Part shown: positions 1 through 64,000 of the stretch, one piece after another
Numbering within the stretch: position 1 is the stretch's first letter
Layout of the letters: every line of letters begins with the position of its first letter
Notes under the pieces: model-generated
The model's input: the letters and a program-made list of their open reading frames with translations, nothing else
Database searches by the model: none
Told to the model about the DNA's origin: nothing
Program-made: the position numbers and the translations under genes
NCBI GenBank assembly: GCA_937873035.1
Contig: CALMVA010000064.1
Location: 62,001-126,000, forward strand
Length of the DNA: 64,000 bases
Reading direction: 5' to 3'
Source of the DNA: an uncultured Sphingomonadaceae bacterium
GTDB taxonomy: Bacteria > Pseudomonadota > Alphaproteobacteria > Sphingomonadales > Sphingomonadaceae

Positions 1-1792
1 GAAGCGCCTGAAGTGTTGCCACGTCATCGAGAAAGGTCGATGGGCTGGCAAGGCTGATCGTGCGGTAGGTTGCTGCGTTCTCAAGATCGATGAGCGGCGC
101 AAGGCTTGCATAGATCACGTGGCGCAGATTGACGATTTCGGCATCCACAGCTTCTCCACTGTCGACAAGCGCGGTGAGGCGGCGGGCCATGAAGCGCAGG
201 CGGCGGATGCGAAAGCCAAGGTCATGTGCGCGGAAAAACGCAATTGTGGTGTTGTTGCGCCCTTCGCCCGGCAGGCGGATGTCATCAATTCCGCGTGCGC
301 GAATTTCAGCCCATAAGCGATGCCGAAAATCTTCTGGAAGCGCCTCGTTGCGTGTGGCGGCAATGCGCGCTGCAAGGTCTGCCAATCCTTCAACGATCCC
401 GGCGAGTTTGAGATGCGCATAGCCTGCATAGGCATATCCTGCATCCGCCGTCGCACGGTCATGCGCCTTGGCCCGCCATGCCGCGACGCGCTTGGTCGTT
501 GGTTTGTCGATAAAGAAGGTCTTGCCGAAAAGCGCCTGCACCGCGGCGTCAATATCTGGCGTGAGCGCGTCAACAATGTGTTGCATCCGGCGGATGCGCG
601 TGGAGCGCGCGGCAATGTCTTCCAAATTATCCCGAATGGGCTGTTCGCGCGGCAGCTCAGACATGGCCCCCAAAATGGTGGTGAAAAAGCCCGGAAGGTC
701 GCCTTTGCCAGGGCGATTGAGGCTGATCGCCCGGATGCCGGGCTTGGGATCAATAAACACAAAGCGCCGATCCACCTCGCGGCGGGCGGGGCGATCTCGC
801 AATGCCTCAATTGCAGCTTTGAACGGCGCATTGGCGAGCACGGACCCATCGACCAGTGAAATGTCATCCACCAGTTTTCCGCTCTGCGGAATGATCGATG
901 AGAGGAAGGGCGCGCGATCTGGCCATTGCGTGCCGCGCGCTGAAACAAGACTGTCGAGTTCGCGCAGCTTGAATGGCGGGAAGGCACCGGGAAAGCTGGA
1001 TGTCGCGCGCGCCGCAAAGGTGAGGGCGATTGTGCTGCCGAGAGAAATCTCCTGTTCCGGGTCGTGCCGAAAGCGAATGACAAGGCGATGCTCATTTTCA
1101 ACCACGCGCGGCGGTGAGTTGAGCTGGAGTGTTTCCGGGTGGCCGTGAAAGTCGGTGACGGTCACGGCAAGGTCCAGCGGCTGACCGGGCGGAAGAAGCG
1201 ACCCATCAGGCGGTGAACTGGCCATCAAGTCAAAGGCATCGAGAATCATGCCAGAAAGCACCTGCCCGCCAAAGGGCGGCTCGAACCAGCGGGAGCGAAC
1301 GAAGCGGGTCAGCTTGGCGCGCACTTCTTCTCGCGCTTCTGACGCGACTGTGGTGTCGATGGTGCCGCCCTGTCGGTTGGCGACATACCAGGCGATGGGG
1401 GCTGCCCAGAACTTTGTGAACTTCCCCAAGGGACGCGCATCGGGATCAAGCAGAACGTCAACATCGGCCTTTTCAAGCCACAGGTCGGTCAGCGGCTCAA
1501 GCGACTGGCCCGTTGCCACGGCCTGCGCAAGAAAGATGCCGTTGATGCCGCCCGCGCTGGCGCCAGTGATAATGTCGGTCAGTACCCGCAGCGTCAGATT
1601 ATTGTCCGCCGCGATCTTGCGGAGCAATTCAAGGTAAAGCTGTTCAGAAAGCGAGAGGCCGTTTCCGCCCGCATGGAAAGCGCGGCTTGCGCGCGTCAGC
1701 TTCCAGATCTCTTTGGTTATGCCGTGCATATAAACGGCAAGGCTGATGCCACCGTAACAGACAAGCGCCAGCCGCAATTCCTTTTCATGCAT
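1..1792 (-). CDS. Patatin-like phospholipase family protein (DUF3376 type), C-terminus beyond window
   Basis: Predicted acyl hydrolase acting on lipids. The frame opens at ATG 1792 (MHEKELRLALVCYGGIS) and stays open to base 1, giving about 597 residues with the end missing. Seen: an N-terminal CYGGISLAVYMHG block near residues 12-24 (oxyanion region), a nucleophile elbow GASAGG with Ser79, and VDGS with Asp315. Together these form the Ser-Asp dyad of patatins. The long C-terminal part after about residue 340 fits the DUF3376 extension known in actinobacterial and alphaproteobacterial patatin-like proteins. No signal peptide is seen, so it is probably cytosolic or peripheral. It diverges from the Crp/Fnr regulator at 1983, with a 17-bp palindrome 30 bp upstream of the start. 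The substrate is unknown. Confidence 0.85.
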   Translation of the reverse strand, partial: MHEKELRLALVCYGGISLAVYMHGITKEIWKLTRASRAFHAGGNGLSLSEQLYLELLRKIAADNNLTLRVLTDIITGASAGGINGIFLAQAVATGQSLEPLTDLWLEKADVDVLLDPDARPLGKFTKFWAAPIAWYVANRQGGTIDTTVASEAREEVRAKLTRFVRSRWFEPPFGGQVLSGMILDAFDLMASSPPDGSLLPPGQPLDLAVTVTDFHGHPETLQLNSPPRVVENEHRLVIRFRHDPEQEISLGSTIALTFAARATSSFPGAFPPFKLRELDSLVSARGTQWPDRAPFLSSIIPQSGKLVDDISLVDGSVLANAPFKAAIEALRDRPARREVDRRFVFIDPKPGIRAISLNRPGKGDLPGFFTTILGAMSELPREQPIRDNLEDIAARSTRIRRMQHIVDALTPDIDAAVQALFGKTFFIDKPTTKRVAAWRAKAHDRATADAGYAYAGYAHLKLAGIVEGLADLAARIAATRNEALPEDFRHRLWAEIRARGIDDIRLPGEGRNNTTIAFFRAHDLGFRIRRLRFMARRLTALVDSGEAVDAEIVNLRHVIYASLAPLIDLENAATYRTISLASPSTFLDDVATLQAL

Positions 1793-1821
1793 TGCATGAC
1801 GTTATCGCGGCTGGCGCCTTT

Positions 1822-1838
1822 GTCGAGTAGAACTCGAC
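1822..1838. promoter_or_regulatory. Perfect 17-bp palindrome, candidate operator
   Basis: GTCGAGT and ACTCGAC form a perfect 7-bp inverted repeat around AGA. It sits 30 bp upstream of the patatin start and 145 bp upstream of the divergent Crp/Fnr gene. This is operator-like geometry, but the motif is not a canonical FNR (TTGAT-N4-ATCAA) or Crp site. The binding protein is unknown. Confidence 0.35.
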
Positions 1839-1982
1839 GCCCCCCATTTCCTGATTGCGACCCAGGACACTTCGTCAACGCCAGAGGCGTCTTGGATTGA
1901 CGTGGCAGACGCATAGCTTTGGCTTTCCGGCAAGACTGTAAAATGATATACAATCCACAGCTTTTTCAATGAGGTCGACGCG

Positions 1983-2690
1983 ATGGCGCAGATTACGGTG
2001 CCGGAACGCGGAATCATGTCGCGCTTTCCGCAACGGCTGCTGGAAGGCCTGCAGGCGCTTGCGACGCGTCGAACCTATTATGACGGGCAGCTTATCCACC
2101 AGCGGGGTGATGAACGCGCTGGCGTGGATTTCATCTGGCGCGGGATGGTGCGGCTGGGGACTGTTGGCAAATCGGGCCACACGATCTCCACCAGCCTGCT
2201 GCGCGCTGGTGATATGTATGGCGAAATGACTGTATTTGCTCGAATTTCTCGGATGCAGGATGCCTATGCGATTGGCGAAACGATCATCGATCATGTGCCG
2301 GCATCGCGGTTTCGGCGCGTCTTGCAGGATGAGGCTGAACTGGTTGATCTTGTTTTTGAGATGATGGCCCGGCGGCAGGCGCGCGCCTTGCGCGAAATTG
2401 ACGATATATTGCGCCGCCCCCTAATCGAGCGGCTGGCGCGCCATTTGCTTGAGCGGGATAAATTGACGGGCGGCACCGGCCTTATCGACACCGGCAAGAA
2501 TGATCTTGCAGAAGCACTTGGTGTCTCGCGCGTGGCGATCAGCAATGTCTTGTCGCGCTTGGGCGCGATGGGGTTTGTGCGCTCTGGCTACAACAAGGTT
2601 GAAATCCTTGATTCGGCGGCACTGGACAGTTGGCTGCACGAGCAAGGGGATTCGCTGATGATCGTGCAAAAGCCGTCGCACGCTGATTGA
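1983..2690 (+). CDS. Crp/Fnr-family transcriptional regulator
   Basis: DNA-binding regulator of 235 residues, the usual length for the family. Residues ~15-130 form the cyclic-nucleotide-type beta-barrel. Residues ~145-220 carry the Crp-type winged helix, with recognition segment DLAEALGVSRVAISNVLSRL around residues 174-193. There are no cysteines suited to an FNR iron-sulfur cluster, so oxygen sensing by a cluster is not supported. The start at ATG 1983 has GAGG about 10 bases upstream. The neighbour on the other side is the divergent patatin-like gene, a plausible but unproven target. The ligand cannot be read from sequence. Confidence 0.85.
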   Translation: MAQITVPERGIMSRFPQRLLEGLQALATRRTYYDGQLIHQRGDERAGVDFIWRGMVRLGTVGKSGHTISTSLLRAGDMYGEMTVFARISRMQDAYAIGETIIDHVPASRFRRVLQDEAELVDLVFEMMARRQARALREIDDILRRPLIERLARHLLERDKLTGGTGLIDTGKNDLAEALGVSRVAISNVLSRLGAMGFVRSGYNKVEILDSAALDSWLHEQGDSLMIVQKPSHAD

Positions 2691-2743
2691 CCGGGCGTTT
2701 GCATCTTCCTATGTTCCCTTTTCGTTCAAATTGAGGATTGGGC

Positions 2744-4117
2744 ATGGCGCGCGCGCAAAAGCGGTTTGTTTGCCAGAATTGTGGAAGCGTCAGCCCCAAA
2801 TGGGCAGGACAATGCACCGATTGTGGTGACTGGAACTCGATGGTGGAAGACGCAGCGGTCACCGTCACCCCATTTCGCGCCAAGCATGATCTGCAAGGCG
2901 GCGGTCGGCCCATCGATCTTGTCGGGCTGAATGTTGAAACCACGCTGCCAGAGCGGATGCCAAGCGGCATTGCCGAGCTGGACCGCGCGCTTGGGGGCGG
3001 CTTTGTGGCTGGTTCCGCCACGCTCATCGGTGGTGATCCCGGCATCGGCAAATCGACTTTGCTGTTGCAGGCGGCGGCGCGCATTGCCGAACAGGGCAAG
3101 GCTGTTGCTTATATTTCGGGCGAGGAAGCGTCGGATCAGGTCCGTTTGCGCGCGCAGCGGCTGGGGCTTGGCAATGCCCCTGTCCAGCTTGGCGCGGCGA
3201 CGTCGGTGCGCGACATCTTGACGACGCTGGGCGCGGGCGCGCCACCCGCGCTGGCCATCATCGATTCCATCCAGACGATGCACAGCGATCTCATCGAAGG
3301 TGCACCGGGCACAGTCAGTCAGGTGCGCGCAGCATCGCAGGAACTGATCCGCTTCGCCAAGGAGCGGGGCACGGCAATAGTTCTTGTCGGCCATGTCACC
3401 AAGGATGGCACAATCGCCGGACCGCGCGTTCTGGAGCATATGGTGGATACCGTGCTGAGCTTTGAAGGCGAGCGCAGCCATCAATACCGGATTTTGCGCG
3501 CGGTGAAGAACCGTTTTGGCGGCACCGATGAAATTGGCGTCTTTGCGATGGAAGCCTCTGGCCTGTCTGAAGTCGGCAACCCATCCTCGCTGTTTTTGAC
3601 GGCGCGGGACGAGACGGTGACGGGCACGACCGTATTTCCGGCGCTGGAAGGCACGCGCCCGGTGTTGGTCGAGGTGCAGGCGCTGACTGTGCGGCTGGCA
3701 AGCGGGGCGACGCCACGTCGCGCGGTTGTGGGGTGGGATTCGGGGCGTCTGGCTATGATCCTTGCCGTGCTGGAGGCGCGCTGCGGTCTTTCGCTGTCAT
3801 CGGCAGAAGTTTATCTCAATATCGCAGGCGGCTATCGCCTTTCTGACCCGGCGGCCGATTTGGCGGTTGCCGCTGCAATTATTTCGGCCTGGACGGAGCG
3901 GCCCATGCCGATTGATACGATTGTTTTTGGCGAACTTGCACTGTCTGGCGAAGTGCGTCCCGTCGCACATGGCGGGCTGCGGCTGCGCGAGGCGGCAAAG
4001 CTGGGCTTTGACCGTGCGCTCATCCCCTCTGGCGGGGCTGCCGATGCCGGGGCGATCTCCACGCAAAACTTCCGCACGCTTGGACAGTTTGTTGACCATA
4101 TGCTCGCGCGGGGATAG
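2744..4117 (+). CDS. radA: DNA repair protein RadA
   Basis: RecA-like branch-migration helicase that acts on recombination intermediates. It has 457 residues, a normal length. The N-terminal C4 zinc finger uses CQNC and CTDC (residues ~10-27). Walker A is GGDPGIGKST (~96-105), the RadA-specific KNRFG motif lies near residue 250, and the C-terminal third is the Lon-protease-like domain. ATG 2744 is preferred over an in-frame TTG two codons earlier because TTGAGGA sits 7 bases before it. It leads a tightly packed run with cvpA, the NifU-like gene, the antiporter and DUF423. Confidence 0.95.
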   Translation: MARAQKRFVCQNCGSVSPKWAGQCTDCGDWNSMVEDAAVTVTPFRAKHDLQGGGRPIDLVGLNVETTLPERMPSGIAELDRALGGGFVAGSATLIGGDPGIGKSTLLLQAAARIAEQGKAVAYISGEEASDQVRLRAQRLGLGNAPVQLGAATSVRDILTTLGAGAPPALAIIDSIQTMHSDLIEGAPGTVSQVRAASQELIRFAKERGTAIVLVGHVTKDGTIAGPRVLEHMVDTVLSFEGERSHQYRILRAVKNRFGGTDEIGVFAMEASGLSEVGNPSSLFLTARDETVTGTTVFPALEGTRPVLVEVQALTVRLASGATPRRAVVGWDSGRLAMILAVLEARCGLSLSSAEVYLNIAGGYRLSDPAADLAVAAAIISAWTERPMPIDTIVFGELALSGEVRPVAHGGLRLREAAKLGFDRALIPSGGAADAGAISTQNFRTLGQFVDHMLARG

Positions 4118-4127
4118 CCGCTGGGGA

Positions 4128-4646
4128 ATGACGGCACTCGACATCATCGTGCTCATTCTGATGGGCGGCGGCGGCTTTCTCGGCTTTATGCGCGGCTTTG
4201 TAACGGAAGCGCTGTCGCTTGGCGCGTGGGCACTCGCCATTGCGTGTGTCAAGATGTTCCACGGCCCCGTCACGGCGGCGCTGGCCGATGTGGTGGGCAC
4301 TGTGTCGGGCGCTTCTGCACTTTCGTTCGCACTTGTTTTTGGCACCGCCATGTTCGGCGGCAAGATGATTGCCAGGCGCGCGGGTGAAGGCACGCGCAAT
4401 TCCTTTGTGGGCTCGTTTGATCGTGTTCTTGGGCTGGGCTTTGGGGCGGTGAAGGGGCTGCTATTTGCGTCGGTTGGCTTTCTCTTCGTGACGCTCGTTT
4501 ATGATACCATTTACGGTCACGAGGCGGAGCGTCCGGCATGGCTTGACGAGGCGAAGACCTACACGCTCCTCAGTGCGAGTTCGCGGGCGCTCGTCGATTT
4601 CGTAAATGAGCGACGCAATGGCGATGCACCGTCGAAGCGCACATGA
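4128..4646 (+). CDS. CvpA family inner-membrane protein
   Basis: Membrane protein of 172 residues with four hydrophobic segments: MTALDIIVLILMGGGGFLGF at the N-terminus, then around residues 30-50, 62-80 and 105-125. This is the CvpA/colicin V production family pattern, with the typical glycine-rich first helix and an R-G-F motif after it. Homologues are implicated in envelope homeostasis, but the molecular role is unknown. ATG 4128 lies 10 bases after radA. An in-frame extension upstream would overlap radA by hundreds of bases and is rejected. Its stop overlaps the next start in ATGA, implying translational coupling. Confidence 0.88.
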   Translation: MTALDIIVLILMGGGGFLGFMRGFVTEALSLGAWALAIACVKMFHGPVTAALADVVGTVSGASALSFALVFGTAMFGGKMIARRAGEGTRNSFVGSFDRVLGLGFGAVKGLLFASVGFLFVTLVYDTIYGHEAERPAWLDEAKTYTLLSASSRALVDFVNERRNGDAPSKRT

Positions 4647-5068
4647 GCGGCACACTCTACACGACCGAGATATTGCGGCTGGCGACCAACATTCCGCACC
4701 TTGGACGACTGGACGCGCCTGATGGCTGCGCCGACAAGCGATCCCTGACCTGTGGTAGCAAGATTTCTGTCGATGTGCGTTTGGACGATGCCGGGCAGGT
4801 GCAAGATTTTGCGCAGATGGTGAGCGCCTGCGCGCTGGGGCAAGCCTCCGCCTGCCTGTTGGGCCGCGACGTTGTGGGCAAAAATCTGGCCGAGCTTGAA
4901 GCCGCACGCGACACTCTCAGGCTCTGGCTGAAACGCGAGGCAGACGGACCGGGCGATTGGCAGGGGCTTAGCGTTTTTGAAGCGGCGCGCGACTATCCGG
5001 CACGCCATGCCGCGATATTGCTGCCGTTTGACGCCGTGATTGAAGCAATTCGGAAGGCACGTCGATGA
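4643..5068 (+). CDS. NifU/IscU-like iron-sulfur cluster scaffold protein
   Basis: Protein of 141 residues resembling the NifU N-terminal/IscU fold, which holds nascent Fe-S clusters. Conserved-looking cysteines occur at DGCADKRSLTCGS (around residues 29 and 37) and VSACALGQASACLLG (around 63 and 71). The C-G-S and A-C-A-L-G-Q-A-S sequences are typical of the alphaproteobacterial variant. It overlaps cvpA by ATGA and the antiporter gene by ATGA. It stands alone, without iscS, iscA or suf genes nearby, so its exact partner is unknown. Confidence 0.8.
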   Translation: MSGTLYTTEILRLATNIPHLGRLDAPDGCADKRSLTCGSKISVDVRLDDAGQVQDFAQMVSACALGQASACLLGRDVVGKNLAELEAARDTLRLWLKREADGPGDWQGLSVFEAARDYPARHAAILLPFDAVIEAIRKARR

Positions 5069-6807
5069 ACGAGGAGTCACTCCTTCAGGAAGCCGTCATC
5101 CTTCTTGGGTCTGGCCTGCTTCTTGTCATGATATTTCGGCGCTTTGGCCTTGGTGCGGTGCTTGGCTATCTTGTGGCAGGCGTGCTTATCGGTCCGCATG
5201 GGTTGGGGCTGGCGGGCGGCGGTGAGTCCAAGCTTGCGATTGCGGAAATTGGCATTGCGCTGCTGCTCTTTCTTGTCGGGCTGGAACTGCATCCGGCGCG
5301 ATTGTGGCGGCTCAAGCGCGATATTTTCGGCCTGGGTCTGCTTCAGGTCGTGATATGTGGGCTGGTGCTTGCAGACACGATCATGCTGCTGGCGGGTTTT
5401 ACATGGGGGGCGGGACTGGCGCTGGGGCTGCCACTAGCCCTGTCGTCCACGGCACAGGTTTTGCCGAGCCTCAAATCTTCGGGCCGGATCAACACGCCAT
5501 TCGGCGAGCGGGCCTTTTCCATCCTGCTGTTTCAGGATCTGGCAATTGTGCCGCTCATCACCGTGATTGCCGCCTTGTCCCGCGCGCCTGCCGATCCGGC
5601 AATGCCGCCGGGCTGGTTGCTCGCCATCTACACGGTTTTGGCGATTTTGGGGCTGGTGCTGGCTGGTCGCTTCCTGATCCGGCCGCTGCTGCGTTTGACG
5701 GGTAAATTGGGAGAACGCGAACTTTTTGTGGTTGTCGGACTATTCACTGTGCTGGGCGCTGCGGCGCTGATGGAGAGCCTCCATCTCTCGACTGCACTTG
5801 GCGCGTTTGTGGCCGGGGTGATGCTGGCGGATTCGCCCTATCGGCATGAGATTGAAAGCGATGTTGAGCCTTTCCGCTCTATCCTGCTTGGGCTGTTCTT
5901 CCTTGCGGTTGGCATGGTGCTCGATATTCCGGCGATCATGGCCAATCCGCTTTTCGTGGCGGGGTTCGCCGCGCTGCTTGTGCTGCTCAAGACGGGCATC
6001 ATCTGGGCGCTGGCGCGTTATTTTGGCTTTGCGAACCGGCCAGCGCTGGGTTTGGGGCTGCTGCTAAGTCAGGGCGGTGAGTTTGGCTTTGTGCTGTTTA
6101 CGCAGGCGCAAGGGGCGATGCTCATCGAGCCGCAGGCTGCAAGCCTGTTCAGTGCGATTGTGACGCTCTCCATGGCGACGACGCCGTTCCTGCTGATGGT
6201 GGCGCGCCGCTTTGAATATGCGTCCGCCTCGGAAGGCGATGCGCCGGAGGGACCGGACAATGCGGCGCGGGCGAGCGCGATCATCGTGGGCTTTGGGCGT
6301 TTCGGGCAAACTGTGTCGCAGGTGCTGCGCGGGCAGGGCGTTTCAGTGACGCTCATCGATGTGAAGCCCGCACAGATTGAAACGAGTGGCACCTATGGGT
6401 CCAAGGTCTATTATGGCGATGGGCGGCGCGTTGACATTTTGCGGCGCGCTGGTGGCGATACCGCGCAGCTCATTCTCTTCTGCACCGATGATGCCACCAC
6501 GGGTCCGGCCCAGTTGCAGCCCGTGTTGGAGGCTTTTCCGCAAGCGGCGGTTCTGGTGCGGGCGTTCGATCGCCGGCAAGTGATCGCGTTTGATAATCTC
6601 GATCTTGCAGCCGTCGTCCGCGAGGTACATGAATCAGCCGTCCTGATGGGCGCGAGTGCCTTGAGTGCGCTGGGCTGGGAAGAGAACGAAATCGAGCGGG
6701 GTGTGTCGGAATACCGCGCGCGTGACGATATGCGCCTGCGCGCACAGATCGAAAGTGGCGATCTGCACGCACTCAAACACATCCATATAAAGGCGAGGGA
6801 CAAATGA
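5065..6807 (+). CDS. Monovalent cation:proton antiporter-2 (KefB/KefC type)
   Basis: Potassium efflux/cation-proton antiporter of 580 residues in the inner membrane. Residues ~1-385 hold about 12 hydrophobic segments with the CPA2 hallmarks GVLIGPHGLG and a glutamate-rich FLVGLELHP motif. After a short linker, residues ~412-530 form an RCK/TrkA-N Rossmann domain (AIIVGFGRFGQTV, then LIDVKP) that binds NAD(H) or a nucleotide. It is shorter than E. coli KefB/KefC at the C-terminus. Start and stop overlap neighbours by ATGA. Ion specificity and glutathione gating are not established. Confidence 0.9.
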   Translation: MNEESLLQEAVILLGSGLLLVMIFRRFGLGAVLGYLVAGVLIGPHGLGLAGGGESKLAIAEIGIALLLFLVGLELHPARLWRLKRDIFGLGLLQVVICGLVLADTIMLLAGFTWGAGLALGLPLALSSTAQVLPSLKSSGRINTPFGERAFSILLFQDLAIVPLITVIAALSRAPADPAMPPGWLLAIYTVLAILGLVLAGRFLIRPLLRLTGKLGERELFVVVGLFTVLGAAALMESLHLSTALGAFVAGVMLADSPYRHEIESDVEPFRSILLGLFFLAVGMVLDIPAIMANPLFVAGFAALLVLLKTGIIWALARYFGFANRPALGLGLLLSQGGEFGFVLFTQAQGAMLIEPQAASLFSAIVTLSMATTPFLLMVARRFEYASASEGDAPEGPDNAARASAIIVGFGRFGQTVSQVLRGQGVSVTLIDVKPAQIETSGTYGSKVYYGDGRRVDILRRAGGDTAQLILFCTDDATTGPAQLQPVLEAFPQAAVLVRAFDRRQVIAFDNLDLAAVVREVHESAVLMGASALSALGWEENEIERGVSEYRARDDMRLRAQIESGDLHALKHIHIKARDK

Positions 6808-7127
6808 TTGAGGCGCTGGCAGCATTTTCCGCAGCACTTGCCATCGCGGCAGGCGCATTTGGCGCGCATGGCGTTGAGGGGCACGCGGCTGAATGGCTCA
6901 AAACGGGGGCCGCCTATCAGTTGGTCCACGCCGTGGTTGTGCTGGTGATCGCAAGGACGCATGGCACTCAGGCCGCGTTGCTGCTGGCAGGTGCGCTGAT
7001 TTTTGCAGGAACGCTCTATCTTATGGCGCTGGGTGCACCGCGCTGGTTTGGCGCAATCACGCCAATTGGCGGGGCTACCATGATTATCGGTTGGCTGTGG
7101 CTGGGTGTGGCCCTTGCCCGGAAGTAA
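6804..7127 (+). CDS. DUF423 family (YgdD-like) membrane protein
   Basis: Small membrane protein of 107 residues with four hydrophobic helices. The opening has the DUF423 signature: AIAAGAFGAHG followed by W-KTGAAYQLVHA, and a later ITPIGG motif. It is coupled to the antiporter gene by ATGA and ends one base from the convergent aroB stop. Function is unknown in the family. The link with the antiporter is positional only. Confidence 0.85.
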   Translation: MIEALAAFSAALAIAAGAFGAHGVEGHAAEWLKTGAAYQLVHAVVVLVIARTHGTQAALLLAGALIFAGTLYLMALGAPRWFGAITPIGGATMIIGWLWLGVALARK

Positions 7128-8225
7128 TCAGGCGGCGGCGCCATCGAGGAATGCCGCGATCTCATCGAGATTGACGGTGCGGTCGACATAGCTCTGCCCA
7201 ATCCCTCGTGCGAGGATGAAGGGCAGCGTGCCGCCCGACATTTTCTTATCGTGCAACATATGCGCCACGAGCGCCTTGCCGTGTGCCTTGACGTGCGCAG
7301 CCTCAAGCGTGGATGGCAGGCCAATCGCCTGGAGATGCGCGTTGACGCGCGCACTCGCATCAGGTGCGCATCGGCCTGACTTGGCCGAAAAGCCGTAAGC
7401 GAGCGCGATGCCGGCTGCGACAGCCTCGCCGTGGAAAAGAATATCGGAAAAGCCGGTATCGGCCTCCAGCGCATGGCCAAAGGTATGACCAAGGTTGAGC
7501 AGCGCGCGCACATCATCGGTTTCACGCTCGTCAGCAGCAACGATGGCGGCCTTGGCGCGCACGCTATGCTCGATGGCGTAAGAAAGTGCCGCCGGGTCCC
7601 GCGCCAGCACGCTGCGTGCATTTGCCTCGCACCAGTCGAAAAAGGCGGGGTCGTTGATGAGCCCATATTTCACGACTTCGGCATAGCCGGCACGCATTTG
7701 GCGATCAGGCAGCGTATCGAGCACGCTGGGGTCTATCACGACGCGCACGGGCTGGTGAAAGCTGCCGACAAGGTTTTTGCCTGCCCTCACGTTGATTGCG
7801 GTCTTGCCGCCAACCGATGAATCAACCTGTGCCAGCAAGGTTGTCGGCACCTGAATAAAGTCGCAGCCGCGCTTGAGGATGGAGGCCGCGAAGCCGACGA
7901 GATCACCAATGACCCCGCCGCCAAGGGCGATCAATTTGTCTTTGCGCTCCACACCGAGATCAAGCAGCTCATCCATCAGCCGCTCCAGTTGCCGCCAGCT
8001 TTTGCTCGCCTCACCAGAGGGCAGGATAATCGTATGACATTCTTTGCCAAGCGATGCCGTCAAACGTGTAAGCTGTGTTTTGGCAACCTCTTCATCGGTG
8101 ATGATGATAGCGGGCCGTGGGCCGAGCAATGGAGCGATACACTCATGCGCGCGGTCGAGCAGGCCGTTGTCGATGAGAATGTCATAGCTGCGGGCGCCCA
8201 GCCCGACATTGACTGTTGCCGTCAT
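7128..8225 (-). CDS. aroB: 3-dehydroquinate synthase
   Basis: Second step of the shikimate pathway: converts DAHP to 3-dehydroquinate, using NAD and a divalent metal. It has 365 residues, a standard length. Seen: the NAD-binding glycine-rich GGGVIGDLVGFAAS segment (~100-113), LAQVDSSVGGKTAIN (~130-144) and the metal-binding NLGHTFGHALE histidines (~244-254). It overlaps aroK by 4 bases (stop/start), forming the usual aroK-aroB operon read right to left. Confidence 0.96.
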   Translation of the reverse strand: MTATVNVGLGARSYDILIDNGLLDRAHECIAPLLGPRPAIIITDEEVAKTQLTRLTASLGKECHTIILPSGEASKSWRQLERLMDELLDLGVERKDKLIALGGGVIGDLVGFAASILKRGCDFIQVPTTLLAQVDSSVGGKTAINVRAGKNLVGSFHQPVRVVIDPSVLDTLPDRQMRAGYAEVVKYGLINDPAFFDWCEANARSVLARDPAALSYAIEHSVRAKAAIVAADERETDDVRALLNLGHTFGHALEADTGFSDILFHGEAVAAGIALAYGFSAKSGRCAPDASARVNAHLQAIGLPSTLEAAHVKAHGKALVAHMLHDKKMSGGTLPFILARGIGQSYVDRTVNLDEIAAFLDGAAA

Positions 8226-8758
8226 GAGAGTGCTTTCAAGATCTTGTCGAGCGTCGTTTCGTGCGGGCTCGCCTGGCTTTTGATGTGAATGTGCGCCTGC
8301 GCATAAATGGGGGAACGGACGGCGGCGAGCTTGGTCAGAATTTCCCTTGGATCGCCATTGGCGAGAAGCGGGCGATCTCCCTTGCGCGCGGTGCGGTCAA
8401 CCAGCGTGTCGATGTCTGCATCAAGCCAGATGACGACCGCGCGCTCAAGCATCAACGCGCGCGTTTCATCATTGATGAAGGCGCCACCGCCAGTTGCGAT
8501 GATCTTGCGCTTGCCATCAAACAGCCGCGAGATCACGCGCCGTTCCCCGTCGCGGAAATGGGCTTCGCCAAACTTCTCGAAGATTTCCGGGATGGAGAGG
8601 CCCGCCGCCTCGACAATCTCATGATCGGCATCGACGAAGGGCAGGTGCAGCTTTTGCGCAAGCCTTTTGCCGATGCTCGTCTTGCCCACGCCCATCATCC
8701 CGACAAGGGCAATGGGCTTGCGATGCAGGTCTTGTTGGGAAAGGCAGGACGAATTCAT
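8222..8758 (-). CDS. aroK: Shikimate kinase
   Basis: Phosphorylates shikimate to shikimate-3-phosphate with ATP. It has 178 residues. Walker A GMMGVGKTSIG is at ~21-31, the substrate-binding D-x-D pair is in FVDADHEI, and the central glycine motif ATGGGAF is near residue 90. The lid has RPLL, and the final 10 residues close the fold. Upstream of ATG 8758 lies a 78-base gap to the divergent small membrane gene. Translation of aroB is probably coupled through the 4-base overlap. Confidence 0.95.
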   Translation of the reverse strand: MNSSCLSQQDLHRKPIALVGMMGVGKTSIGKRLAQKLHLPFVDADHEIVEAAGLSIPEIFEKFGEAHFRDGERRVISRLFDGKRKIIATGGGAFINDETRALMLERAVVIWLDADIDTLVDRTARKGDRPLLANGDPREILTKLAAVRSPIYAQAHIHIKSQASPHETTLDKILKALS

Positions 8759-8836
8759 TGCCGGGGGCTATACACAGGCACAGCCTGTCGGGCAAAAGGC
8801 CCGTGAAATTGGATGGAATAGGGTCAAACGGGTAAA

Positions 8837-8968
8837 ATGGGCAGACCAGTAAAGCTTGGACTCGCGCTCGTGGCGATCATCGGGTTGATGTTCTTTTTCG
8901 CGGGATTGAGCGGGGAAAAGCCGATCAGACATATTGAGAAGCCGGTGACTGTCCATGCGCCTGCCTGA
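8837..8968 (+). CDS. 43-residue predicted single-pass membrane peptide
   Basis: Short frame from ATG 8837 to TGA 8966-8968. One hydrophobic helix spans residues ~7-24 (LGLALVAIIGLMFFFAGL), followed by a charged tail ending HIEKPVTVHAPA. It overlaps the start of the next gene by 14 bases, the geometry of a coupled upstream gene. The ribosome binding site is weak (GGTAAA). No family is recognised. It could be a real accessory peptide for the secreted protein downstream or a chance frame. Confidence 0.5.
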   Translation: MGRPVKLGLALVAIIGLMFFFAGLSGEKPIRHIEKPVTVHAPA

Positions 8969-10796
8969 TCGCGCGTCGTGGATTGCGCTCGCGCTTGTTG
9001 CGGGTGTCGCAGCGGCCATTCCGGCTATTGGGCAGGACCGTCCCGAATCGATTCTGCCACCGGGCTTTGGCGATGCCCCGGATGCGCCGCCTGCGCGCCG
9101 AACGGATGGTGACGCGCCCAAGCCGAAGCCGGGCACGGATAGCCCGACGCCAACGCTGACACAGCAACCGGGGGCAGCGCCTGCGGAAGGCGGCGATGGG
9201 GCGGTCCAGACAGGGGACGCCGCCACATCTGCCGAAACCACGGGGGATGAAGCTGATACGCCCGTTTTGCTGGTTGATATTCCCCCTCAGGCCCGGCGCT
9301 CGACGCAAATCGTCGGGCTTTTGGGCGCAACCGATGGCGATATGGGGCCTGCCGCCTTCGCCAATGTGCGGGGGCAGTATCTCGCCAAGGTGATGCGTCA
9401 CCTGAACGCACCTATTGCCTCGCGTTGGGCGTCGATCGTGCTGCGCCGGGCGCTTTTGAGCAAGGCGGAAACGCCCGCAGACGTGAATGGGGCTGACTGG
9501 GCGGCGGAACGCGCATGGCTGCTCGTGCGTATGGGGGAGGCGACGTCGGCGCGCGGCCTGGTTCAGGCTGTCGATGTCGATCAATATACGCCCGATATGT
9601 TCACCTTCGGGATGCAGGCGGCGCTGGCCTCGGCGGACCCGGCAGCACTTTGCCCGATGACCGAAGGCGCCGATCGCACCAATCGGGAAATCTCATGGAC
9701 GCTGGCGCGCGCCATATGTTCGGCCTTTTCGGGGGAATCGTCGCTGGCATCCGCCCAGCTTGATCGGGCCCGCAACCGCCGCGGTGATTCCAATGCGGAT
9801 GTGTTGCTGGCCGAAAAAGTGGTGGGCGCTGCCTCCAACACGCGACGTGCGGTGACGATCAACTGGGATGAGATCAACCATATCGACACATGGCGCTATG
9901 GCATGGCGACGGGGACCGGCCTCGAAATACCGGAGCGGTTGCTGCAATCGGTTGATCCGCGCGTTCGTGCGTGGCGCGCGCAGGCCCCGCTCTTGAGCTA
10001 TACGTCGCGCCTGCCCGATGCGGATCGCGCAGCGGCGATGGGCATATTCTCCAGCGCGGCGCTTGTTGATTTTTATGGCGCGGCCTTTGATGAAACGGAC
10101 CCGGCTGAGCAGGGCAACAAGCTGTTTGACCTTTTGCGCAACGCCTATGCGGCGAAGGATGATGATGGCCGCGTTGATGCGCTCGGTTCGGTCTGGTCAT
10201 TTGAATCGCTTGGTGAATGGCAAAACTATGCCCGTTCGCTCGTGACAGCGCGGGCAGCGGCGCGCATTGCGCCATCGGCGGACTTTGCCGATCAGGCGGC
10301 CCCCCTCATCGCATCTATGCTGTCGGCAGGGCTTGATACACAGGCTATGCGCTGGAGCGCGGTCGTGCGCGATAAGGGGCTTGAGGAGGCCTGGGGCTTG
10401 CTGGCCGTTGCCAGCCCACGCGCTATGGGCAGCGTATCTGCGGGTCAGATCAAAGATTTCGGCAGCGCGTCAGCCCGCGATGGAGAGTTGCGCGCGCGGA
10501 TGCTCTTTGCGGGGTTGGCCGGGCTGGGCCGTGTGCCCAATGGCGATGTGCAGTCGATGGCCGAAAGCTTCTCCGTGCCAATCGCGCGCCGGACGAAATG
10601 GGGCGATGCGCTGGATGAGGCTGTGCGTTTGCGTTCTCCGGGGGCAGTCGCGGTGTTGTGTGCGGTTGGACTTCAGGCGCGGCGCTGGTCAGACGTGCCG
10701 CCAGAACATCTCTACCGGGTCGTTTCCGCGCTGCGCCATGTCGGGCTGGAAGCCGAAGCACGGATGATCGCCGCGGAAGCCATTTCGCGGGCTTGA
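8955..10796 (+). CDS. Large secreted protein of unknown function, helical repeat-like
   Basis: A 613-residue protein. Residues 1-27 look like a signal peptide (SWIALALVAGVAAAIPAIGQ). Residues ~30-105 are a Pro/Ala/Gly-rich disordered stretch (PKPKPGTDSPTPTLTQQPG). The remainder is alanine-rich and alpha-helical, with an even spread of leucine and arginine, like TPR/Sel1-type solenoids though no consensus repeat is clear. It is predicted to be periplasmic. It lies between the 43-residue peptide and a Xer recombinase whose ATG begins one base after its TGA. No enzyme motif was recognised. Confidence 0.75.
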   Translation: MRLPDRASWIALALVAGVAAAIPAIGQDRPESILPPGFGDAPDAPPARRTDGDAPKPKPGTDSPTPTLTQQPGAAPAEGGDGAVQTGDAATSAETTGDEADTPVLLVDIPPQARRSTQIVGLLGATDGDMGPAAFANVRGQYLAKVMRHLNAPIASRWASIVLRRALLSKAETPADVNGADWAAERAWLLVRMGEATSARGLVQAVDVDQYTPDMFTFGMQAALASADPAALCPMTEGADRTNREISWTLARAICSAFSGESSLASAQLDRARNRRGDSNADVLLAEKVVGAASNTRRAVTINWDEINHIDTWRYGMATGTGLEIPERLLQSVDPRVRAWRAQAPLLSYTSRLPDADRAAAMGIFSSAALVDFYGAAFDETDPAEQGNKLFDLLRNAYAAKDDDGRVDALGSVWSFESLGEWQNYARSLVTARAAARIAPSADFADQAAPLIASMLSAGLDTQAMRWSAVVRDKGLEEAWGLLAVASPRAMGSVSAGQIKDFGSASARDGELRARMLFAGLAGLGRVPNGDVQSMAESFSVPIARRTKWGDALDEAVRLRSPGAVAVLCAVGLQARRWSDVPPEHLYRVVSALRHVGLEAEARMIAAEAISRA

Positions 10797-10797
10797 T

Positions 10798-11703
10798 ATG
10801 CAGCCGCTGGACGATTTCTGGCTGATCGCCCGCTTTCTTGAAATGATGGCGGCAGAAGCCGGAGCTGCGCGCAACAGCCTGATGGCCTATCAGTCCGATT
10901 TGCGCGGCGCCTCAACTCTCATGGGGGGCAGTCTCCACAGCGCCGATGCAGATGCGCTGCAACGGCTGGCGGGGCATTGGGACGAGCTGGCGGCATCGTC
11001 CGTTGCGCGCAAGGCTTCTGCCTTGCGACGATTTTACGGATTTTTGCTGGATGAAGGACATCGCGCGGATGACCCTTCCCATGCGCTCCCAAGGCCGGGG
11101 CTGGGGCGACGTTTGCCCAAGACGCTCAGCCATGATGATATTGCGCTGCTCTTTACCGAATTGGAGCGCCGCAGCACTCAACCCACGCCAAAAAGCGCAG
11201 ATTTGCGGCTGAGGGCATTGCTCGAAATCCTCTATGGCTCCGGCCTGCGCGCAACCGAAGCGGTGTCGCTCGATGTGCGGTCCATTGCGCCAGACCGGCC
11301 TTTCGTAATTTTGAAGGGCAAGGGCGACAAGGAGCGGCTGGTGCCCGTTTCAGAGCGTGCGCGCGCTGCGGTGACGCAATGGCTTGTGGTGCGGCCAGCC
11401 GGGTCCAACTGGCTGTTTCCATCGGGGCGGTCACATCTCAGCCGTGTTCGGCTGTTCCAGCTGTTGAAGGAACTGGCGGGGCAGGCGGGGCTCCAGCCTG
11501 AGCGGATCAGTCCGCACGTGCTGCGCCATGCCTTTGCCACCCACCTGTTGGAGGGAGGGGCGGATCTGCGCGCCTTGCAGATGTTGCTGGGCCATGCAGA
11601 CATTGCCACGACCGAGATTTACACCCATATCGACAGCCGTCGCCTCGTTGAACTTGTCAACGCACGCCATCCGCTCGTTGACGCGCGGCGTCGGCGCTCC
11701 TAA
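10798..11703 (+). CDS. Tyrosine recombinase XerD/XerC type
   Basis: Site-specific recombinase of 301 residues, the size of XerC/XerD, which resolve chromosome dimers at dif with FtsK. The N-terminal SAM-like domain spans ~1-90. All catalytic residues are visible: Arg151 (GSGLRATE), Lys175 (KGKGDKER), His240 and Arg243 ([10 protein letters not shown]), His266 (LGHADI) and Tyr275 (EIYTHID). No integrase neighbours or attachment repeats are seen, so a housekeeping role is more likely than phage. Sequence style is closer to XerD, but XerC cannot be excluded. Confidence 0.9.
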
Positions 11704-11713
11704 CCGCTGTCGC

Positions 11714-12655
11714 ATGGTTCAGTTTCTCGATTTTGAAAAGCCCATCGCCGAACTTCAGGCCCGTATTGCCGAACTGCGCGAAAGCGCGGAGGCGACCAAT
11801 ATCGAGCCGGAGATTGCCAAGCTGGAGGCCAAGGCCGACAAGCTGCTGCGCGATACCTACGCAAAGCTGACGCCTTGGCAGAAGACGCAAGTCGCGCGCC
11901 ATCCTGATCGTCCGCATTTCAAACATTATGTTGCGGGTATGATCGACGATTTCATGCCACTTGCCGGTGACCGCGCCTTTGGTGACGATCAGGCGATTCT
12001 TGGCGGCCTTGGCCGGCTGGGTGGCCGACGCGTGATGGTGATCGGCCATGAAAAGGGCGATGATACCGCCACGCGCATCAAGCATAATTTCGGCATGGGC
12101 AAGCCTGAGGGCTATCGCAAGGCGATTCGCCTGATGGAGCTTGCTGATCGCTTTGGCGTTCCCGTGGTGACGCTGGTGGATACATCGGGCGCATTTCCTG
12201 GTGTTCAGGCCGAAGAACGCGGTCAGGCAGAGGCGATTGCGCGCTCGACCGAAAAATGCCTGTCACTCGGCGTGCCGATGGTGGCGGCTGTTGTTGGTGA
12301 AGGCGGATCGGGCGGTGCAGTCGCTTTGGCTGCCGCGAACCGCGTTCTCATGTTTGAACACGCCGTCTATTCGGTCATCTCGCCGGAAGGTTGCGCCTCC
12401 ATTTTGTGGCGCACGGCTGAAAAGGCGGCGGATGCTGCCGAAGCGATGCGAATCACGGCACAGGATCTGAAAATTCTGGGCGTTGTCGATGAAATCGTGA
12501 CCGAACCGGCGGGTGGCGCACATCGTTCTGCCGATGCGGCCATTGGCGCACTGGCGGCCGCCATCGGCAAGTCACTGGATTCGCTTGGAGGCATGAACGC
12601 AGATCAGTTGCGCACTGATCGGCGGCAGAAATTCCTTGCGATGGGAAGCCTCTGA
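11714..12655 (+). CDS. accA: Acetyl-CoA carboxylase carboxyltransferase subunit alpha
   Basis: Alpha subunit of the carboxyltransferase that makes malonyl-CoA for fatty acid synthesis, working with AccD. It has 313 residues. The N-terminus is typical ([18 protein letters not shown]), followed by the RPHFKHYV block and the crotonase-fold glycine motifs [13 protein letters not shown] and [14 protein letters not shown] 11714 is chosen: the frame is open further upstream, but there it would overlap the recombinase by 170 bases and lacks homology. It lies 10 bases after the recombinase stop. Confidence 0.96.
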
Positions 12656-12705
12656 TACCAGCGTAAGCCTGTGTCGGCGAAGGCCGGGATGAGGGAGTTT
12701 GGTAG

Positions 12706-14184
12706 ATGAAGAAGTGGCTTATCGGCGCAAGCGCGCTTGGACTTTTGGTCGCGCAGGTCGGCGCTGCGCCCGGCGTTGCAAAAACATCATCCACTCCTGC
12801 CGTTCCTCAGTCGATCTCTGCTAAGGACAAGGCGACTGGCGCGAAGGCGCATCCCCAGCTTCTTGCCGAATTTGGTGGCCTTTATGAAGGCCCACAGGCC
12901 GCTTATGTGACGCGCATCGGCCAATCGGTCGCATCGCAATCGGGGCTGGCGAACAAGCCGAGTGAGTTCACCGTTTCGCTGCTCAATTCCCCGGTCAACA
13001 ACGCCTTCGCTATCCCCGGAGGCTATGTTTATGTGACGCGCCAGTTGATGGCGTTGATGAACAACGAGGCGGAACTGGCGTCGGTGCTGGGTCACGAGGT
13101 TGGTCACGTCGCTGCGCGCCACTCGCAAAAGCGCAACAGCAAGGCGACGCAGGCCGGGCTGGGCGCGGTGTTGGCGACAGTGCTGGGCAGCGTTCTTCTG
13201 GGTGGCGAGGGCGCAAAGCTTGGCCAACAGCTCGGCGGCGCGATCGCACAGCGTTATGTGCTCAGCTATTCACGCACGCAGGAATATGAGGCGGATGATC
13301 TTGGTATAGTCTATCTCTCAAAGAGTGGATATGATCCCATGGCGGCCTCCACGATGCTGGCCTCGCTTGCCGCACAGACTGCGCTTGATGCCCGGCGCGC
13401 GGGCAAGAGCGAAAAGTCTCTGCCGGAATGGGCGAGCACTCACCCCGATCCCGCAAGCCGGGTCGCGCGGGCCCGCCAGCGCGCGCTGGCGACGGCCGCC
13501 AAAGGCAAGGCGATTAATCGTGAGGCATTTATTCAGGCGCTTGACGGGATGTTGTATGATGATGACCCGAAGCAGGGCGTGATCGAGGGCAGCGCGTTCC
13601 GTCATCCTGAGTTGAAGCTCGGTTTCAACGCACCCTCTGGCTATGTAATGGTTAACGAGCCGCAGGCGGTTTCAATCAGTGGCACGGGCGGGCAGGCGCA
13701 GTTTTCGGGTGCTGCCTATAATGGCGATATGAACAGCTATATCGGCGGCGTGTTCCAGGCGGTGGGCGGCAGCCAGACGCAGGTGAATTACGGCACGGTG
13801 CAGCGCACCACGATCAACGGCCTGCCGGTCGCCTATGCCTCCGCGCGGGCGAATACGCAGTCGGGCCAAGTCGATGTGACCGTCTATGCTTATGAATTTG
13901 GGCCGAGTAGCGCCTTCCATATCGTGGCGATCACGCCCGTTGGGGCAACGCCGTTCACCTCATTGTTCCAGAGCGTGCGGCGGCTCTCTGCAAGCGAAGT
14001 GGCCGCTATACGGCCGCACAAGATCGCCATTGTGACGGTGCGTTCGGGCGATACTGCAAAATCGCTATCAGACCGGATGGACTATCCCGATTACAAGCTG
14101 GAGCGCTTCCGTGTGCTCAACGGGTTGGGCGATGCCGATGTTCTCAAACCCGGCCAGAAGGTGAAGATCGTTATTTCTGGCTAG
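12706..14184 (+). CDS. Secreted M48 family metalloprotease with C-terminal LysM-like domain
   Basis: Zinc protease of 492 residues, probably periplasmic, with a signal peptide at ~1-26. The M48 catalytic motif HEVGH is at residues 130-134 (LGHEVGHVAARHS), with the third zinc ligand in the EYEADDLG motif about 65 residues later. Central residues ~280-430 form a beta-rich domain of unknown role. The last ~50 residues (TVRSGDTAKSLSDRM ... LKPGQKVKI) read as a LysM-like module, suggesting peptidoglycan or envelope contact. BepA/YfgC relatives act in outer-membrane protein quality control, but assignment to that role is inference. Confidence 0.88.
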   Translation: MKKWLIGASALGLLVAQVGAAPGVAKTSSTPAVPQSISAKDKATGAKAHPQLLAEFGGLYEGPQAAYVTRIGQSVASQSGLANKPSEFTVSLLNSPVNNAFAIPGGYVYVTRQLMALMNNEAELASVLGHEVGHVAARHSQKRNSKATQAGLGAVLATVLGSVLLGGEGAKLGQQLGGAIAQRYVLSYSRTQEYEADDLGIVYLSKSGYDPMAASTMLASLAAQTALDARRAGKSEKSLPEWASTHPDPASRVARARQRALATAAKGKAINREAFIQALDGMLYDDDPKQGVIEGSAFRHPELKLGFNAPSGYVMVNEPQAVSISGTGGQAQFSGAAYNGDMNSYIGGVFQAVGGSQTQVNYGTVQRTTINGLPVAYASARANTQSGQVDVTVYAYEFGPSSAFHIVAITPVGATPFTSLFQSVRRLSASEVAAIRPHKIAIVTVRSGDTAKSLSDRMDYPDYKLERFRVLNGLGDADVLKPGQKVKIVISG

Positions 14185-14214
14185 GCCATGATCGATCAGG
14201 TTCAAGAAACGAAA

Positions 14215-14248
14215 ACGGGCGGCAGGTTTCCCTGCCGCCCGTCTTTTC
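14215..14248. terminator. Strong bidirectional terminator hairpin
   Basis: A 12-bp perfect stem (ACGGGCGGCAGG with CCTGCCGCCCGT) around loop TTTC is flanked by AAAA on the left and CTTTTC on the right. It lies between the convergent M48 protease and Flp pilin genes, so it can end transcription from both sides. Confidence 0.85.
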
Positions 14249-14270
14249 TCGTCGTGAACGAGGTCTGGTC

Positions 14271-14438
14271 TTAGACCTTGACGCTCTGTTCGACGGTCGT
14301 GAACGTGTTGTTCAGCGTGGTGCCGAGGGCATCCATCGCAGCAATCGCGGCAACCGCGATCAGAGCGGCGATGAGGCCGTATTCAATGGCGGTCGCGCCC
14401 TTGTTGTCACCAAAAAGCTTGCGTGCAAACTTGATCAT
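14271..14438 (-). CDS. Flp/Fap type IVb pilin
   Basis: Pilin precursor of 55 residues. A short positively charged leader ends MIKFARKLFGDNKG. The prepilin peptidase site is G14/A15, with Glu19 at +5 of the mature chain, in the Flp signature GATAIEYGLIAALIAV. The rest is one hydrophobic helix and a short polar tail ending VEQSVKV. ATG 14438 is preferred over an in-frame upstream start because GGGAGACC sits 8 bases before it and the leader length then fits. No tad/cpa assembly genes lie in the window. A TTAA-N7-CTAA sequence lies upstream. Confidence 0.9.
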   Translation of the reverse strand: MIKFARKLFGDNKGATAIEYGLIAALIAVAAIAAMDALGTTLNNTFTTVEQSVKV

Positions 14439-14514
14439 CTCTGGTCTCCCGTTGTTCCAATTCCCGGCCAGCGATCCCAATTTTCGCTGACACTGTGGTG
14501 ATAGCTGAGTCGAA

Positions 14515-14529
14515 TTAGCAAACAGTTAA
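14515..14529 (-). promoter_or_regulatory. CtrA-box-like sequence before the Flp pilin
   Basis: On the minus strand the sequence reads TTAA-CTGTTTG-CTAA, one mismatch from the CtrA consensus TTAA-N7-TTAA. It is 77 bases upstream of the pilin ATG. In Caulobacter, CtrA drives pilA, so this placement is sensible, but a one-mismatch match of this length can arise by chance. Confidence 0.35.
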
Positions 14530-14554
14530 AGTCGTATTCCGCCCGGAGAAGCGA

Positions 14555-14731
14555 TCAGGAAACAGCAAGATATTGCTGCGAGATCATGTTCCACATATCG
14601 ACTACGGTTCCTGCGAGCGCATTGAGCGATGCCATTATGCCGACGACAATCAGCGCGACAATCAATCCATATTCAATGGCGGTTGCGCCCTTTTGATCGC
14701 GCAAGACCCGTTTCAGGATCGTGATTCCCAT
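14555..14731 (-). CDS. Second Flp/Fap type IVb pilin
   Basis: Pilin precursor of 58 residues, paralogous to the one at 14271. The leader is MGITILKRVLRDQKG, with predicted cleavage after Gly15 and Glu20 at +5 (ATAIEYGLIVALIVVGI). The tail differs from the first copy (VVDMWNMISQQYLAVS), so the two may not be interchangeable. ATG 14731 follows CCGGGGAAAAG. An in-frame extension to 14800 exists but would give an overlong leader. The two pilins are 116 bases apart on the same strand. Confidence 0.87.
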   Translation of the reverse strand: MGITILKRVLRDQKGATAIEYGLIVALIVVGIMASLNALAGTVVDMWNMISQQYLAVS

Positions 14732-14816
14732 AGCTTTTCCCCGGTCTTTAGTCGTTCCCCATGGTGTAATTATCTCAATTGGGGTTAAGAAAATGCTCAT
14801 GGGAGAAAATTACCAC

Positions 14817-15221
14817 GTGGCTAACCGTCAGCTTCTCATCACCGCCGTGGCCCTTGTTGATCGCTCTGGACATATCCTCGTGCAGAAACGGCCTGCCGGA
14901 AAGCCAATGGCGGGGCTGTGGGAGTTTCCGGGCGGAAAGGTGGAAGCGGATGAAACGCCGTCATCCGCACTCTGCCGGGAATTGGCTGAAGAATTGAACA
15001 TCCGGGTTGATGAGAAGGATTTGCAGCCCTTTGCTTTCGCAAGCGAACCGCTGGGCGAGCGCCAGTTGCTGCTCCTACTATACATCTGCCGCCTATGGCA
15101 GGGTGATCCGCACCCGGTGATTGCCGACGAATTGCGCTGGTGCACCGTCGATGCGCTCACGCACCTCGCCATGCCGCCGGCAGACGTTCCGCTCGTCGAC
15201 AGGCTTAGAGAAATCCTTTGA
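14817..15221 (+). CDS. MutT-type NUDIX hydrolase (8-oxo-dGTP diphosphatase)
   Basis: Predicted to hydrolyse oxidised nucleotides such as 8-oxo-dGTP and so avoid mutation. The NUDIX box is clear: GGKVEADETPSSALCRELAEEL (the GX5EX7REUXEEXGU pattern with L for the last G). It is preceded by QKRPAGKPMAGLWEFPGG, typical of MutT. GTG 14817 is chosen: GGGAGA lies about 9 bases upstream and the product (134 residues) matches MutT length. An ATG at 14793 in the same frame is the alternative. The 3' end overlaps the convergent methyltransferase by 17 bases. Confidence 0.85.
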   Translation: MANRQLLITAVALVDRSGHILVQKRPAGKPMAGLWEFPGGKVEADETPSSALCRELAEELNIRVDEKDLQPFAFASEPLGERQLLLLLYICRLWQGDPHPVIADELRWCTVDALTHLAMPPADVPLVDRLREIL

Positions 15222-15999
15222 CGGGGCCTGAAGGTCGCGCCTCCTCAGCCTCTGGCCGCCAGCCGGTCATGTAGATTGGCGCGAAGGTTTCAAGCAGCGC
15301 AATGGCGCCGGCCTTCGCATAGAGCAGGCGGTGTGCCGAACGGCTGAAGGGCATAATCTGTGGCAGCGCATTGGTGCTTCCCGTTGCGCGCACATCATCA
15401 AGCAGGCGCTCAAGCGTGGAATAGCTCACGCTGATGCTGTCCTGATCGGCAACGGGCATCGAAAAGCCCGCACGAAACAGCAGGTCGCCAGCGGAGCGAA
15501 CGTCAATTTGCGGATGAAAACGCGCCGCTGCCACTCCGGAGGCCTCCAGCTCTACGGATTGCATCAACTGTCGCAAACCCGCGAGCGATCCGCCGCCAAG
15601 CATCGCGCCCAAAAACAATCCGCCAGGGCGCAGCGCACGCCGCATCAGGATGAGCGCGCCGGGAAGGTCGTGCACTGTATCCAACATTCCACAGGCAACA
15701 ACGAGGTCGAACGCCCCTGCCTCAAAGGGCAGCCGGTCCTCATCGGCCACCACATCGACATCCGGCCCTCTGACAAGATCGCAACAGGTGATTTCCGTGC
15801 CCGGTGGAAGAGCGGCGCCCAGTGCCATTCGCCCATGGCCGATGACAAGCGCGCGGCGAATGTCGAGCTTCATGAATGTAAGCCGGTCCGTCAGCTCATC
15901 CGACATATGATCCAGCAGCCATTGCGATTCGGGCGCTGCCGAACGCGCTCTGTGCCGGTTCAAGCGTCTGCGATCTCTGGAGAATATCTCATCGGACAT
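15205..15999 (-). CDS. Class I SAM-dependent methyltransferase (BioC/NDUFAF5-like)
   Basis: Predicted methyltransferase of 264 residues. The Rossmann core is visible as ALVIGHGRMALG (motif I region), then DVVADEDRLPFEAGAFDLVVACGMLDTVHDLPGAL (motifs II-III), then RALRPGGLFLGAMLGGGSL (motif post-III). The N-terminus MSDEIFSRDRRRLNRHRA resembles alphaproteobacterial relatives of human NDUFAF5, which works on respiratory complex I. The biotin enzyme BioC is the other relative. ATG 15999 is chosen; a TTG at 16014 in frame is possible. It diverges from comF. Confidence 0.8.
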   Translation of the reverse strand: MSDEIFSRDRRRLNRHRARSAAPESQWLLDHMSDELTDRLTFMKLDIRRALVIGHGRMALGAALPPGTEITCCDLVRGPDVDVVADEDRLPFEAGAFDLVVACGMLDTVHDLPGALILMRRALRPGGLFLGAMLGGGSLAGLRQLMQSVELEASGVAAARFHPQIDVRSAGDLLFRAGFSMPVADQDSISVSYSTLERLLDDVRATGSTNALPQIMPFSRSAHRLLYAKAGAIALLETFAPIYMTGWRPEAEEARPSGPVKGFL

Positions 16000-16040
16000 G
16001 AGTTGCTTGTGCAACCCGATGTAACGGGCGACAAGACCCC

Positions 16041-16763
16041 ATGGGCCTGTTTCGAAAAATCGTTGAAATGCCGCTCGATTTCGCCTTGCCGCGCCGTTGC
16101 GGCAGTTGTGGAATCATTGTTGGGAAAACAGGCCATTTTTGTGCGCCATGCTGGCAATCGCTGCGCTTCCTGCCAGATAGCGGCTGCCTGCGGTGCAATG
16201 CACCCGTTGATATTGCAGGCAGCGTGTGCGGACCGTGCATGGAGACTGTGCCCAGGCATGACGGGGTTCTGGCCGCCGTCGATTATTGCGATGTCGCCAA
16301 ATCGCTCGTCTATAAGCTGAAATATGGCCGCAAGCCGGGTGCGTCGCGGGTCATGGCGGACTTCATGTATCGCCACGCCCAGCGACATCCGCAATCAGCG
16401 TTGGTGCCTGTGCCCTTGCACCGCATCAGATTGTGGACGCGCGGCTTCAACCAATCGCTTTCGATCGCGCGCGCCTTGGCGCGTCTTACCGGACACGAGG
16501 TTCTTCCGACTGCGCTGGTGCGCCACAAGCGCACGTCGCCGCTTGAAGGTCTGGGCCGAAGGGATCGTGCACGCGAGGTGGCGGGGGCAATCCGGGTTTC
16601 AGACGCTGTGAAGCCCCGGCTTCAGGGGCGAGACATTCTGCTGGTCGACGATGTTTACACCACAGGCGCTACCGCCAATGTGTGCGCACAGGCACTCAAA
16701 AAGGCCGGGGCTGGAAGCGTGCGTGTGTTAAGCTGGGCGCGGGTGTTGAAGGATGATGTCTGA
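16041..16763 (+). CDS. ComF family phosphoribosyltransferase-like protein
   Basis: A 240-residue protein with an N-terminal zinc-binding region of four Cys pairs (CGSCG, CAPC, CLRC, CGPC; residues ~20-70). A type I PRTase fold follows, whose PRPP loop reads ILLVDDVYTTGAT (~195-207). In naturally competent bacteria ComF aids DNA uptake; here no other competence gene is nearby, and homologues are common in non-competent species. It begins 41 bases from the divergent methyltransferase start. Confidence 0.9.
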   Translation: MGLFRKIVEMPLDFALPRRCGSCGIIVGKTGHFCAPCWQSLRFLPDSGCLRCNAPVDIAGSVCGPCMETVPRHDGVLAAVDYCDVAKSLVYKLKYGRKPGASRVMADFMYRHAQRHPQSALVPVPLHRIRLWTRGFNQSLSIARALARLTGHEVLPTALVRHKRTSPLEGLGRRDRAREVAGAIRVSDAVKPRLQGRDILLVDDVYTTGATANVCAQALKKAGAGSVRVLSWARVLKDDV

Positions 16764-16831
16764 GCGTTGACTTTTGCGGCCACTCAACCCAACTCAGGGC
16801 CAACTTAAAGCGAAAGCCGAGGAATGGGTTG

Positions 16832-17089
16832 ATGGCAAAAGTTGAAATCTACACCAAGGCGTTCTGCCCTTATTGCTCGCGCGCGCTGGCCTTGCTGCGC
16901 TCCAAGGGTGTTGAGATCGAAGAAACCGACATTACGATGGATGTTGAAAAACGTGCCGAGATGATCGCGCGGGCCGACGGCCGCGTGACGGTGCCGCAGG
17001 TCTTTATTGACGGCGCACATATCGGCGGTTCGGATGATCTTGCAGCACTTGATGCACGGGGCGGGCTTGATCCCCTGCTTGCAGCCTGA
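16832..17089 (+). CDS. grxC: Glutaredoxin 3
   Basis: Small dithiol oxidoreductase of 85 residues that reduces disulfides with glutathione. The active site is CPYC (residues ~11-14 in KAFCPYCSRAL), with the cis-proline TVPQVFIDG motif and the GGSDDL glutathione-binding turn near the end. ATG 16832 follows GAGGAATGGG; an in-frame TTG one codon earlier is less likely. It is followed after 6 bases by the amidase gene, so the two are probably co-transcribed. Confidence 0.95.
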   Translation: MAKVEIYTKAFCPYCSRALALLRSKGVEIEETDITMDVEKRAEMIARADGRVTVPQVFIDGAHIGGSDDLAALDARGGLDPLLAA

Positions 17090-17095
17090 CGCGCC

Positions 17096-17917
17096 ATGAA
17101 AATCGCAATTCTCCAGATGACGAGCGGGATTGATCCCGCAGCGAACACCGCCGCGCTTGTGGCGGCAGTCCACGAGGCTGCAAAGGGCGGCGCGGCGATG
17201 CTGTTTACGCCCGAAATGTCGGGTTTGCTCGATTCAAATCGGGAACGTGCCCGTCCGCATATCGTGCCGGAAGAGGAAAATGCGGTTCTCGCCGCAGTGC
17301 AAAGCGCGGCGCGCGAGGCCGGGATATGGGTCCATATCGGTTCGCTCGCGCTCAAGGGGCCGGAACGCTCGTTCAACCGTGGTTTCGTGATCGCAGCTGA
17401 TGGCAGTATTCGCGCGCGCTATGACAAGCTCCATCTGTTCGACGTCGATCTGCCGACGGGTGAATCCTGGCGTGAATCAAATGCCTACGCGCCCGGCAGC
17501 AACAGTGTCGTCGCGCAAACACCCATCGGAATGCTTGGCCTCACGATCTGCTATGATGTGCGCTTCCCCGCGCTTTTTCAGGCGCTTTCAGGGGCAGGGG
17601 CAAACGTCATTTCCGTGCCGGCGGCCTTTACGGTGCCAAGCGGTCAGGCGCATTGGCACGTGCTGCTGCGCGCCCGCGCGATCGAAAATGCGAGCTGGAT
17701 TATCGCCGCCGCCCAATCCGGCACGCATGAGGACGGTCGCAGCACCTATGGCCATTCGCTCGTGATTGATCCTTGGGGGCACGTCGTCCTTGATATGGAA
17801 AATCAAACCGGGCTCGGCTTTGCAGAGATTGATCTGGCGCAGGTGGAAGATGTGCGCAGCCGCATCCCGGTGATCGCGCATCGCCGGGCAATTCCCTTTG
17901 TCGAGGTTCGCCAGTGA
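17096..17917 (+). CDS. Carbon-nitrogen hydrolase (Nit1/YbeM-like deaminated glutathione amidase)
   Basis: Nitrilase-superfamily amidase of 273 residues. The Glu-Lys-Cys triad is visible: Glu in FTPEMSGL (~42), Lys in YDKLHLFDVD (~110) and Cys in GLTICYDVRFP (~148). The motif set and length match the branch that removes deaminated glutathione, a metabolite-repair role. This fits the glutaredoxin gene 6 bases upstream, but substrate assignment is inference. Its stop overlaps the next gene's GTG start in GTGA. Confidence 0.88.
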   Translation: MKIAILQMTSGIDPAANTAALVAAVHEAAKGGAAMLFTPEMSGLLDSNRERARPHIVPEEENAVLAAVQSAAREAGIWVHIGSLALKGPERSFNRGFVIAADGSIRARYDKLHLFDVDLPTGESWRESNAYAPGSNSVVAQTPIGMLGLTICYDVRFPALFQALSGAGANVISVPAAFTVPSGQAHWHVLLRARAIENASWIIAAAQSGTHEDGRSTYGHSLVIDPWGHVVLDMENQTGLGFAEIDLAQVEDVRSRIPVIAHRRAIPFVEVRQ

Positions 17918-18387
17918 TCGTTTTCGATCTGAAATGCGGTGCGGGCCATGTGTTTGAAGCGTGGTTTGCAAATTCGGCGAGTTTTGATGACCAGAGGCTG
18001 CGCAATCTTCTCATTTGCCCCCTGTGTGGCACGCCAGAGGTTGATAAGGCGGTGATGGCACCCAATGTCGGCGCAAAGGGTAATCAACGCGCTGAGGCTA
18101 TTCCGGCGAAAGAAGCTCCTGCGCAGGCGCCAGCTGCGTCGCCTTCACCCGCTGAGGTCAAGGTGTTTATGGAGACGCTGGCAAAAGCGCAGGCAAAGCT
18201 GCTCGAAAAGTCTGAATGGGTGGGCCGCGATTTCGCCAATGTGGCACGTGCGATGGATGAAGGTGAAATCGACCATGCGCTGGTCCACGGACAGACCACG
18301 CCTGAAGAGGCCAAAGCATTGATTGACGACGGCATTGGCGTCATGCCGCTGCCTTTTCCGGTGATCCCGCCTGACAAGCAGAATTGA
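17914..18387 (+). CDS. DUF1178 family protein
   Basis: A 157-residue protein of unknown function. The N-terminal zinc-ribbon-like part has MIVFDLKCGAGHVFEAWF and CPLCGTPEVDKAVMAPNV, a Cys-x2-Cys pair plus Cys8. A Pro/Ala linker follows at ~60-85, then a helical C-terminus with EEAKALIDDGIGVMPLPF. These match DUF1178 of alphaproteobacteria. GTG 17914 is used because it overlaps the amidase stop and the frame has no better start. Confidence 0.88.
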   Translation: MIVFDLKCGAGHVFEAWFANSASFDDQRLRNLLICPLCGTPEVDKAVMAPNVGAKGNQRAEAIPAKEAPAQAPAASPSPAEVKVFMETLAKAQAKLLEKSEWVGRDFANVARAMDEGEIDHALVHGQTTPEEAKALIDDGIGVMPLPFPVIPPDKQN

Positions 18388-18412
18388 CCGGGCAGGCGCA
18401 GAAGCCTAGAGG

Positions 18413-18511
18413 CTAGTTGATTTTGATAGAATCAAAATTGCGCTCCAGATTGTTTGTTTTCCGCGATTTTCGAGCTGTTCGGTGGTTTCACCTTACTCGA
18501 AATCGCTCTGG
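18413..18511 (+). repeat. Dispersed intergenic repeat, copy 1
   Basis: About 99 bases that match, at roughly 80% by eye, the reverse complement of 27588-27690. Shared blocks include TGTTTTCCGCGATTT and ACTCGAAATCGCTCT. Its left end holds a short hairpin (ATTTTGAT-AGA-ATCAAAAT), a decayed form of the perfect 18-bp hairpin in copy 2. It lies between DUF1178 and tRNA-Arg, ending 13 bases before the tRNA. No coding frame is seen. Confidence 0.8.
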
Positions 18512-18524
18512 TCAGCAGCGCGGC

Positions 18525-18601
18525 GCACCCGTAGCTCAGCAGGATAGAGCATCAGATTCCTAATCTGGGGGCCACTGGTTCGAATCCAGTCGGGTGCACC
18601 A
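18525..18601 (+). tRNA. tRNA-Arg (anticodon CCU)
   Basis: A 77-base cloverleaf: acceptor GCACCCG pairs with CGGGTGC, followed by discriminator A and encoded CCA. The D stem is GCTC/GAGC. The anticodon arm is TCAGA-TTCCTAA-TCTGG with anticodon CCT (reads AGG). The T arm is ACTGG-TTCGAAT-CCAGT. Confidence 0.97.
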
Positions 18602-18618
18602 TCACTTCGGGCGGAGCA

Positions 18619-19536
18619 TCAAAGGCGAAGGCCAGATGTTTCCTCGAAACCCGCCATCAAATTGAGGTTCTGCACCGCTGCGCCGCCTGCGCCCTTACCC
18701 AGATTATCGAGCGCGGCGACAAGGCGGATGTGGCTTGCGTCCTTGCTTTCAAACACAAAGAGGTCGAGCCGATCGGTATCGGCGCAATGCTCGATGTGGA
18801 GGGCGCCTTCGTCAAAGTCGCGGATCAGCCGAACGATCTTTGAGCCTTCATATTGCGCCTCAATCACGTCGCGCATGGCAGAGGCGGAAGGCTTGTTTGG
18901 CATGGCGGCGGCAAGCAGAGGCACCTCTACAATCATGCCGCGATGCGTTGCAGCGACCGAGGGCGCGAAGAGCGGCGGATGCGCAAGGCCTGCGTGCTGC
19001 TGCATTTCGGGCACGTGCTTGTGGCCAAGGCCAAGCGCATAAGCACGCCAGGCTGTATCTGTTTCGCCCGTTTCAAATTCGGCGATCATCGCCTTGCCAC
19101 CGCCCGAATAGCCGGACACGGCGTTGACGGTAATGGGCCAGTCCGCCGGGATCAGTCCGGCCGCTACCAAAGGCTTGACGAGTGCGAGAAAGCCCGTGGG
19201 GTAGCAGCCCGGATTGGAGACGCGCTTTGAGGCTGCAACGTCAAAGCCGATTTCCGGGAAGCCATAAGTCCAGCCACTGGCGGTGCGATGCGCCGTCGAG
19301 GCGTCGATGACACGCGTCGTGTTATTGTCGATGAGTGATACTGCTTCACGCGCGGCGTCATCCGGCAGGCAGAGAATAACGATGTCCGCCGCGTTCAGCG
19401 CCTCTTTACGCGCCGCTGTTTCCTTGCGCCGTGCATCATCGAGCACAATCATCTCAAGCTCAGGACGCCCGGCCAGCCGCTCGGCAATCTCAAGCCCCGT
19501 GGTGCCGTGGCCGCCGTCGATAAAGACGCGCGTCAC
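18619..19536 (-). CDS. argC: N-acetyl-gamma-glutamyl-phosphate reductase (short type)
   Basis: Third step of arginine synthesis: NADPH reduction of N-acetylglutamyl phosphate to the semialdehyde. It has 305 residues, the shorter type 2 ArgC. The nucleotide-binding start is VFIDGGHGTTGLEIAERL, the catalytic cysteine is in SNPGCYPTG, and the GHKHVPEMQQH histidines follow. GTG 19536 is chosen because its GTGA overlaps the stop of the upstream SH3 gene. A longer frame upstream only adds the SH3 coding region in another frame. It is close to tRNA-Arg, on the opposite strand. Confidence 0.93.
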   Translation of the reverse strand: MTRVFIDGGHGTTGLEIAERLAGRPELEMIVLDDARRKETAARKEALNAADIVILCLPDDAAREAVSLIDNNTTRVIDASTAHRTASGWTYGFPEIGFDVAASKRVSNPGCYPTGFLALVKPLVAAGLIPADWPITVNAVSGYSGGGKAMIAEFETGETDTAWRAYALGLGHKHVPEMQQHAGLAHPPLFAPSVAATHRGMIVEVPLLAAAMPNKPSASAMRDVIEAQYEGSKIVRLIRDFDEGALHIEHCADTDRLDLFVFESKDASHIRLVAALDNLGKGAGGAAVQNLNLMAGFEETSGLRL

Positions 19537-19865
19537 TTCACCTGTTCCAGAAGATCTATCGGCACATAGCCGACGATATGATCTTGGGCGCAAAAGCCCC
19601 ATGCCCAACCGCCGGAAAGGTCCACCGCCATGAAGTCCTCCCCCTTGGCAAGCGTAGCGCGCACCTCGGCCGTGGCGTCTGCTTCAGCGTGAACCGTCGC
19701 CGAGGCCCCAATGCAGCGCATCGCCATGGGCCGCGCATAATGTGGCACGAAAAGCTTCCCTGCGAGTGCGAGGTCTGCAAGATCGCCGCGCACGGCAAGA
19801 ACCCGCTCATCGAGCGAGATGGACGGGCCGTCGAGGCTGAAGCTGGTGCGCTGTGCGTTGGTCAT
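19533..19865 (-). CDS. Orphan bacterial SH3-domain protein
   Basis: A 110-residue protein resembling the N-terminal SH3 part of sphingomonad NlpC/P60 (C40) peptidases: SLDERVLAVRGDLADLALAG, then an SH3-like stretch with SGGWAWGFCAQDHIVGYVP. The peptidase domain that normally follows (Cys-His catalytic pair, ~130 residues) is absent: the frame ends at LLEQVK and the next gene is argC. ATG 19865 is chosen over an in-frame start four codons upstream. It could bind peptidoglycan or be a relic. There are no frameshift signs within the frame. Confidence 0.72.
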   Translation of the reverse strand: MTNAQRTSFSLDGPSISLDERVLAVRGDLADLALAGKLFVPHYARPMAMRCIGASATVHAEADATAEVRATLAKGEDFMAVDLSGGWAWGFCAQDHIVGYVPIDLLEQVK

Positions 19866-19925
19866 GGCGCGGCGCAATAGACGAGCAGGTGCGGGTTTTG
19901 CAATGGTGTGCGCTTCGGCATCGTT

Positions 19926-21314
19926 TCAGTTGGCGGCATAACGCTGCTTAAGAAGCTCAAATACGGCCCTCATTCCCATGGCTTCACCGCCTTTGGGGCG
20001 TCCGGGCGAGGCGGCGGGCTTCCATGCGAATGTATCGAAGTGCAGCCATGGTGTCGCCTCTGGCACGAAGCGACGCAGGAAGAGCGCGGCGGTGATTGCG
20101 CCGGCCATGCCGCCTTCTGCCGAATTGACCATGTCTGCCACATCCGATTTCAACATATCGTCATAACGGTCCCACAAGGGCATCCGCCAAGTCGGGTCTT
20201 GTGCCGCAGTTGAGGCCGCAGAAATGTCTGCTGCAAGCGGCTCGTCATTCGAGAACAGGGCAGGGAGGTCTGGCCCCAGCGCGACGCGGGCAGCGCCTGT
20301 CAGCGTTGCAAAATCGATGATGAGTTCTGGCTTGTCCTCCGCCGCTTTGGTCAGCGCGTCGCCAAGGATGAGGCGGCCTTCTGCATCGGTATTGTCGATT
20401 TCTACGAAAATGCCCTTGCGGCTCTTTAAAATATCGCCGGGGCGCAGGGCCTTGCCGGACACGGCATTTTCAACCGCCGGCACCAGCAGGTGAAGGTGCA
20501 CGGGAAGGCGGGCTTCCATCACCAGACGGGTTACCGCGATGGCATGAGCAGCGCCGCCCATGTCCTTCTTCATCAGCCGCATGAACGCGCCTGTCTTGAT
20601 GTTGAGGCCGCCGGTATCAAAGGCGACACCCTTGCCGACGAGCGCGACGCGCGGATGCTCTGGATTGCCCCAGACAAGTTCGATGAGGCGTGGTGCGCGG
20701 TGCTTTTCCGCAGCTTGGCCGACCGCCTGGATCATCGGGTAGCCTGCTTCCAGTTCATCGCCTTTGGTCACGCTCAGCTTGGCATCAAACTCGCGGGCAA
20801 GTGCTTCTACTGTCGTTTCGATTTCTGCCGGGCCGAAATCGGCGGCAGGCATATTCACGAGATCGCGGACGATGGCCGTAGCTTCCGCCTGCCGGGCCAG
20901 ATCGGCGACGCTCCCCGGCTCACTGGTCAGGAGAATACGGTCCCCAACGATTTCGGCAGAGGACAGGAATTTGTCGAAGCGATAATGCGCCATCATCCAG
21001 CCGAATGTGCTGACGCCGGGCGTTGCGCCGAAAAGACGATATGTGCCTTCGGGCAATTTTTGGGCGGCGGGTGCAAGATCCCATATGGAGCGCGTCGCAC
21101 TCACGCCCAGTGCGGCACTCCACTCTCCGGGCTTGTCGCCGGGAAGAATAACGAGATCGCCGGGACCAGCGGAAAACTTTGCCGCAAGCGCCACCGCGCG
21201 TTCACGCTCAGGCAGCGACTTGAGCCACGCATCGCGCCCAGCCTTGGTGACGAGCGCAATGCTGCGCGCGTCCTGTCCCTGATCGGGCTGGATTAGGTGG
21301 GCAAAGCGGCTCAT
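19926..21314 (-). CDS. M17 leucyl aminopeptidase family protein
   Basis: Cytosolic metallo-aminopeptidase of 462 residues. The C-terminal catalytic domain shows GVAFDTGGLNIKTG with the metal-binding Asp, MKKDMGGAAHA with Lys and Asp, and the M17 signature NTDAEGRL. The N-terminal domain is shorter and divergent from PepA, as in the PepB-like branch. ATG 21314 has GGAG upstream; an in-frame TTG two codons earlier is less likely. It sits upstream of the SH3 and argC genes on the same strand with a 60-base gap. Confidence 0.92.
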   Translation of the reverse strand: MSRFAHLIQPDQGQDARSIALVTKAGRDAWLKSLPERERAVALAAKFSAGPGDLVILPGDKPGEWSAALGVSATRSIWDLAPAAQKLPEGTYRLFGATPGVSTFGWMMAHYRFDKFLSSAEIVGDRILLTSEPGSVADLARQAEATAIVRDLVNMPAADFGPAEIETTVEALAREFDAKLSVTKGDELEAGYPMIQAVGQAAEKHRAPRLIELVWGNPEHPRVALVGKGVAFDTGGLNIKTGAFMRLMKKDMGGAAHAIAVTRLVMEARLPVHLHLLVPAVENAVSGKALRPGDILKSRKGIFVEIDNTDAEGRLILGDALTKAAEDKPELIIDFATLTGAARVALGPDLPALFSNDEPLAADISAASTAAQDPTWRMPLWDRYDDMLKSDVADMVNSAEGGMAGAITAALFLRRFVPEATPWLHFDTFAWKPAASPGRPKGGEAMGMRAVFELLKQRYAAN

Positions 21315-21393
21315 GCACAAACTCCTTCAACTGCCTTGATCGCTGGCAGTTGAAGGTGGATTTTGCAAGCCTGTGCCGGAAAATGTGCCGGGC

Positions 21394-22725
21394 TTATGCT
21401 GGCACGCCGTAAAGATCGTGCTCGTCTGCATCCTCGATGATGACGGGCACGATGTCTCCGGGTGAAAGATGCCCGGCATCGCGCAGAAATACATGGCCGT
21501 CAATTTCGGGGGCGTCCGCCTTTGAGCGGGCATTTGCGCCACCATCTTCATCGACAATATCGATGATGACATCGAGCGTGCGGCCAATTTTTGCTTCCAG
21601 CTTGGCCGCCGAGATTGCTGCCGTCCGCTCCATGATGCGGGCGTAGCGTTCTTCCTTTACCTCTTCGGGCACAGCGCCTGGCAGAGCGTTGGCGGCAGCA
21701 CCTTCAACAGGCTCAAAACGGAAAGCGCCCACACGATCAAGCTGTGCTTCGTCGAGCCAGTCGAGCAGATACTGGAAGTCTTGCTCCGTCTCGCCGGGGA
21801 AGCCGACGACAAAGCTGGAGCGAATGGCAATATCAGGGCAAATTTCTCGCCACGCCTTGATGCGTTCCAGCACCTTGGCTTCGTTTGCAGGCCGCTTCAT
21901 TGCCTTGAGGACAGAGGGGGCCGCGTGCTGGAAAGGTATGTCGAGATAGGGCAGCACAAGCCCTTCAGCCATCAGCGGAATAACCTGATCGACATGGGGG
22001 TAGGGGTAGACATAGTGCAGCCGCACCCAAGCGCCGAGCTTGCCGAGTTCACGCGCAAGATCGGTCATGTGTGCGCGAACGTCATGGCCTTTCCAGGGTT
22101 TTGCCTCATGCCGCAGGTCCACGCCATAGGCTGACGTGTCCTGGCTGATGACGAGCAGCTCTTTAGTGCCCGCCTGAACCAGCTTTTCAGCTTCGCGCAA
22201 GATGGCATCGGGACGCCGTGAGACAAGATCGCCACGGATGGAAGGGATGATGCAGAAGGCGCAGCGATGGTTACAGCCTTCGGAAATCTTCAGATAGCTA
22301 TAATGGCGGGGTGTAAGCTTCAGGCCGCCTTCGGGAACAAGATCAACAAAGGCGTGCGGCACGGGCGGTGCCGCTTCGTGCACCGCATCGACCACGGCCT
22401 CATATTGATGCGGGCCTGAAATGGCGAGCACTTCGGGAAAGCGTGCGCGGATGGCTTCAGCCTCGTTGCCCATGCAGCCCGTCACGATCACACGACCGTT
22501 TTCGGCAATCGCCTCGCCGATGGCTTCAAGGCTTTCTTCCTTGGCGCTATCCAGAAAGCCGCAGGTGTTGACGAGCACCACATCGGCACCCTCATAGTCC
22601 GGCGAAAGGCCATAGCCTTCAGCGCGCAGCTTAGTGAGAATCCGTTCGCTGTCGACCAGTGCCTTGGGGCAGCCGAGTGACACCATGCCGATTTTGGGCG
22701 AAGTAGGGAGCTTTGTCGTTGTCAT
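21394..22725 (-). CDS. rimO: Ribosomal protein S12 methylthiotransferase RimO
   Basis: Radical SAM enzyme that adds a methylthio group to an aspartate of ribosomal protein S12. It has 443 residues. The N-terminal UPF0004 domain binds one 4Fe-4S cluster (Cys in [30 protein letters not shown]). The radical SAM motif is C-x3-C-x2-C in [19 protein letters not shown]-terminal TRAM domain carries [13 protein letters not shown]. The [12 protein letters not shown] and IIPSIRG sequences distinguish RimO from MiaB. Confidence 0.95.
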
Positions 22726-22783
22726 GATCGGCGCGGCCCTTACCGGAACCGCGCCGCAAAGTCACGAAAAAGCAAAACCGGCA

Positions 22784-24058
22784 TTAGCCGTGGATGCGGG
22801 TGAGGCCGCCGATATAGGGTTGGAGCACTTCCGGCACGGCAATGCTGCCATCTGCCTGCTGGTAATTTTCCAGCACGGCAACGAGTGTGCGGCCAACGGC
22901 AAGGCCTGATCCGTTGAGCGTGTGGACAAAGCGCGTGCTTTTTTCTCCCTCAGGGCGGAAGCGTGTATTCATGCGGCGCGCCTGAAAGTCCCCGCAATTT
23001 GAGCAGCTGGAAATCTCTCGATAGGCCTTCTGGCCCGGCAGCCACACCTCAAGATCATATGTTTTACGTGCTGTGAAGCCCATATCGCCGGAACAGAGCA
23101 GCATCCGCCGGAAGTGGAGACCCAGCCGATTGAGCACCGTTTCTGCCGCCTGGGTCATACGCTCGTGCTCGGCGTCCGATGTGTCGGGCGTGGTGATCGA
23201 GACAAGCTCAACCTTTTCAAACTGATGCTGGCGGATGAAGCCACGCGTATCGCGCCCGGCAGATCCCGCCTCAGAGCGGAAGCACTGGGTGAGCGCCGTC
23301 AGCCGCAGCGGAAGTTCCCCTTCGCTGAGGATTTTTTCGCGCACCATATTGGTCAGCGAGACTTCTGCCGTCGGGATGAGCCAGCGCCCATCGGTCGTGC
23401 GGAACAAGTCTTCGGCAAATTTGGGAAGCTGACCCGTGCCGAACACCGCTTCGTCGCGCACCATCAGCGGGGGGGTGATTTCCTCATAGCCAAATTCGCG
23501 CGTGTGCAGATCAAGCATGAACTGTCCCAGCGCGCGGTTGAGCTTGGCAACGCCGCCACGCAGATAGGCAAAGCGCGCGCCTGCGACATTGGCGGCGGTT
23601 TCGAAATCGAGGCCCAGCGCCGAATCGAGCCGGTCATGCTCAAGCGGTTCAAAGGAGAAATCACGCTTTTCGCCGACCGCCGATACAAAGACGTTGCCTG
23701 TTTCGTCCTCACCCAAGGGAACATCATCGACCGGAAGGTTCGGAAGGGCTGCCAGCAGGTCGCGCACTTCGGCGCCCAGTTCCTTCGCTTTTGCTTCAAG
23801 GCCCGGCAGTTCTGCCTTGATGCCCGAAACCTCGGCCTTCAGGCGTTCGGCTTCATCCTTCTCACCCTTGCCCATGGCCGCACCTATCGCCTTGGCGGCT
23901 GCGTTTGAGCGGGCCTGCAATTCTTCCGATTGGCGGATGGCCGCGCGGGCTGCTTCATCCTTTTCAAGAAGCAGGGCGGATGTCGGTGCCAGGCCGCGGC
24001 GGGCCAGCCCGGCATCAAAAGCGGCGGGATTTTCGCGGATGAAACGGATGTCGTGCAT
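22784..24058 (-). CDS. serS: Seryl-tRNA synthetase
   Basis: Class II aminoacyl-tRNA synthetase charging tRNA-Ser. It has 424 residues. The N-terminal antiparallel coiled coil (~30-100) reaches the tRNA long arm. The catalytic core has motif 2 ([28 protein letters not shown]) and motif 3 ([18 protein letters not shown]). ATG 24058 starts the canonical [11 protein letters not shown]; a longer in-frame start at 24100 is rejected. A strong terminator of the upstream Ser-rich gene precedes it. Confidence 0.96.
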
Positions 24059-24102
24059 GAAGCGCGCTATGGCGCGGGCGAACCGGCTTGCCAAGGGCAA
24101 AG

Positions 24103-24140
24103 AAAAAGGACGCTGCCGGGTCGCAAAGCAGCGTCCTTTT
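24103..24140 (-). terminator. Rho-independent terminator of the Ser/Gly-rich gene
   Basis: A 13-bp perfect stem (AAAAGGACGCTGC with GCAGCGTCCTTTT) around an 11-base loop. Read on the minus strand, the stem is followed by a T tract. It lies 31 bases past the stop of the gene at 24171 and just ahead of serS. Confidence 0.88.
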
Positions 24141-24170
24141 GAGGTTTGACTACGGTTACGCTACCTTACG

Positions 24171-25160
24171 CTACTCGGAACTCTTGTTGACGCGGCGCCC
24201 GGCTCGCGCGCGGGCAATGAGGCCCGCCGCAGCGCCGCCAAATAGCAACAGCATCGGCGGAGCGGGCACGTCATTGCCGCTTGAACTCGGCGGCGGGGGC
24301 GGCGGGTGGTGGCCGGACGAGCCTGATGAAGTGGACCCGCCAAAGCTGGACGAGGTGCTCGTCGACGAGCTGGTGGAAGAACTCGTGGAGCTGCTGGTCG
24401 AGGAACTGGTAGACGAGCTTGTTGACGTGCTGCTCGACACATTGCCCGACGAGCTGCTGGACACGTCACCCGATGAGGTTGAGGTGCTCGAAATTGTTCC
24501 GCTCGACGTGGAGGACGAGGAGCCCCCCGTGGACGAGGTGCTGGAAACATTGCCACTCGACGTGGAGGAAGATGACCCGCCAGTCGATGATGTGCTGGAA
24601 ACCGTGCCTGACGATGTTGACGATGTGCTGCTTACGGTGCCCGACGATGTGCTGGTCGAAAGCCCGCCCGTCGATGTTGACGACGATGTCGACGAACCGC
24701 CGGAGCCGCCCGACGATGTCGAGGTGGAACCGCCACTGCTGGTTGACGAAACGACGACGCTGCCGCCACCGCTACCGCCGCCAAAGAAGCCGCCTGAAAA
24801 GAAGCCGCCGCTGCTTCCGCTGCCGCCGATCACGATGGGTGTCGATCCGCCGCTGCTGCTTGATACCGGCGTCGCTTCGGCAAGGCGCGAGCGCATGGGC
24901 GATGGGTCAGCCGCAGCCAGTGTGATGGTCTGCGGTTCGCACGTGACGGTCTTGGTTGTGGTCACACGGCGGATGCGCTTCACCACGCGCCGTGTCGGCT
25001 GGGCCGCTGCATAGCGCACACGCTTGGGCTTTTTGATCTTCGGCGCGGCTGCATAATGCGCGCGCTGCGGGGGCTGTGTCGCGTGCATCGCGCCGGCGCC
25101 GATAACGGCCCCTCCGCAAGCGCAAGCGCAAAGTTTGGCGAGTGCCATTCTGACAGTCAT
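24171..25160 (-). CDS. Ser/Thr/Gly-rich secreted protein with VPAP-type C-terminal sorting tail
   Basis: A 329-residue protein with a hydrophobic N-terminus (LAKLCACACGGAVIGAGA) like a signal peptide, then a basic stretch (KIKKPKRVRYAA, RRVVKRIRRV). A ~200-residue low-complexity region follows, made of imperfect units such as STSSGTVSSTSSTGGSSSS. It then has a short poly-proline HHPPPPPP segment and a C-terminus VPAPPMLLLFGGAAAGLIAR followed by arginines. That tail is the PEP-CTERM/VPAP pattern: short motif, one membrane helix, basic end. Such proteins are sorted to the surface by exosortase, and none is in this window. The acidic frame on the other strand is only the complement of the Ser repeats. 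Confidence 0.75.
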   Translation of the reverse strand: MTVRMALAKLCACACGGAVIGAGAMHATQPPQRAHYAAAPKIKKPKRVRYAAAQPTRRVVKRIRRVTTTKTVTCEPQTITLAAADPSPMRSRLAEATPVSSSSGGSTPIVIGGSGSSGGFFSGGFFGGGSGGGSVVVSSTSSGGSTSTSSGGSGGSSTSSSTSTGGLSTSTSSGTVSSTSSTSSGTVSSTSSTGGSSSSTSSGNVSSTSSTGGSSSSTSSGTISSTSTSSGDVSSSSSGNVSSSTSTSSSTSSSTSSSTSSSTSSSTSTSSSFGGSTSSGSSGHHPPPPPPSSSGNDVPAPPMLLLFGGAAAGLIARARAGRRVNKSSE

Positions 25161-25525
25161 GCCTGTTCAACCCCTGTGTTACGCACCGGCGCCAGAAAAT
25201 ACGATCTGGCGTGACGGCTAATGGTGAGAACGGAATTGCGCTGCGACCTGCGACCCCGCAACTGCTTTAACCCTATTTTGGGCCAATTTCCTACCAAGAA
25301 GGCGCAAAGCCTAAAAAGGCATATGGTTAATGTGCCAAAAAGGGTCTGTTTTGGGAGGGCAGATGAACATGATCCGTGCGCAGGTGCGGCTTATTGGCTT
25401 CATCCACCAACTTTCCTGCTGCGAGCGATTCGCCGCCTTGTGCCACCGAAATGCCGACATTATACGCCGCGCACCCGGTGCATTCATGTGGGATGTGCAT
25501 CGGCCCGGTGCTGGGAGTTGTGAGT
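25161..25525. other. 365-base gap between divergent genes, dksA leader
   Basis: No gene is confidently called here. A very good ribosome binding site (GGGAGGGCAG) precedes ATG 25363, opening a 71-codon frame that runs into dksA in another frame. On the opposite strand a 57-codon frame from 25500 reads HECTGCAAYNVGISVAQGG with a Cys-x2-Cys. The two frames overlap antiparallel, so at most one is likely to be real. No terminator was found. Confidence 0.5.
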
Positions 25526-25981
25526 ATGTCGAACGCGGTCAGCGGCAATGCAAAGGTGCACGACAATCTCGACGCTGAGGAGGCTGAATATCGACCCAGT
25601 GACGACGAACCCTTCATGAACGCCCGGCAGCTGGCCTATTTCAAGCGCAAGCTGGTTGTGTGGAAAGATACAATTTTGCGGGAATCGCAAGACACGCTCA
25701 ACACACTTCAGAACGAGCCGCTCCGCGAGCCGGACCTTACAGACCGCGCGTCGAGCGAAACCGATTGGTCGATTGAACTGAGAACGCGCGATCGTCAGCG
25801 TAAACTGATTTCGAAGATTGATGCCGCGCTCCGCCGGATTGAAGAGGGCGAATATGGCTATTGTGAAGTGACGGGTGAGCCAATTTCGCTGGGACGGCTG
25901 GAAGCAAGGCCTATTGCAACTATGACCGTTGAAGCGCAGTCTGCGCACGAGCGTCAGGAAAAAATCTCTCGTGACGAATAG
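25526..25981 (+). CDS. dksA: RNA polymerase-binding transcription factor DksA
   Basis: Binds the RNA polymerase secondary channel and, with ppGpp, adjusts rRNA and amino-acid promoters. It has 151 residues. The coiled-coil tip carries DLTDRA, matching the functional DxxDxA motif, and the globular end reads GEYGYCEVTGEPISLGRLEARPIA. Only one cysteine remains of the four zinc ligands of the E. coli protein, as in other alphaproteobacterial DksA proteins. ATG 25526 follows GGGAG by about 9 bases. The longer in-frame start at 25376 has no homology support. Confidence 0.92.
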   Translation: MSNAVSGNAKVHDNLDAEEAEYRPSDDEPFMNARQLAYFKRKLVVWKDTILRESQDTLNTLQNEPLREPDLTDRASSETDWSIELRTRDRQRKLISKIDAALRRIEEGEYGYCEVTGEPISLGRLEARPIATMTVEAQSAHERQEKISRDE

Positions 25982-26050
25982 CTGAATGGGGATGACGACG
26001 AATAACGTTGCATTTACTTTTTCAAAGGAAATTTGGGGTATCGCGTCGCC

Positions 26051-26443
26051 ATGGTAAGCCCTGCAAACTCTACCAACAAAGATAATGCCGCCACGCGCGG
26101 ATTGCGCAGCGAAAGCCGCGATAGCCTGTTTCTGCTTGGCAAAATGGGTGTCGAGGGCGGTGTTGCGCTTGAGTCGGTTCGCATCCGAAATCTTTCGCCC
26201 ACGGGTATGATGGCAGAGGCGCCGACTCAGCTTGCGGTTGGCACCGATGTTCGCGTTGAGTTGCGCAATCTGCCGGCAGTTACGGGGCGAGTCGTGTGGG
26301 CGACTGATGGCCGCATGGGCATTGCCTTTACCTCCGAGATTGATCCCCAAAAGGCACGGCAGCCGGTTGGTGTGGCGGAAGATCCGTCGCCATCGTTCAT
26401 CAAGGTTCCGCCGGGGCGGCGTCCGGGACTCAAGCTGTCCTGA
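26051..26443 (+). CDS. PilZ domain protein
   Basis: A 130-residue single-domain PilZ protein, a possible cyclic-di-GMP receptor. Seen: RSESRDSLFLLG at the start of the fold, then VRIRNLSPTGMMAEAP, close to the D/NxSxxG half of the c-di-GMP site (here NLSPTG), and GRVVWATDGRMGIAF in the last strand. The RxxxR half is partly preserved as RSESR. ATG 26051 is used; an in-frame TTG at 26033 has AAAGGAA closer to it and remains possible. Partners are unknown. Confidence 0.85.
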   Translation: MVSPANSTNKDNAATRGLRSESRDSLFLLGKMGVEGGVALESVRIRNLSPTGMMAEAPTQLAVGTDVRVELRNLPAVTGRVVWATDGRMGIAFTSEIDPQKARQPVGVAEDPSPSFIKVPPGRRPGLKLS

Positions 26444-26481
26444 GACTATAACTCAGCCCCAGGGCAGCTTGTCCCTGTGCG

Positions 26482-26637
26482 CTAGCCTTGTGCCAGCTCT
26501 TCCTTGATCTTCAATTTTTGCTTTTTGAGACGGTTGATCGTCATCTGGTCAGGATTTGGCCTCAGATTCTCTTCGTGAATCTGCTGGTCCAGTAACGCGT
26601 GCTTGGCTTCAAGTGAGAACACGTGGTTATGCTCCAT
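26482..26637 (-). CDS. YdcH family protein (DUF465)
   Basis: A 51-residue coiled-coil protein read from ATG 26637 to TAG 26482. It opens MEHNHVFSLEAKHALLDQQI and ends INRLKKQKLKIKEELAQG, with the DUF465 signature (H-xx-L-D-x-x-I near the start, L-K-K-x-K-L-x-I-K-E/D near the end). AGGAG lies 8 bases before the start. Function is unknown. A second DUF465 gene lies divergently 181 bases away. Confidence 0.85.
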   Translation of the reverse strand: MEHNHVFSLEAKHALLDQQIHEENLRPNPDQMTINRLKKQKLKIKEELAQG

Positions 26638-26818
26638 CTGCGACTCTCCTGTGTTTCAACAGCGTGGCAAGTAAATCACGAAAATTGCGCCTTGTCTCGC
26701 CTGGAATGTGGTCTTTGCGATGTTAGGCATATTCTGGCGGACAAGCCGTGCGGATTGCCTGTTTTGCTACGCTTGTGATTGGTTTTGATCGGCGATAGGC
26801 TCCACCGCAGGAGGCTGT

Positions 26819-27016
26819 ATGGAACCGCAATTGCTTCAATCCCGGTTGGAAAGCCTCAAGATCGAGCATCGTGATCTCGATGCTTCCATTGATGCGCTGG
26901 TGCAGGGGGGCGACACTGACCAGTTGCGGCTCGCCCGGATGAAGAAGCGCAAGCTTTCCCTGCGCGACGAGATCACCGCCATCGAATCCCAACTGATCCC
27001 TGACATCATTGCCTGA
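26819..27016 (+). CDS. YdcH family protein (DUF465), second copy
   Basis: A 65-residue helical protein starting at ATG 26819 with an excellent AGGAGG 6 bases upstream. Seen: EHRDLDASIDALVQGG followed by QLRLARMKKRKLSLRDEI, the DUF465 pattern. It is less charged at the start than the copy at 26482. It is followed by the DUF1465 gene on the same strand after 59 bases. Confidence 0.85.
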   Translation: MEPQLLQSRLESLKIEHRDLDASIDALVQGGDTDQLRLARMKKRKLSLRDEITAIESQLIPDIIA

Positions 27017-27075
27017 CCGCGCGTTAACACCGTTTAGGGGTGTTGTGCGGCTGCGTCTGTTGGCATGAAGCAGCC

Positions 27076-27537
27076 ATGGACGCGGACACAACGACCGAGA
27101 CTGAAATTACGGCGAAGGTCATAGATTCACTCTATGTCGAGGCGATGGTGCTCGCGGATGACGCGCGCGCCTATTTTGACAATTTCAGCCGTGAAGAGCG
27201 TGAAGGACTGGGGCCCGTTTCCCGCGTTGCCTTCAGTTGCGAAGCATTGAAGGTCACGACGCGGCTTATGCACGTCATCGCGTGGCTTTTGGCCCGCAAG
27301 GCGCATTTCAACGGTGAGAGCGGGCAGGGCTTCCCGAACGCGTCAGACGGATTGGGCGTTGTGGCGCATACCGATGATTTGACGCTGACGACCTTGCCAA
27401 CATCGGCTCGCAGCCGGATCGCAGCGAGCATTGATCTGTATGATCGTGTCTTGCGGCTTGACGGGCGCCTGCGTGAAGTCCGTGCAAATGTGAGCCCCGC
27501 GCGTGACTTGATGCAGCAACTGGCGCGGTCATTTTAG
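27076..27537 (+). CDS. DUF1465 family protein (RcdA-like)
   Basis: A 153-residue helical protein. The sequence SLYVEAMVLADDARAYFDNF then LMHVIAWLLARKAHFNGE matches DUF1465, the family that includes Caulobacter RcdA, an adaptor that helps ClpXP degrade the cell-cycle regulator CtrA. The cckA gene, which controls CtrA, lies 23 kb away in the same window. Adaptor function here is inferred from the family only. ATG 27076 is chosen; frame extension to 27040 lacks homology. Confidence 0.78.
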   Translation: MDADTTTETEITAKVIDSLYVEAMVLADDARAYFDNFSREEREGLGPVSRVAFSCEALKVTTRLMHVIAWLLARKAHFNGESGQGFPNASDGLGVVAHTDDLTLTTLPTSARSRIAASIDLYDRVLRLDGRLREVRANVSPARDLMQQLARSF

Positions 27538-27587
27538 ACCTTGCGGCGTGTTCGGTTGAGATGGCCTCAAACCCGCGCCTGAAATCA

Positions 27588-27690
27588 CCTAGAGCGATTT
27601 CGAGTGAGGTGGGAACACCGAACGGCTCGGAAATCGCGGAAAACAGACAAGCTAGAGCGTGGTTTTGATTTCATCAAAACCACGCTCTAG
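27588..27690 (-). repeat. Dispersed intergenic repeat, copy 2 (inverted relative to copy 1)
   Basis: About 103 bases matching 18413-18511 in reverse complement, about 80% by eye with a few single-base gaps. This copy keeps a perfect 18-bp hairpin at one end (27652-27690). It fills the space between the convergent DUF1465 and JmjC genes and supplies the last bases of the JmjC gene, including its stop codon. Confidence 0.82.
27652..27690. terminator. Perfect 18-bp hairpin between convergent genes
   Basis: CTAGAGCGTGGTTTTGAT pairs with ATCAAAACCACGCTCTAG around loop TTC. The outermost CTAG on the right contains the TAG stop of the JmjC gene. The hairpin lacks a clear T tract, so it may slow polymerase or protect 3' ends rather than act as a classical terminator. 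Confidence 0.6.
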
Positions 27691-28535
27691 TTCCCTGACA
27701 GGCCCAGTCGTCGCAAGGCGCGAAAGGCGTAGGCTTTGGCATAATTTTGATGCGGGTAGCGGCCCGGAGCCGCAGGTTTAAGACCCAAGCGTCGCACGAC
27801 ATGGTTGAACCCGCGTGCATCGGCTTCCCGATAGCTCCAGTGCGAGCGCCAGGTGACGGACATGGAAATCGACAATTCTGTGCCGACCTTCACCCAATGC
27901 GGTGATTTGACCGGCACATAAACGGCCTCGCCGGGGGCAAGGGGAAACGCGCTGCCCTTGCGCGCAAACTCATCACGCCACACGAGATTGCGGTGGCCAC
28001 CCATGTGGTAACGCTCATGATCCACATCGGACAAAAGCTCATCGTCCACGCTTGGGAACACGGTCATTGTCTTGTGCCCACGGATTTGGAGCAGAATATT
28101 GTGCTCCGGGTCCATGTGATAGGGCGTCACAGCGTTGGGCGACGAAACGAAGATGAAGCCCTGCAAGGTAAGCATTGGCCCCGTGAGCGGCTCTACAAGC
28201 GCGCGCAATGGGGCGAGGGTTTCCTGCAAGAGTGCGGCATAGGCCGGATCATTCTCGATCCACTTGAGCACCATCCACGAGTTATTCTCTTCAATCGAAC
28301 GGATTGTCTGCTCGATCGACAAGCCGTTGCCCGGCACCGCGTTCGGATCGACGCCGACGGGCAGGTTTCCACTATTATATTCGACGTGCGCCGGATTGAT
28401 GGTGGCCGCGAGCCGGGCCAATGCTTCAAGCTCCAGCATTGGATGTGCGGAAATGTTATGCGCCAGTTTCCCCGCCCGTTCGGGGTAGAGAGAGCGAAAT
28501 CGCTCAAGCGAAGCAGTGTCGAACGCGTTGCTCAT
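27687..28535 (-). CDS. JmjC/cupin-8 domain protein
   Basis: A 282-residue protein with a predicted Fe(II)/2-oxoglutarate-type cupin fold. The metal-binding H-x-D is visible in TPYHMDPEHNILLQIRGHKTM, and the distal His may be in VPVKSPHWVKVG. The region between has VDHERYHMGGH, and the end is basic (FRALRRLGLSGN). Such proteins hydroxylate proteins or small molecules; the target here is unknown. ATG 28535 is one base after the upstream stop with GGGTGAG as binding site. It is the last gene of a three-gene operon. Confidence 0.82.
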   Translation of the reverse strand: MSNAFDTASLERFRSLYPERAGKLAHNISAHPMLELEALARLAATINPAHVEYNSGNLPVGVDPNAVPGNGLSIEQTIRSIEENNSWMVLKWIENDPAYAALLQETLAPLRALVEPLTGPMLTLQGFIFVSSPNAVTPYHMDPEHNILLQIRGHKTMTVFPSVDDELLSDVDHERYHMGGHRNLVWRDEFARKGSAFPLAPGEAVYVPVKSPHWVKVGTELSISMSVTWRSHWSYREADARGFNHVVRRLGLKPAAPGRYPHQNYAKAYAFRALRRLGLSGN

Positions 28536-28536
28536 T

Positions 28537-29688
28537 TTACTCACCCTGTTTGTCCGCACCGCCTGAAGACGATAGCGACTTGATATTGCCCCACAGAATT
28601 TCTGCGGACCGTGCCGCCCCGAAGGCGAGCCTTGCGCGCCAGCCGCGGCGGGCAAGGGCAACACGAACCATATCCCGTCGTTCCATCCAGAGGCTGTTTA
28701 TCATCGGATGGTTTTCGACTGCGCAGCTATCCATCCACGCAAAGGCGGGATCATTGAGCTTGGTCAAATTCGCCTTTTCGATGAGAACGCCCGGCGAATA
28801 GCGGGCAAAGGCTTCATCATAGGCAATCTTGAAGGAGAAGGCGCCGGGCGGGGCGAGAAAATTGACGAGCATCGCAATCGTCTGGTCGGCAACCTTCAGC
28901 CGAAGCATTTCTGCACGACCACGCGCCAGGGCCTCTGCCAGTGCATCACGAAAAAAGGCTTGCGTCGCGCCGCCACGGGCAAGAGCGGAGCCGCGCTCCC
29001 CCTTCCAGCCAGAGGCTTCAAGCGCGAGAAATGCGTCAATCCACTCAGAGATGTCGTCAGCGCCGGTTGATCGCTCGCACCGAACGGGGCCGATGTCGTC
29101 CAGCCGCTTTTCAAGTCGTCCGATTTCCTTGCGCTTTTTCTTGCGAACCGCGGCTTCCCAATAGCCTTCGGGCGTGCGTCCCCATTTCATGAGCGCGCGG
29201 GAGTAGGTGTGGACGATGACAGGCTTGCGCTTGAGGCTCAGCAAGGCTTGGGTTGCGCTGGCCCCGTGCGGCATTTCGCTGAAATAGTAAGCAGGGGGCG
29301 CGCCGGGTGTCGCATCAAGATGCTTGAAAAGCGCCTGCCACGCATCAGTTTCCATATCTTTGCGGATCAGTGGCAGCCCAAGGAATTGGTGGTGATGCAG
29401 CCAATTCTGCCACGCGGCGAGCGGCCAGCGGCCATAGCGGCCATCCTTGTGGAGCAGAAAAATGGCGTCCAGCCTGTCGCCGGTCAGCCGCACAGCAAAG
29501 GCCGTCAAGCTTTTCGGGCGGGGAAGGTGCCGCACCCCAGCTTCGACAAACCAGCGTTCCGCAAAACTATTGGGTTCGGCCGCCGCATCCGCCAGTTCAT
29601 CCCATTCTATGGCAAGGGATACGGGAAGATCGGCGGGATCAATTCGTTCGACTGTCGCCGCCCCTGAAGTGCAGGGCAGGGCTGCCAT
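28537..29688 (-). CDS. GNAT-fold acyltransferase (BioF2/CelD-like)
   Basis: A 383-residue protein resembling the double-GNAT acetyltransferase_6 (BioF2-like) family found in exopolysaccharide loci. Seen: IEWDELADAAAEPNSFAERW at the start of the first GNAT half, the basic helix AAVRKKKRKEIGRLEKRL (~180-197), and the second half with MLRLKVADQTIAMLVNF and FSFKIAYDEAFARYSPGVLIEKANL, where the acyl-CoA or aminoacyl donor site lies. Its ATG overlaps the deacetylase stop (TGATG), so translation is coupled. Confidence 0.82.
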   Translation of the reverse strand: MAALPCTSGAATVERIDPADLPVSLAIEWDELADAAAEPNSFAERWFVEAGVRHLPRPKSLTAFAVRLTGDRLDAIFLLHKDGRYGRWPLAAWQNWLHHHQFLGLPLIRKDMETDAWQALFKHLDATPGAPPAYYFSEMPHGASATQALLSLKRKPVIVHTYSRALMKWGRTPEGYWEAAVRKKKRKEIGRLEKRLDDIGPVRCERSTGADDISEWIDAFLALEASGWKGERGSALARGGATQAFFRDALAEALARGRAEMLRLKVADQTIAMLVNFLAPPGAFSFKIAYDEAFARYSPGVLIEKANLTKLNDPAFAWMDSCAVENHPMINSLWMERRDMVRVALARRGWRARLAFGAARSAEILWGNIKSLSSSGGADKQGE

Positions 29689-30713
29689 CAGTCTTTCCCC
29701 AGTTCCTCTATCAGCTCGGCATAGCGGACAGGCGCAATGCGGCGACGGGAAAACTCGTTGAATACGTCATCCCACCAGTTCCAAAATGCCGCGAGTTCTG
29801 CCTCGTTGCGGACATAGGGCGTGAAGCCTGGCACGACAGAGGGTGTGTGGAAGGAGAGGCTGAAGATGTCGATGCCCTCTCCATCCAGCACGGCGATTGC
29901 CTCCAGCGCGGCCTTGATCGGCGTTCCTTCCGGTGTCAGCGGCACGCGGGAGAGGAGGCCGGTGCGCGCATAGGTGCCATGAAGCGGCAGATATTTGTAA
30001 ATGGCGGGTATATTGCGCAAAACGCCCGTCCAGCCCGCCGTCAGCGGCAGCTCGATTATTCCTTCGGGCGTTTTCCAGGGCCATGCCGGGCAATCCGAAA
30101 AGTCAGGACCGCCCTGTGCGTGATAATCAAACAGCGCACGCACGGAAACGTCCATGCGGTAGCCTTGTTCTGCGAGCAACGTCATTGTCTGCTCACCCAG
30201 GCCATAGCGCCCGGCCCGATACACCGTCGGCCGCACGCCAGTGGCGTGTTCGATCTGCCGGGTCAGATTGGCGAGCTTTTGGCGCTGAAGTTCAACTGGC
30301 AGGTTGCCCGTGAAACTGTTCACGTCGCTGACCGCCTCATCAAATGGCGGGTTCACCCATGGGTGAAGCTGCGTGCCGATGTCGCAGGCGCCGGCGCCTG
30401 CCATTTCCCGCATGATCGCCGCACTGGCAGCATTGGCGACGACCGGATAATCGCACAGATAGACCGGCGTCGCACCGGCATCGTTAAACCGATGTGTCGT
30501 TTCAGGCAGCGCGGCGATGGCGGAAGTTGATGTCGCCTCGCGCTGGAACTGCGCTGACCAGTCAAATTCTTCCTCGGCATCCGCAAAAATAATGAACCGG
30601 CGACCAAAGTCCGTCGTTGGGCGCAGCCTCGCGCCCGCCGCAATGGGCTGTTCACCCACGCGGCCTTGCGCGCCAGACGCGTCTTTCCGCTCTGCTTCCG
30701 CTTCCATTCCCAT
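29688..30713 (-). CDS. Polysaccharide deacetylase family protein (WalW-like)
   Basis: A 341-residue predicted metal-dependent deacetylase of carbohydrate N-acetyl groups. Residues ~35-300 form the NodB-like barrel: RRFIIFADAEEEFDW supplies the metal and catalytic acidic residues, and DIGTQLHPWVNPP resembles the second metal motif with a histidine. YRAGRYGLGEQTM and IELPLTAGW follow. No signal peptide is seen, so it is cytosolic unless the start is wrong. It heads the operon with the GNAT and JmjC genes and diverges from recO across 67 bases. Confidence 0.83.
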   Translation of the reverse strand: MGMEAEAERKDASGAQGRVGEQPIAAGARLRPTTDFGRRFIIFADAEEEFDWSAQFQREATSTSAIAALPETTHRFNDAGATPVYLCDYPVVANAASAAIMREMAGAGACDIGTQLHPWVNPPFDEAVSDVNSFTGNLPVELQRQKLANLTRQIEHATGVRPTVYRAGRYGLGEQTMTLLAEQGYRMDVSVRALFDYHAQGGPDFSDCPAWPWKTPEGIIELPLTAGWTGVLRNIPAIYKYLPLHGTYARTGLLSRVPLTPEGTPIKAALEAIAVLDGEGIDIFSLSFHTPSVVPGFTPYVRNEAELAAFWNWWDDVFNEFSRRRIAPVRYAELIEELGKD

Positions 30714-30780
30714 CCGAGGTTCCTTACGCGCTCCACGCTAAGGATTTGCTAATCCCGAAGACAATCCGCACTAGGTATGC

Positions 30781-31383
30781 GTGATTGTGAAAACGCCCGC
30801 CATTATCTGCGCTAATCGTGCTCATGGGGAGCATGGTGCCATTGTCCGCGCGATGACGCCAGAACTTGGGTTAGTCGCAGGCTATGTTCGCGGTGCAAAA
30901 TCTCGCACCATGCGACCAGTATTGATCGCCGCGAACGAAGTGATGGCTGAATATCGCTTTCGTGTGGAGGGGCAATTGCCGGGTATGGCGGTGGAGCCCA
31001 TCAAATCGCGTGCCCCGCTTTTTGCAGAGGCACTTGCCGCGTCTGCACTGGAATGGGTCACAGCGCTCACGGCCAGCGCCTTGCCAGAAGCGCACCCATA
31101 TCCTGCCATTTACGCTGCACTTGATGGCGTGGTTTCGGCCGTGGAAATGGCGCCAAGCGCGCGGCGCTGGGCGGGAGCAATCGGCGCTTATGAGCGGCTC
31201 GTTATGCGCTCGCTGGGCTATGGTGGCGAGATGCAGGCTATGGCGGACGACTGGAACGCGGTGCTCGCCACCCTGCAACTCAACGGTGTTTATCTTGCAC
31301 GGCATATTCTTGCAGATCGCAAGGCTGACATCCTCGTCGCGCGCGAGAGAATGGTTGCGCGACTTAAAAGGGCAGTTGCGTAA
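30781..31383 (+). CDS. recO: DNA repair protein RecO
   Basis: Mediates RecA loading in the RecFOR pathway. It has 200 residues, against about 240 in E. coli. The N-terminal OB-fold segment reads [35 protein letters not shown], a good match to RecO. The helical C-terminus is shorter and has no zinc-finger cysteines. The start is GTG 30781; the preceding sequence has no better start. It is followed 48 bases later by leuB. Confidence 0.88.
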
Positions 31384-31430
31384 TCGCGCACTTCGCGCCA
31401 TTTGCCCCGGCGAAACGGAGATTACAGACG

Positions 31431-32474
31431 ATGCTCGTTGCGCTGATGCCCGGAGATGGAATTGGACCTGAAGTCATCGCTCAGGCACGTCGCGTGCTTG
31501 ATGCACTGGCCATTCAGGGGTTGGCTTTTGAGGAGGGCCTGGTTGGTGGGGCGGCCTATAAGGCAGTGGGACATCCCTTGCCGCCTGAAACGCTCGACCT
31601 TGGCAGGCGTGCCGATGCCATTCTTTTTGGCGCGGTGGGTGATCCTGATTGCGATAATTTTGAACGCCATCTTCGCCCGGAACAGGCGATTCTTGGAATT
31701 CGCAAGGCGCTGGGCCTGTTTGCCAATCTGCGCCCTGCCAAGCTGTTCAAGGAACTGGCCGACGCATCTGCGCTGCGCCCTGAAGTTGCGACGCAGATCG
31801 ATATGGTCATTGTACGCGAGTTGAATGGCGACGTGTATTTTGGCGAAAAGGGCCATCGCAAGACGGCCAGTGGCCAGCGCGAAGGCTATGACGTCATGTC
31901 CTATAATGAGGATGAAGTCCGCCGCATCGCCCGCGTTGGCTTTGAAACGGCGCGTGCTCGCAAGGGCAAGCTGTGCTCGGTCGACAAGGCGAACGTGCTG
32001 GAAACCTCGCAGCTTTGGCGCGATGTGATGATCGAGACGGCCAAGGATTATCCCGATATTGAGCTGACGCATATGTATGTCGACAACGCTGCCATGCAGC
32101 TTGTTCGCAATCCCGGCCAGTTCGACGTGATCGTGACGGGCAATTTGTTCGGCGACATTCTCTCTGACCAAGCGAGTATGTGCGCCGGGTCAATCGGGAT
32201 GCTGCCGTCAGCCGCGCTCGATTCCAGCAAGAAGGGGCTTTACGAGCCGATTCATGGTTCAGCGCCTGATATTGCAGGACAGGGCAAGGCAAATCCGCTG
32301 GCGACGATCCTGTCGGCAGCCATGATGCTGCGTTATTCGCTGGGGCAGCCTGAAGCCGCGGATCGCATCGAAGCCGCCGTTGCTGCGGCGCTTGCGAATG
32401 GCGCGCGCTCGCCCGATCTTGGCGGCTCCATGACAACCGAACAGATGGGAGACGCGGTTCTCACGGTTCTCTAA
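31431..32474 (+). CDS. leuB: 3-isopropylmalate dehydrogenase
   Basis: Third enzyme of leucine synthesis: NAD-dependent oxidative decarboxylation. It has 347 residues. Seen: [14 protein letters not shown] at the start, [16 protein letters not shown] with substrate-binding arginines, [29 protein letters not shown], and [20 protein letters not shown] with the metal-binding aspartates. GGAG lies about 10 bases before ATG 31431. It precedes metZ by 75 bases. Confidence 0.96.
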
Positions 32475-32487
32475 GATGCCGCCGTCC

Positions 32488-32509
32488 ACACCGCTCATTT
32501 TTTGCGGTG
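32488..32509 (+). promoter_or_regulatory. Hairpin in the metZ leader
   Basis: CACCGC (32489-32494) pairs with GCGGTG (32504-32509) across a T-rich 9-base loop in the 75-base gap between leuB and metZ. It lacks a trailing T run, so it is not a standard terminator. A SAM-responsive element was considered because metZ is often riboswitch-controlled in alphaproteobacteria, but the conserved core was not found. Confidence 0.25.
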
Positions 32510-32549
32510 CGGATTGACCTTCCGGGCGTTCCCGCTGCAAAGCGGCTTC

Positions 32550-33758
32550 ATGAAGAAGACAACCGGCCAAAACCGCGCGATCACAACCAAATGGCGGCCT
32601 GCGACGCAGGCCGTTCGCGGTGGCACCTGGCGTTCAGAACATGGCGAAACATCTGAGGCGCTGTTCCTCACATCGGGCTATACCTATGACACGGCAGAGA
32701 GCGTAGCAGCGCGTTTTGCAGGTGAAGAAACGGGCATGACATATTCCCGGCTTCAGAACCCGACAGTCGAAATGCTCGAAGAGCGCATTGCCCTGATGGA
32801 AGGTGCGGACGCCGTTCGCTGTCAGGCAACCGGCATGGCGGCGATGACGGCGGCGCTCTTGTGCCAGCTTCAACAGGGCGACCATGTTGTCGCGGCGCGC
32901 GCGGCGTTTGGGTCGTGCCGCTGGTTGACGGACAGCCTGTTGCCCAAATTCGGCATTACGACGACGATGATCGACAGCCGCGACAATGACCAGTGGCAGG
33001 CTGCGATTCAGCCGAACACCAAGGTCTTCTTTTTTGAAACGCCCGCCAACCCGACGATGGACATTGTCGATATGGGCTATGTGTGCGGGCTGGCGAAGGC
33101 GCACGGCATTACCACCGTGGTTGACAATGCCTTTGCAACCGCAGCGTTGCAGCGGCCGATGGATTTCGGCGCGGATGTTGTCGCCTATTCCGCCACCAAG
33201 ATGATGGATGGGCAGGGGCGCGTCCTTGCGGGGGCGGTTGCGGGCAGCCATGAGTTCATCAACGACAAGCTGTTGCCGTTCCAGCGCAATACCGGCCCCA
33301 ATCTTGCACCCTTCAACGCATGGGTGGTTCTAAAGGGTCTGGAAACGCTTGATCTGCGCATCCGTCGCCAGTCGGAAAATGCGCTTGCGGTTGGCAAGTT
33401 CATGGAAAGTCGCGTTGCCAGGATGCTGCATCCGGGCCTCCCCAGCCACCCGCAACATAATCTTGCGATGACGCAGATGTCGGCCTGTGGCCCCATTTTC
33501 TCATTCATCGTGGATGGTGGCCAGAAGCAGGCAATGGCCCTGCTCAACGCCCTTCAACTGATCGATATTTCGAACAATATCGGCGACGCGCGCTCGCTGA
33601 TGACGCATCCGGCTTCGACGACGCATTATGGCGTTGGCCCGGAGGCGCGTGCCGAAATGGGCGTTGAAGATGGGATGCTCCGCCTCAATGTCGGTTTGGA
33701 AGATCCACAAGACTTGATCGAAGACATCGATCAGGCTCTGCGCGCGGTCGGGCTGTGA
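32550..33758 (+). CDS. metZ: O-succinylhomoserine sulfhydrylase
   Basis: PLP enzyme that makes homocysteine from O-succinylhomoserine and sulfide, in methionine synthesis. It has 402 residues. The PLP-binding lysine is in VAYSATKMMDGQGR, with the usual TYSRLQNPTVEMLEERIALM and FFFETPANPTMDIVD blocks. The start MKKTTGQNRAITTKWRPATQ is typical for alphaproteobacterial MetZ, so ATG 32550 is chosen over a TTG at 32502. Its stop overlaps the apaG GTG start (GTGA). Confidence 0.94.
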   Translation: MKKTTGQNRAITTKWRPATQAVRGGTWRSEHGETSEALFLTSGYTYDTAESVAARFAGEETGMTYSRLQNPTVEMLEERIALMEGADAVRCQATGMAAMTAALLCQLQQGDHVVAARAAFGSCRWLTDSLLPKFGITTTMIDSRDNDQWQAAIQPNTKVFFFETPANPTMDIVDMGYVCGLAKAHGITTVVDNAFATAALQRPMDFGADVVAYSATKMMDGQGRVLAGAVAGSHEFINDKLLPFQRNTGPNLAPFNAWVVLKGLETLDLRIRRQSENALAVGKFMESRVARMLHPGLPSHPQHNLAMTQMSACGPIFSFIVDGGQKQAMALLNALQLIDISNNIGDARSLMTHPASTTHYGVGPEARAEMGVEDGMLRLNVGLEDPQDLIEDIDQALRAVGL

Positions 33759-34156
33759 TCGCGTCGCTCTTTCCTTATGTGGAGGAAACGCGCGGTTTTA
33801 TCGTGCGTGTCTCGGTCAACTATCTGCCAGAACAGTCGCAGCCACAGGGCGGGCGCTGGTTCTGGGCCTATCACATCCGCATTGAAAATGCGGGCGAGAT
33901 GGCTGCACAATTACTCACCCGCCGCTGGGAAATCCGTGATGCGCGCGGTGCCGTGCACATTGTGGAAGGTGAGGGTGTGGTTGGCGAGCAGCCTGTGCTG
34001 AAACCGGGCGCAGCTTACGACTATGTATCGGGTTGCCCGCTTCAGACGCCCTCTGGCTCGATGGTCGGCAGCTATCAGATGATCGGTGAAGATGGTTCGC
34101 GCTTTGATATCGCCATTCCGCGTTTTGATCTGCGGGCGCCGGTGGTGAACGGATGA
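33755..34156 (+). CDS. apaG: ApaG domain protein
   Basis: A 133-residue beta-sandwich protein. Seen: VRVSVNYLPEQSQP, FWAYHIRIENAG, LLTRRWEIRDA, VVGEQPVLKPGAAYDYVSGCPL and GSMVGSYQM, all characteristic of ApaG. The biochemical role is unclear; bacterial ApaG has been linked to cobalt resistance and pyrophosphate binding. It starts at GTG 33755 inside the metZ stop and ends overlapping the LysR gene by ATGA. Confidence 0.93.
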   Translation: MIASLFPYVEETRGFIVRVSVNYLPEQSQPQGGRWFWAYHIRIENAGEMAAQLLTRRWEIRDARGAVHIVEGEGVVGEQPVLKPGAAYDYVSGCPLQTPSGSMVGSYQMIGEDGSRFDIAIPRFDLRAPVVNG

Positions 34157-34944
34157 AGCGCACGCTTCTTCCCTTGAATGGCCTGCGTGTGTTTGATGCG
34201 GCGGCGCGGCATCTGAGTTTCACGCGCGCGGCGGACGAGCTTGCGGTGACGCCCGCCGCCGTCGGCCAGCAAATCAGGGCGCTTGAAGATGTTCTGGGTG
34301 TCGTGTTGTTCCGGCGCACGCCCAAGGGGCTGGAATTGACGCCGGAGGCCGAAAATGGGCTTGAGGCGTTGCGTGCAGGCTTTCTTCAGTTTGAAGAGTC
34401 GGTGCGCGCCATGCAGGCGGGTCAATCCTCCAAGGCGCTGACGATTGCCGCCCCCCGCGATTTTACAGCCAAATGGCTTGCGCCGCGTCTTGCAGCCTTT
34501 GGCCGGGCCGAAACAGACACCCGCTTTGTCATCGTGTCAGCAGAAACGGCACCCGAATTTACCGAAGCCAACCTTGATCTTGCGATCATCTGGGCGGATG
34601 GCCCCGGCGGGCACGAAGGCATCAAGCTGGCCGATGGCGCAATGGTTGCGGTGCGCGCGCCTGAGGGCAATGGAAGCGATGCCGTTATTTCATGGCCTGG
34701 CTGCGATCATGAGGATGGCAGCACGTTGCGCGTTGGCGATGCCGGGCTTGCGATTGAGGCCGCTGCAAGCGGTTTTGGCCATGCATATGTTCCTGCGTTG
34801 CTCGCGCAGGCTGACATCGCGGCTGGCCGCGTGGCAGCGGATGCCGAGGCGACGCCTTGTGAAAAAGCTTATTGGCTGGTCGCCCCCTTGCCGCAATGGC
34901 GGCAGAAAAAGGTCAAAGCACTCGTCGACGCGCTATCGGCCTAA
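34153..34944 (+). CDS. LysR-family transcriptional regulator (GcvA-like)
   Basis: A 263-residue regulator. The N-terminal winged helix reads LPLNGLRVFDAAARHLSFTRAADELAVTPAAVGQQIRALE, typical of the GcvA subgroup. The effector domain starts near residue 95 (ALTIAAPRDFTAKWLAPRLAAF) and is shorter than usual (~165 residues). It is coupled to apaG by ATGA and meets the convergent purN gene with a 4-base overlap. Its target and ligand are unknown. Confidence 0.88.
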   Translation: MKRTLLPLNGLRVFDAAARHLSFTRAADELAVTPAAVGQQIRALEDVLGVVLFRRTPKGLELTPEAENGLEALRAGFLQFEESVRAMQAGQSSKALTIAAPRDFTAKWLAPRLAAFGRAETDTRFVIVSAETAPEFTEANLDLAIIWADGPGGHEGIKLADGAMVAVRAPEGNGSDAVISWPGCDHEDGSTLRVGDAGLAIEAAASGFGHAYVPALLAQADIAAGRVAADAEATPCEKAYWLVAPLPQWRQKKVKALVDALSA

Positions 34945-35894
34945 AACTCGTCAGCGATTGAGCGCGCCTTGCGCAGCTTTGCAGGCGCGCAGATATCCCA
35001 GCTTTTTTGTAGCCAGGCGGCAATATGATCCCAGTCGTTGCGGCCGAGATCCAAGCGGATGCCAATCCAGCCTGAGGGGGCATAATAAGGCGGGAGAAAG
35101 TAAAGCTCTTCATCTTGCTCGACGAGCATCGCCTGTTCTTCCGCGCCGCTGGTCTTGACCAGCAGGGCGATCTTTCCGTCGCCATGATGATGCTGTGAAA
35201 AGGTGGCGAAGAACTTGCCACCCGCAATCGCAAAGCCCGGTGATCCGTGCGATGTCCGCTCCTCACTCGACGGCAGAGCCAATGCGCGGGCGCGGACTTG
35301 CTCCAGCAGCCATGCCGGGTCTGCTTCTCGCGTCACATAAGCGGCAAGCGCGCGAGAATAGGTCTGGTGTTCGGCGATGAGCACGCGCGCGGCAAGACTC
35401 TCTGCATTGTCGTCTGCCAGAATGGCCACTTCGGTCTGGGCCAGAACTGGCCCGTCATCGAGTTCTGCCGTCACGATATGGACGCTGCACCCGCCATGGC
35501 TGTCGCCAGCATCAATGGCGCGTTCATGCGTGTCGAGCCCCTTATATTTGGGAAGAAGCGAGGGGTGAATGTTGATGATCCGCCCCGCCCATCCGTCAAC
35601 AAAACTGGGAGAGAGAAGCCGCATATAGCCGGCGAGCGCCACATAATCGGCCTTTGCCTTGCGCAACTCTGCATCGATGATCGCGTCAAATTCGGCGCGC
35701 TTCATGCCCTTGTGGCTATGTGCGAAGGTCTGGATGCCCTCTGCCGCGGCAAAGCCAAGCCCTGCGGCGTCCGGGTCATTGGCGGCAACCAGAACGATCT
35801 CATAGGGGCAGCCTGGTTGCTTTGCGGCATAGACGAGTGCTGCCATGTTCGAGCCGCGGCCCGAAATAAGGACCGCAACCCGCGCCTTAGCCAT
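34941..35894 (-). CDS. purN: Phosphoribosylglycinamide formyltransferase fused to an MmcQ/YjbR domain
   Basis: Third purine step: formyl transfer from 10-formyl-THF to GAR. The first ~195 residues of 317 are Pur[17 protein letters not shown] at the start, [21 protein letters not shown] with the catalytic Asn and His, and the catalytic Asp in [10 protein letters not shown]. Residues ~205-317 form an MmcQ/YjbR-like domain (DUF419): [52 protein letters not shown]. There is no stop or start between the two, so they are one polypeptide. It overlaps purM by 8 bases. Confidence 0.92.
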
Positions 35895-36993
35895 TGTGCG
35901 TGGCGCTCCAGTCGGCCTTGGCGCTCCAGCTTTCGGCTGAGCCGCGCACGGTGCATCCCTTTTCGCCCTTGGCGATATGGCCAATGCGGAACACTGTTTC
36001 GCCGGCGGCTTCCAGCCCGGCCATAACATCCGCCACATCATCCGCCGCCACAGCCACGGCCATGCCAATGCCGCAGTTGAAGGTGCGCGCCATTTCTTCC
36101 GGCTCGATATTTCCCTGCGCTTGCAAGAAGGCCATCAGACGCGCTTGAGCCCAGAGATCAGCATCAACATGGGCATGAAGCCCATCCGGCAGAACGCGCG
36201 GGATGTTTTCAAGCAGGCCGCCGCCCGTGATGTGCGCCATGGCATGGACCTTGCCCGCGCGCACGAGCGGCAGCAGCGACTTCACGTAGATGCGCGTTGG
36301 TGCCATGAGCGCATCGATAAGGATAACATTTTGATCGAACAGGGCAGGGCGATCGAGCTTCCAGCCCTTGTCGGCCGCCAAGCGACGGACAAGCGAGAAG
36401 CCGTTGGAATGGACGCCAGACGAAGCTAGACCCAATAGCACGTCGCCGTCAGAGACCTTATCGGCCGTCAGAACCTGCGAACGTTCAACCGCGCCAACAC
36501 AAAAGCCTGCGAGATCATAATCGCCATCGGCATACATTCCCGGCATTTCAGCCGTCTCCCCTCCAATGAGGGCGCATCCGGCCTGCTTGCAGCCTTCCGC
36601 GATGCTGGCGACAACCTCAACCGCGACAGCATTATCGAGCTTGCCGCTGGCGTAATAATCAAGGAAGAAAAGCGGCTCAGCACCCTGCACGATCAGGTCA
36701 TTCGCGCACATGGCGACAAGATCGATGCCGACTCCACCATGTTTGCCCGAATCGATGGCCAGCTTCAATTTGGTGCCAACGCCATCATTGGCCGCGACCA
36801 GAAGCGGGTCACTAAAGCCCGCTGCCTTCAAATCGAAAAAGCCGCCAAACCCGCCAAGATCTGCGTCTGCGCCGGGCCTGCGCGTTGCCTTGGCAAGCGG
36901 CGCGATGGCGCGAACGAGAGCGTTGCCGGCAGCGATCGAGACGCCTGCCTGCGCATAAGTATAGGGTTCTGGTGAGGTGCGCTTGGAGTCCAT
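35887..36993 (-). CDS. purM: Phosphoribosylformylglycinamidine cyclo-ligase
   Basis: Fifth purine step: ATP-driven ring closure to AIR. It has 368 residues. Seen: [76 protein letters not shown] and [13 protein letters not shown], the standard PurM blocks. ATG 36993 is chosen; the frame is open to 37044 without homology. It is upstream of and overlaps purN, the common purMN order, and is divergent from the secreted protein at 37054. Confidence 0.95.
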
Positions 36994-37053
36994 TTCTCGG
37001 CTGCTAGCGATAACGCACTTGGATTTCCACGCCCAACTCGTCAAAAGGCCCCG

Positions 37054-38286
37054 GTGAAGTTGCTGTTACGACAAATTCGGTCCGTTCATATCGCGCTGGC
37101 ACTTGTGCTTGGGGCGACGGCGGTTGGCGTCTATGCCCAGCTGGAAGGCGGGGAACGTGGTGTTGCGCCGGTTGATAGCGCCAGCAATTTCGAGGTGACG
37201 GGCATCACCGTGGATGTCGCCGCCCGCACAGCGGATATGGCGCGCACGCGCGGCTGGCGCGAGGCACAGCGGCTTGGCTGGAAAAAGCTGTGGGAAGAAA
37301 CGCATGGCCCCGGCGCGCCCTCGCTGGGGGATGGCGCGCTCGATTCGATTGTATCGGGCATTGTTGTCGAAGACGAGCAGATCGGCCCCAACCGCTATAT
37401 CGCGCGGCTTGGCATTTTGTTTGATCGTGTGCGCACGGCGGAAATCCTTGGGGTGGCGGGCCATGTCCGCCGCTCTGCCCCGCTGCTGATCGTGCCTGTT
37501 CAATATAGCGGCGGTGTGGCGCAAAGCTTTGAAACACGCACCGAATGGCAAAAGGCGTGGGCGCGCTTCCGCACGGCGGATAGCCCAATCGACTATGTGC
37601 GCCCCACAGGCGGCGGCGCGGACCCGCTGTTGCTGACGGCTTCACAAACGCAGCGCCCCGGCCGTCGCTGGTGGCGGATGCTGCTCGATCAATATGGGGC
37701 GGCCGATTTGCTCTTGCCGCAGGTGCGGCTTGAGCGCGCTTATCCCGGCGGCCCGGTCTTTGGGCATTTTTCTGCCTTTTACGGGCCGGATGCCAAGCCG
37801 CTGGGTAATTTCACGCTTCGCGTCGCATCTTCCACGGCCATTCCCAAATTGATGGATGCTGGTGTGAAGCGGATCGATTCGCTCTTTGCACACGCGCTCG
37901 CCGCCGGAAAGCTGGCACCGGACACATCGCTTGTTATCGAAACGCCGGTTGATGAGCCTGTGACCGCCGATGCGGAGACCACCGATGAAGGCGTTGGTAT
38001 TGCAGAAGATATGGCGGGTGCGACTCCGGTTGATCGCCAACCCGCGACGATCCGCAGTTTCTCCATCCAGTTTGATACGCCCGATGTGGGCAGCGTCACC
38101 TCTGCTGAATCTACGGTTCGCGGCGTGCCCGGCGTGCGCAGCGCATCGACCAGCAGCCTTGCGCTTGGCGGCGTTTCAGTGATGCGCGTTTCTTTCGATG
38201 GCGATGCAGATATGCTGCGCATCGGCCTGAGCGCACGCGGTTATCGCGTCACCGTTTCAGGCGACACGATCCGCATCCGGCGCTAG
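37054..38286 (+). CDS. Secreted DUF2066-like protein
   Basis: A 410-residue protein with an N-terminal signal-like helix ([19 protein letters not shown]). Residues ~45-130 contain [34 protein letters not shown], and the middle has [12 protein letters not shown], consistent with DUF2066-type proteins of unknown function. The last ~90 residues ([20 protein letters not shown] ... [13 protein letters not shown]) resemble a heavy-metal-associated or ferredoxin-like fold, though without the CxxC of metal carriers. GTG 37054 is used. It is followed by hdaA after 9 bases. Confidence 0.75.
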
Positions 38287-38295
38287 TCTGCTTCC

Positions 38296-38949
38296 ATGAG
38301 CCAGTTTGGGCTGCCGTTTGATTGGCCGGCAGATGAAGACCAGAGCGATTTCATCGTAACGACGGCCAATGACGTCGCCGTGCGGCATCTTGATCGCTGG
38401 GGAAGCTGGCCCGTCCGTGCCACCCTGCTGACGGGGCCTCGCAAAAGCGGCAAGAGCCTGCTTGGGCGCATTTTTGCCGCGCGATCGGGCGGGCGGCTGA
38501 TCGACAATGCCGATACACGACCAGAGGCGGAACTGTTTCACGCCTGGAACGCTGCGCAAGAAAGCCGCGTGCCGCTGCTTCTCGTCACCGAAAATGCACC
38601 GCCGCTATGGGACATCCGCCTGCCAGACTTGCGTTCGCGGATGCAGGCAACGCCCATTGTGAGCATCGATCCGCCAGACCGCGCACTGGCGGAATCGCTG
38701 CTGGCGAAATTGCTGGCGAAACGGGGATTGCCTGTCGCGCCCGATGTCGCCGCCTTTGTGTCTGCCCGTATCGAGCGGACCTATGTGGCCATTTTTCGTG
38801 CGGTTGATCTGCTTGATGAAGCATCCCTGTCACAAAAGCGCGCCATTACAATTCCCTTTGTCCGCGATGTGCTGGCGCATGGCGGGCTGATTGACAGGGA
38901 AGGGGTATCGCGTGAACAGTCGGAAGATGAGCGAGGCCACACAGACTGA
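38296..38949 (+). CDS. hdaA: DnaA regulatory inactivator HdaA
   Basis: AAA+ relative of DnaA of 217 residues that, with the sliding clamp, inactivates DnaA after replication starts. The N-terminal clamp-binding motif is QFGLPFDW (residues 3-10). The Walker A-like loop is [14 protein letters not shown], with the Hda-type [19 protein letters not shown] further on. The Walker B acidic residue appears as DNAD. It is followed by ppk1, whose start lies inside its end, an arrangement that links replication control and polyphosphate genes by position. Confidence 0.9.
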
Positions 38950-41077
38950 ATGGCAGGCGGATGCCGCCGCCACAGGCGAACGCCGCTTCTTCAACCGCGA
39001 ACTGAGCTGGCTCAAGTTCAACTGGCGCGTAATCGAGGAGGCGCAAAACACCGCGCATCCGCTGCTGGAGCGCCTGCGCTTCCTTTCGATTTCCGGCAGC
39101 AACCTCGATGAGTTCTTCATGGTGCGCGTGGCGGGGCTACGCGGACAAGTGCTCGAAGGCATTGATGAGCGTTCGATTGACGGGCTGACACCATCGCAGC
39201 AATTGGAAGCCATCAAGGCAGAGGCCGATGCGCTCATGCGCGAGCAGCAGGTGCAGTGGCGCGCGCTGCGCGATTTGCTCGCCAAGGCGGATTTTCAGGT
39301 GCTTGAGGTAGACCAACTCGACGCACCGACATCTGAGAGCCTGCTCAAATATTTTACCGACCAGATTTTTCCGGTGCTGACTCCGCAGGCGCTTGATCCG
39401 GCGCACCCGTTTCCCTTCATCCCCAATTTGGGGCTGAGCCTCATTTTTGATCTCAAGCGCCTATCTGATGGTGAAACGGTGCGTGAACTCATCATGTTCC
39501 CGGCGTCGGTTCCGCGGTTTATCCGCCTGTCTGGGGCGAAGGTGCGCTATGTGGCGCTTGAAACCGTTGTCCGGCATTTTTCAGACCGACTGTTTCCCGG
39601 CTTTGAAATCAAAGGCTCAGCGGCTTTTCGCATCATTCGCGACAGCGACATCGAAATCGAGGAAGAGGCGGAAGATCTCGTTCGTTATTTCCGCAGCGCG
39701 ATCAAAAGGCGTCGGCGTGGACGAGTCATTCGGCTCAAAGTTGAGGCGGGTATGCCCGATGATCTGGCGCAACTCATCCGGCGTGAACTGGGTGGAAGTG
39801 ATACCATCGTTTCCGAAAGTGACGGCATATTGGGCGTCGGCGATCTTTCAATCCTTGTCGATGCGGACCGCCCGGATCTGAAGTTTCCGCCCTATTCGCC
39901 GCGCTTTCCTGAGCGTATCCGCGAGCATGATGGCGATTGCTTTGCCGCCATCCGCCAAAAGGATATTGTTGTCCATCACCCCTATGAAGCGTTTGACGTG
40001 GTGCTGGCATTTCTCAATCAGGCAGCGGCAGACCCGGATGTGGTCGCCATCAAGCAGACGCTTTATCGTGCGGGCAAGCAGTCCGCCGTCATCCGTGCCC
40101 TGTGCGATGCCGCTGAGGCTGGAAAGTCGGTGACGGCAGTTGTCGAGCTGAAGGCGCGCTTTGATGAAGAGCAGAATCTGCACTGGGCGTCACAGCTTGA
40201 ACGGTCCGGCGTGCAGGTTGTCTATGGGTTTATTGACTGGAAAACCCACGCCAAGATTTCGATGGTCGTCCGGCGCGAGGCAAAGGGCGTGCGCACCTAT
40301 TGTCACTTTGGCACTGGCAATTACCACCCCGTCACCGCGCGCATCTATACCGATCTCAGTTTCTTCACCGCCGATCCGCGCGTCGGGCGTGATGCGGCAC
40401 AGGTGTTCAACTATATCACCGGCTATGTGGAGCCGCAGAAACTTGAGATTCTGACGATGAGCCCGCGCGATCTTCGGCGTGATCTGATGGCGCTGATCGA
40501 TGAGGAAATCGCAAATGTCCATGCAGGCAAGCCGGGGGTCATCTGGGCCAAGATGAACTCGGTCGTCGATTCCCGGCTGATCGGCAAGCTCTATGATGCA
40601 AGCTGCGCTGGCGTTCAGATTGATCTCATCGTGCGGGGCATATGCTGCCTGCGTCCTGGTGTTCCGGGAATGTCGGAAAACATCCGCGTCAAATCGGTTG
40701 TCGGTCGCTTTCTTGAGCATAGCCGCATCTGGTGTTTCGGCAATGGCGCGGACCTGCCCAACCGCAAGGCCAAGGTGTATATCTCCTCGGCAGACTGGAT
40801 GCAGCGCAATTTCGATCGCCGTGTTGAATATGCGCTGCCGATCGAAAATCCCACGGTGCATGACCAGATTCTCGATCAGGTGATGGTCGCCAACCTCATC
40901 GACAATGAACAAAGCTGGACGCTGCTGCCCGATGGTCGCTATGAGCGCGTTCAACCGGGCGACAAGCCCTTCAACCTGCATCGCTATTTCATGACGAATC
41001 CTTCTCTTTCCGGTCGCGGCGCGGCGTTGGCCTCCAGCGATGGCGTGCCCAAATTGAGTCTGACTCGCCGGATATGA
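38927..41077 (+). CDS. ppk1: Polyphosphate kinase 1
   Basis: Makes inorganic polyphosphate from ATP. It has 716 residues. Seen: [19 protein letters not shown] at the N-terminus, [18 protein letters not shown], the phospho-histidine region [19 protein letters not shown] and [10 protein letters not shown] further on. The start is uncertain: ATG 38927 overlaps hdaA by 23 bases; GTG 38912 in the same frame has AGGGAAGGGG 7 bases upstream and may be the true start. It is coupled to ppx by ATGA. Confidence 0.94.
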
Positions 41078-42552
41078 GCGTCGGGCAACGTTCCGCGATC
41101 ATCGACATCGGGTCCAACTCGGTCCGGCTTGTCGTTTATGGCGGGCCGCCGCGTGCGCCGTTCACGCTGTTCAATGAAAAGCTGCTGGCAGGTCTTGGCA
41201 AAGGCCTGCTGGACGGTGGACGACTTGCTGATGGATCGATGAAGAGCGCGCTGGGGGCGCTCACCCGTTTTCGTCGCCTCGTTGAGATGATGGGCGTCAA
41301 AGACGTGCAGGTGGTGGCAACAGCCGCCGTGCGCGAAGCATCGAATGGCGCGGAGTTTTTGGATCATGTTGCCCGGATTGGCTTTTCCCCACGCATCCTG
41401 AGCGGTGAAGAAGAGGCCATTGGAGCGGGCTATGGTGTGCTGTCCAGCAACCCGGAGGCCGATGGCGTGGTGGGCGATCTTGGTGGCGGCAGCCTGGAAC
41501 TTGTCCGCATCCGCAAGGGGCAAGTGCTGGACAAGGTCTCGCTGCCGCTTGGGTCGCTGCGCTTGGCGGCCATCCGGGCCAAAGGGCCGTCTGCGCTCAA
41601 TCAAACGCTCAAGGCGATGCTTAGGGGGCAGGGGTGGATCAGTGAAGCAGCCGAGCGGCCCTTTTACCTTGTGGGCGGCTCGTGGCGCACGCTTGCGCGC
41701 CTCCACATCCACAAATGCGGCTATCCGCTCCCAATTCTCGCCAACTATGAAATGTCCGCGCAAACGGCGGCGCAACTGGTGCGGATGACATCCAAGATCG
41801 ACAAGTCGATCATCAAAACCGTGCCGACGCTTTCGGCATCGCGTGTGCCTGCATTGAATGATGCTGCTGCACTGCTCGCAAGCGTCGTTCGGCAGTTGAA
41901 GCCGTCAAAGCTTGTCACCTGCGCCAATGGCCTGCGCGAAGGCCTGCTCTATGCACGCCTTGATGATGCGACGCGGGCTCTTGATCCGCTGCTCGAAGAT
42001 GCGCGCGCTGAGGGGGACAGGCAGGGCCGGTTTGACCAGCACGGACGCCTTATCCATCGCTGGATAAAACCGCTGTTCGATGGCGAAGGGCCGGAATATG
42101 CACGGCTGCGTCACGCGGCTTGCTTGCTTGCGGACATCGCCTGGCAGGCCAACCCGGAATTCAGGGCGGAACGCGGCGTTCAAACCGCGCTTCAGGGTAA
42201 CTGGACCGGCGCTTCGCATCGCGATCGGGCAATGCTTGCCGCAACGCTCCACGCGTCATTTGGCGGTGGCGATGAAGTGCCCGATATTCTCGCCAGTCTG
42301 GCGACGCGCGACGAACTGGTTCTGGCGCAAAGCTGGGGGCTGGCAATACGTCTGGCGCAGCGGCTGAGCGGCGGCACTGAAGACCCGCTGGAAAATAGCC
42401 GCTTGTCATTGACGCCGGGCGTGGTTCGCCTTGTCGTTTCGCCATGTCAGGCCGATCTTGTGAGCGATCAGGTCAATCGACGGCTCAAGGTGCTGGCGAC
42501 GGTCATGGGTCGCAAGCCCGAAATCACCATCGATGCGATCCGCGACGACTGA
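41074..42552 (+). CDS. ppx: Exopolyphosphatase/GppA-type phosphatase
   Basis: Degrades polyphosphate or removes phosphate from pppGpp. It has 492 residues. Seen: [18 protein letters not shown] (phosphate loop 1), [31 protein letters not shown] and [15 protein letters not shown] (phosphate loop 2), with a C-terminal HD-like helical region. It follows ppk1 by ATGA overlap, so synthesis and degradation are co-expressed. Ppx and GppA activity cannot be separated from sequence. Confidence 0.92.
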
Positions 42553-42560
42553 TCGGATCG

Positions 42561-43799
42561 TTACGCCTCCGATTGCGGCGTCTCTGATGCGTCCGGCTCC
42601 GGCTCTGCTTCCGGGGCCGCCTCCGGGGGCGCGTCATCCATCCGCGTAATACGCAGCTTGCCGTCCACCACGCCAAAGGCCATCCGCCCTTCCACCAGAT
42701 CAAGCGCATCGCGCCCGAATTGCTCAAAGCGCCAGTTTTCAAGGATCGCCAGCCCATTGCGCTTGCCGGAGGCAAGCAGATCAAGCTCATCGGTGCGCGC
42801 AAGAAGCCGTGGCGCAACGTCGATTTCGCGTGCGCGGATCTTGAGCAGCAGCTTGAGCAGATCAGAAACAAGCGCGCCTTCCTTGCCCAAGCCGGGTTTG
42901 CGATCATCGCGCGCAGGCATCTCATATGCGGGGAGCGGCTTGGCATTTGCAATCGTGTCGATCAACCGCCCGCCAATGTCGTTTGAGGACCATGAGGCAG
43001 AAAGGCCGCGCACCTTTGAAAGATCATGCTGCACACGTGGCGGGTGCATGGCGAGATCGGCAAGGGTTTCATCCTTCATGATCCGGCCACGTGGAATATT
43101 CTTGCCGCGCGCCTCAACCTCGCGCCACGCGGCAATGGCCTTGAGCCGCCCAAGCACTTCAGCCTTGCGACTGGCGATCTTCACGCGCTTCCAGCTTGAT
43201 TGCGGATCTGCGATGTAATTCGCAGGATCGGCAATGCGCTCCATCTCGTCATTCAGCCATACACCACGGCCCGTCTTGCGCAGCTTATCGAGCATTTTGG
43301 GGAAGATGACGGCAAGGTGCGTCACATCACCGATGGCATAGTCAATCTGGCGTTTGTCGAGCGGACGGCGTGCCCAGTCAGTAAAGCGCGCGCCTTTGTC
43401 GAGATGGATGCCAAGCCACGAGTCCACAAGATTCGAATAGCCCACCTGCTCCCCTTGCCCCAGCGCCATGGCCGCAATCTGCGTGTCGAACATCGGGTGT
43501 GGGGTCTTGCCGGTCAGGTTGCAGATAATTTCAATGTCCTGCCCGCCGGCATGAACGACCTTCAAGACATCCTCATTGTTGGTCATCAGCTCCAGCAGGG
43601 GAGCAAGATCGAGTCCATCGGCCTTGGGATCAATGGCTGCGGCCTCATGCTCGTCCGCCACCTGAATGAGGCACAGATCGGGCCAATAGGTGTTTTCGCG
43701 CATGAATTCGGTATCGACCGCGATGAAGGGGGATTTCGCCCAGCGGTCGCAAAGTTCCGCCAGTGCTTCGGTCGTCGTGACAAGGTCGTGAATCTTCAT
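42561..43799 (-). CDS. rnd: Ribonuclease D
   Basis: 3'-5' exoribonuclease that trims tRNA precursors. It has 412 residues. The DEDD catalytic motifs are visible: [12 protein letters not shown] (Asp, Glu), [15 protein letters not shown] (Asp) and [13 protein letters not shown] (Tyr, Asp). An HRDC domain follows ([19 protein letters not shown] ... LADLAMHPP). The C-terminal ~25 residues are rich in Glu, Pro and Ala. ATG 43799 is chosen; longer frame to 43886 lacks homology. It diverges from aspS. Confidence 0.93.
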
Positions 43800-43898
43800 G
43801 GACCATGCGACTAGCCGCGAATAGCCGCTCATTCCAGCTTTGCCTCTCTCAAAGGCATGAATTGGCTGTGAGCAATTGGCGCGCAAGGCCCGAAACTC

Positions 43899-43927
43899 TT
43901 GACAAATTGATGCCGCGCCCGTCTAGG
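43899..43927 (+). promoter_or_regulatory. Candidate aspS promoter
   Basis: TTGACA (43899-43904), 17-base spacer, then TCTAGG as a weak -10 at 43922-43927. The expected start of transcription falls at or within a few bases of the aspS ATG (43934), and no ribosome binding site is visible, so the message may be leaderless. Confidence 0.4.
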
Positions 43928-43933
43928 CGCGCC

Positions 43934-45712
43934 ATGCATATTTATCGTTCGCACAACTGCGCCCAGCTTCGCAAATCCGACGTCGGCTCCACGGTTCGCC
44001 TCTCCGGGTGGATTCACAGGAAGCGCGACCACGGCAATCTTCTGTTTGTCGACCTGCGCGACCATTATGGCCTGACGCAGATCGTGACGGACGTCGATTC
44101 GGAAGCCTTCAAGGTTCTTGAAAAAGCGCGCGCTGAATCGGTCGTTACCATTACGGGCGATGTGGTTGCCCGCGCGAACGAAACGGTGAACGCCAATCTG
44201 CCGACCGGCGAGATTGAAGTGCGCGCGCGCGAAGTGACGCTTCAGTCGGCCGCGCAGGAACTGCCGATGCCGGTTTTCGGAGACTCTGAATATCCTGAAG
44301 ACATCCGCCTGCGCTATCGCTTCCTCGACCTGCGTCGTGAGCGGCTGCACAACAACATCGTGCTGCGCTCCAAGGTCATCTCCTCGGTCCGCCAGCGCAT
44401 GATAGATCAGGGCTTTACCGAGTTCCAGACGCCGATCCTGACGGCCTCGTCGCCCGAAGGTGCGCGCGATTATCTGGTGCCGAGCCGTGTTCACCCCGGA
44501 AAGTTCTACGCGCTCCCGCAGGCGCCGCAGATGTTCAAGCAGCTTCTGATGGTTGCGGGTTTTGACCGCTACTTCCAGATCGCCCCCTGCTTCCGCGATG
44601 AGGATGCGCGGGCGGACCGCTCGCCGGGCGAATTCTATCAGCTCGACTTTGAAATGAGCTTCGTCACGCAGGACGACGTGTTCAACGCGATCGAGCCCGT
44701 GCTGCACGGCTTGTTTGAGGAATTCGCCAATGGCCGCAGCGTTACGCCCTTGCCGTTCCCGCGCATCCCTTATCGCGAGTCGATGCTGAAATACGGATCC
44801 GACAAGCCCGATCTTCGCAACCCAATCATCATCACCGATGTGTCATCCTACTTCACCAAATCGGGCTTTGGCCTGTTTGAGCGCATTATCGAGGGTGGCG
44901 GCGTTGTCCGCGCGATCCCGGCGCCAAACACGGCCGACAAGAGCCGCAAATTCTTTGATGACATGAATGAATGGGCGCGTGGCGAAGGCTATGCGGGCCT
45001 TGGCTATGTTACGCGCAAGGGCGGCGAATTTGGTGGGCCGATTGCCAAAAATCATGGCGAAGAGGGCATGAAGGCGATTTACGAGGCGCTTGGCCTTGGT
45101 GCTGATGATGGCCTGTTCTTTGCCGCAGGCAAGGCCGATCAGGCCGCAAAGCTCGCAGGTGCCGCGCGCACCCGCGTGGGCGAACAGCTCAATCTTATCG
45201 ACGCCAACAAGTTTGAATTCTGCTGGATCGTCGATTTCCCGATGTTCGAATATGACGAGGACGCCAAGAAGGTAGATTTCTCACACAACCCGTTCTCCAT
45301 GCCGCAGGGCGAGCTTGAGGCGCTGGAAACCATGGATCCGCTCGACATTCTGGCTTTCCAGTATGACATCGTCTGCAATGGCGTCGAGCTGTCTTCTGGC
45401 GCCATTCGTAACCACAAGCCTGAAATCATGTATAAGGCGTTCGAGATTGCGGGTTACAGTCAGGAAGATGTCGATACCAATTTTGCGGGCATGATAAATG
45501 CCTTCAAATTTGGCGCGCCACCGCACGGCGGCTCGGCTCCGGGCATCGACCGCATGGTCATGCTGCTGGCCGACGAACCGAACATCCGCGAGGTCATTGT
45601 CTTCCCAATGAACCAGAAAGCGGAAGACCTGATGATGGGTGCGCCTGGCCCGGTGACGGCCAAACAGCTGCGCGAACTCAACATCCGCGTCGTCGAGCAG
45701 ACCAAAAACTGA
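43934..45712 (+). CDS. aspS: Aspartyl-tRNA synthetase
   Basis: Class IIb synthetase of 592 residues, bacterial type. The N-terminal OB fold binds the anticodon ([23 protein letters not shown]). Motif 2 is [19 protein letters not shown]. The bacterial GAD insertion lies at ~290-400, and motif 3 is [16 protein letters not shown]. In bacteria without Asn-tRNA synthetase this enzyme charges both tRNA-Asp and tRNA-Asn; which applies is not seen here. ATG 43934 begins the canonical [12 protein letters not shown]; the frame upstream to 43805 is ignored. Confidence 0.96.
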
Positions 45713-45714
45713 TT

Positions 45715-45754
45715 GTCCCAAATTTGGGCGGTTTGAAATCGCCCCAGTTTGGAC
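45715..45754 (+). terminator. Imperfect inverted repeat after aspS
   Basis: GTCCCAAATTTGGGCG and CGCCCCAGTTTGGAC form an imperfect stem around GTTTGAAAT just after the aspS stop. There is no strong T run. It may be a weak terminator or mRNA 3'-end structure. Confidence 0.35.
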
Positions 45755-45791
45755 CTTGTGGTGGCGCGAAAACTGTTCCTAGGCTGACGCC

Positions 45792-46580
45792 ATGGGGGCA
45801 ACGCTCAAACCTTATGAATCCGGCGAGAAGTATGACGGCGACTATGACGCCGATCTGCTTGCGCTTCAGGAGCGGCTCGCCCGGATTCAGGCGTCCTATA
45901 TAACTTACGGAAACAGCGCGATTATCGCGGTTGAAGGGTGGGATGCATCGGGCAAGGGCGGCGCCATCAGCCGCCTGACTGCCGGCTGGGATCCGCGCTG
46001 GTATGAGGTCTGGCCGATTGCTGCGCCGACCGAGGAAGAGCGAGTCCGCCATTTCCTCTGGCGTTTCTGGAAGCGCCTGCCAGGCAAAGGCGAGATCAAT
46101 ATTTTCGATCGCACATGGTATGGGCGCGTGCTGGTGGAGCGTGTCGAGGGCTTTTGCACCAAGGCCCAGTGGCAGCGTGGCTATGATGAGATCAACGAGT
46201 TTGAAGCGCAGCAGCGCGACAACGGTGTCGCTATCGTCAAGATATTCATGCACGTGACGCAGGAAGAGCAGGATGAGCGACTTCTCGCGCGTTTGAAAGA
46301 TCCGTGGAAGCGATGGAAGACCGGGCTGGACGATTATCGCAACCGCGAAAGGCGTGCGGCTTATCTTGAAGCTTATCAGGATATGTTCGACCGTTGCGAC
46401 ACGCGCTGGGCGCCTTGGAAAATCATCGATGCCAACAACAAGAAGGCGGCCCGCATCGCCTTTTTGAAAGCGGTTGCCGATCAGCTTGAAAAGAACACCA
46501 ATATGTCGCCGCCGATGCTCGATCCTGAACTGGAGCGCGTGGCGCGCGCCGCGCTGGGCGATATTGGCGATATTGACTGA
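45792..46580 (+). CDS. ppk2: Polyphosphate kinase 2 family protein
   Basis: PPK2 phosphotransferase of 262 residues that moves phosphate between polyphosphate and nucleotides. Seen: Walker A VEGWDASGKGGAISRL (~47-62), Walker B with lid motif NIFDRTWYGRVLVERVEG, and the DDYRNRERRAAYLEAYQDM segment. Length fits single-domain PPK2; direction (NDP or NMP phosphorylation) cannot be told. It is the third polyphosphate gene in 7 kb. Confidence 0.9.
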   Translation: MGATLKPYESGEKYDGDYDADLLALQERLARIQASYITYGNSAIIAVEGWDASGKGGAISRLTAGWDPRWYEVWPIAAPTEEERVRHFLWRFWKRLPGKGEINIFDRTWYGRVLVERVEGFCTKAQWQRGYDEINEFEAQQRDNGVAIVKIFMHVTQEEQDERLLARLKDPWKRWKTGLDDYRNRERRAAYLEAYQDMFDRCDTRWAPWKIIDANNKKAARIAFLKAVADQLEKNTNMSPPMLDPELERVARAALGDIGDID

Positions 46581-46602
46581 CCGGCACCCGCCCGGCAGCC
46601 GT

Positions 46603-47079
46603 TCAATACGCGATTTCCATCACCTCATATTCGATTTCGCCAGCCGGAAGCATTACGCGGCGCAGGTCACCGATCATTGCGCCGCGCAATGCGCGGGCAA
46701 TGGGGGAGTTCCAGCCAATCTTGCCCTTGCCAGCCTCAGCTTCATCGTCGCCAACAATGGAGAGCGTGCGATGACGATCATCCTCGTCGGCAATCGTCAC
46801 GGTCGCGCCGAACCAGATGCGTGATTTGTCGGGCTGCTCTGTCGGATTGATGACCTTTGCGGCCTTGATGCGTCGTGAGAGCCAGCCCAGTTCCCGATCA
46901 ATCTCGCGCAGGCGCTTCTTGCCGTAGATATAGTCGCCATTTTCCGAGCGGTCGCCATTGCCGGCCGCCCATGAGACCGTCTCGACCAGCTTGGGCCGTT
47001 CCTGCGAAAACAACTCATGGTAGCGAGCCTGCAATGCGGCAAAGCCTGCAGGCGTGATATAGTTAGGCTTGTCGATCAT
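46603..47079 (-). CDS. greB: Transcription elongation factor GreB
   Basis: Stimulates transcript cleavage by stalled RNA polymerase. It has 158 residues: N-terminal coiled coil with the acidic tip GNGDRSENGDYIYGKKRLREID, and a C-terminal FKBP-like domain ending IGWNSPIARALRGAMIGD. The GDYIYGKKRLREID wording is closer to GreB than GreA. Its start overlaps the stop of the upstream transglycosylase gene by 4 bases. Confidence 0.92.
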   Translation of the reverse strand: MIDKPNYITPAGFAALQARYHELFSQERPKLVETVSWAAGNGDRSENGDYIYGKKRLREIDRELGWLSRRIKAAKVINPTEQPDKSRIWFGATVTIADEDDRHRTLSIVGDDEAEAGKGKIGWNSPIARALRGAMIGDLRRVMLPAGEIEYEVMEIAY

Positions 47080-49088
47080 CCGGGAGTGCGCTTGCCGAGA
47101 TAGGTGGAAAGCGGTGTTGCCGTTCTGACCGTCGCGCGCGACGGGTTAAGCATATCATATACCACCGCATTTTCCAGAACGCGCTGCACATAGTTGCGTG
47201 TCTCAGAAAGTGGGATTGCTTCGATCCATTCAAGCACATCCACGCCGTTGCGCGGGTCGCCATTGGCGCGCAGCCATTTGTTCACATTGCCCGGCCCGGC
47301 ATTGTAGGCGGCAACCGCCAGCACATAGCTGCCGCCAAACATATCCATGAGCTGCCCGAAATAGGTGGCTCCGAGCGCGATGTTATATTGCGGATCACCG
47401 AGGCTCGCATAATTATAGGCAAGCCCGGCGCGCGGTGCGGTCTGCTTGGCGGTTGCGGGCATGAGTTGCATAAGCCCACGCGCACCGACACGGCTTGTCG
47501 CTTCTTTGTCAAACTGGCTTTCCTGCCGCGAGATGGCATGGATCATCGTCCAGCTTCCGGCGTGTTCTGCGGGCACGGGGATTTGAGGGAAGGCTGCTGC
47601 CGTATAATCGCTGAGCCCCACAGTGCGTGCGTTGCGCCCCACCAGAACATTGAGATCAGGCCGCCCGACCTTGGCTGCCAGTTCGGCTGCCAGCACGTGA
47701 TCGGCATCACTCTCTACCGAATTGGCGAGGCTGCGGATGAAGAGGCTCTGGTCCGCCCAATTGCCCTGCTGCCCCAAGGCGAGGATCACGCGCACAAGAG
47801 AGCGACGGCCAAAGGCCGCACGTTCAGTCGCGGAAATGTCGAGCGCCCGACCTGTAGGGGCAAGCGCGGGTTTGCGACCAAGCCGTTCGCTCGCCAATTG
47901 GCCGTGGAATTGATCGAAAAAGCGCGCGGCGTTTTCAAATACCTGCCGCGCCTCTGCCGTTTTGCCCGCCGCATCATAAGCGCGGCCCGCCCAATAAAGG
48001 CCACGTGCCTGGGTTTGATGGGACTTTGCGGCATTGGCATATTGCTGGAACATGGCGGCCGCATTGCCGGGTTGGTTGAGCCGGTTGAGCGCAATCGTCC
48101 CTGCAAGCCAAGTGAGGTCCGTATAGGCATCACGCTCGGCAAAGGGCCGGTCACGCACGACTATTGCGGGCGAATAGGCCGTCGATGCGCGGCTGGCGAT
48201 GTCGTAAGCGACCTGCCAGTCGCCATCCTTGGCGGCATCCTTGGCCGAGAGGAGCAGCATCTGAAGCCAGACCAAAGGCGCAGGCGGAAAGGCCGACATC
48301 GGGATGCTCTGACGCAGCATCTGGCGGGCAACACCTTCTTGCCCGGTGTTGCGCAGCCACCAGATATAATCGGCGACAAAGCCGGGGTTCGTGCGGATTT
48401 TGCTGGTCGCATAAGCCAGTTTGTCGGGTGCGCCGGGGGCTTTGGTGAGAAGTGCCAGCCGCACATCAAACATGGGGCGGTTCGCCGCACTCGTCATCAT
48501 GATCTGGCGGGCGGCCACGGCTGTGGACCGCGCCCAAAGCAGCGGGTCCATCCGTGCGTCATGGGCATCAAGCCGGAGGGCAGAGCCCAAGCGGGTCAGC
48601 AATCTGCTTTCATCCTCGGTTGAAAGCGCCCCGCCAATCCATGATTTGCGCGCGGCATCCACGGCTTCAAAGCTGCGGTCCTGCTCGTCAAGCGCCTCGG
48701 CATAGCGCAGCCAGGCCGAAGGGGATTGCGGTGGATATTTGCGAAAGAACGTGATGATGGCGCTCGCGCTGTCCACATCCGGGCGGATCGCGCGTTCGGC
48801 ATTGCGGCGGATGCTCGCTTCGCCGGGCCAGTCCTCATAAACCGCAAGAAAGTTCGCATAGCTCGCAAAGGGAAGATTATCGATGCGGCGCAGGCTGTTC
48901 CACTGCGCGAGCGGCACCGCCATCGGGTTGGCGGCGGCAACAGGCTGCACGGACGTCGCCGGGGCAGCCGCGGCAGCTTGGGTGTCTTCCACCTGCTGCG
49001 CAACAACAGGCCATGACAACAGCCCGGCGACAAGAAAGATCGGTTTAACGAACATGGACTTCACATTGCGAGACAACATACTGGACAT
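47076..49088 (-). CDS. slt: Lytic murein transglycosylase (Slt70-like)
   Basis: Cleaves peptidoglycan glycan strands to 1,6-anhydro products in the periplasm. It has 670 residues. A signal peptide is read in FVKPIFLVAGLLSWPVVAQQ. Residues ~60-470 are an alpha-superhelical region as in Slt70. The SLT catalytic domain starts at AISRQESQFDKEATSRVGA with catalytic Glu, followed by GLMQLMPATAKQ and AVAAYNAGPGNVNKWL. The start is uncertain among in-frame ATGs at 49088, 49079 and 49055; the last gives the cleanest signal peptide. Confidence 0.9.
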   Translation of the reverse strand: MSSMLSRNVKSMFVKPIFLVAGLLSWPVVAQQVEDTQAAAAAPATSVQPVAAANPMAVPLAQWNSLRRIDNLPFASYANFLAVYEDWPGEASIRRNAERAIRPDVDSASAIITFFRKYPPQSPSAWLRYAEALDEQDRSFEAVDAARKSWIGGALSTEDESRLLTRLGSALRLDAHDARMDPLLWARSTAVAARQIMMTSAANRPMFDVRLALLTKAPGAPDKLAYATSKIRTNPGFVADYIWWLRNTGQEGVARQMLRQSIPMSAFPPAPLVWLQMLLLSAKDAAKDGDWQVAYDIASRASTAYSPAIVVRDRPFAERDAYTDLTWLAGTIALNRLNQPGNAAAMFQQYANAAKSHQTQARGLYWAGRAYDAAGKTAEARQVFENAARFFDQFHGQLASERLGRKPALAPTGRALDISATERAAFGRRSLVRVILALGQQGNWADQSLFIRSLANSVESDADHVLAAELAAKVGRPDLNVLVGRNARTVGLSDYTAAAFPQIPVPAEHAGSWTMIHAISRQESQFDKEATSRVGARGLMQLMPATAKQTAPRAGLAYNYASLGDPQYNIALGATYFGQLMDMFGGSYVLAVAAYNAGPGNVNKWLRANGDPRNGVDVLEWIEAIPLSETRNYVQRVLENAVVYDMLNPSRATVRTATPLSTYLGKRTPG

Positions 49089-49180
49089 ATTAGGGTCGGC
49101 ATCCTTATTTGGCGCTGAACGACAGGCCGGTCCTGCGCTATCTATGGCGCAATGCGGCGATCAGGTGAAGGGCACCCCAG

Positions 49181-50056
49181 ATGTTTTCGGGCTCAATTCC
49201 GGCGTTGGTAACGCCTTTCCGCAACGGTGAGGTCGATGAGGATGCTTTTCGTCGGCTGGTCAGTTGGCAAATCGCGGAAGGGTCGAGTGCTCTGGTGCCC
49301 TGCGGCACGACGGGTGAGAACGCGACCTTGTCTTACGACGAGCACTACCGCGTCATTTCATTGTGCATCGAGGAAGCGGCAGGCCGCGTTCCCGTTATCG
49401 CGGGATGCGGTTCCAACGATACGGCAACAGCGGTGCGCCACATGGTTTTTGCAAGGGCAGAAGGTGCGGCTGCGGCGCTTGTCGTCGCGCCTTACTACAA
49501 CCGGCCCAATCAGGAGGGCATTTACGCGCACTACGCACATCTGGCGGACAAATGCGACCTGCCGATCATTCTTTACAACGTGCCGGGCCGCACGGTGACG
49601 GACTTGCTGCCGGAAACGGTGGCCAGGCTTTCGGCCATTCCGTCGATCGTCGGCATCAAGGATGCAAGCGGAAATCTTGCGCGTGTTGGCACGCATCGTT
49701 TGGGCTGCGGCATCGATTTTTGCCAGCTTTCGGGTAATGATGATATGGCGCTGGGCTTCAATGCATCGGGCGGGGTTGGGTGCATTTCCGTTACCGCCAA
49801 TGTTGCGCCGCGTCTGTGTGCAGAGTTTCAGCAAGCGTGTCTCGATGGCGATTATGCGCTGGCCCGAACGCTCAACGATGCGCTCCACCCGCTCCACGGC
49901 GCACTCTTTTCCGACGCTTCGCCGGGGCCAGCCAAATATGCCCTCACACGCGTTCTGAGCGATTTCCCCGATGAATTGCGCCTGCCGATGACGCCTGCGG
50001 GAGACTCCTCGCGTCGCGCTGTCGATGCGGCGCTGGAGCACGCAAGACTGATCTGA
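49181..50056 (+). CDS. dapA: 4-hydroxy-tetrahydrodipicolinate synthase
   Basis: First committed step of lysine/diaminopimelate synthesis: condenses pyruvate with aspartate semialdehyde. It has 291 residues. Seen: [35 protein letters not shown], the tyrosine in [19 protein letters not shown], and the Schiff-base lysine in GIKDASGN. Its last base is shared with the smpB ATG (TGATG). dapB lies 11 kb away in the same window. Confidence 0.95.
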
Positions 50057-50538
50057 TGGCACGCCCACGTCCCAGCACGTTCGATAAGGTCAAGACCGTC
50101 GCCGAAAATCGGCGCGCGCGATATGATTATTATATCGAAGACACCTTCGAGGCAGGCATTGCGCTTACCGGAACCGAGGTGAAATCACTGCGCTTTGGTG
50201 AAGGTTCGATCGGCGAGAGCTATGCCGAGGTGAAGGACGGGGAGATTTGGCTCGTCAACGCCAACATCCCAGAATTCAGCCACGGCAATCGCTTCAACCA
50301 TGAGCCGAAGCGACCGCGCAAACTGCTGTTGCACGAGCGGGAAATCAACAAGATGCATGGCGCCGTCGCCCGTGAAGGGATGACGCTGGTGCCGCTATCG
50401 GTCTATTTTAACGGCCGAGGGCGTGCTAAGGTTGAACTGGCGCTCGCCAAAGGCAAGAAAGCTCACGACAAGCGCGAGACAATCAAGGAACGCGATTGGA
50501 AGCGGGAAGCCGCTCGTATTCTCAGGGATCGTGGATGA
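50056..50538 (+). CDS. smpB: SsrA-binding protein SmpB
   Basis: Partner of tmRNA in rescue of stalled ribosomes. It has 160 residues. Seen: [67 protein letters not shown] and the basic C-terminal tail [20 protein letters not shown]. The start overlaps the dapA stop by one base and the end overlaps the next gene by ATGA. The tmRNA gene is not in the window. Confidence 0.96.
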
Positions 50539-51092
50539 GCAGGCTCAACAAATGGATCCGCTCGCAAGCGCCCAACCGCGAAAGCTTTGAAAAAAGCCGC
50601 TTCTTGCGTCCATTTGCACAGCGTGTGTTCCATCCCGCGCTGTGGCGTTTCACGCGGCGCTCTGTGCCGCGCGGCGTTGCGCTAGGTTTGCTCGTCGGTA
50701 TCTTCTTCCTCATCCCCGGCGTGCAGATTGCGGGGGCTGCACTTTTGGCGCTGCCGGTGCGCGCCAATATTCCCATTGCTGCCGCGATGACTTTTTTGAG
50801 TAATCCGGCAACGACGCCGTTCATTCTGGCGGCTTCGCTCTACATCGGCAATGCAACGCTCAATTTGGGCGCAGACCTGACCCAGTTTGAGGCGCTCCTT
50901 TCGCGCAACGCCTCCATCAGCGCATGGGCGGACTGGGTTGTCTCCAGCGCCGCGCCAGCACTTCTATGGGGGTTGTTCGTCATCGCAACGGTGTCGGCCG
51001 CCATCGGCTATGTGATCGCGGTTGCCGTGTGGCGCTGGTGGCTTGTGCGCAAATGGCGCGCGCGCAGGCAGCATCGCCGCGCCGCTGCTTGA
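50535..51092 (+). CDS. DUF2062 domain membrane protein
   Basis: A 185-residue membrane protein. The DUF2062 pattern is clear: [40 protein letters not shown], then [20 protein letters not shown]. Two or three membrane helices lie at ~45-75, ~85-105 and ~135-160, and the C-terminus is very basic ([11 protein letters not shown]). ATG 50535 overlaps the smpB stop. The family's function is unknown; it sits between smpB and cckA. Confidence 0.87.
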
Positions 51093-51126
51093 CGGCGGCG
51101 GCACAAGCGGGAATGTTCCACATAAC

Positions 51127-53529
51127 GTGCGAAACCTAGCGTCTCTCTCAAAAGACCTGCCCCTGGCAAGCCATTCAAATGTGCCTGCGGGGGATGATCG
51201 CACGCTGCTGCTTATCGTCGGGCTGGCGGCGGCGGTTTCTGCTGCCATCATCTTCTGGTTCGCCAGAAGCGGGCCGCTCACCGCTGGCTTTTTGGCCACG
51301 ATAATGGGGGGGGGCGCCCTTGCCCTGTTCATTCGCCGCCTCAATCCCACCGTGCCTGCCGAAGACAGCGATTATGACTGGAGCCTTGTGCGTGACGCGG
51401 CGGAAGCTGAAGACGCTGCAATTTCAGTAACCGATCGGAGCGGCAAGCTGGTTTGCGCGAATATGCGGCATGAGGCGTGGTTTGGTGGGCCGTTGGCCCC
51501 TCCGGCGGTTCTTGTCGATCAGATGCAGAACGATCTGCTGGCCGCCGCCGCCCGCGCGGCGTGGCGCGATGGCCGGGCCGAAGTGAAGGGGTTGCGACGC
51601 GAAGCACTTTTGCTTGATGCAAGCGTGCAGCGCAGCGGCCGTGGGGAAAGCTATCTCGTTTGGCGGTTCCGGCCCTCTGTCGCGTTCGACATTCTGTCTG
51701 AAGCGCGCCGGATGATCGCTGGGCCAGCGGGTGAGCGCCTGGGCGAAGCGGGCATCATGACGGTTCTGATCGGGCCGGAGGGCAATATTCGTGCCGCCAG
51801 CCGGGTTTTCGCTGTGCGCGCGGCAGGGCGCTCGGAAGCCTTGGTGGAAGGCCGTGAGTTTGTCTCGTTTTTCGAGACCGATGCAAATGGTGTGCTGCGA
51901 TTTGGCCTTGAAGGGCGCAGCGGTATGCCGCTGCGGCTTCTCCAGATTCCGAGCGATCCGGGCAATGCGGATGCTGAAACGCTCGTCATTTTGCTGGATG
52001 ATGATTCAAACCGTGCAGGGGCAGACCCCAATGTCGCGGTGAGTATGCAGGCGATGATGGCAAAATTGCCGCTTGGGCTTGCGCTGGCCGACCGCGATGG
52101 CCGCTTTCTGTTTTTGAACGATGCTTTCTGCCGTGCGGTTGGTCAGCCGGTTGGTGCACGGCCAATCTATCCGGGCGATCTCGTTATCCGTGAAGACAAG
52201 GCCGCCGTTGCTGATGCCGTGCGGCGTTTTGCGATGGGACAGCCTTCAAGCGGCGACATCGCCGTGCGGCTCGTGAGCTTGCCCGAAGAGCCGGTCGCAC
52301 TGACCATCGCGAGCGTGAAGGGGCTGGGCGAAGCCGCGGTTCTTTTGTCCATCAAGGACTCAAGCGAAGAATCTCGCCTCAAAAAACAGGTCGCCCAAGC
52401 TACCAAGATGCAAGCCGTGGGGCAGCTTGCAGGCGGGGTCGCGCATGACTTCAACAACATCCTCACGGGTATTCTTGGCCATTGCGATCTGATGTTGATG
52501 CGCCATTCGCCGGGAGACAGCGATTATGACGACATTCAGCAGATACGGAATAATGCCAACCGCGCGGCGGGTTTGACGCGGCAATTGCTGGCCTTTTCGC
52601 GTCAGCAGACATTGCGGCCGCAAATCCTGCAACTTCCCGATGTTGTGTCAGAAATCTCGAACCTGCTGAAGCGCCTGATGGGTGAAACGGTAGAGCTGAT
52701 TGTCAAGCATGGCCGCAATCTGGGGCCGGTGCGGGCGGACCCCGGCCAGCTTGAGCAGGTCATTGTCAACCTCGCGGTCAATGCACGCGACGCCATGCCG
52801 CGCGGCGGGCAATTGACGATCCAGACCTATGCCGTGTCGGCCGCAGAAGTCCGCAAAATCGGCAGCGATATTCTGCCCGTGGCGGATTACACCGCGCTCA
52901 GCGTGACCGATACCGGCACGGGTATTCAGCCAGAGCTTCTGTCCAAGATTTTCGAACCCTTCTTCACGACCAAGGAAGTCGGCAAGGGAACGGGCCTTGG
53001 GCTGTCCACCGTCTATGGCATCGTCAAACAATCTGGCGGGTTCATCTTCGCCGATTCAAAAGTCGGGGAGGGGACAAGCTTCGTCATCTATCTGCCCGTC
53101 CACATCGTCGAGGCGGGGCGGAATATGGAGCCTGCCAAGGCCAGGGAAAAGGCCGAAGAATTGTGGGGTAGCGGCACCATATTGCTGGTGGAGGATGAAG
53201 ATATGGTCCGCGCCGTTGCCGAACGTGCGCTGACGCGACACGGTTATGATGTCATCACCGCCACCAATGGCGAAGAGGGGCTGGAAATCCTGCGTGATCG
53301 CAACGACATCGACATCATGGTGTCCGACGTGGTGATGCCGATGATGGACGGCCCGACGCTTGGCCGCCATGCTCGCGAACTTTTTCCTGAGCTGCCGTTG
53401 CTGTTTATGTCGGGCTATGCCGAGGAGCAATTGCGCCGCTCCATTGCGCTCGACAATGTTGAATTTCTACCAAAACCCTTTTCAGTTCAACAGCTTGCAG
53501 AGGCTGTTCGCAACGCTCTCCCAAGCTGA
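51127..53529 (+). CDS. cckA: Cell-cycle hybrid histidine kinase CckA
   Basis: Membrane kinase/phosphatase that feeds phosphate through ChpT to the master regulator CtrA. From GTG 51127 it has 800 residues: two membrane helices ([20 protein letters not shown] and [16 protein letters not shown]), PAS-like regions at ~70-420, the HisKA helix [20 protein letters not shown] with catalytic His, an ATPase domain ([30 protein letters not shown]), and a receiver domain with Asp in [13 protein letters not shown]. The start is uncertain: no ATG fits; GTG 51181 is an alternative. It lies 34 bases after DUF2062 and ahead of recA. Confidence 0.92.
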
Positions 53530-53563
53530 TCGGGCGAGAGAACAAAAGGCGAAAAATATTTTC

Positions 53564-53578
53564 GTTCTCCTCTTGTTC
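53564..53578 (+). promoter_or_regulatory. Alphaproteobacterial SOS (LexA) box before recA
   Basis: GTTC-TCCTCTT-GTTC, an exact match to the direct-repeat GTTC-N7-GTTC used by alphaproteobacterial LexA, 74 bases upstream of recA. A near match in the other orientation, GAAC-N7-GAAA, begins near 53540. It predicts repression by LexA and induction on DNA damage. Confidence 0.8.
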
Positions 53579-53651
53579 AATTGGAACAAAGCCGATACAC
53601 CCTCTTCATCGCATTGACGATGCAAGCGCAACAGCTACGAGGGGACAGGCC

Positions 53652-54725
53652 ATGTCGGCTCAACTCAAGCTTATCGAAACGGAACGTTCGGCAGCCATGA
53701 TGGATAGGGAAAAGGCACTCGAAGCCGCGCTTGCGCAGATTGATCGCGCATTCGGCAAAGGCTCGGCCATGAAGCTCGGATCGCGTGAAGCGATGGAAAT
53801 TGAATCGGTTTCAACCGGCTCGCTGGGGCTGGACATTGCGTTGGGCATTGGCGGCCTGCCGCGCGGCCGCATTGTCGAGATTTTCGGGCCGGAAAGCTCT
53901 GGCAAGACGACGCTCGCGCTTCATGCCATTGCAGAAGCGCAAAAGTCGGGCGGCACCGCGGCCTTTATTGACGCGGAACACGCGCTTGATCCGATTTATG
54001 CCAAAAAGCTGGGCGTCAATATTAATGAGCTCATCGTGTCGCAGCCCGATACGGGTGAGCAGGCGCTTGAAATCGCAGACACGCTGGTGCGCTCGAACGC
54101 GATTGATGTTCTTGTCATCGACTCGGTGGCCGCACTTGTGCCCCGTGCGGAAATCGAAGGGGAAATGGGCGATAGCCATGTCGGCCTTCAGGCTCGCCTG
54201 ATGAGCCAGGCGCTGCGCAAGATCACAGGGTCGATCAATCGGTCGCGCTGCCTTGTTATCTTCATCAACCAGATCCGCATGAAAATCGGCGTGATGTATG
54301 GTTCACCCGAAACGACGACGGGGGGCAATGCGCTTAAATTCTACGCCTCGGTTCGTCTCGACATCCGCCGCACCGGTCAGATCAAGGACCGCGAAGATAT
54401 TGTCGGCAACGCAACCCGCGTGAAGGTGGTGAAGAACAAGGTTGCTCCGCCCTTCAAACAGGTCGAGTTCGACATCATGTATGGTGAAGGCATTTCGAAG
54501 ACCGGCGAAATCCTCGACATAGGGGTCAAGGCCGGGCTGGTTGAAAAGTCAGGCGCGTGGTTCAGCTATGATTCGATCCGAATCGGGCAGGGCCGTGAGA
54601 ACGCCAAGACATGGCTCAAGGACAATCCAGAAATGGCGGCCAAGCTGGAACAGCAAATTCGGGGCAAGACCGAAGCTGTAGCGGAAGGCCTGATGGCAGA
54701 ACCAGAGGCGGACGACGATCTCTGA
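53652..54725 (+). CDS. recA: Recombinase RecA
   Basis: Strand-exchange protein and SOS co-protease of 357 residues. Seen: [19 protein letters not shown] (Walker A), [39 protein letters not shown] (Walker B and L1 start), [21 protein letters not shown] (L2) and an acidic C-terminus [15 protein letters not shown] sits 8 bases before ATG 53652, and an SOS box lies upstream. Confidence 0.98.
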
Positions 54726-54785
54726 CGGGAAAGGGCGCCGCCTTGTGCGGCGTCTGTTCAGAGGAGGCGTTGCGTCTCAAGCACC

Positions 54786-54816
54786 AAAAGGCCCGCCATG
54801 CCCGGCGGGCCTTTTT
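54786..54816 (+). terminator. Rho-independent terminator after recA
   Basis: A 12-bp stem, AAAAGGCCCGCC with GGCGGGCCTTTT, around a 6-base loop and ending in TTTTT. It is about 60 bases past the recA stop. A shorter hairpin without a T tract (CGCCGC/GCGGCG) lies at 54736-54752. Confidence 0.9.
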
Positions 54817-54964
54817 CGTTGCAGTCGCTGCACCCGCATGATTGTTTGGGGTGCCTATGGGGGGCTCTTGCCTCTCTTCTTGGAACCGGATCGGTTGATG
54901 TGGAAGCGCATGGCGCTTTCGCAGGGGGCGTGGATCAGGCTCCCGTCCATGAAAGGATCACGAT

Positions 54965-56992
54965 CTAGGCCGCAAGCCTTGAGGCTTGGGCCTTCACAAT
55001 CTCGTCGGCCTGTTTGCCGCCAAGTTCCGCCAGATGGTCAAAACGGGCCTCAAAAGTTGCCAACCCCTGACTGAGTGAGCGCAATTCGGCATCAAGGCCA
55101 TGCAACCCGGCTTCGGGGATAATTGCCTCGATCTGTTCCCAGCGCTCCCAGTCGGGATGCGGACCAAGCCCTGAAATCTGGCCACGACGCGCCGAAACGA
55201 CAGAGCCGACTTTTGATCCCGTGCCCGGCGGTGTGGAGACAGTTAGGTGCCACACGGGTTCAAGCAGATAGGGCGCGCATTGCGTGAGCGCATCACTCAT
55301 CGCAATGCGTCCGGCGGTGCGGAACGCGATCTCGGAACTGTCAACGCTGTGATAAGACCCATCGACCAGCGTCACCGACACATCGACGACCGGAAAACCG
55401 AGCGGCCCGCGCCGCATTGCATCGCCAACGCCCGCTTCCACGGCAGGGATCCACTGTTTGGGCACGACACCGCCCGAAATGCGATCATCGAAGCGGAAGC
55501 CTTCGCCGCGCTCCAGCGGCCGCACGTCGATCACCACGTCGCCGAACTGGCCGTGCCCGCCGGATTGCTTCTTGTGGCGCCCGCGTTGGGTTGTCGGCTT
55601 TCGGATCGACTCGCGATAGGCAATCTGTGGCGGGTGGGTGATGACCTCCACGCCATAGCGCCGCTTGAGCCGTGCCAGCGTGACGGCCAGATGCTCGTCA
55701 TTTATGCCGTGCAACACCGTTTCATGACTGTCATCATTCTGTGTCCAGCTGAGTGCCGGGTCTTCCTCCACCAGCTTGTGGAGCGCGGTTGACAGCTTGA
55801 CGTCATCCTTGCGGTCGCGCGTGGTGATGGCGAGTGCGGCATTGCGGGGTGGGAGGTCTGTGGCATGGGCATTTGCGCCTTCGCCCGTGCCGAGCAACAT
55901 TCCCGCACGCGCAGCATCGGCTTTCGCGATCGCGATGACGCTTCCCTGTTCTGCGCGCGCGACCTTGGTCGTCTTTTCGCCTTGCAGCGTGAACAGTGCG
56001 CCGATGCGGAGCGCGCCTTCTGGTCCAGCAATTTCGCCGCCTTCGGCAATCCCGTCGCCCAGCACGCGCGCAAGCGCCAGCCGCCCGACAGCGCCGCCAT
56101 TGGCGATTTTGAAGATGTGCAGCCCATTCCGCCCGACGCCCAGCCGTTTGGCCGCATTTTGCGGGGCAGGGGCTTCATGGCGCAACAGCTTGAGCAGCCG
56201 CCTGATGCCAAAGCCGTTAATTGCCGATCCGAACAACACCGGCACGACCAGATTGGCGCGCGTTTCTTCACGCAGATCGTCCAGAACGGTCGCAAGATCG
56301 GGTGGGGTGTCTGAAAGAAGTTGCTCCAGCAGCGCGTCGTCATGATCGGCGAGCGTTTCGAGCATATGGAAACGCTCGCTGGATTCCCGCGCGGCAAGGT
56401 CAGCCGGAATGGCGATGGCTTCGCTCGGCTTGCCGGGCACATAGCGATAAGCCCGTTCGAGTGCGAGATCAACAAAGCCGGTAATCTGTCCGCCTTCGCG
56501 CAAAGGAATTTGGCGCGCGAGCAGCGGCTCACGGCTCATCGGCTGGAGCGCGGCAAGCAGATCGCGGATGCTTCCTTTTGCCTGATCTATACGGTTGACG
56601 AACAAAATGTGAGGAAGGCCAAGCATATCCATCCGCCGCAAGATCGGCTCCACAAGGGCAGCGCGCGCGGGATCAGGGTCGACCACGACAATCGCCAGAT
56701 CGGCGCTCGTCACGGCGGCTATGCCATCTGCCGCAAAGCCCGTTGATCCGGGCGTGTCGAGCAGCGCGAAATGATCGCCCAGATATTCGAAATTCATGAG
56801 GTTGAGTTCGGTTGATCCGCCGCGGGCGCGCGCCTCCGGGCTTGCATCTCCGACCGATGTTCCAGCTTCGACCGACCCTTGCCGTGTTGTTGTGCCACTG
56901 GCGTGCAGCAGTGCTTCTGCCAGCGTGGTCTTTCCCGCCCCGGCTGGTCCAACCAGGGCGATTGCTCTCGTGCCGTTTTGGGTACTCGCCAT
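54965..56992 (-). CDS. EF-G-like GTPase with degenerate switch I
   Basis: A 675-residue paralogue of elongation factor G. Seen: G1 VGPAGAGKTTLAEALLHASG, G3 LLDTPGST and G4 FVNRID (canonical NKxD altered to NRID). The EF-G switch I motif RGITI is replaced by RGGSTELNLMNFEY. Domains IV and V follow: QIAYRESIRKPTTQ, RHKKQSGGHGQFGDVVI and the C-terminal GRIAMSDALTQCAPYLLEPVW. The classical fusA normally sits with tuf and rps genes, so this is a second EF-G-like protein, comparable to FusA2 types of unknown role. ATG 56992 has AGGAGG upstream; the frame runs on against alaS but without homology. Confidence 0.85.
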   Translation of the reverse strand: MASTQNGTRAIALVGPAGAGKTTLAEALLHASGTTTRQGSVEAGTSVGDASPEARARGGSTELNLMNFEYLGDHFALLDTPGSTGFAADGIAAVTSADLAIVVVDPDPARAALVEPILRRMDMLGLPHILFVNRIDQAKGSIRDLLAALQPMSREPLLARQIPLREGGQITGFVDLALERAYRYVPGKPSEAIAIPADLAARESSERFHMLETLADHDDALLEQLLSDTPPDLATVLDDLREETRANLVVPVLFGSAINGFGIRRLLKLLRHEAPAPQNAAKRLGVGRNGLHIFKIANGGAVGRLALARVLGDGIAEGGEIAGPEGALRIGALFTLQGEKTTKVARAEQGSVIAIAKADAARAGMLLGTGEGANAHATDLPPRNAALAITTRDRKDDVKLSTALHKLVEEDPALSWTQNDDSHETVLHGINDEHLAVTLARLKRRYGVEVITHPPQIAYRESIRKPTTQRGRHKKQSGGHGQFGDVVIDVRPLERGEGFRFDDRISGGVVPKQWIPAVEAGVGDAMRRGPLGFPVVDVSVTLVDGSYHSVDSSEIAFRTAGRIAMSDALTQCAPYLLEPVWHLTVSTPPGTGSKVGSVVSARRGQISGLGPHPDWERWEQIEAIIPEAGLHGLDAELRSLSQGLATFEARFDHLAELGGKQADEIVKAQASRLAA

Positions 56993-57154
56993 CTTGCCGC
57001 CTCCTAAATCAAAGAGGCGCAGCGGCGCGGGATGCGCCGGAGCGCAAAGGCGATGCTTGTCCTTTTCCGGGCGAGTCGCAAGCGCAACATTGCGGTCATC
57101 TCGTTGTTGTAATGCTTGAGTAGCAGCGAGGCCTCGCCTAAGCGGTTGAGCGTT

Positions 57155-59797
57155 ATGACCTCGACCAACGATATTCGCCGCTCCTTCCTCGACTATTTCG
57201 GCTCTAACGGCCATGAGCGCGTGGCATCTGCCCCGCTCGTCCCGCATAATGATCCGACGCTCATGTTCACCAATGCGGGCATGGTTCCGTTCAAGAACGT
57301 GTTCACGGGGCTTGAGACGCGTCCCTATTCGACAGCGGCTTCGTCGCAAAAGTGCGTGCGCGCAGGCGGCAAGCATAACGATCTCGATAATGTTGGCTAC
57401 ACCGCGCGCCACCACACATTTTTCGAGATGCTCGGCAATTTCTCGTTCGGCGATTATTTCAAGGAACGCGCGATCGAGCTGGCCTGGGGGCTGACGACCA
57501 AGGAGTGGGGGCTGAACCCCAATCGCCTCACCGTTACGGTCTATCATACGGATGATGAAGCCTTTGATCTCTGGAAGAAGATCGCAGGGCTTCCCGAAAG
57601 CCGGATCATCCGCATCCCGACGAGCGATAATTTCTGGTCGATGGGGGATACCGGCCCGTGCGGCCCGTGCAGCGAAATCTTCTACGACCATGGCGACCAT
57701 ATCTTCGGCGGGCCTCCCGGTAGCCCCGATGAGGATGGCGACCGCTTTGTCGAGATCTGGAACCTCGTCTTCATGCAGTTTGAGCAGGCAGCCGATGGCA
57801 GCCGCACGAACCTTCCCAAGCCCTCGATTGACACAGGCATGGGGCTGGAGCGCATCGCCGCGGTTCTTCAGGGTGTGCATGACAATTATGATACCGATAC
57901 CTTCAAGACGCTCATCGCCGCCTCTGGCGAACTGACGAAGAATGATCCCGCCGGGCCGATGAAGGCCTCGCACCGCGTGATTGCGGACCATCTGCGCGCA
58001 TCAGGCTTCCTGATTGCCGATGGCGTTCTCCCGTCAAACGAAGGGCGCGGCTATGTGCTACGTCGCATCATGCGCCGCGCCATGCGCCATGCCCATCTGC
58101 TGGGCGCCAAAGAGCCGTTGATGTATCGCCTTGTCGGCTCGCTTGTGTCTGAAATGGGCGCGGCCTATCCTGAACTTGTCCGCGCGCAGCCGCTGGTTGA
58201 AGCCACGCTGCTTCAGGAAGAAACACGCTTCCGCCAGACGCTCGACAAGGGGTTGAAGCTTCTTGATGAGGCCACCGCTTCCATGACGTCCGGCGATGTT
58301 CTGCCCGGCGACACCGCCTTCAAGCTCTACGACACCTATGGCTTCCCTTATGACCTGACCGAAGACGCACTTCGCGCCCAGGGCCTTGGCATTGATCGTG
58401 CAGGTTTTGATGAAGGCATGGCCAAGCAAAAGGCCATGGCGCGTGCGGCCTGGAAGGGATCGGGCGAAACCGCATCAGAAGAAGTCTGGTTCGACATTGC
58501 CGATGAACTCGGTGGCACAGAATTTACGGGCTATGTCAGCACGGAGGGCGAAGGCCAGGTCGTTGCACTCGTGAAGGACGGACAGCGTGTCGAAAAGGCA
58601 TCGGCGGGCGATAAGGTTGTCATCCTTACCAACCAGACGCCCTTTTATGGTGAAAGCGGCGGCCAGACGGGCGACGCGGGTGCCATCACCGGAGATGCTG
58701 GCTTTTCGGCGCGCATTGACGATACGGCCAAGCCGCTCGGCCGCCTTCATGCGCATCAGGCGGTTGTCGAGAGCGGCAGCATTGCCGTTGGCCAGACAGT
58801 CCATCTCGCGGTCGATACCGAGCGTCGCAACCGCATCCGCGCTAATCATTCGGCCACGCACCTGCTGCACGCGGCGCTACGCAACCGCCTTGGCGGGCAC
58901 GTTACGCAAAAGGGCAGCCTTGTTGCGGCAGACCGGCTGCGCTTTGACTTTTCGCACCCCTCTGCGCTGACGGCAGAGGATATGGCGGCCATCGAGGCAG
59001 AAGTGAACGCAGAGATCCGCGGCAACCAGCAGGTTTCCACGCGCCTCATGACACCCGATGATGCCATTGAGGCGGGCGCGCTCGCGCTGTTCGGTGAGAA
59101 ATATGGCGATGAAGTCCGCGTCCTCACCATGGGGCCGCGCGCCGACGGTCGGGCCTATTCGGTCGAACTGTGCGGCGGCACGCACGTCAACGCGCTGGGC
59201 GACATCGCGCTGTTCAAGATCGTGTCTGAAGGCGCGGTTGCGGCAGGCGTCCGCCGCGTTGAAGCGATGACGGGCGAGGGGGCGCGCCTGTGGCTCACCG
59301 ATCGGGAAGACAAGCTGAAGGACGTGGCAGCCCAGCTGCGCGCCAACCCGGATGAAGTGCCGGGCCGCGTTGCAACGCTCGCTGAAACCGTGCGCAAGCT
59401 CGAAAAGGAGCTGGCCGAAGCCAAGAAGGCGCTCGCGCTCGGCGGCGGAAGTGGTGCGGCGGCAGAACCCGAAGCCGTGGGCGACGTGATGTTCCTCGGC
59501 CAGTCGTTCGACGGGCTTGATCCCAAGGAACTGCGCGGCCTTGCCAATGATGCAAAGTCGAAGCTCGGTTCAGGCGTCGCGACGTTTGTCACCGTCAACG
59601 ATGGCCGCGCTTCCGTGCTCGTCACCGTCACTGACGACCTGACGGCGCGCTTCAGCGCGGTCGACCTCGTGCGCAAGGGTGTTGAAGCGCTCGGTGGGCA
59701 GGGCGGCGGCGGCAAGCCCGAAATGGCGCAAGGCGGCGGGCCTGACGGCAGCAAAGCCGCAGACGCCATCACCGCCATCAAGGGCATGATCGGCTGA
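57155..59797 (+). CDS. alaS: Alanyl-tRNA synthetase
   Basis: Class II synthetase of 880 residues, full length. Seen: [65 protein letters not shown] and the editing domain with [20 protein letters not shown] and the zinc/editing motif [10 protein letters not shown]. The C-terminal region contains coiled coil and a Gly-rich tail [11 protein letters not shown] and GGGGKPE. ATG 57155 begins [15 protein letters not shown]; an earlier in-frame start is less likely. Confidence 0.97.
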
Positions 59798-59815
59798 TAA
59801 GGCCAAAAACAGGAA

Positions 59816-59892
<77 letters not shown>

Positions 59893-59946
59893 GTTGCAGG
59901 CGCGTTAGCAAAGGCTGGGGCCGCCTGCCACCCCCTTGAACGCGAT

Positions 59947-60336
59947 TTATTTGCGGGCGGGCTTTGAAAGCTCGACCGGCTGGAACTTGCCAAGGCCGCA
60001 TCGCGCCCCTTCCTGCAAGCTGCCGCCATAGCTGTGCAACACCGCGATCATATCGACCGAACACAGTTCGCTTAAGGATGTGCGGTAGCTGAAGCGTTCC
60101 TCAAAGCCGAGCGAGGGGCAACTGTTGGGCAGGGTGTTGCGATACCATTTGCGGGCCGAGGTGCGAAAATCGATGATCGAATCGCTGCGCACGCGGGTTT
60201 CCTGAATCTGGCTCAGCGGCAGGCAGTTCACGGCTTCACCAACGGGCTTCGCCTCAGGCACTTCGCGCCCCTTGGCGGCGGCGGGTGCTGCAACAAGCGT
60301 CGCGCCCAATGCGGCGCACAGGAGGGATTTTTTCAT
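59947..60336 (-). CDS. Small secreted DUF6491-like protein
   Basis: A 129-residue protein with a clear signal peptide [21 protein letters not shown]. The mature part reads [21 protein letters not shown], then [30 protein letters not shown] and [10 protein letters not shown]. Four to five cysteines suggest disulfides in the periplasm. The pattern resembles DUF6491 proteins of sphingomonads; function is unknown. ATG 60336 is chosen five codons inside the longest frame. It is 11 bases downstream of nth, on the same strand. Confidence 0.75.
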
Positions 60337-60347
60337 GGCGCTTCTCC

Positions 60348-61013
60348 TCACGATTTTATCTTTGCGAGTTTAGCGGGCAAACCTGTCTTGGGCCTGAACG
60401 CACAGAGGTCTGCCACGATGCACCGCCAACATTCGGGCGTGCGCGCCTTGCAGACATAGCGGCCATGGAGGATGAGCCAGTGATGCGCGCCAAGGCGGAA
60501 TGGGGCAGGGGTGTGCTTGTCCAATAGCTTTTCCACCGCAAGCGGCGTCTTGCCCTTGGCCAGCCCCGTGCGGTTGCCGACGCGGAAGATGTGCGTGTCG
60601 ACCGCGAAAGTCTCCGCGCCAAAGGCTGTGTTCATCACGACATTGGCCGTCTTGCGACCTACGCCGGGCAAAGTTTCCAATATGTCGCGGTCAGCCGGAA
60701 CCTCGCCGTCAAAATCACGCACCAGAATTTCGGACAGCGCGATAACGTTCTTCGCCTTGGCGTTGAACAGGCCGATGGTCTTGATGTGCTGTTTGAGGCC
60801 GTCCTCGCCCAGCGCGACCATCTGTGCGGGCGTCTTTACATCCTCAAATAACAACCGCGTCGCCTTGTTGACGCCGACATCGGTCGCCTGCGCCGACAGG
60901 ACGACAGCGACGAGCAATTGATAGTCATTGCCATAGGCCAGCTCGGTTTCCGGCGCAGGATTGTCCTCCGCCAGCCGCCGGTAAAATTCAAATATATCGG
61001 CCTTCTTCACCAA
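60348..61013 (-). CDS. nth: Endonuclease III
   Basis: DNA glycosylase/AP lyase that removes oxidised pyrimidines. It has 221 residues. Seen: helix-hairpin-helix LPGVGRKTANVVMNTAFG with the catalytic Lys, the catalytic Asp in AVDTHIFRVGNRTGL, and the 4Fe-4S cluster motif C-x6-C-x2-C-x5-C at the C-terminus (CKARTPECWRCIVADLC). dapB lies upstream on the same strand with a 21-base gap. Confidence 0.96.
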   Translation of the reverse strand: MVKKADIFEFYRRLAEDNPAPETELAYGNDYQLLVAVVLSAQATDVGVNKATRLLFEDVKTPAQMVALGEDGLKQHIKTIGLFNAKAKNVIALSEILVRDFDGEVPADRDILETLPGVGRKTANVVMNTAFGAETFAVDTHIFRVGNRTGLAKGKTPLAVEKLLDKHTPAPFRLGAHHWLILHGRYVCKARTPECWRCIVADLCAFRPKTGLPAKLAKIKS

Positions 61014-61034
61014 ATTGCCTTCCGAGATGGCCGA

Positions 61035-61763
61035 TCAAAGGCCAAGCACCTGATCCATGGTGTAGCGCCCTGCGGGTTGGCGCGTCAGCCAGTCTGCTGC
61101 GCGGACCGCGCCCTTGGCGAAGATGGCGCGATTTTCCGCACGATGAACAAGCTCGATGCGCTCGTTGTCGGCCGCGAAGATCACTCTGTGGTCTCCGGCA
61201 ACGGTGCCGCCACGCAGGGCGGCAAAACCGATGGCACCGGGCGCCCGCGCGCCTGTATGTCCATCGCGCCCGCGTTCGCTGTGATCGGCGAGCTTGATGC
61301 CACGGCCGCGCGCGGCAGCCTCACCCAGCAGCAGCGCCGTTCCAGAGGGCGCATCCACCTTCATGCGGTGATGCATCTCGACGATCTCGATGTCCCAATC
61401 ATTGCCCAGCCGCGCGGCAGCTTCCTGCACCAGCCGCGCAAGCAGCGTGACGCCAAGCGAGGTATTGCCCGTCTGGAGCACGGCAACATGGTTTGCGGCA
61501 TCATCAATCGAACGATGATGATCTGCATCCAGCCCCGTCGTCCCGATGAGAATGGGCCTTCCCGCCACGACGGCGGCCCCCAGATTGCCGACAAGTGCCT
61601 TGGGGGACGAAAAGTCGATCAGGACATCGGATGTCTTGGCGAGCGCAATCGGATCACCGCCCTGATCGATGCCACCGGCGACGCTATATCCTGCATCATC
61701 CGCCGCCACGGCCAGCGCCTGTCCCATGCGTCCGGCGCTTCCGATAATCCCGATCGATGTCAT
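61035..61763 (-). CDS. dapB: 4-hydroxy-tetrahydrodipicolinate reductase
   Basis: Second step of the diaminopimelate branch, NAD(P)H-dependent. It has 242 residues. Seen: IGIIGSAGRMGQALAVAADD (dinucleotide fold), VLIDFSSPKALVGNL, the active-site EIVEMHHRMKVDAPSGTALLLGE with His-His and Lys, and GFAALRGGTVAGDHRVIF. It is co-directional with nth and the small secreted protein and divergent from the sirtuin gene. Confidence 0.95.
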   Translation of the reverse strand: MTSIGIIGSAGRMGQALAVAADDAGYSVAGGIDQGGDPIALAKTSDVLIDFSSPKALVGNLGAAVVAGRPILIGTTGLDADHHRSIDDAANHVAVLQTGNTSLGVTLLARLVQEAAARLGNDWDIEIVEMHHRMKVDAPSGTALLLGEAAARGRGIKLADHSERGRDGHTGARAPGAIGFAALRGGTVAGDHRVIFAADNERIELVHRAENRAIFAKGAVRAADWLTRQPAGRYTMDQVLGL

Positions 61764-61873
61764 GGCCTTCGCGTCCTTGCGCTGAGATGTTGCTGGTTGT
61801 GTTGGTCGCGCTTGCCTTACTATGGATTACGGCAAATCACAGCCCTGCACCCGCAATGAAAGATGTTCACCTG

Positions 61874-62596
61874 ATGCGCCATGAAATTCGCAATATCGTC
61901 ATCCTGACCGGAGCGGGCGTCAGTGCGGAGAGCGGCATTGACACTTTTCGCAGTTCAGGAGGGCTTTGGGAGCAACATCGCATTGAGGATGTGGCGACGC
62001 CGGAGGGCTTCGTGCGCGACCCGCACCTCGTTTTTCGTTTCTACGATCAGCGGCGCGAGAACATTCAGAAGGCGAACCCAAACGCCGCGCACGACGCGCT
62101 CGCGCGGCTTGATGCCGAATGGGATGGCAATCTGCTGATCGTCACGCAAAATGTGGATGATCTGCACGAGCGGGCAGGGACCCGGCGGCTCATCCATATG
62201 CATGGCGAGCATCTGTCGGCCTGGTGCACAAGTTGCGACACGCGGATGCGCTGGACAGGGCCTTTGAAGGACCGCCCGGCTTGCCCGGTGTGCAGCGCAC
62301 ATTCGCTGCGGCCCGACATCGTCTGGTTCGGCGAAATGCCCTATCGCATGGAGGAGATAGATGCCGCTCTTCGGGATTGCGATCTCTTTGTCTCCATCGG
62401 CACATCGGGCGCAGTCTATCCGGCGGCGGGCTATGTGCAGACCGCACGCTATGTGGGCGCGCGGACGCTGGAGCTAAACCTTGATCCGTCGCAAGGCAGC
62501 GTGATGTTCCACGAACGTCGCCTTGGGCCGGCGACCGATCTGGTGCCGGCCTTTGTGGCGGAAACGCTCGACGAGCGGATCGGGCCTTTTGGTTAG
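61874..62596 (+). CDS. cobB: NAD-dependent protein deacylase (Sir2/CobB)
   Basis: Removes acetyl and longer acyl groups from lysines using NAD. It has 240 residues. Seen: ILTGAGVSAESGIDTFRSSGGLW, LIVTQNVDDLHERAG, the catalytic His in LIHMHGEH, a zinc site (CTSC ... CPVC), SLRPDIVWFGEMPY and SIGTSGAVYPAAGYV. The start is uncertain: the frame is open upstream, with ATGs at 61856 and 61787. From 61787 the protein would gain a hydrophobic N-terminal helix. The family-length start 61874 is given. Confidence 0.9.
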   Translation: MRHEIRNIVILTGAGVSAESGIDTFRSSGGLWEQHRIEDVATPEGFVRDPHLVFRFYDQRRENIQKANPNAAHDALARLDAEWDGNLLIVTQNVDDLHERAGTRRLIHMHGEHLSAWCTSCDTRMRWTGPLKDRPACPVCSAHSLRPDIVWFGEMPYRMEEIDAALRDCDLFVSIGTSGAVYPAAGYVQTARYVGARTLELNLDPSQGSVMFHERRLGPATDLVPAFVAETLDERIGPFG

Positions 62597-62602
62597 CTGG
62601 CG

Positions 62603-63169
62603 TCAGCCGAAGATTTCCCAGAACATCCAGCCGCCGACGACTACAAACAGCGATGCCGCGATGATGCGCACCGTCTTGAGCGGAACGACACGGATGAGCG
62701 CACTGCCGAGGAACACGGCGGGCACATTGGCGAGCATCATCCCCAGCGTCGTGCCGGTCGTCACGGGGATCACATCGTGGAAGCGTGCGCCGAGCGCGAT
62801 GGTGGCGATCTGCGTCTTGTCGCCCATCTCCACGAAGAAGAAGGCAATCAGCGTCGTCAGAAAGGCGCCGCGTGTCCCTGTGCTCTTCAACTCGTCATCC
62901 TCGAACTTGTCGGGAATGAGCGTCCAAAGCCCCATGATGACGAACGAGGCGGCAACGGCAACGCGGAACCAATAGCCATCCAGCAGGTTTGCGACTTCCG
63001 AGCCGACAAGGGCCGCAAAGAAATGGTTGAGGATCGTCGCACCGAGGATGCCGAGGATGATCGGCACGGGCTTTTTGAAGCGCGTCGCAAGGATGATCGC
63101 GAGCAACTGTGTCTTATCGCCAATTTCGGCAAGCGCGACGACCGCGGTAGAGGTGAGCAAGGCTTCCAT
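62603..63169 (-). CDS. TMEM165/GDT1 family Mn exporter (UPF0016)
   Basis: Inner-membrane protein of 188 residues with six helices arranged as two repeats. Each repeat has the family E-x-G-D-K-[ST] motif: ALAEIGDKTQLLAIILATRF and FFVEMGDKTQIATIALGARF. The family exports manganese (or exchanges it for protons). A yybP-ykoY Mn riboswitch directly upstream supports the manganese role. ATG 63169 is chosen: GGGAGA lies 6 bases before it and it gives a clean first repeat; the in-frame upstream extension runs through the riboswitch. Confidence 0.93.
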   Translation of the reverse strand: MEALLTSTAVVALAEIGDKTQLLAIILATRFKKPVPIILGILGATILNHFFAALVGSEVANLLDGYWFRVAVAASFVIMGLWTLIPDKFEDDELKSTGTRGAFLTTLIAFFFVEMGDKTQIATIALGARFHDVIPVTTGTTLGMMLANVPAVFLGSALIRVVPLKTVRIIAASLFVVVGGWMFWEIFG

Positions 63170-63174
63170 GAAAT

Positions 63175-63229
63175 TCTCCCGGCCAGGCGCAGTTTGGACA
63201 CAATAACGCTTCACCTCTTGCCTGGCCGG
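63175..63229 (-). promoter_or_regulatory. Expression-platform hairpin over the ribosome binding site
   Basis: On the minus strand, CCGGCCAGGC (63229-63220) pairs perfectly with GCCTGGCCGG (63188-63179). The last two bases of the right arm belong to the GGGAGA ribosome binding site (63180-63175). It lies between the Mn aptamer and the start codon, so it is placed to hide the binding site when manganese is low. Confidence 0.65.
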
Positions 63230-63241
63230 AAAGAGGGTCGG

Positions 63242-63354
63242 CGTCATTGGTCTTGCCTGAACGGTGGGTCCGTTCCCGCCTGCCATGGCCTCTCGACCAA
63301 GTATGTTGACAGCGCGGCCCGCATGGGATGCGGTGGGCTACTCCCCAGATGACG
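63242..63354 (-). promoter_or_regulatory. yybP-ykoY manganese riboswitch
   Basis: Read on the minus strand: P1 closes by CGTCAT (63354-63349) with ATGACG (63247-63242). The aptamer hallmarks are GGGGAGTAGC, then after a GC-rich hairpin GTCAACATACT and CGAGAGGCC. These are the conserved L1 and L3 segments that bind two metal ions. The expression platform and the GDT1-family gene follow, the usual partner of this class. It is inferred to switch gene expression on at high Mn. Confidence 0.9.
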
Positions 63355-63391
63355 ATGCCGCGCTAGGCGAAAGCCGCGCGGCCTGCAAGTC

Positions 63392-64000
63392 TCAGTCGAC
63401 CCAATCGAGGCCAAGATCACGATAGACGCCGCGATCCTCATCCCATTTAGGATCAACCTTCACGTGCAGGAACAGACGAACATGGCATCCGAGGGACTTG
63501 GCGATCTCGGCGCGTGCCTTTGATCCAATTTCCTTCAGCCGCGTGCCGCCCTTGCCGAGGATGATGGCGCGCTGGGACGGGCGTTCGACCTTGATCTGCT
63601 GGTGAATATCGACTGAGCCGTCGGCATTTTCGGTATATTTCTCAGTCTCGACGACCGAGGCGTAAGGCAGTTCGGCATGAAGCTGAAGGTAAAGCTGTTC
63701 GCGCGTGATTTCCGCCGCGGTCAGCCGGTCGGATGCATCACTCACCTGATCTTCGGGGAAGTGCCATGGGCCTTCGGGGAGTTTTGCGGCAACCAGACCC
63801 TTGAGTGCTTCCAGTCCGTCGCCCGTTTCTGCGCTCACCATCAGCACATCGGTAAAATCAAGCATTTCGGTCAGCTTGGCGACATGAACCAGCAGCTTGT
63901 CCTTCGCTGCAATATCAACCTTGTTGAGCACAAGCATCTTGGGTTCTGGGCGGTTCTTCAAGCCCTCGACGATCCGCTCGACCTTTTTGCCGAGGCCCGT
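63392..64000 (-). CDS. era: GTPase Era, N-terminus beyond window
   Basis: Ribosome-assembly GTPase that binds 16S rRNA near its 3' end. The visible C-terminal 202 residues include the G4 motif LVLNKVD, the linker with TREQLYLQLHAELPY and the KH domain RAIILGKGGTRLKEIGSKAR ending in LGLDWVD. The frame is open to the right edge, so the G1-G3 part and start are missing. It ends 38 bases before the Mn aptamer of the next gene on the same strand. Confidence 0.95.
   Translation of the reverse strand, partial: TGLGKKVERIVEGLKNRPEPKMLVLNKVDIAAKDKLLVHVAKLTEMLDFTDVLMVSAETGDGLEALKGLVAAKLPEGPWHFPEDQVSDASDRLTAAEITREQLYLQLHAELPYASVVETEKYTENADGSVDIHQQIKVERPSQRAIILGKGGTRLKEIGSKARAEIAKSLGCHVRLFLHVKVDPKWDEDRGVYRDLGLDWVD

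Follow-up and report, generated by a model that had tools for sequence, protein, structure and literature searches.

The closest described systems are the Mn2+-sensing yybP-ykoY riboswitches, in which Mn2+ docks loops L1 and L3 and holds the helix P1.1; in the absence of Mn, this helix gives up its 3' segment to a hairpin further downstream (PMC11087558; PMC6754395). In the transcriptional riboswitch of L. lactis, P1.1 is the switch helix and its 3' strand is common to a competing downstream helix, which is an intrinsic terminator (PMC11087558). The E. coli mntP leader turns expression on with Mn at the level of translation (PMC11647493), and the UPF0016 gene mneA is induced by Mn (PMC13274385); the precedents for Mn-on control comprise E. 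coli mntP and alx, V. parahaemolyticus mneA and terC, and L. lactis yoaB. A yybP-ykoY riboswitch was reported in 328 of 333 UPF0016 strains (PMC7380456). A UPF0016 gene behind such a riboswitch is therefore textbook material, and the case that we describe, which pairs the same riboswitch and transporter families as the mneA genes of Vibrio and others, is ordinary in kind. What we add is the rescue of a sub-threshold member, a conserved promoter, and two mutually exclusive, covarying helices that change how the hairpin beside the ribosome-binding site is to be read; the resulting expression platform is a modest and testable addition.

The window, by which we mean the whole stretch of 64,000 nucleotides analysed, comes from an uncultured Sphingomonadaceae bacterium. 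Its minus strand, read from 63388 to 62603, carries first a predicted promoter, then a riboswitch aptamer and a platform of about 70 bases, and finally a GDT1 gene (Table 1). We put at roughly 0.6 the probability that a Mn2+-sensing yybP-ykoY riboswitch, transcribed from a promoter of its own, here controls a GDT1 Mn exporter through an exchange between P1 and an alternative helix, here called helix A. The observations behind this reading are aptamer homology, three conserved helices, their mutual exclusion and a conserved promoter; Mn binding, Mn-on expression, action at translation and masking of the binding site without Mn are the parts that we infer.

Table 1. Features of the leader and its gene, in transcript order (window coordinates).
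Feature	Positions	Strand	Sequence	Remarks
Predicted promoter	63360..63388	minus	TTGCAG (-35, 63388-63383), 17 bases, TAGCGC (-10, 63365-63360)	conserved pattern
P1 5' strand (switch helix)	63345..63354	minus	CGTCATCTGG	C63348 bulged; pairs with 63242-63250
L1 loop	63337..63346	minus	GGGGAGTAGC	GGGGAGTAG invariant in leader alignment
P2 hairpin	63319..63333	minus	CCGCA/TGCGG	R1 alignment and RNAalifold
P3 arm	63277..63316	minus	L3 ACATACT at 63306-63300	RNAalifold and R1
P4 hairpin	63259..63275	minus	GAACGG/CCGTTC	covarying pairs in RNAalifold
P1 3' strand, common to P1 and helix A	63242..63250	minus	CCAATGACG	pair counts in leader alignment
Helix A 5' strand (anti-P1 helix)	63241..63252	minus	GACCAATGACGC	12 pairs with 63197-63209, U63200 bulged
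Helix A upper part	63213..63238	minus	ACcCTCTT/AAGAGGT	63238-63231 with 63219-63213; seven pairs, all form in the window
Arm1, hairpin 5' arm	63220..63229	minus	CCGGCCAGGC	pairs with arm2
Helix A 3' strand	63197..63209	minus	GCGTTATTGTGTC	alignment pair counts; kept in same-genus relative
Arm2, hairpin 3' arm	63179..63188	minus	GCCTGGCCGG	overlaps first two bases of GGGAGA
Shine-Dalgarno	63175..63180	minus	GGGAGA	5 bases before ATG 63169
GDT1/UPF0016 family transporter gene	62603..63169	minus		188 aa; PF01169 147 bits

By homology, the minus strand from 63354 to 63242 is a yybP-ykoY aptamer ahead of the GDT1 gene, a clear but ordinary one, and its RNA very probably senses manganese. The motifs from which the original prediction had recognised the family are all where it placed them, with GTCAACATACT at 63310-63300, CGAGAGGCC directly after it, and the closing pairs of P1 formed by CGTCAT (63354-63349) and ATGACG (63247-63242). 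L1 (GGGGAGUAG) and L3 with its Mn-contacting adenosine are both present in a four-way junction of P1 to P4. The L3 loop, ACAUACU, is the same as ACA48U49ACU52 of X. oryzae (PMC6754395), and A63304 within it corresponds to the Mn-contacting adenosine A48.

The original prediction had staked the assignment on an Rfam covariance-model hit above threshold. At the curated gathering score of RF00080 (45 bits) no match was listed for the window element; by E-value search the same model scored it at 39.8 bits (E 1.4e-9 in a 351-base stretch, 2.8e-9 genome-wide), the sole good match in its genome. We therefore examined how the model behaves in the lineage. In the same bacterial family, 56 of 149 genomes have an RF00080 match, and 33 of them exceed the gathering score, so that 23 of the 56 have only sub-cut-off matches. 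A covariance model, R1, built from an alignment of 33 sphingomonad aptamers with the window left out, scored the element at 118.1 bits (E 6.1e-31). Because so many genomes fall below the cut-off in the same way, and because the lineage model gives E 6e-31, we regard the missed gathering score as a problem of threshold, and the family assignment stands; the RF00080 cut-off looks too strict for sphingomonads. R1 also recovers, at 70.7 bits, E. coli mntP, for which a response to Mn is proven, and it matches in 71 of 296 genomes of the order. It gave one further, weak match in the window, at 35132-35274 on the minus strand (13.9 bits, E 0.056), which is probably due to chance. At riboswitch distance before the gene, GGGGAGTA, exact or with one letter changed, occurs in 64 of 80 named GDT1 relatives.

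The gene behind the leader is a GDT1 gene of a sphingomonad, as had been proposed from the letters alone: its product matches PF01169 far above the cut-off of 27 bits and has two E-x-G-D-(K/R)-(T/S) motifs (EhGDKT), EIGDKT and EMGDKT. Mn2+ export by this protein is predicted from knowledge of the family (MneA, PMC13274385); a look-up of structures and family names returned no solved homologue and no NCBIfam name for it. The genome also contains a second, weak GDT1-like frame (G000:C2:8717-8917, 32.9 bits), on a contig with no RF00080 match. Upstream of the leader, a gene ending at 63392 encodes a KH_2 domain and looks like that of the GTPase Era. Among the fetched loci, such a gene adjoins the element only in the window, and we rejected a conserved linkage; this absence elsewhere fits a self-contained unit. 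In other sphingomonads the same type of riboswitch precedes a sodium/calcium-exchanger gene (PF01699) or an MntP gene (PF02659), at loci L007 and L027 and probably at L019 and L024, and so appears to serve several exporter families.

A strict scan for -35/-10 consensus found no promoter, and the promoter call rests on conservation. In 63 of 83 leaders, the pattern TTG-N16..18-TA precedes GGGGAGTA by 41-44 nt; at a spacing of 17, the other counted offsets account for at most two leaders each, and no other offset beyond 45 occurs in more than one. Given this conserved position, the transcript would be expected to start near 63354, at the 5' strand of P1. The promoter spacer and the -10 element are overlapped by an inverted repeat rich in GC (GCCGCGC...GCGCGGC, 63354-63384, minus strand), which by eye shows no conservation in relatives.

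Downstream of the aptamer, the perfect 10-bp inverted repeat reported to overlap the start of the binding site proved to be exact: all ten positions pair, arm2 takes two bases of GGGAGA, and the repeat outscored 1000 of 1000 dinucleotide shuffles. Across an alignment of 41 sphingomonad leaders, 96.2% of cells keep arm1 and arm2 paired, and four of the pairs show double changes; for P1 the figures are 90.8% of cells and three pairs. Downstream of the aptamer, no element covaries more strongly than helix A, which had been missed. It is paired in 91.7% of cells, with 61 double-changed cells over seven pairs, and its covariation of 0.417 compares with at most 0.137 for slid versions of the same helix. 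In per-sequence shuffles, P was at or below 0.05 in 45 of 53 sphingomonad leaders and 24 of 31 others, and 0.03 for the window alone; a leader from the same genus keeps CAATGACGCG/CGCGTTATTG of helix A. An extension of helix A into the loop GGCAAGAC was set aside, as it is a tendency over 84 leaders that are not phylogenetically independent (mean z -0.96) and is absent in the window.

Helix A excludes P1 because both use the P1 3' strand (63250-63242), and this shared strand covaries with both of its partners: alignment columns 10, 140 and 194 read TAT in 35 leaders, CGC in four and CGT in two. Its apical loop (63230-63220) contains the whole of arm1, so that helix A also excludes arm1:arm2, except as a pseudoknot. 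P1 and arm1:arm2, on the other hand, occur together in the minimum-energy fold of the window. Read in this way, the leader can take up two predicted states, both conserved and each excluding the other, one of P1 with the hairpin and one of helix A, and by analogy the first would be expected to go with Mn and the second with its absence. Folded in isolation, the platform adopts helix A in most relatives; that of the window does not. Folding of the window leader from its predicted start favoured P1 with the arms over helix A by 2.4 kcal/mol, an order that reverses with the inclusion of more upstream sequence; at that difference, helix A would have to be assisted by the order of synthesis.

We propose that the RNA begins with the P1 5' strand, and that docking of L1 and L3 by Mn2+ would hold P1 together. 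With P1 formed, helix A would be blocked and arm1 left free, so that arm1:arm2 could form just upstream of the Shine-Dalgarno. Without Mn2+, the downstream strand GCGUUAUUG would capture the P1 3' strand to form helix A, with arm1 locked in its apical loop; arm2, the Shine-Dalgarno and the P1 5' strand would then be free to pair with one another or with the early coding region, lowering translation. Mn would thus turn expression on, a direction that rests on precedent. In a more specific version, four strands would be exchanged: the P1 5' strand and L1, which make up the 5' end of the RNA, would be freed by helix A and would mask the Shine-Dalgarno until Mn swaps the strands back, the hairpin being the 'on' structure. 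We offer this version tentatively, as a possibility short of even odds. Complementarity of the P1 5' strand and L1 to the arm2 tail and Shine-Dalgarno is strong over 45 sphingomonads, at -10.1 kcal/mol as compared with -6.1 kcal/mol when the 5' strand is shuffled, and RNAalifold pairs L1 with arm2 in 41 of 41 leaders. The complementarity is weaker in the window (-7.7 kcal/mol), where the helix A state is instead predicted to have the binding site paired with the first part of the coding region, and coevolution of the two regions is weak in sphingomonads (P 0.08) and absent outside them.

Nearest-neighbour folding gave no opening of the binding site upon formation of P1: the site is paired in both states in the window, and most relatives show it slightly more open with helix A than with P1. 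It is for this reason that the masking step is one we infer. As a calibrator, E. coli mntP came out in the wrong direction when the P1 5' strand was held unpaired and in the right direction when helix A was forced, as most other leaders did not. We dropped thermodynamic prediction as a guide to the sign of control, since it is sensitive to constraints, and set-ups and calibrators disagree. The reading in which Mn turns the gene off, with P1 and arm1:arm2 hiding the binding site and helix A freeing it, agrees with a naive view of the base pairs and with most of these calculations. We nevertheless consider it very improbable: all tested family members are Mn-on, including the UPF0016 gene mneA and the translational mntP, one of the two set-ups of this calculation got mntP wrong, and an exporter shut off by Mn would make little sense.

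The original prediction saw a readable translational platform in the hairpin itself, an 'off' clamp on the Shine-Dalgarno opened by Mn. The hairpin is real, conserved and covarying, and it takes two bases of GGGAGA; folding with P1 forced predicts pairing of the binding site inside the platform. By itself, however, it makes no switch. A clamp should be excluded by the ligand-stabilised helix, and arm1:arm2 is excluded by helix A and not by P1; because it is compatible with P1, and a helix stabilised by Mn would favour it, the simple reading in which Mn opens the hairpin does not follow. Belonging with the Mn-bound state, the hairpin is unlikely to be simply an 'off' clamp, and additional anti-Shine-Dalgarno pairing flanking the arms, tried as a candidate, was not above shuffles (mean z -0.21). 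We judge the simple clamp to be decidedly unlikely. Control mainly at transcription, with helix A acting without Mn as a pause or a Rho-dependent stop, we would call unlikely. Helix A does lie where L. lactis has its terminator stem (PMC11087558), and Rho halts transcription in the E. coli mntP leader, where Mn partly relieves it (PMC11647493). Against this, helix A is not followed by a U-tract in the window (UGUCCAAACUG), and a scan found neither an intrinsic terminator nor a terminator-like site on this strand. As for a chance resemblance with no working aptamer, the RF00080 score below the gathering threshold is outweighed by 118 bits from a lineage model made without the window, and by a promoter, spacing and helices that are conserved over 41-83 leaders; we consider it negligible.

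The exchange between P1 and helix A, which remains our preferred reading, can be set beside both described mechanisms. As in L. lactis, the 3' strand of the switch helix is shared with a competing downstream helix, although in L. lactis that helix is an intrinsic terminator, whereas in the window none was seen and the arms lie at the Shine-Dalgarno. Outside the sphingomonads, our platform comparison covered a few beta- and gammaproteobacterial relatives. In E. coli mntP, which has a homologous aptamer, a helix between the P1 3' strand and downstream sequence can also be drawn by eye, with short arms by the Shine-Dalgarno; its anti-P1 helix was within shuffles in an ungapped test (P 0.30), and the mntP leader differs in having a longer platform and a transporter of the MntP family.

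The window thus adds a clear yet sub-threshold case to a common family of metal-sensing RNAs. About two fifths of the sphingomonad genomes with a model match fall short of the Rfam cut-off, and annotation pipelines based on that cut-off will miss these riboswitches. Two GDT1 genes, at loci L116 (genome G127, of the same genus) and L117 (genome G003), have no recognisable Mn riboswitch ahead of them and provide a natural contrast for loss of control. The leader described here is compact, and each strand of the proposed switch is open to compensatory mutation.
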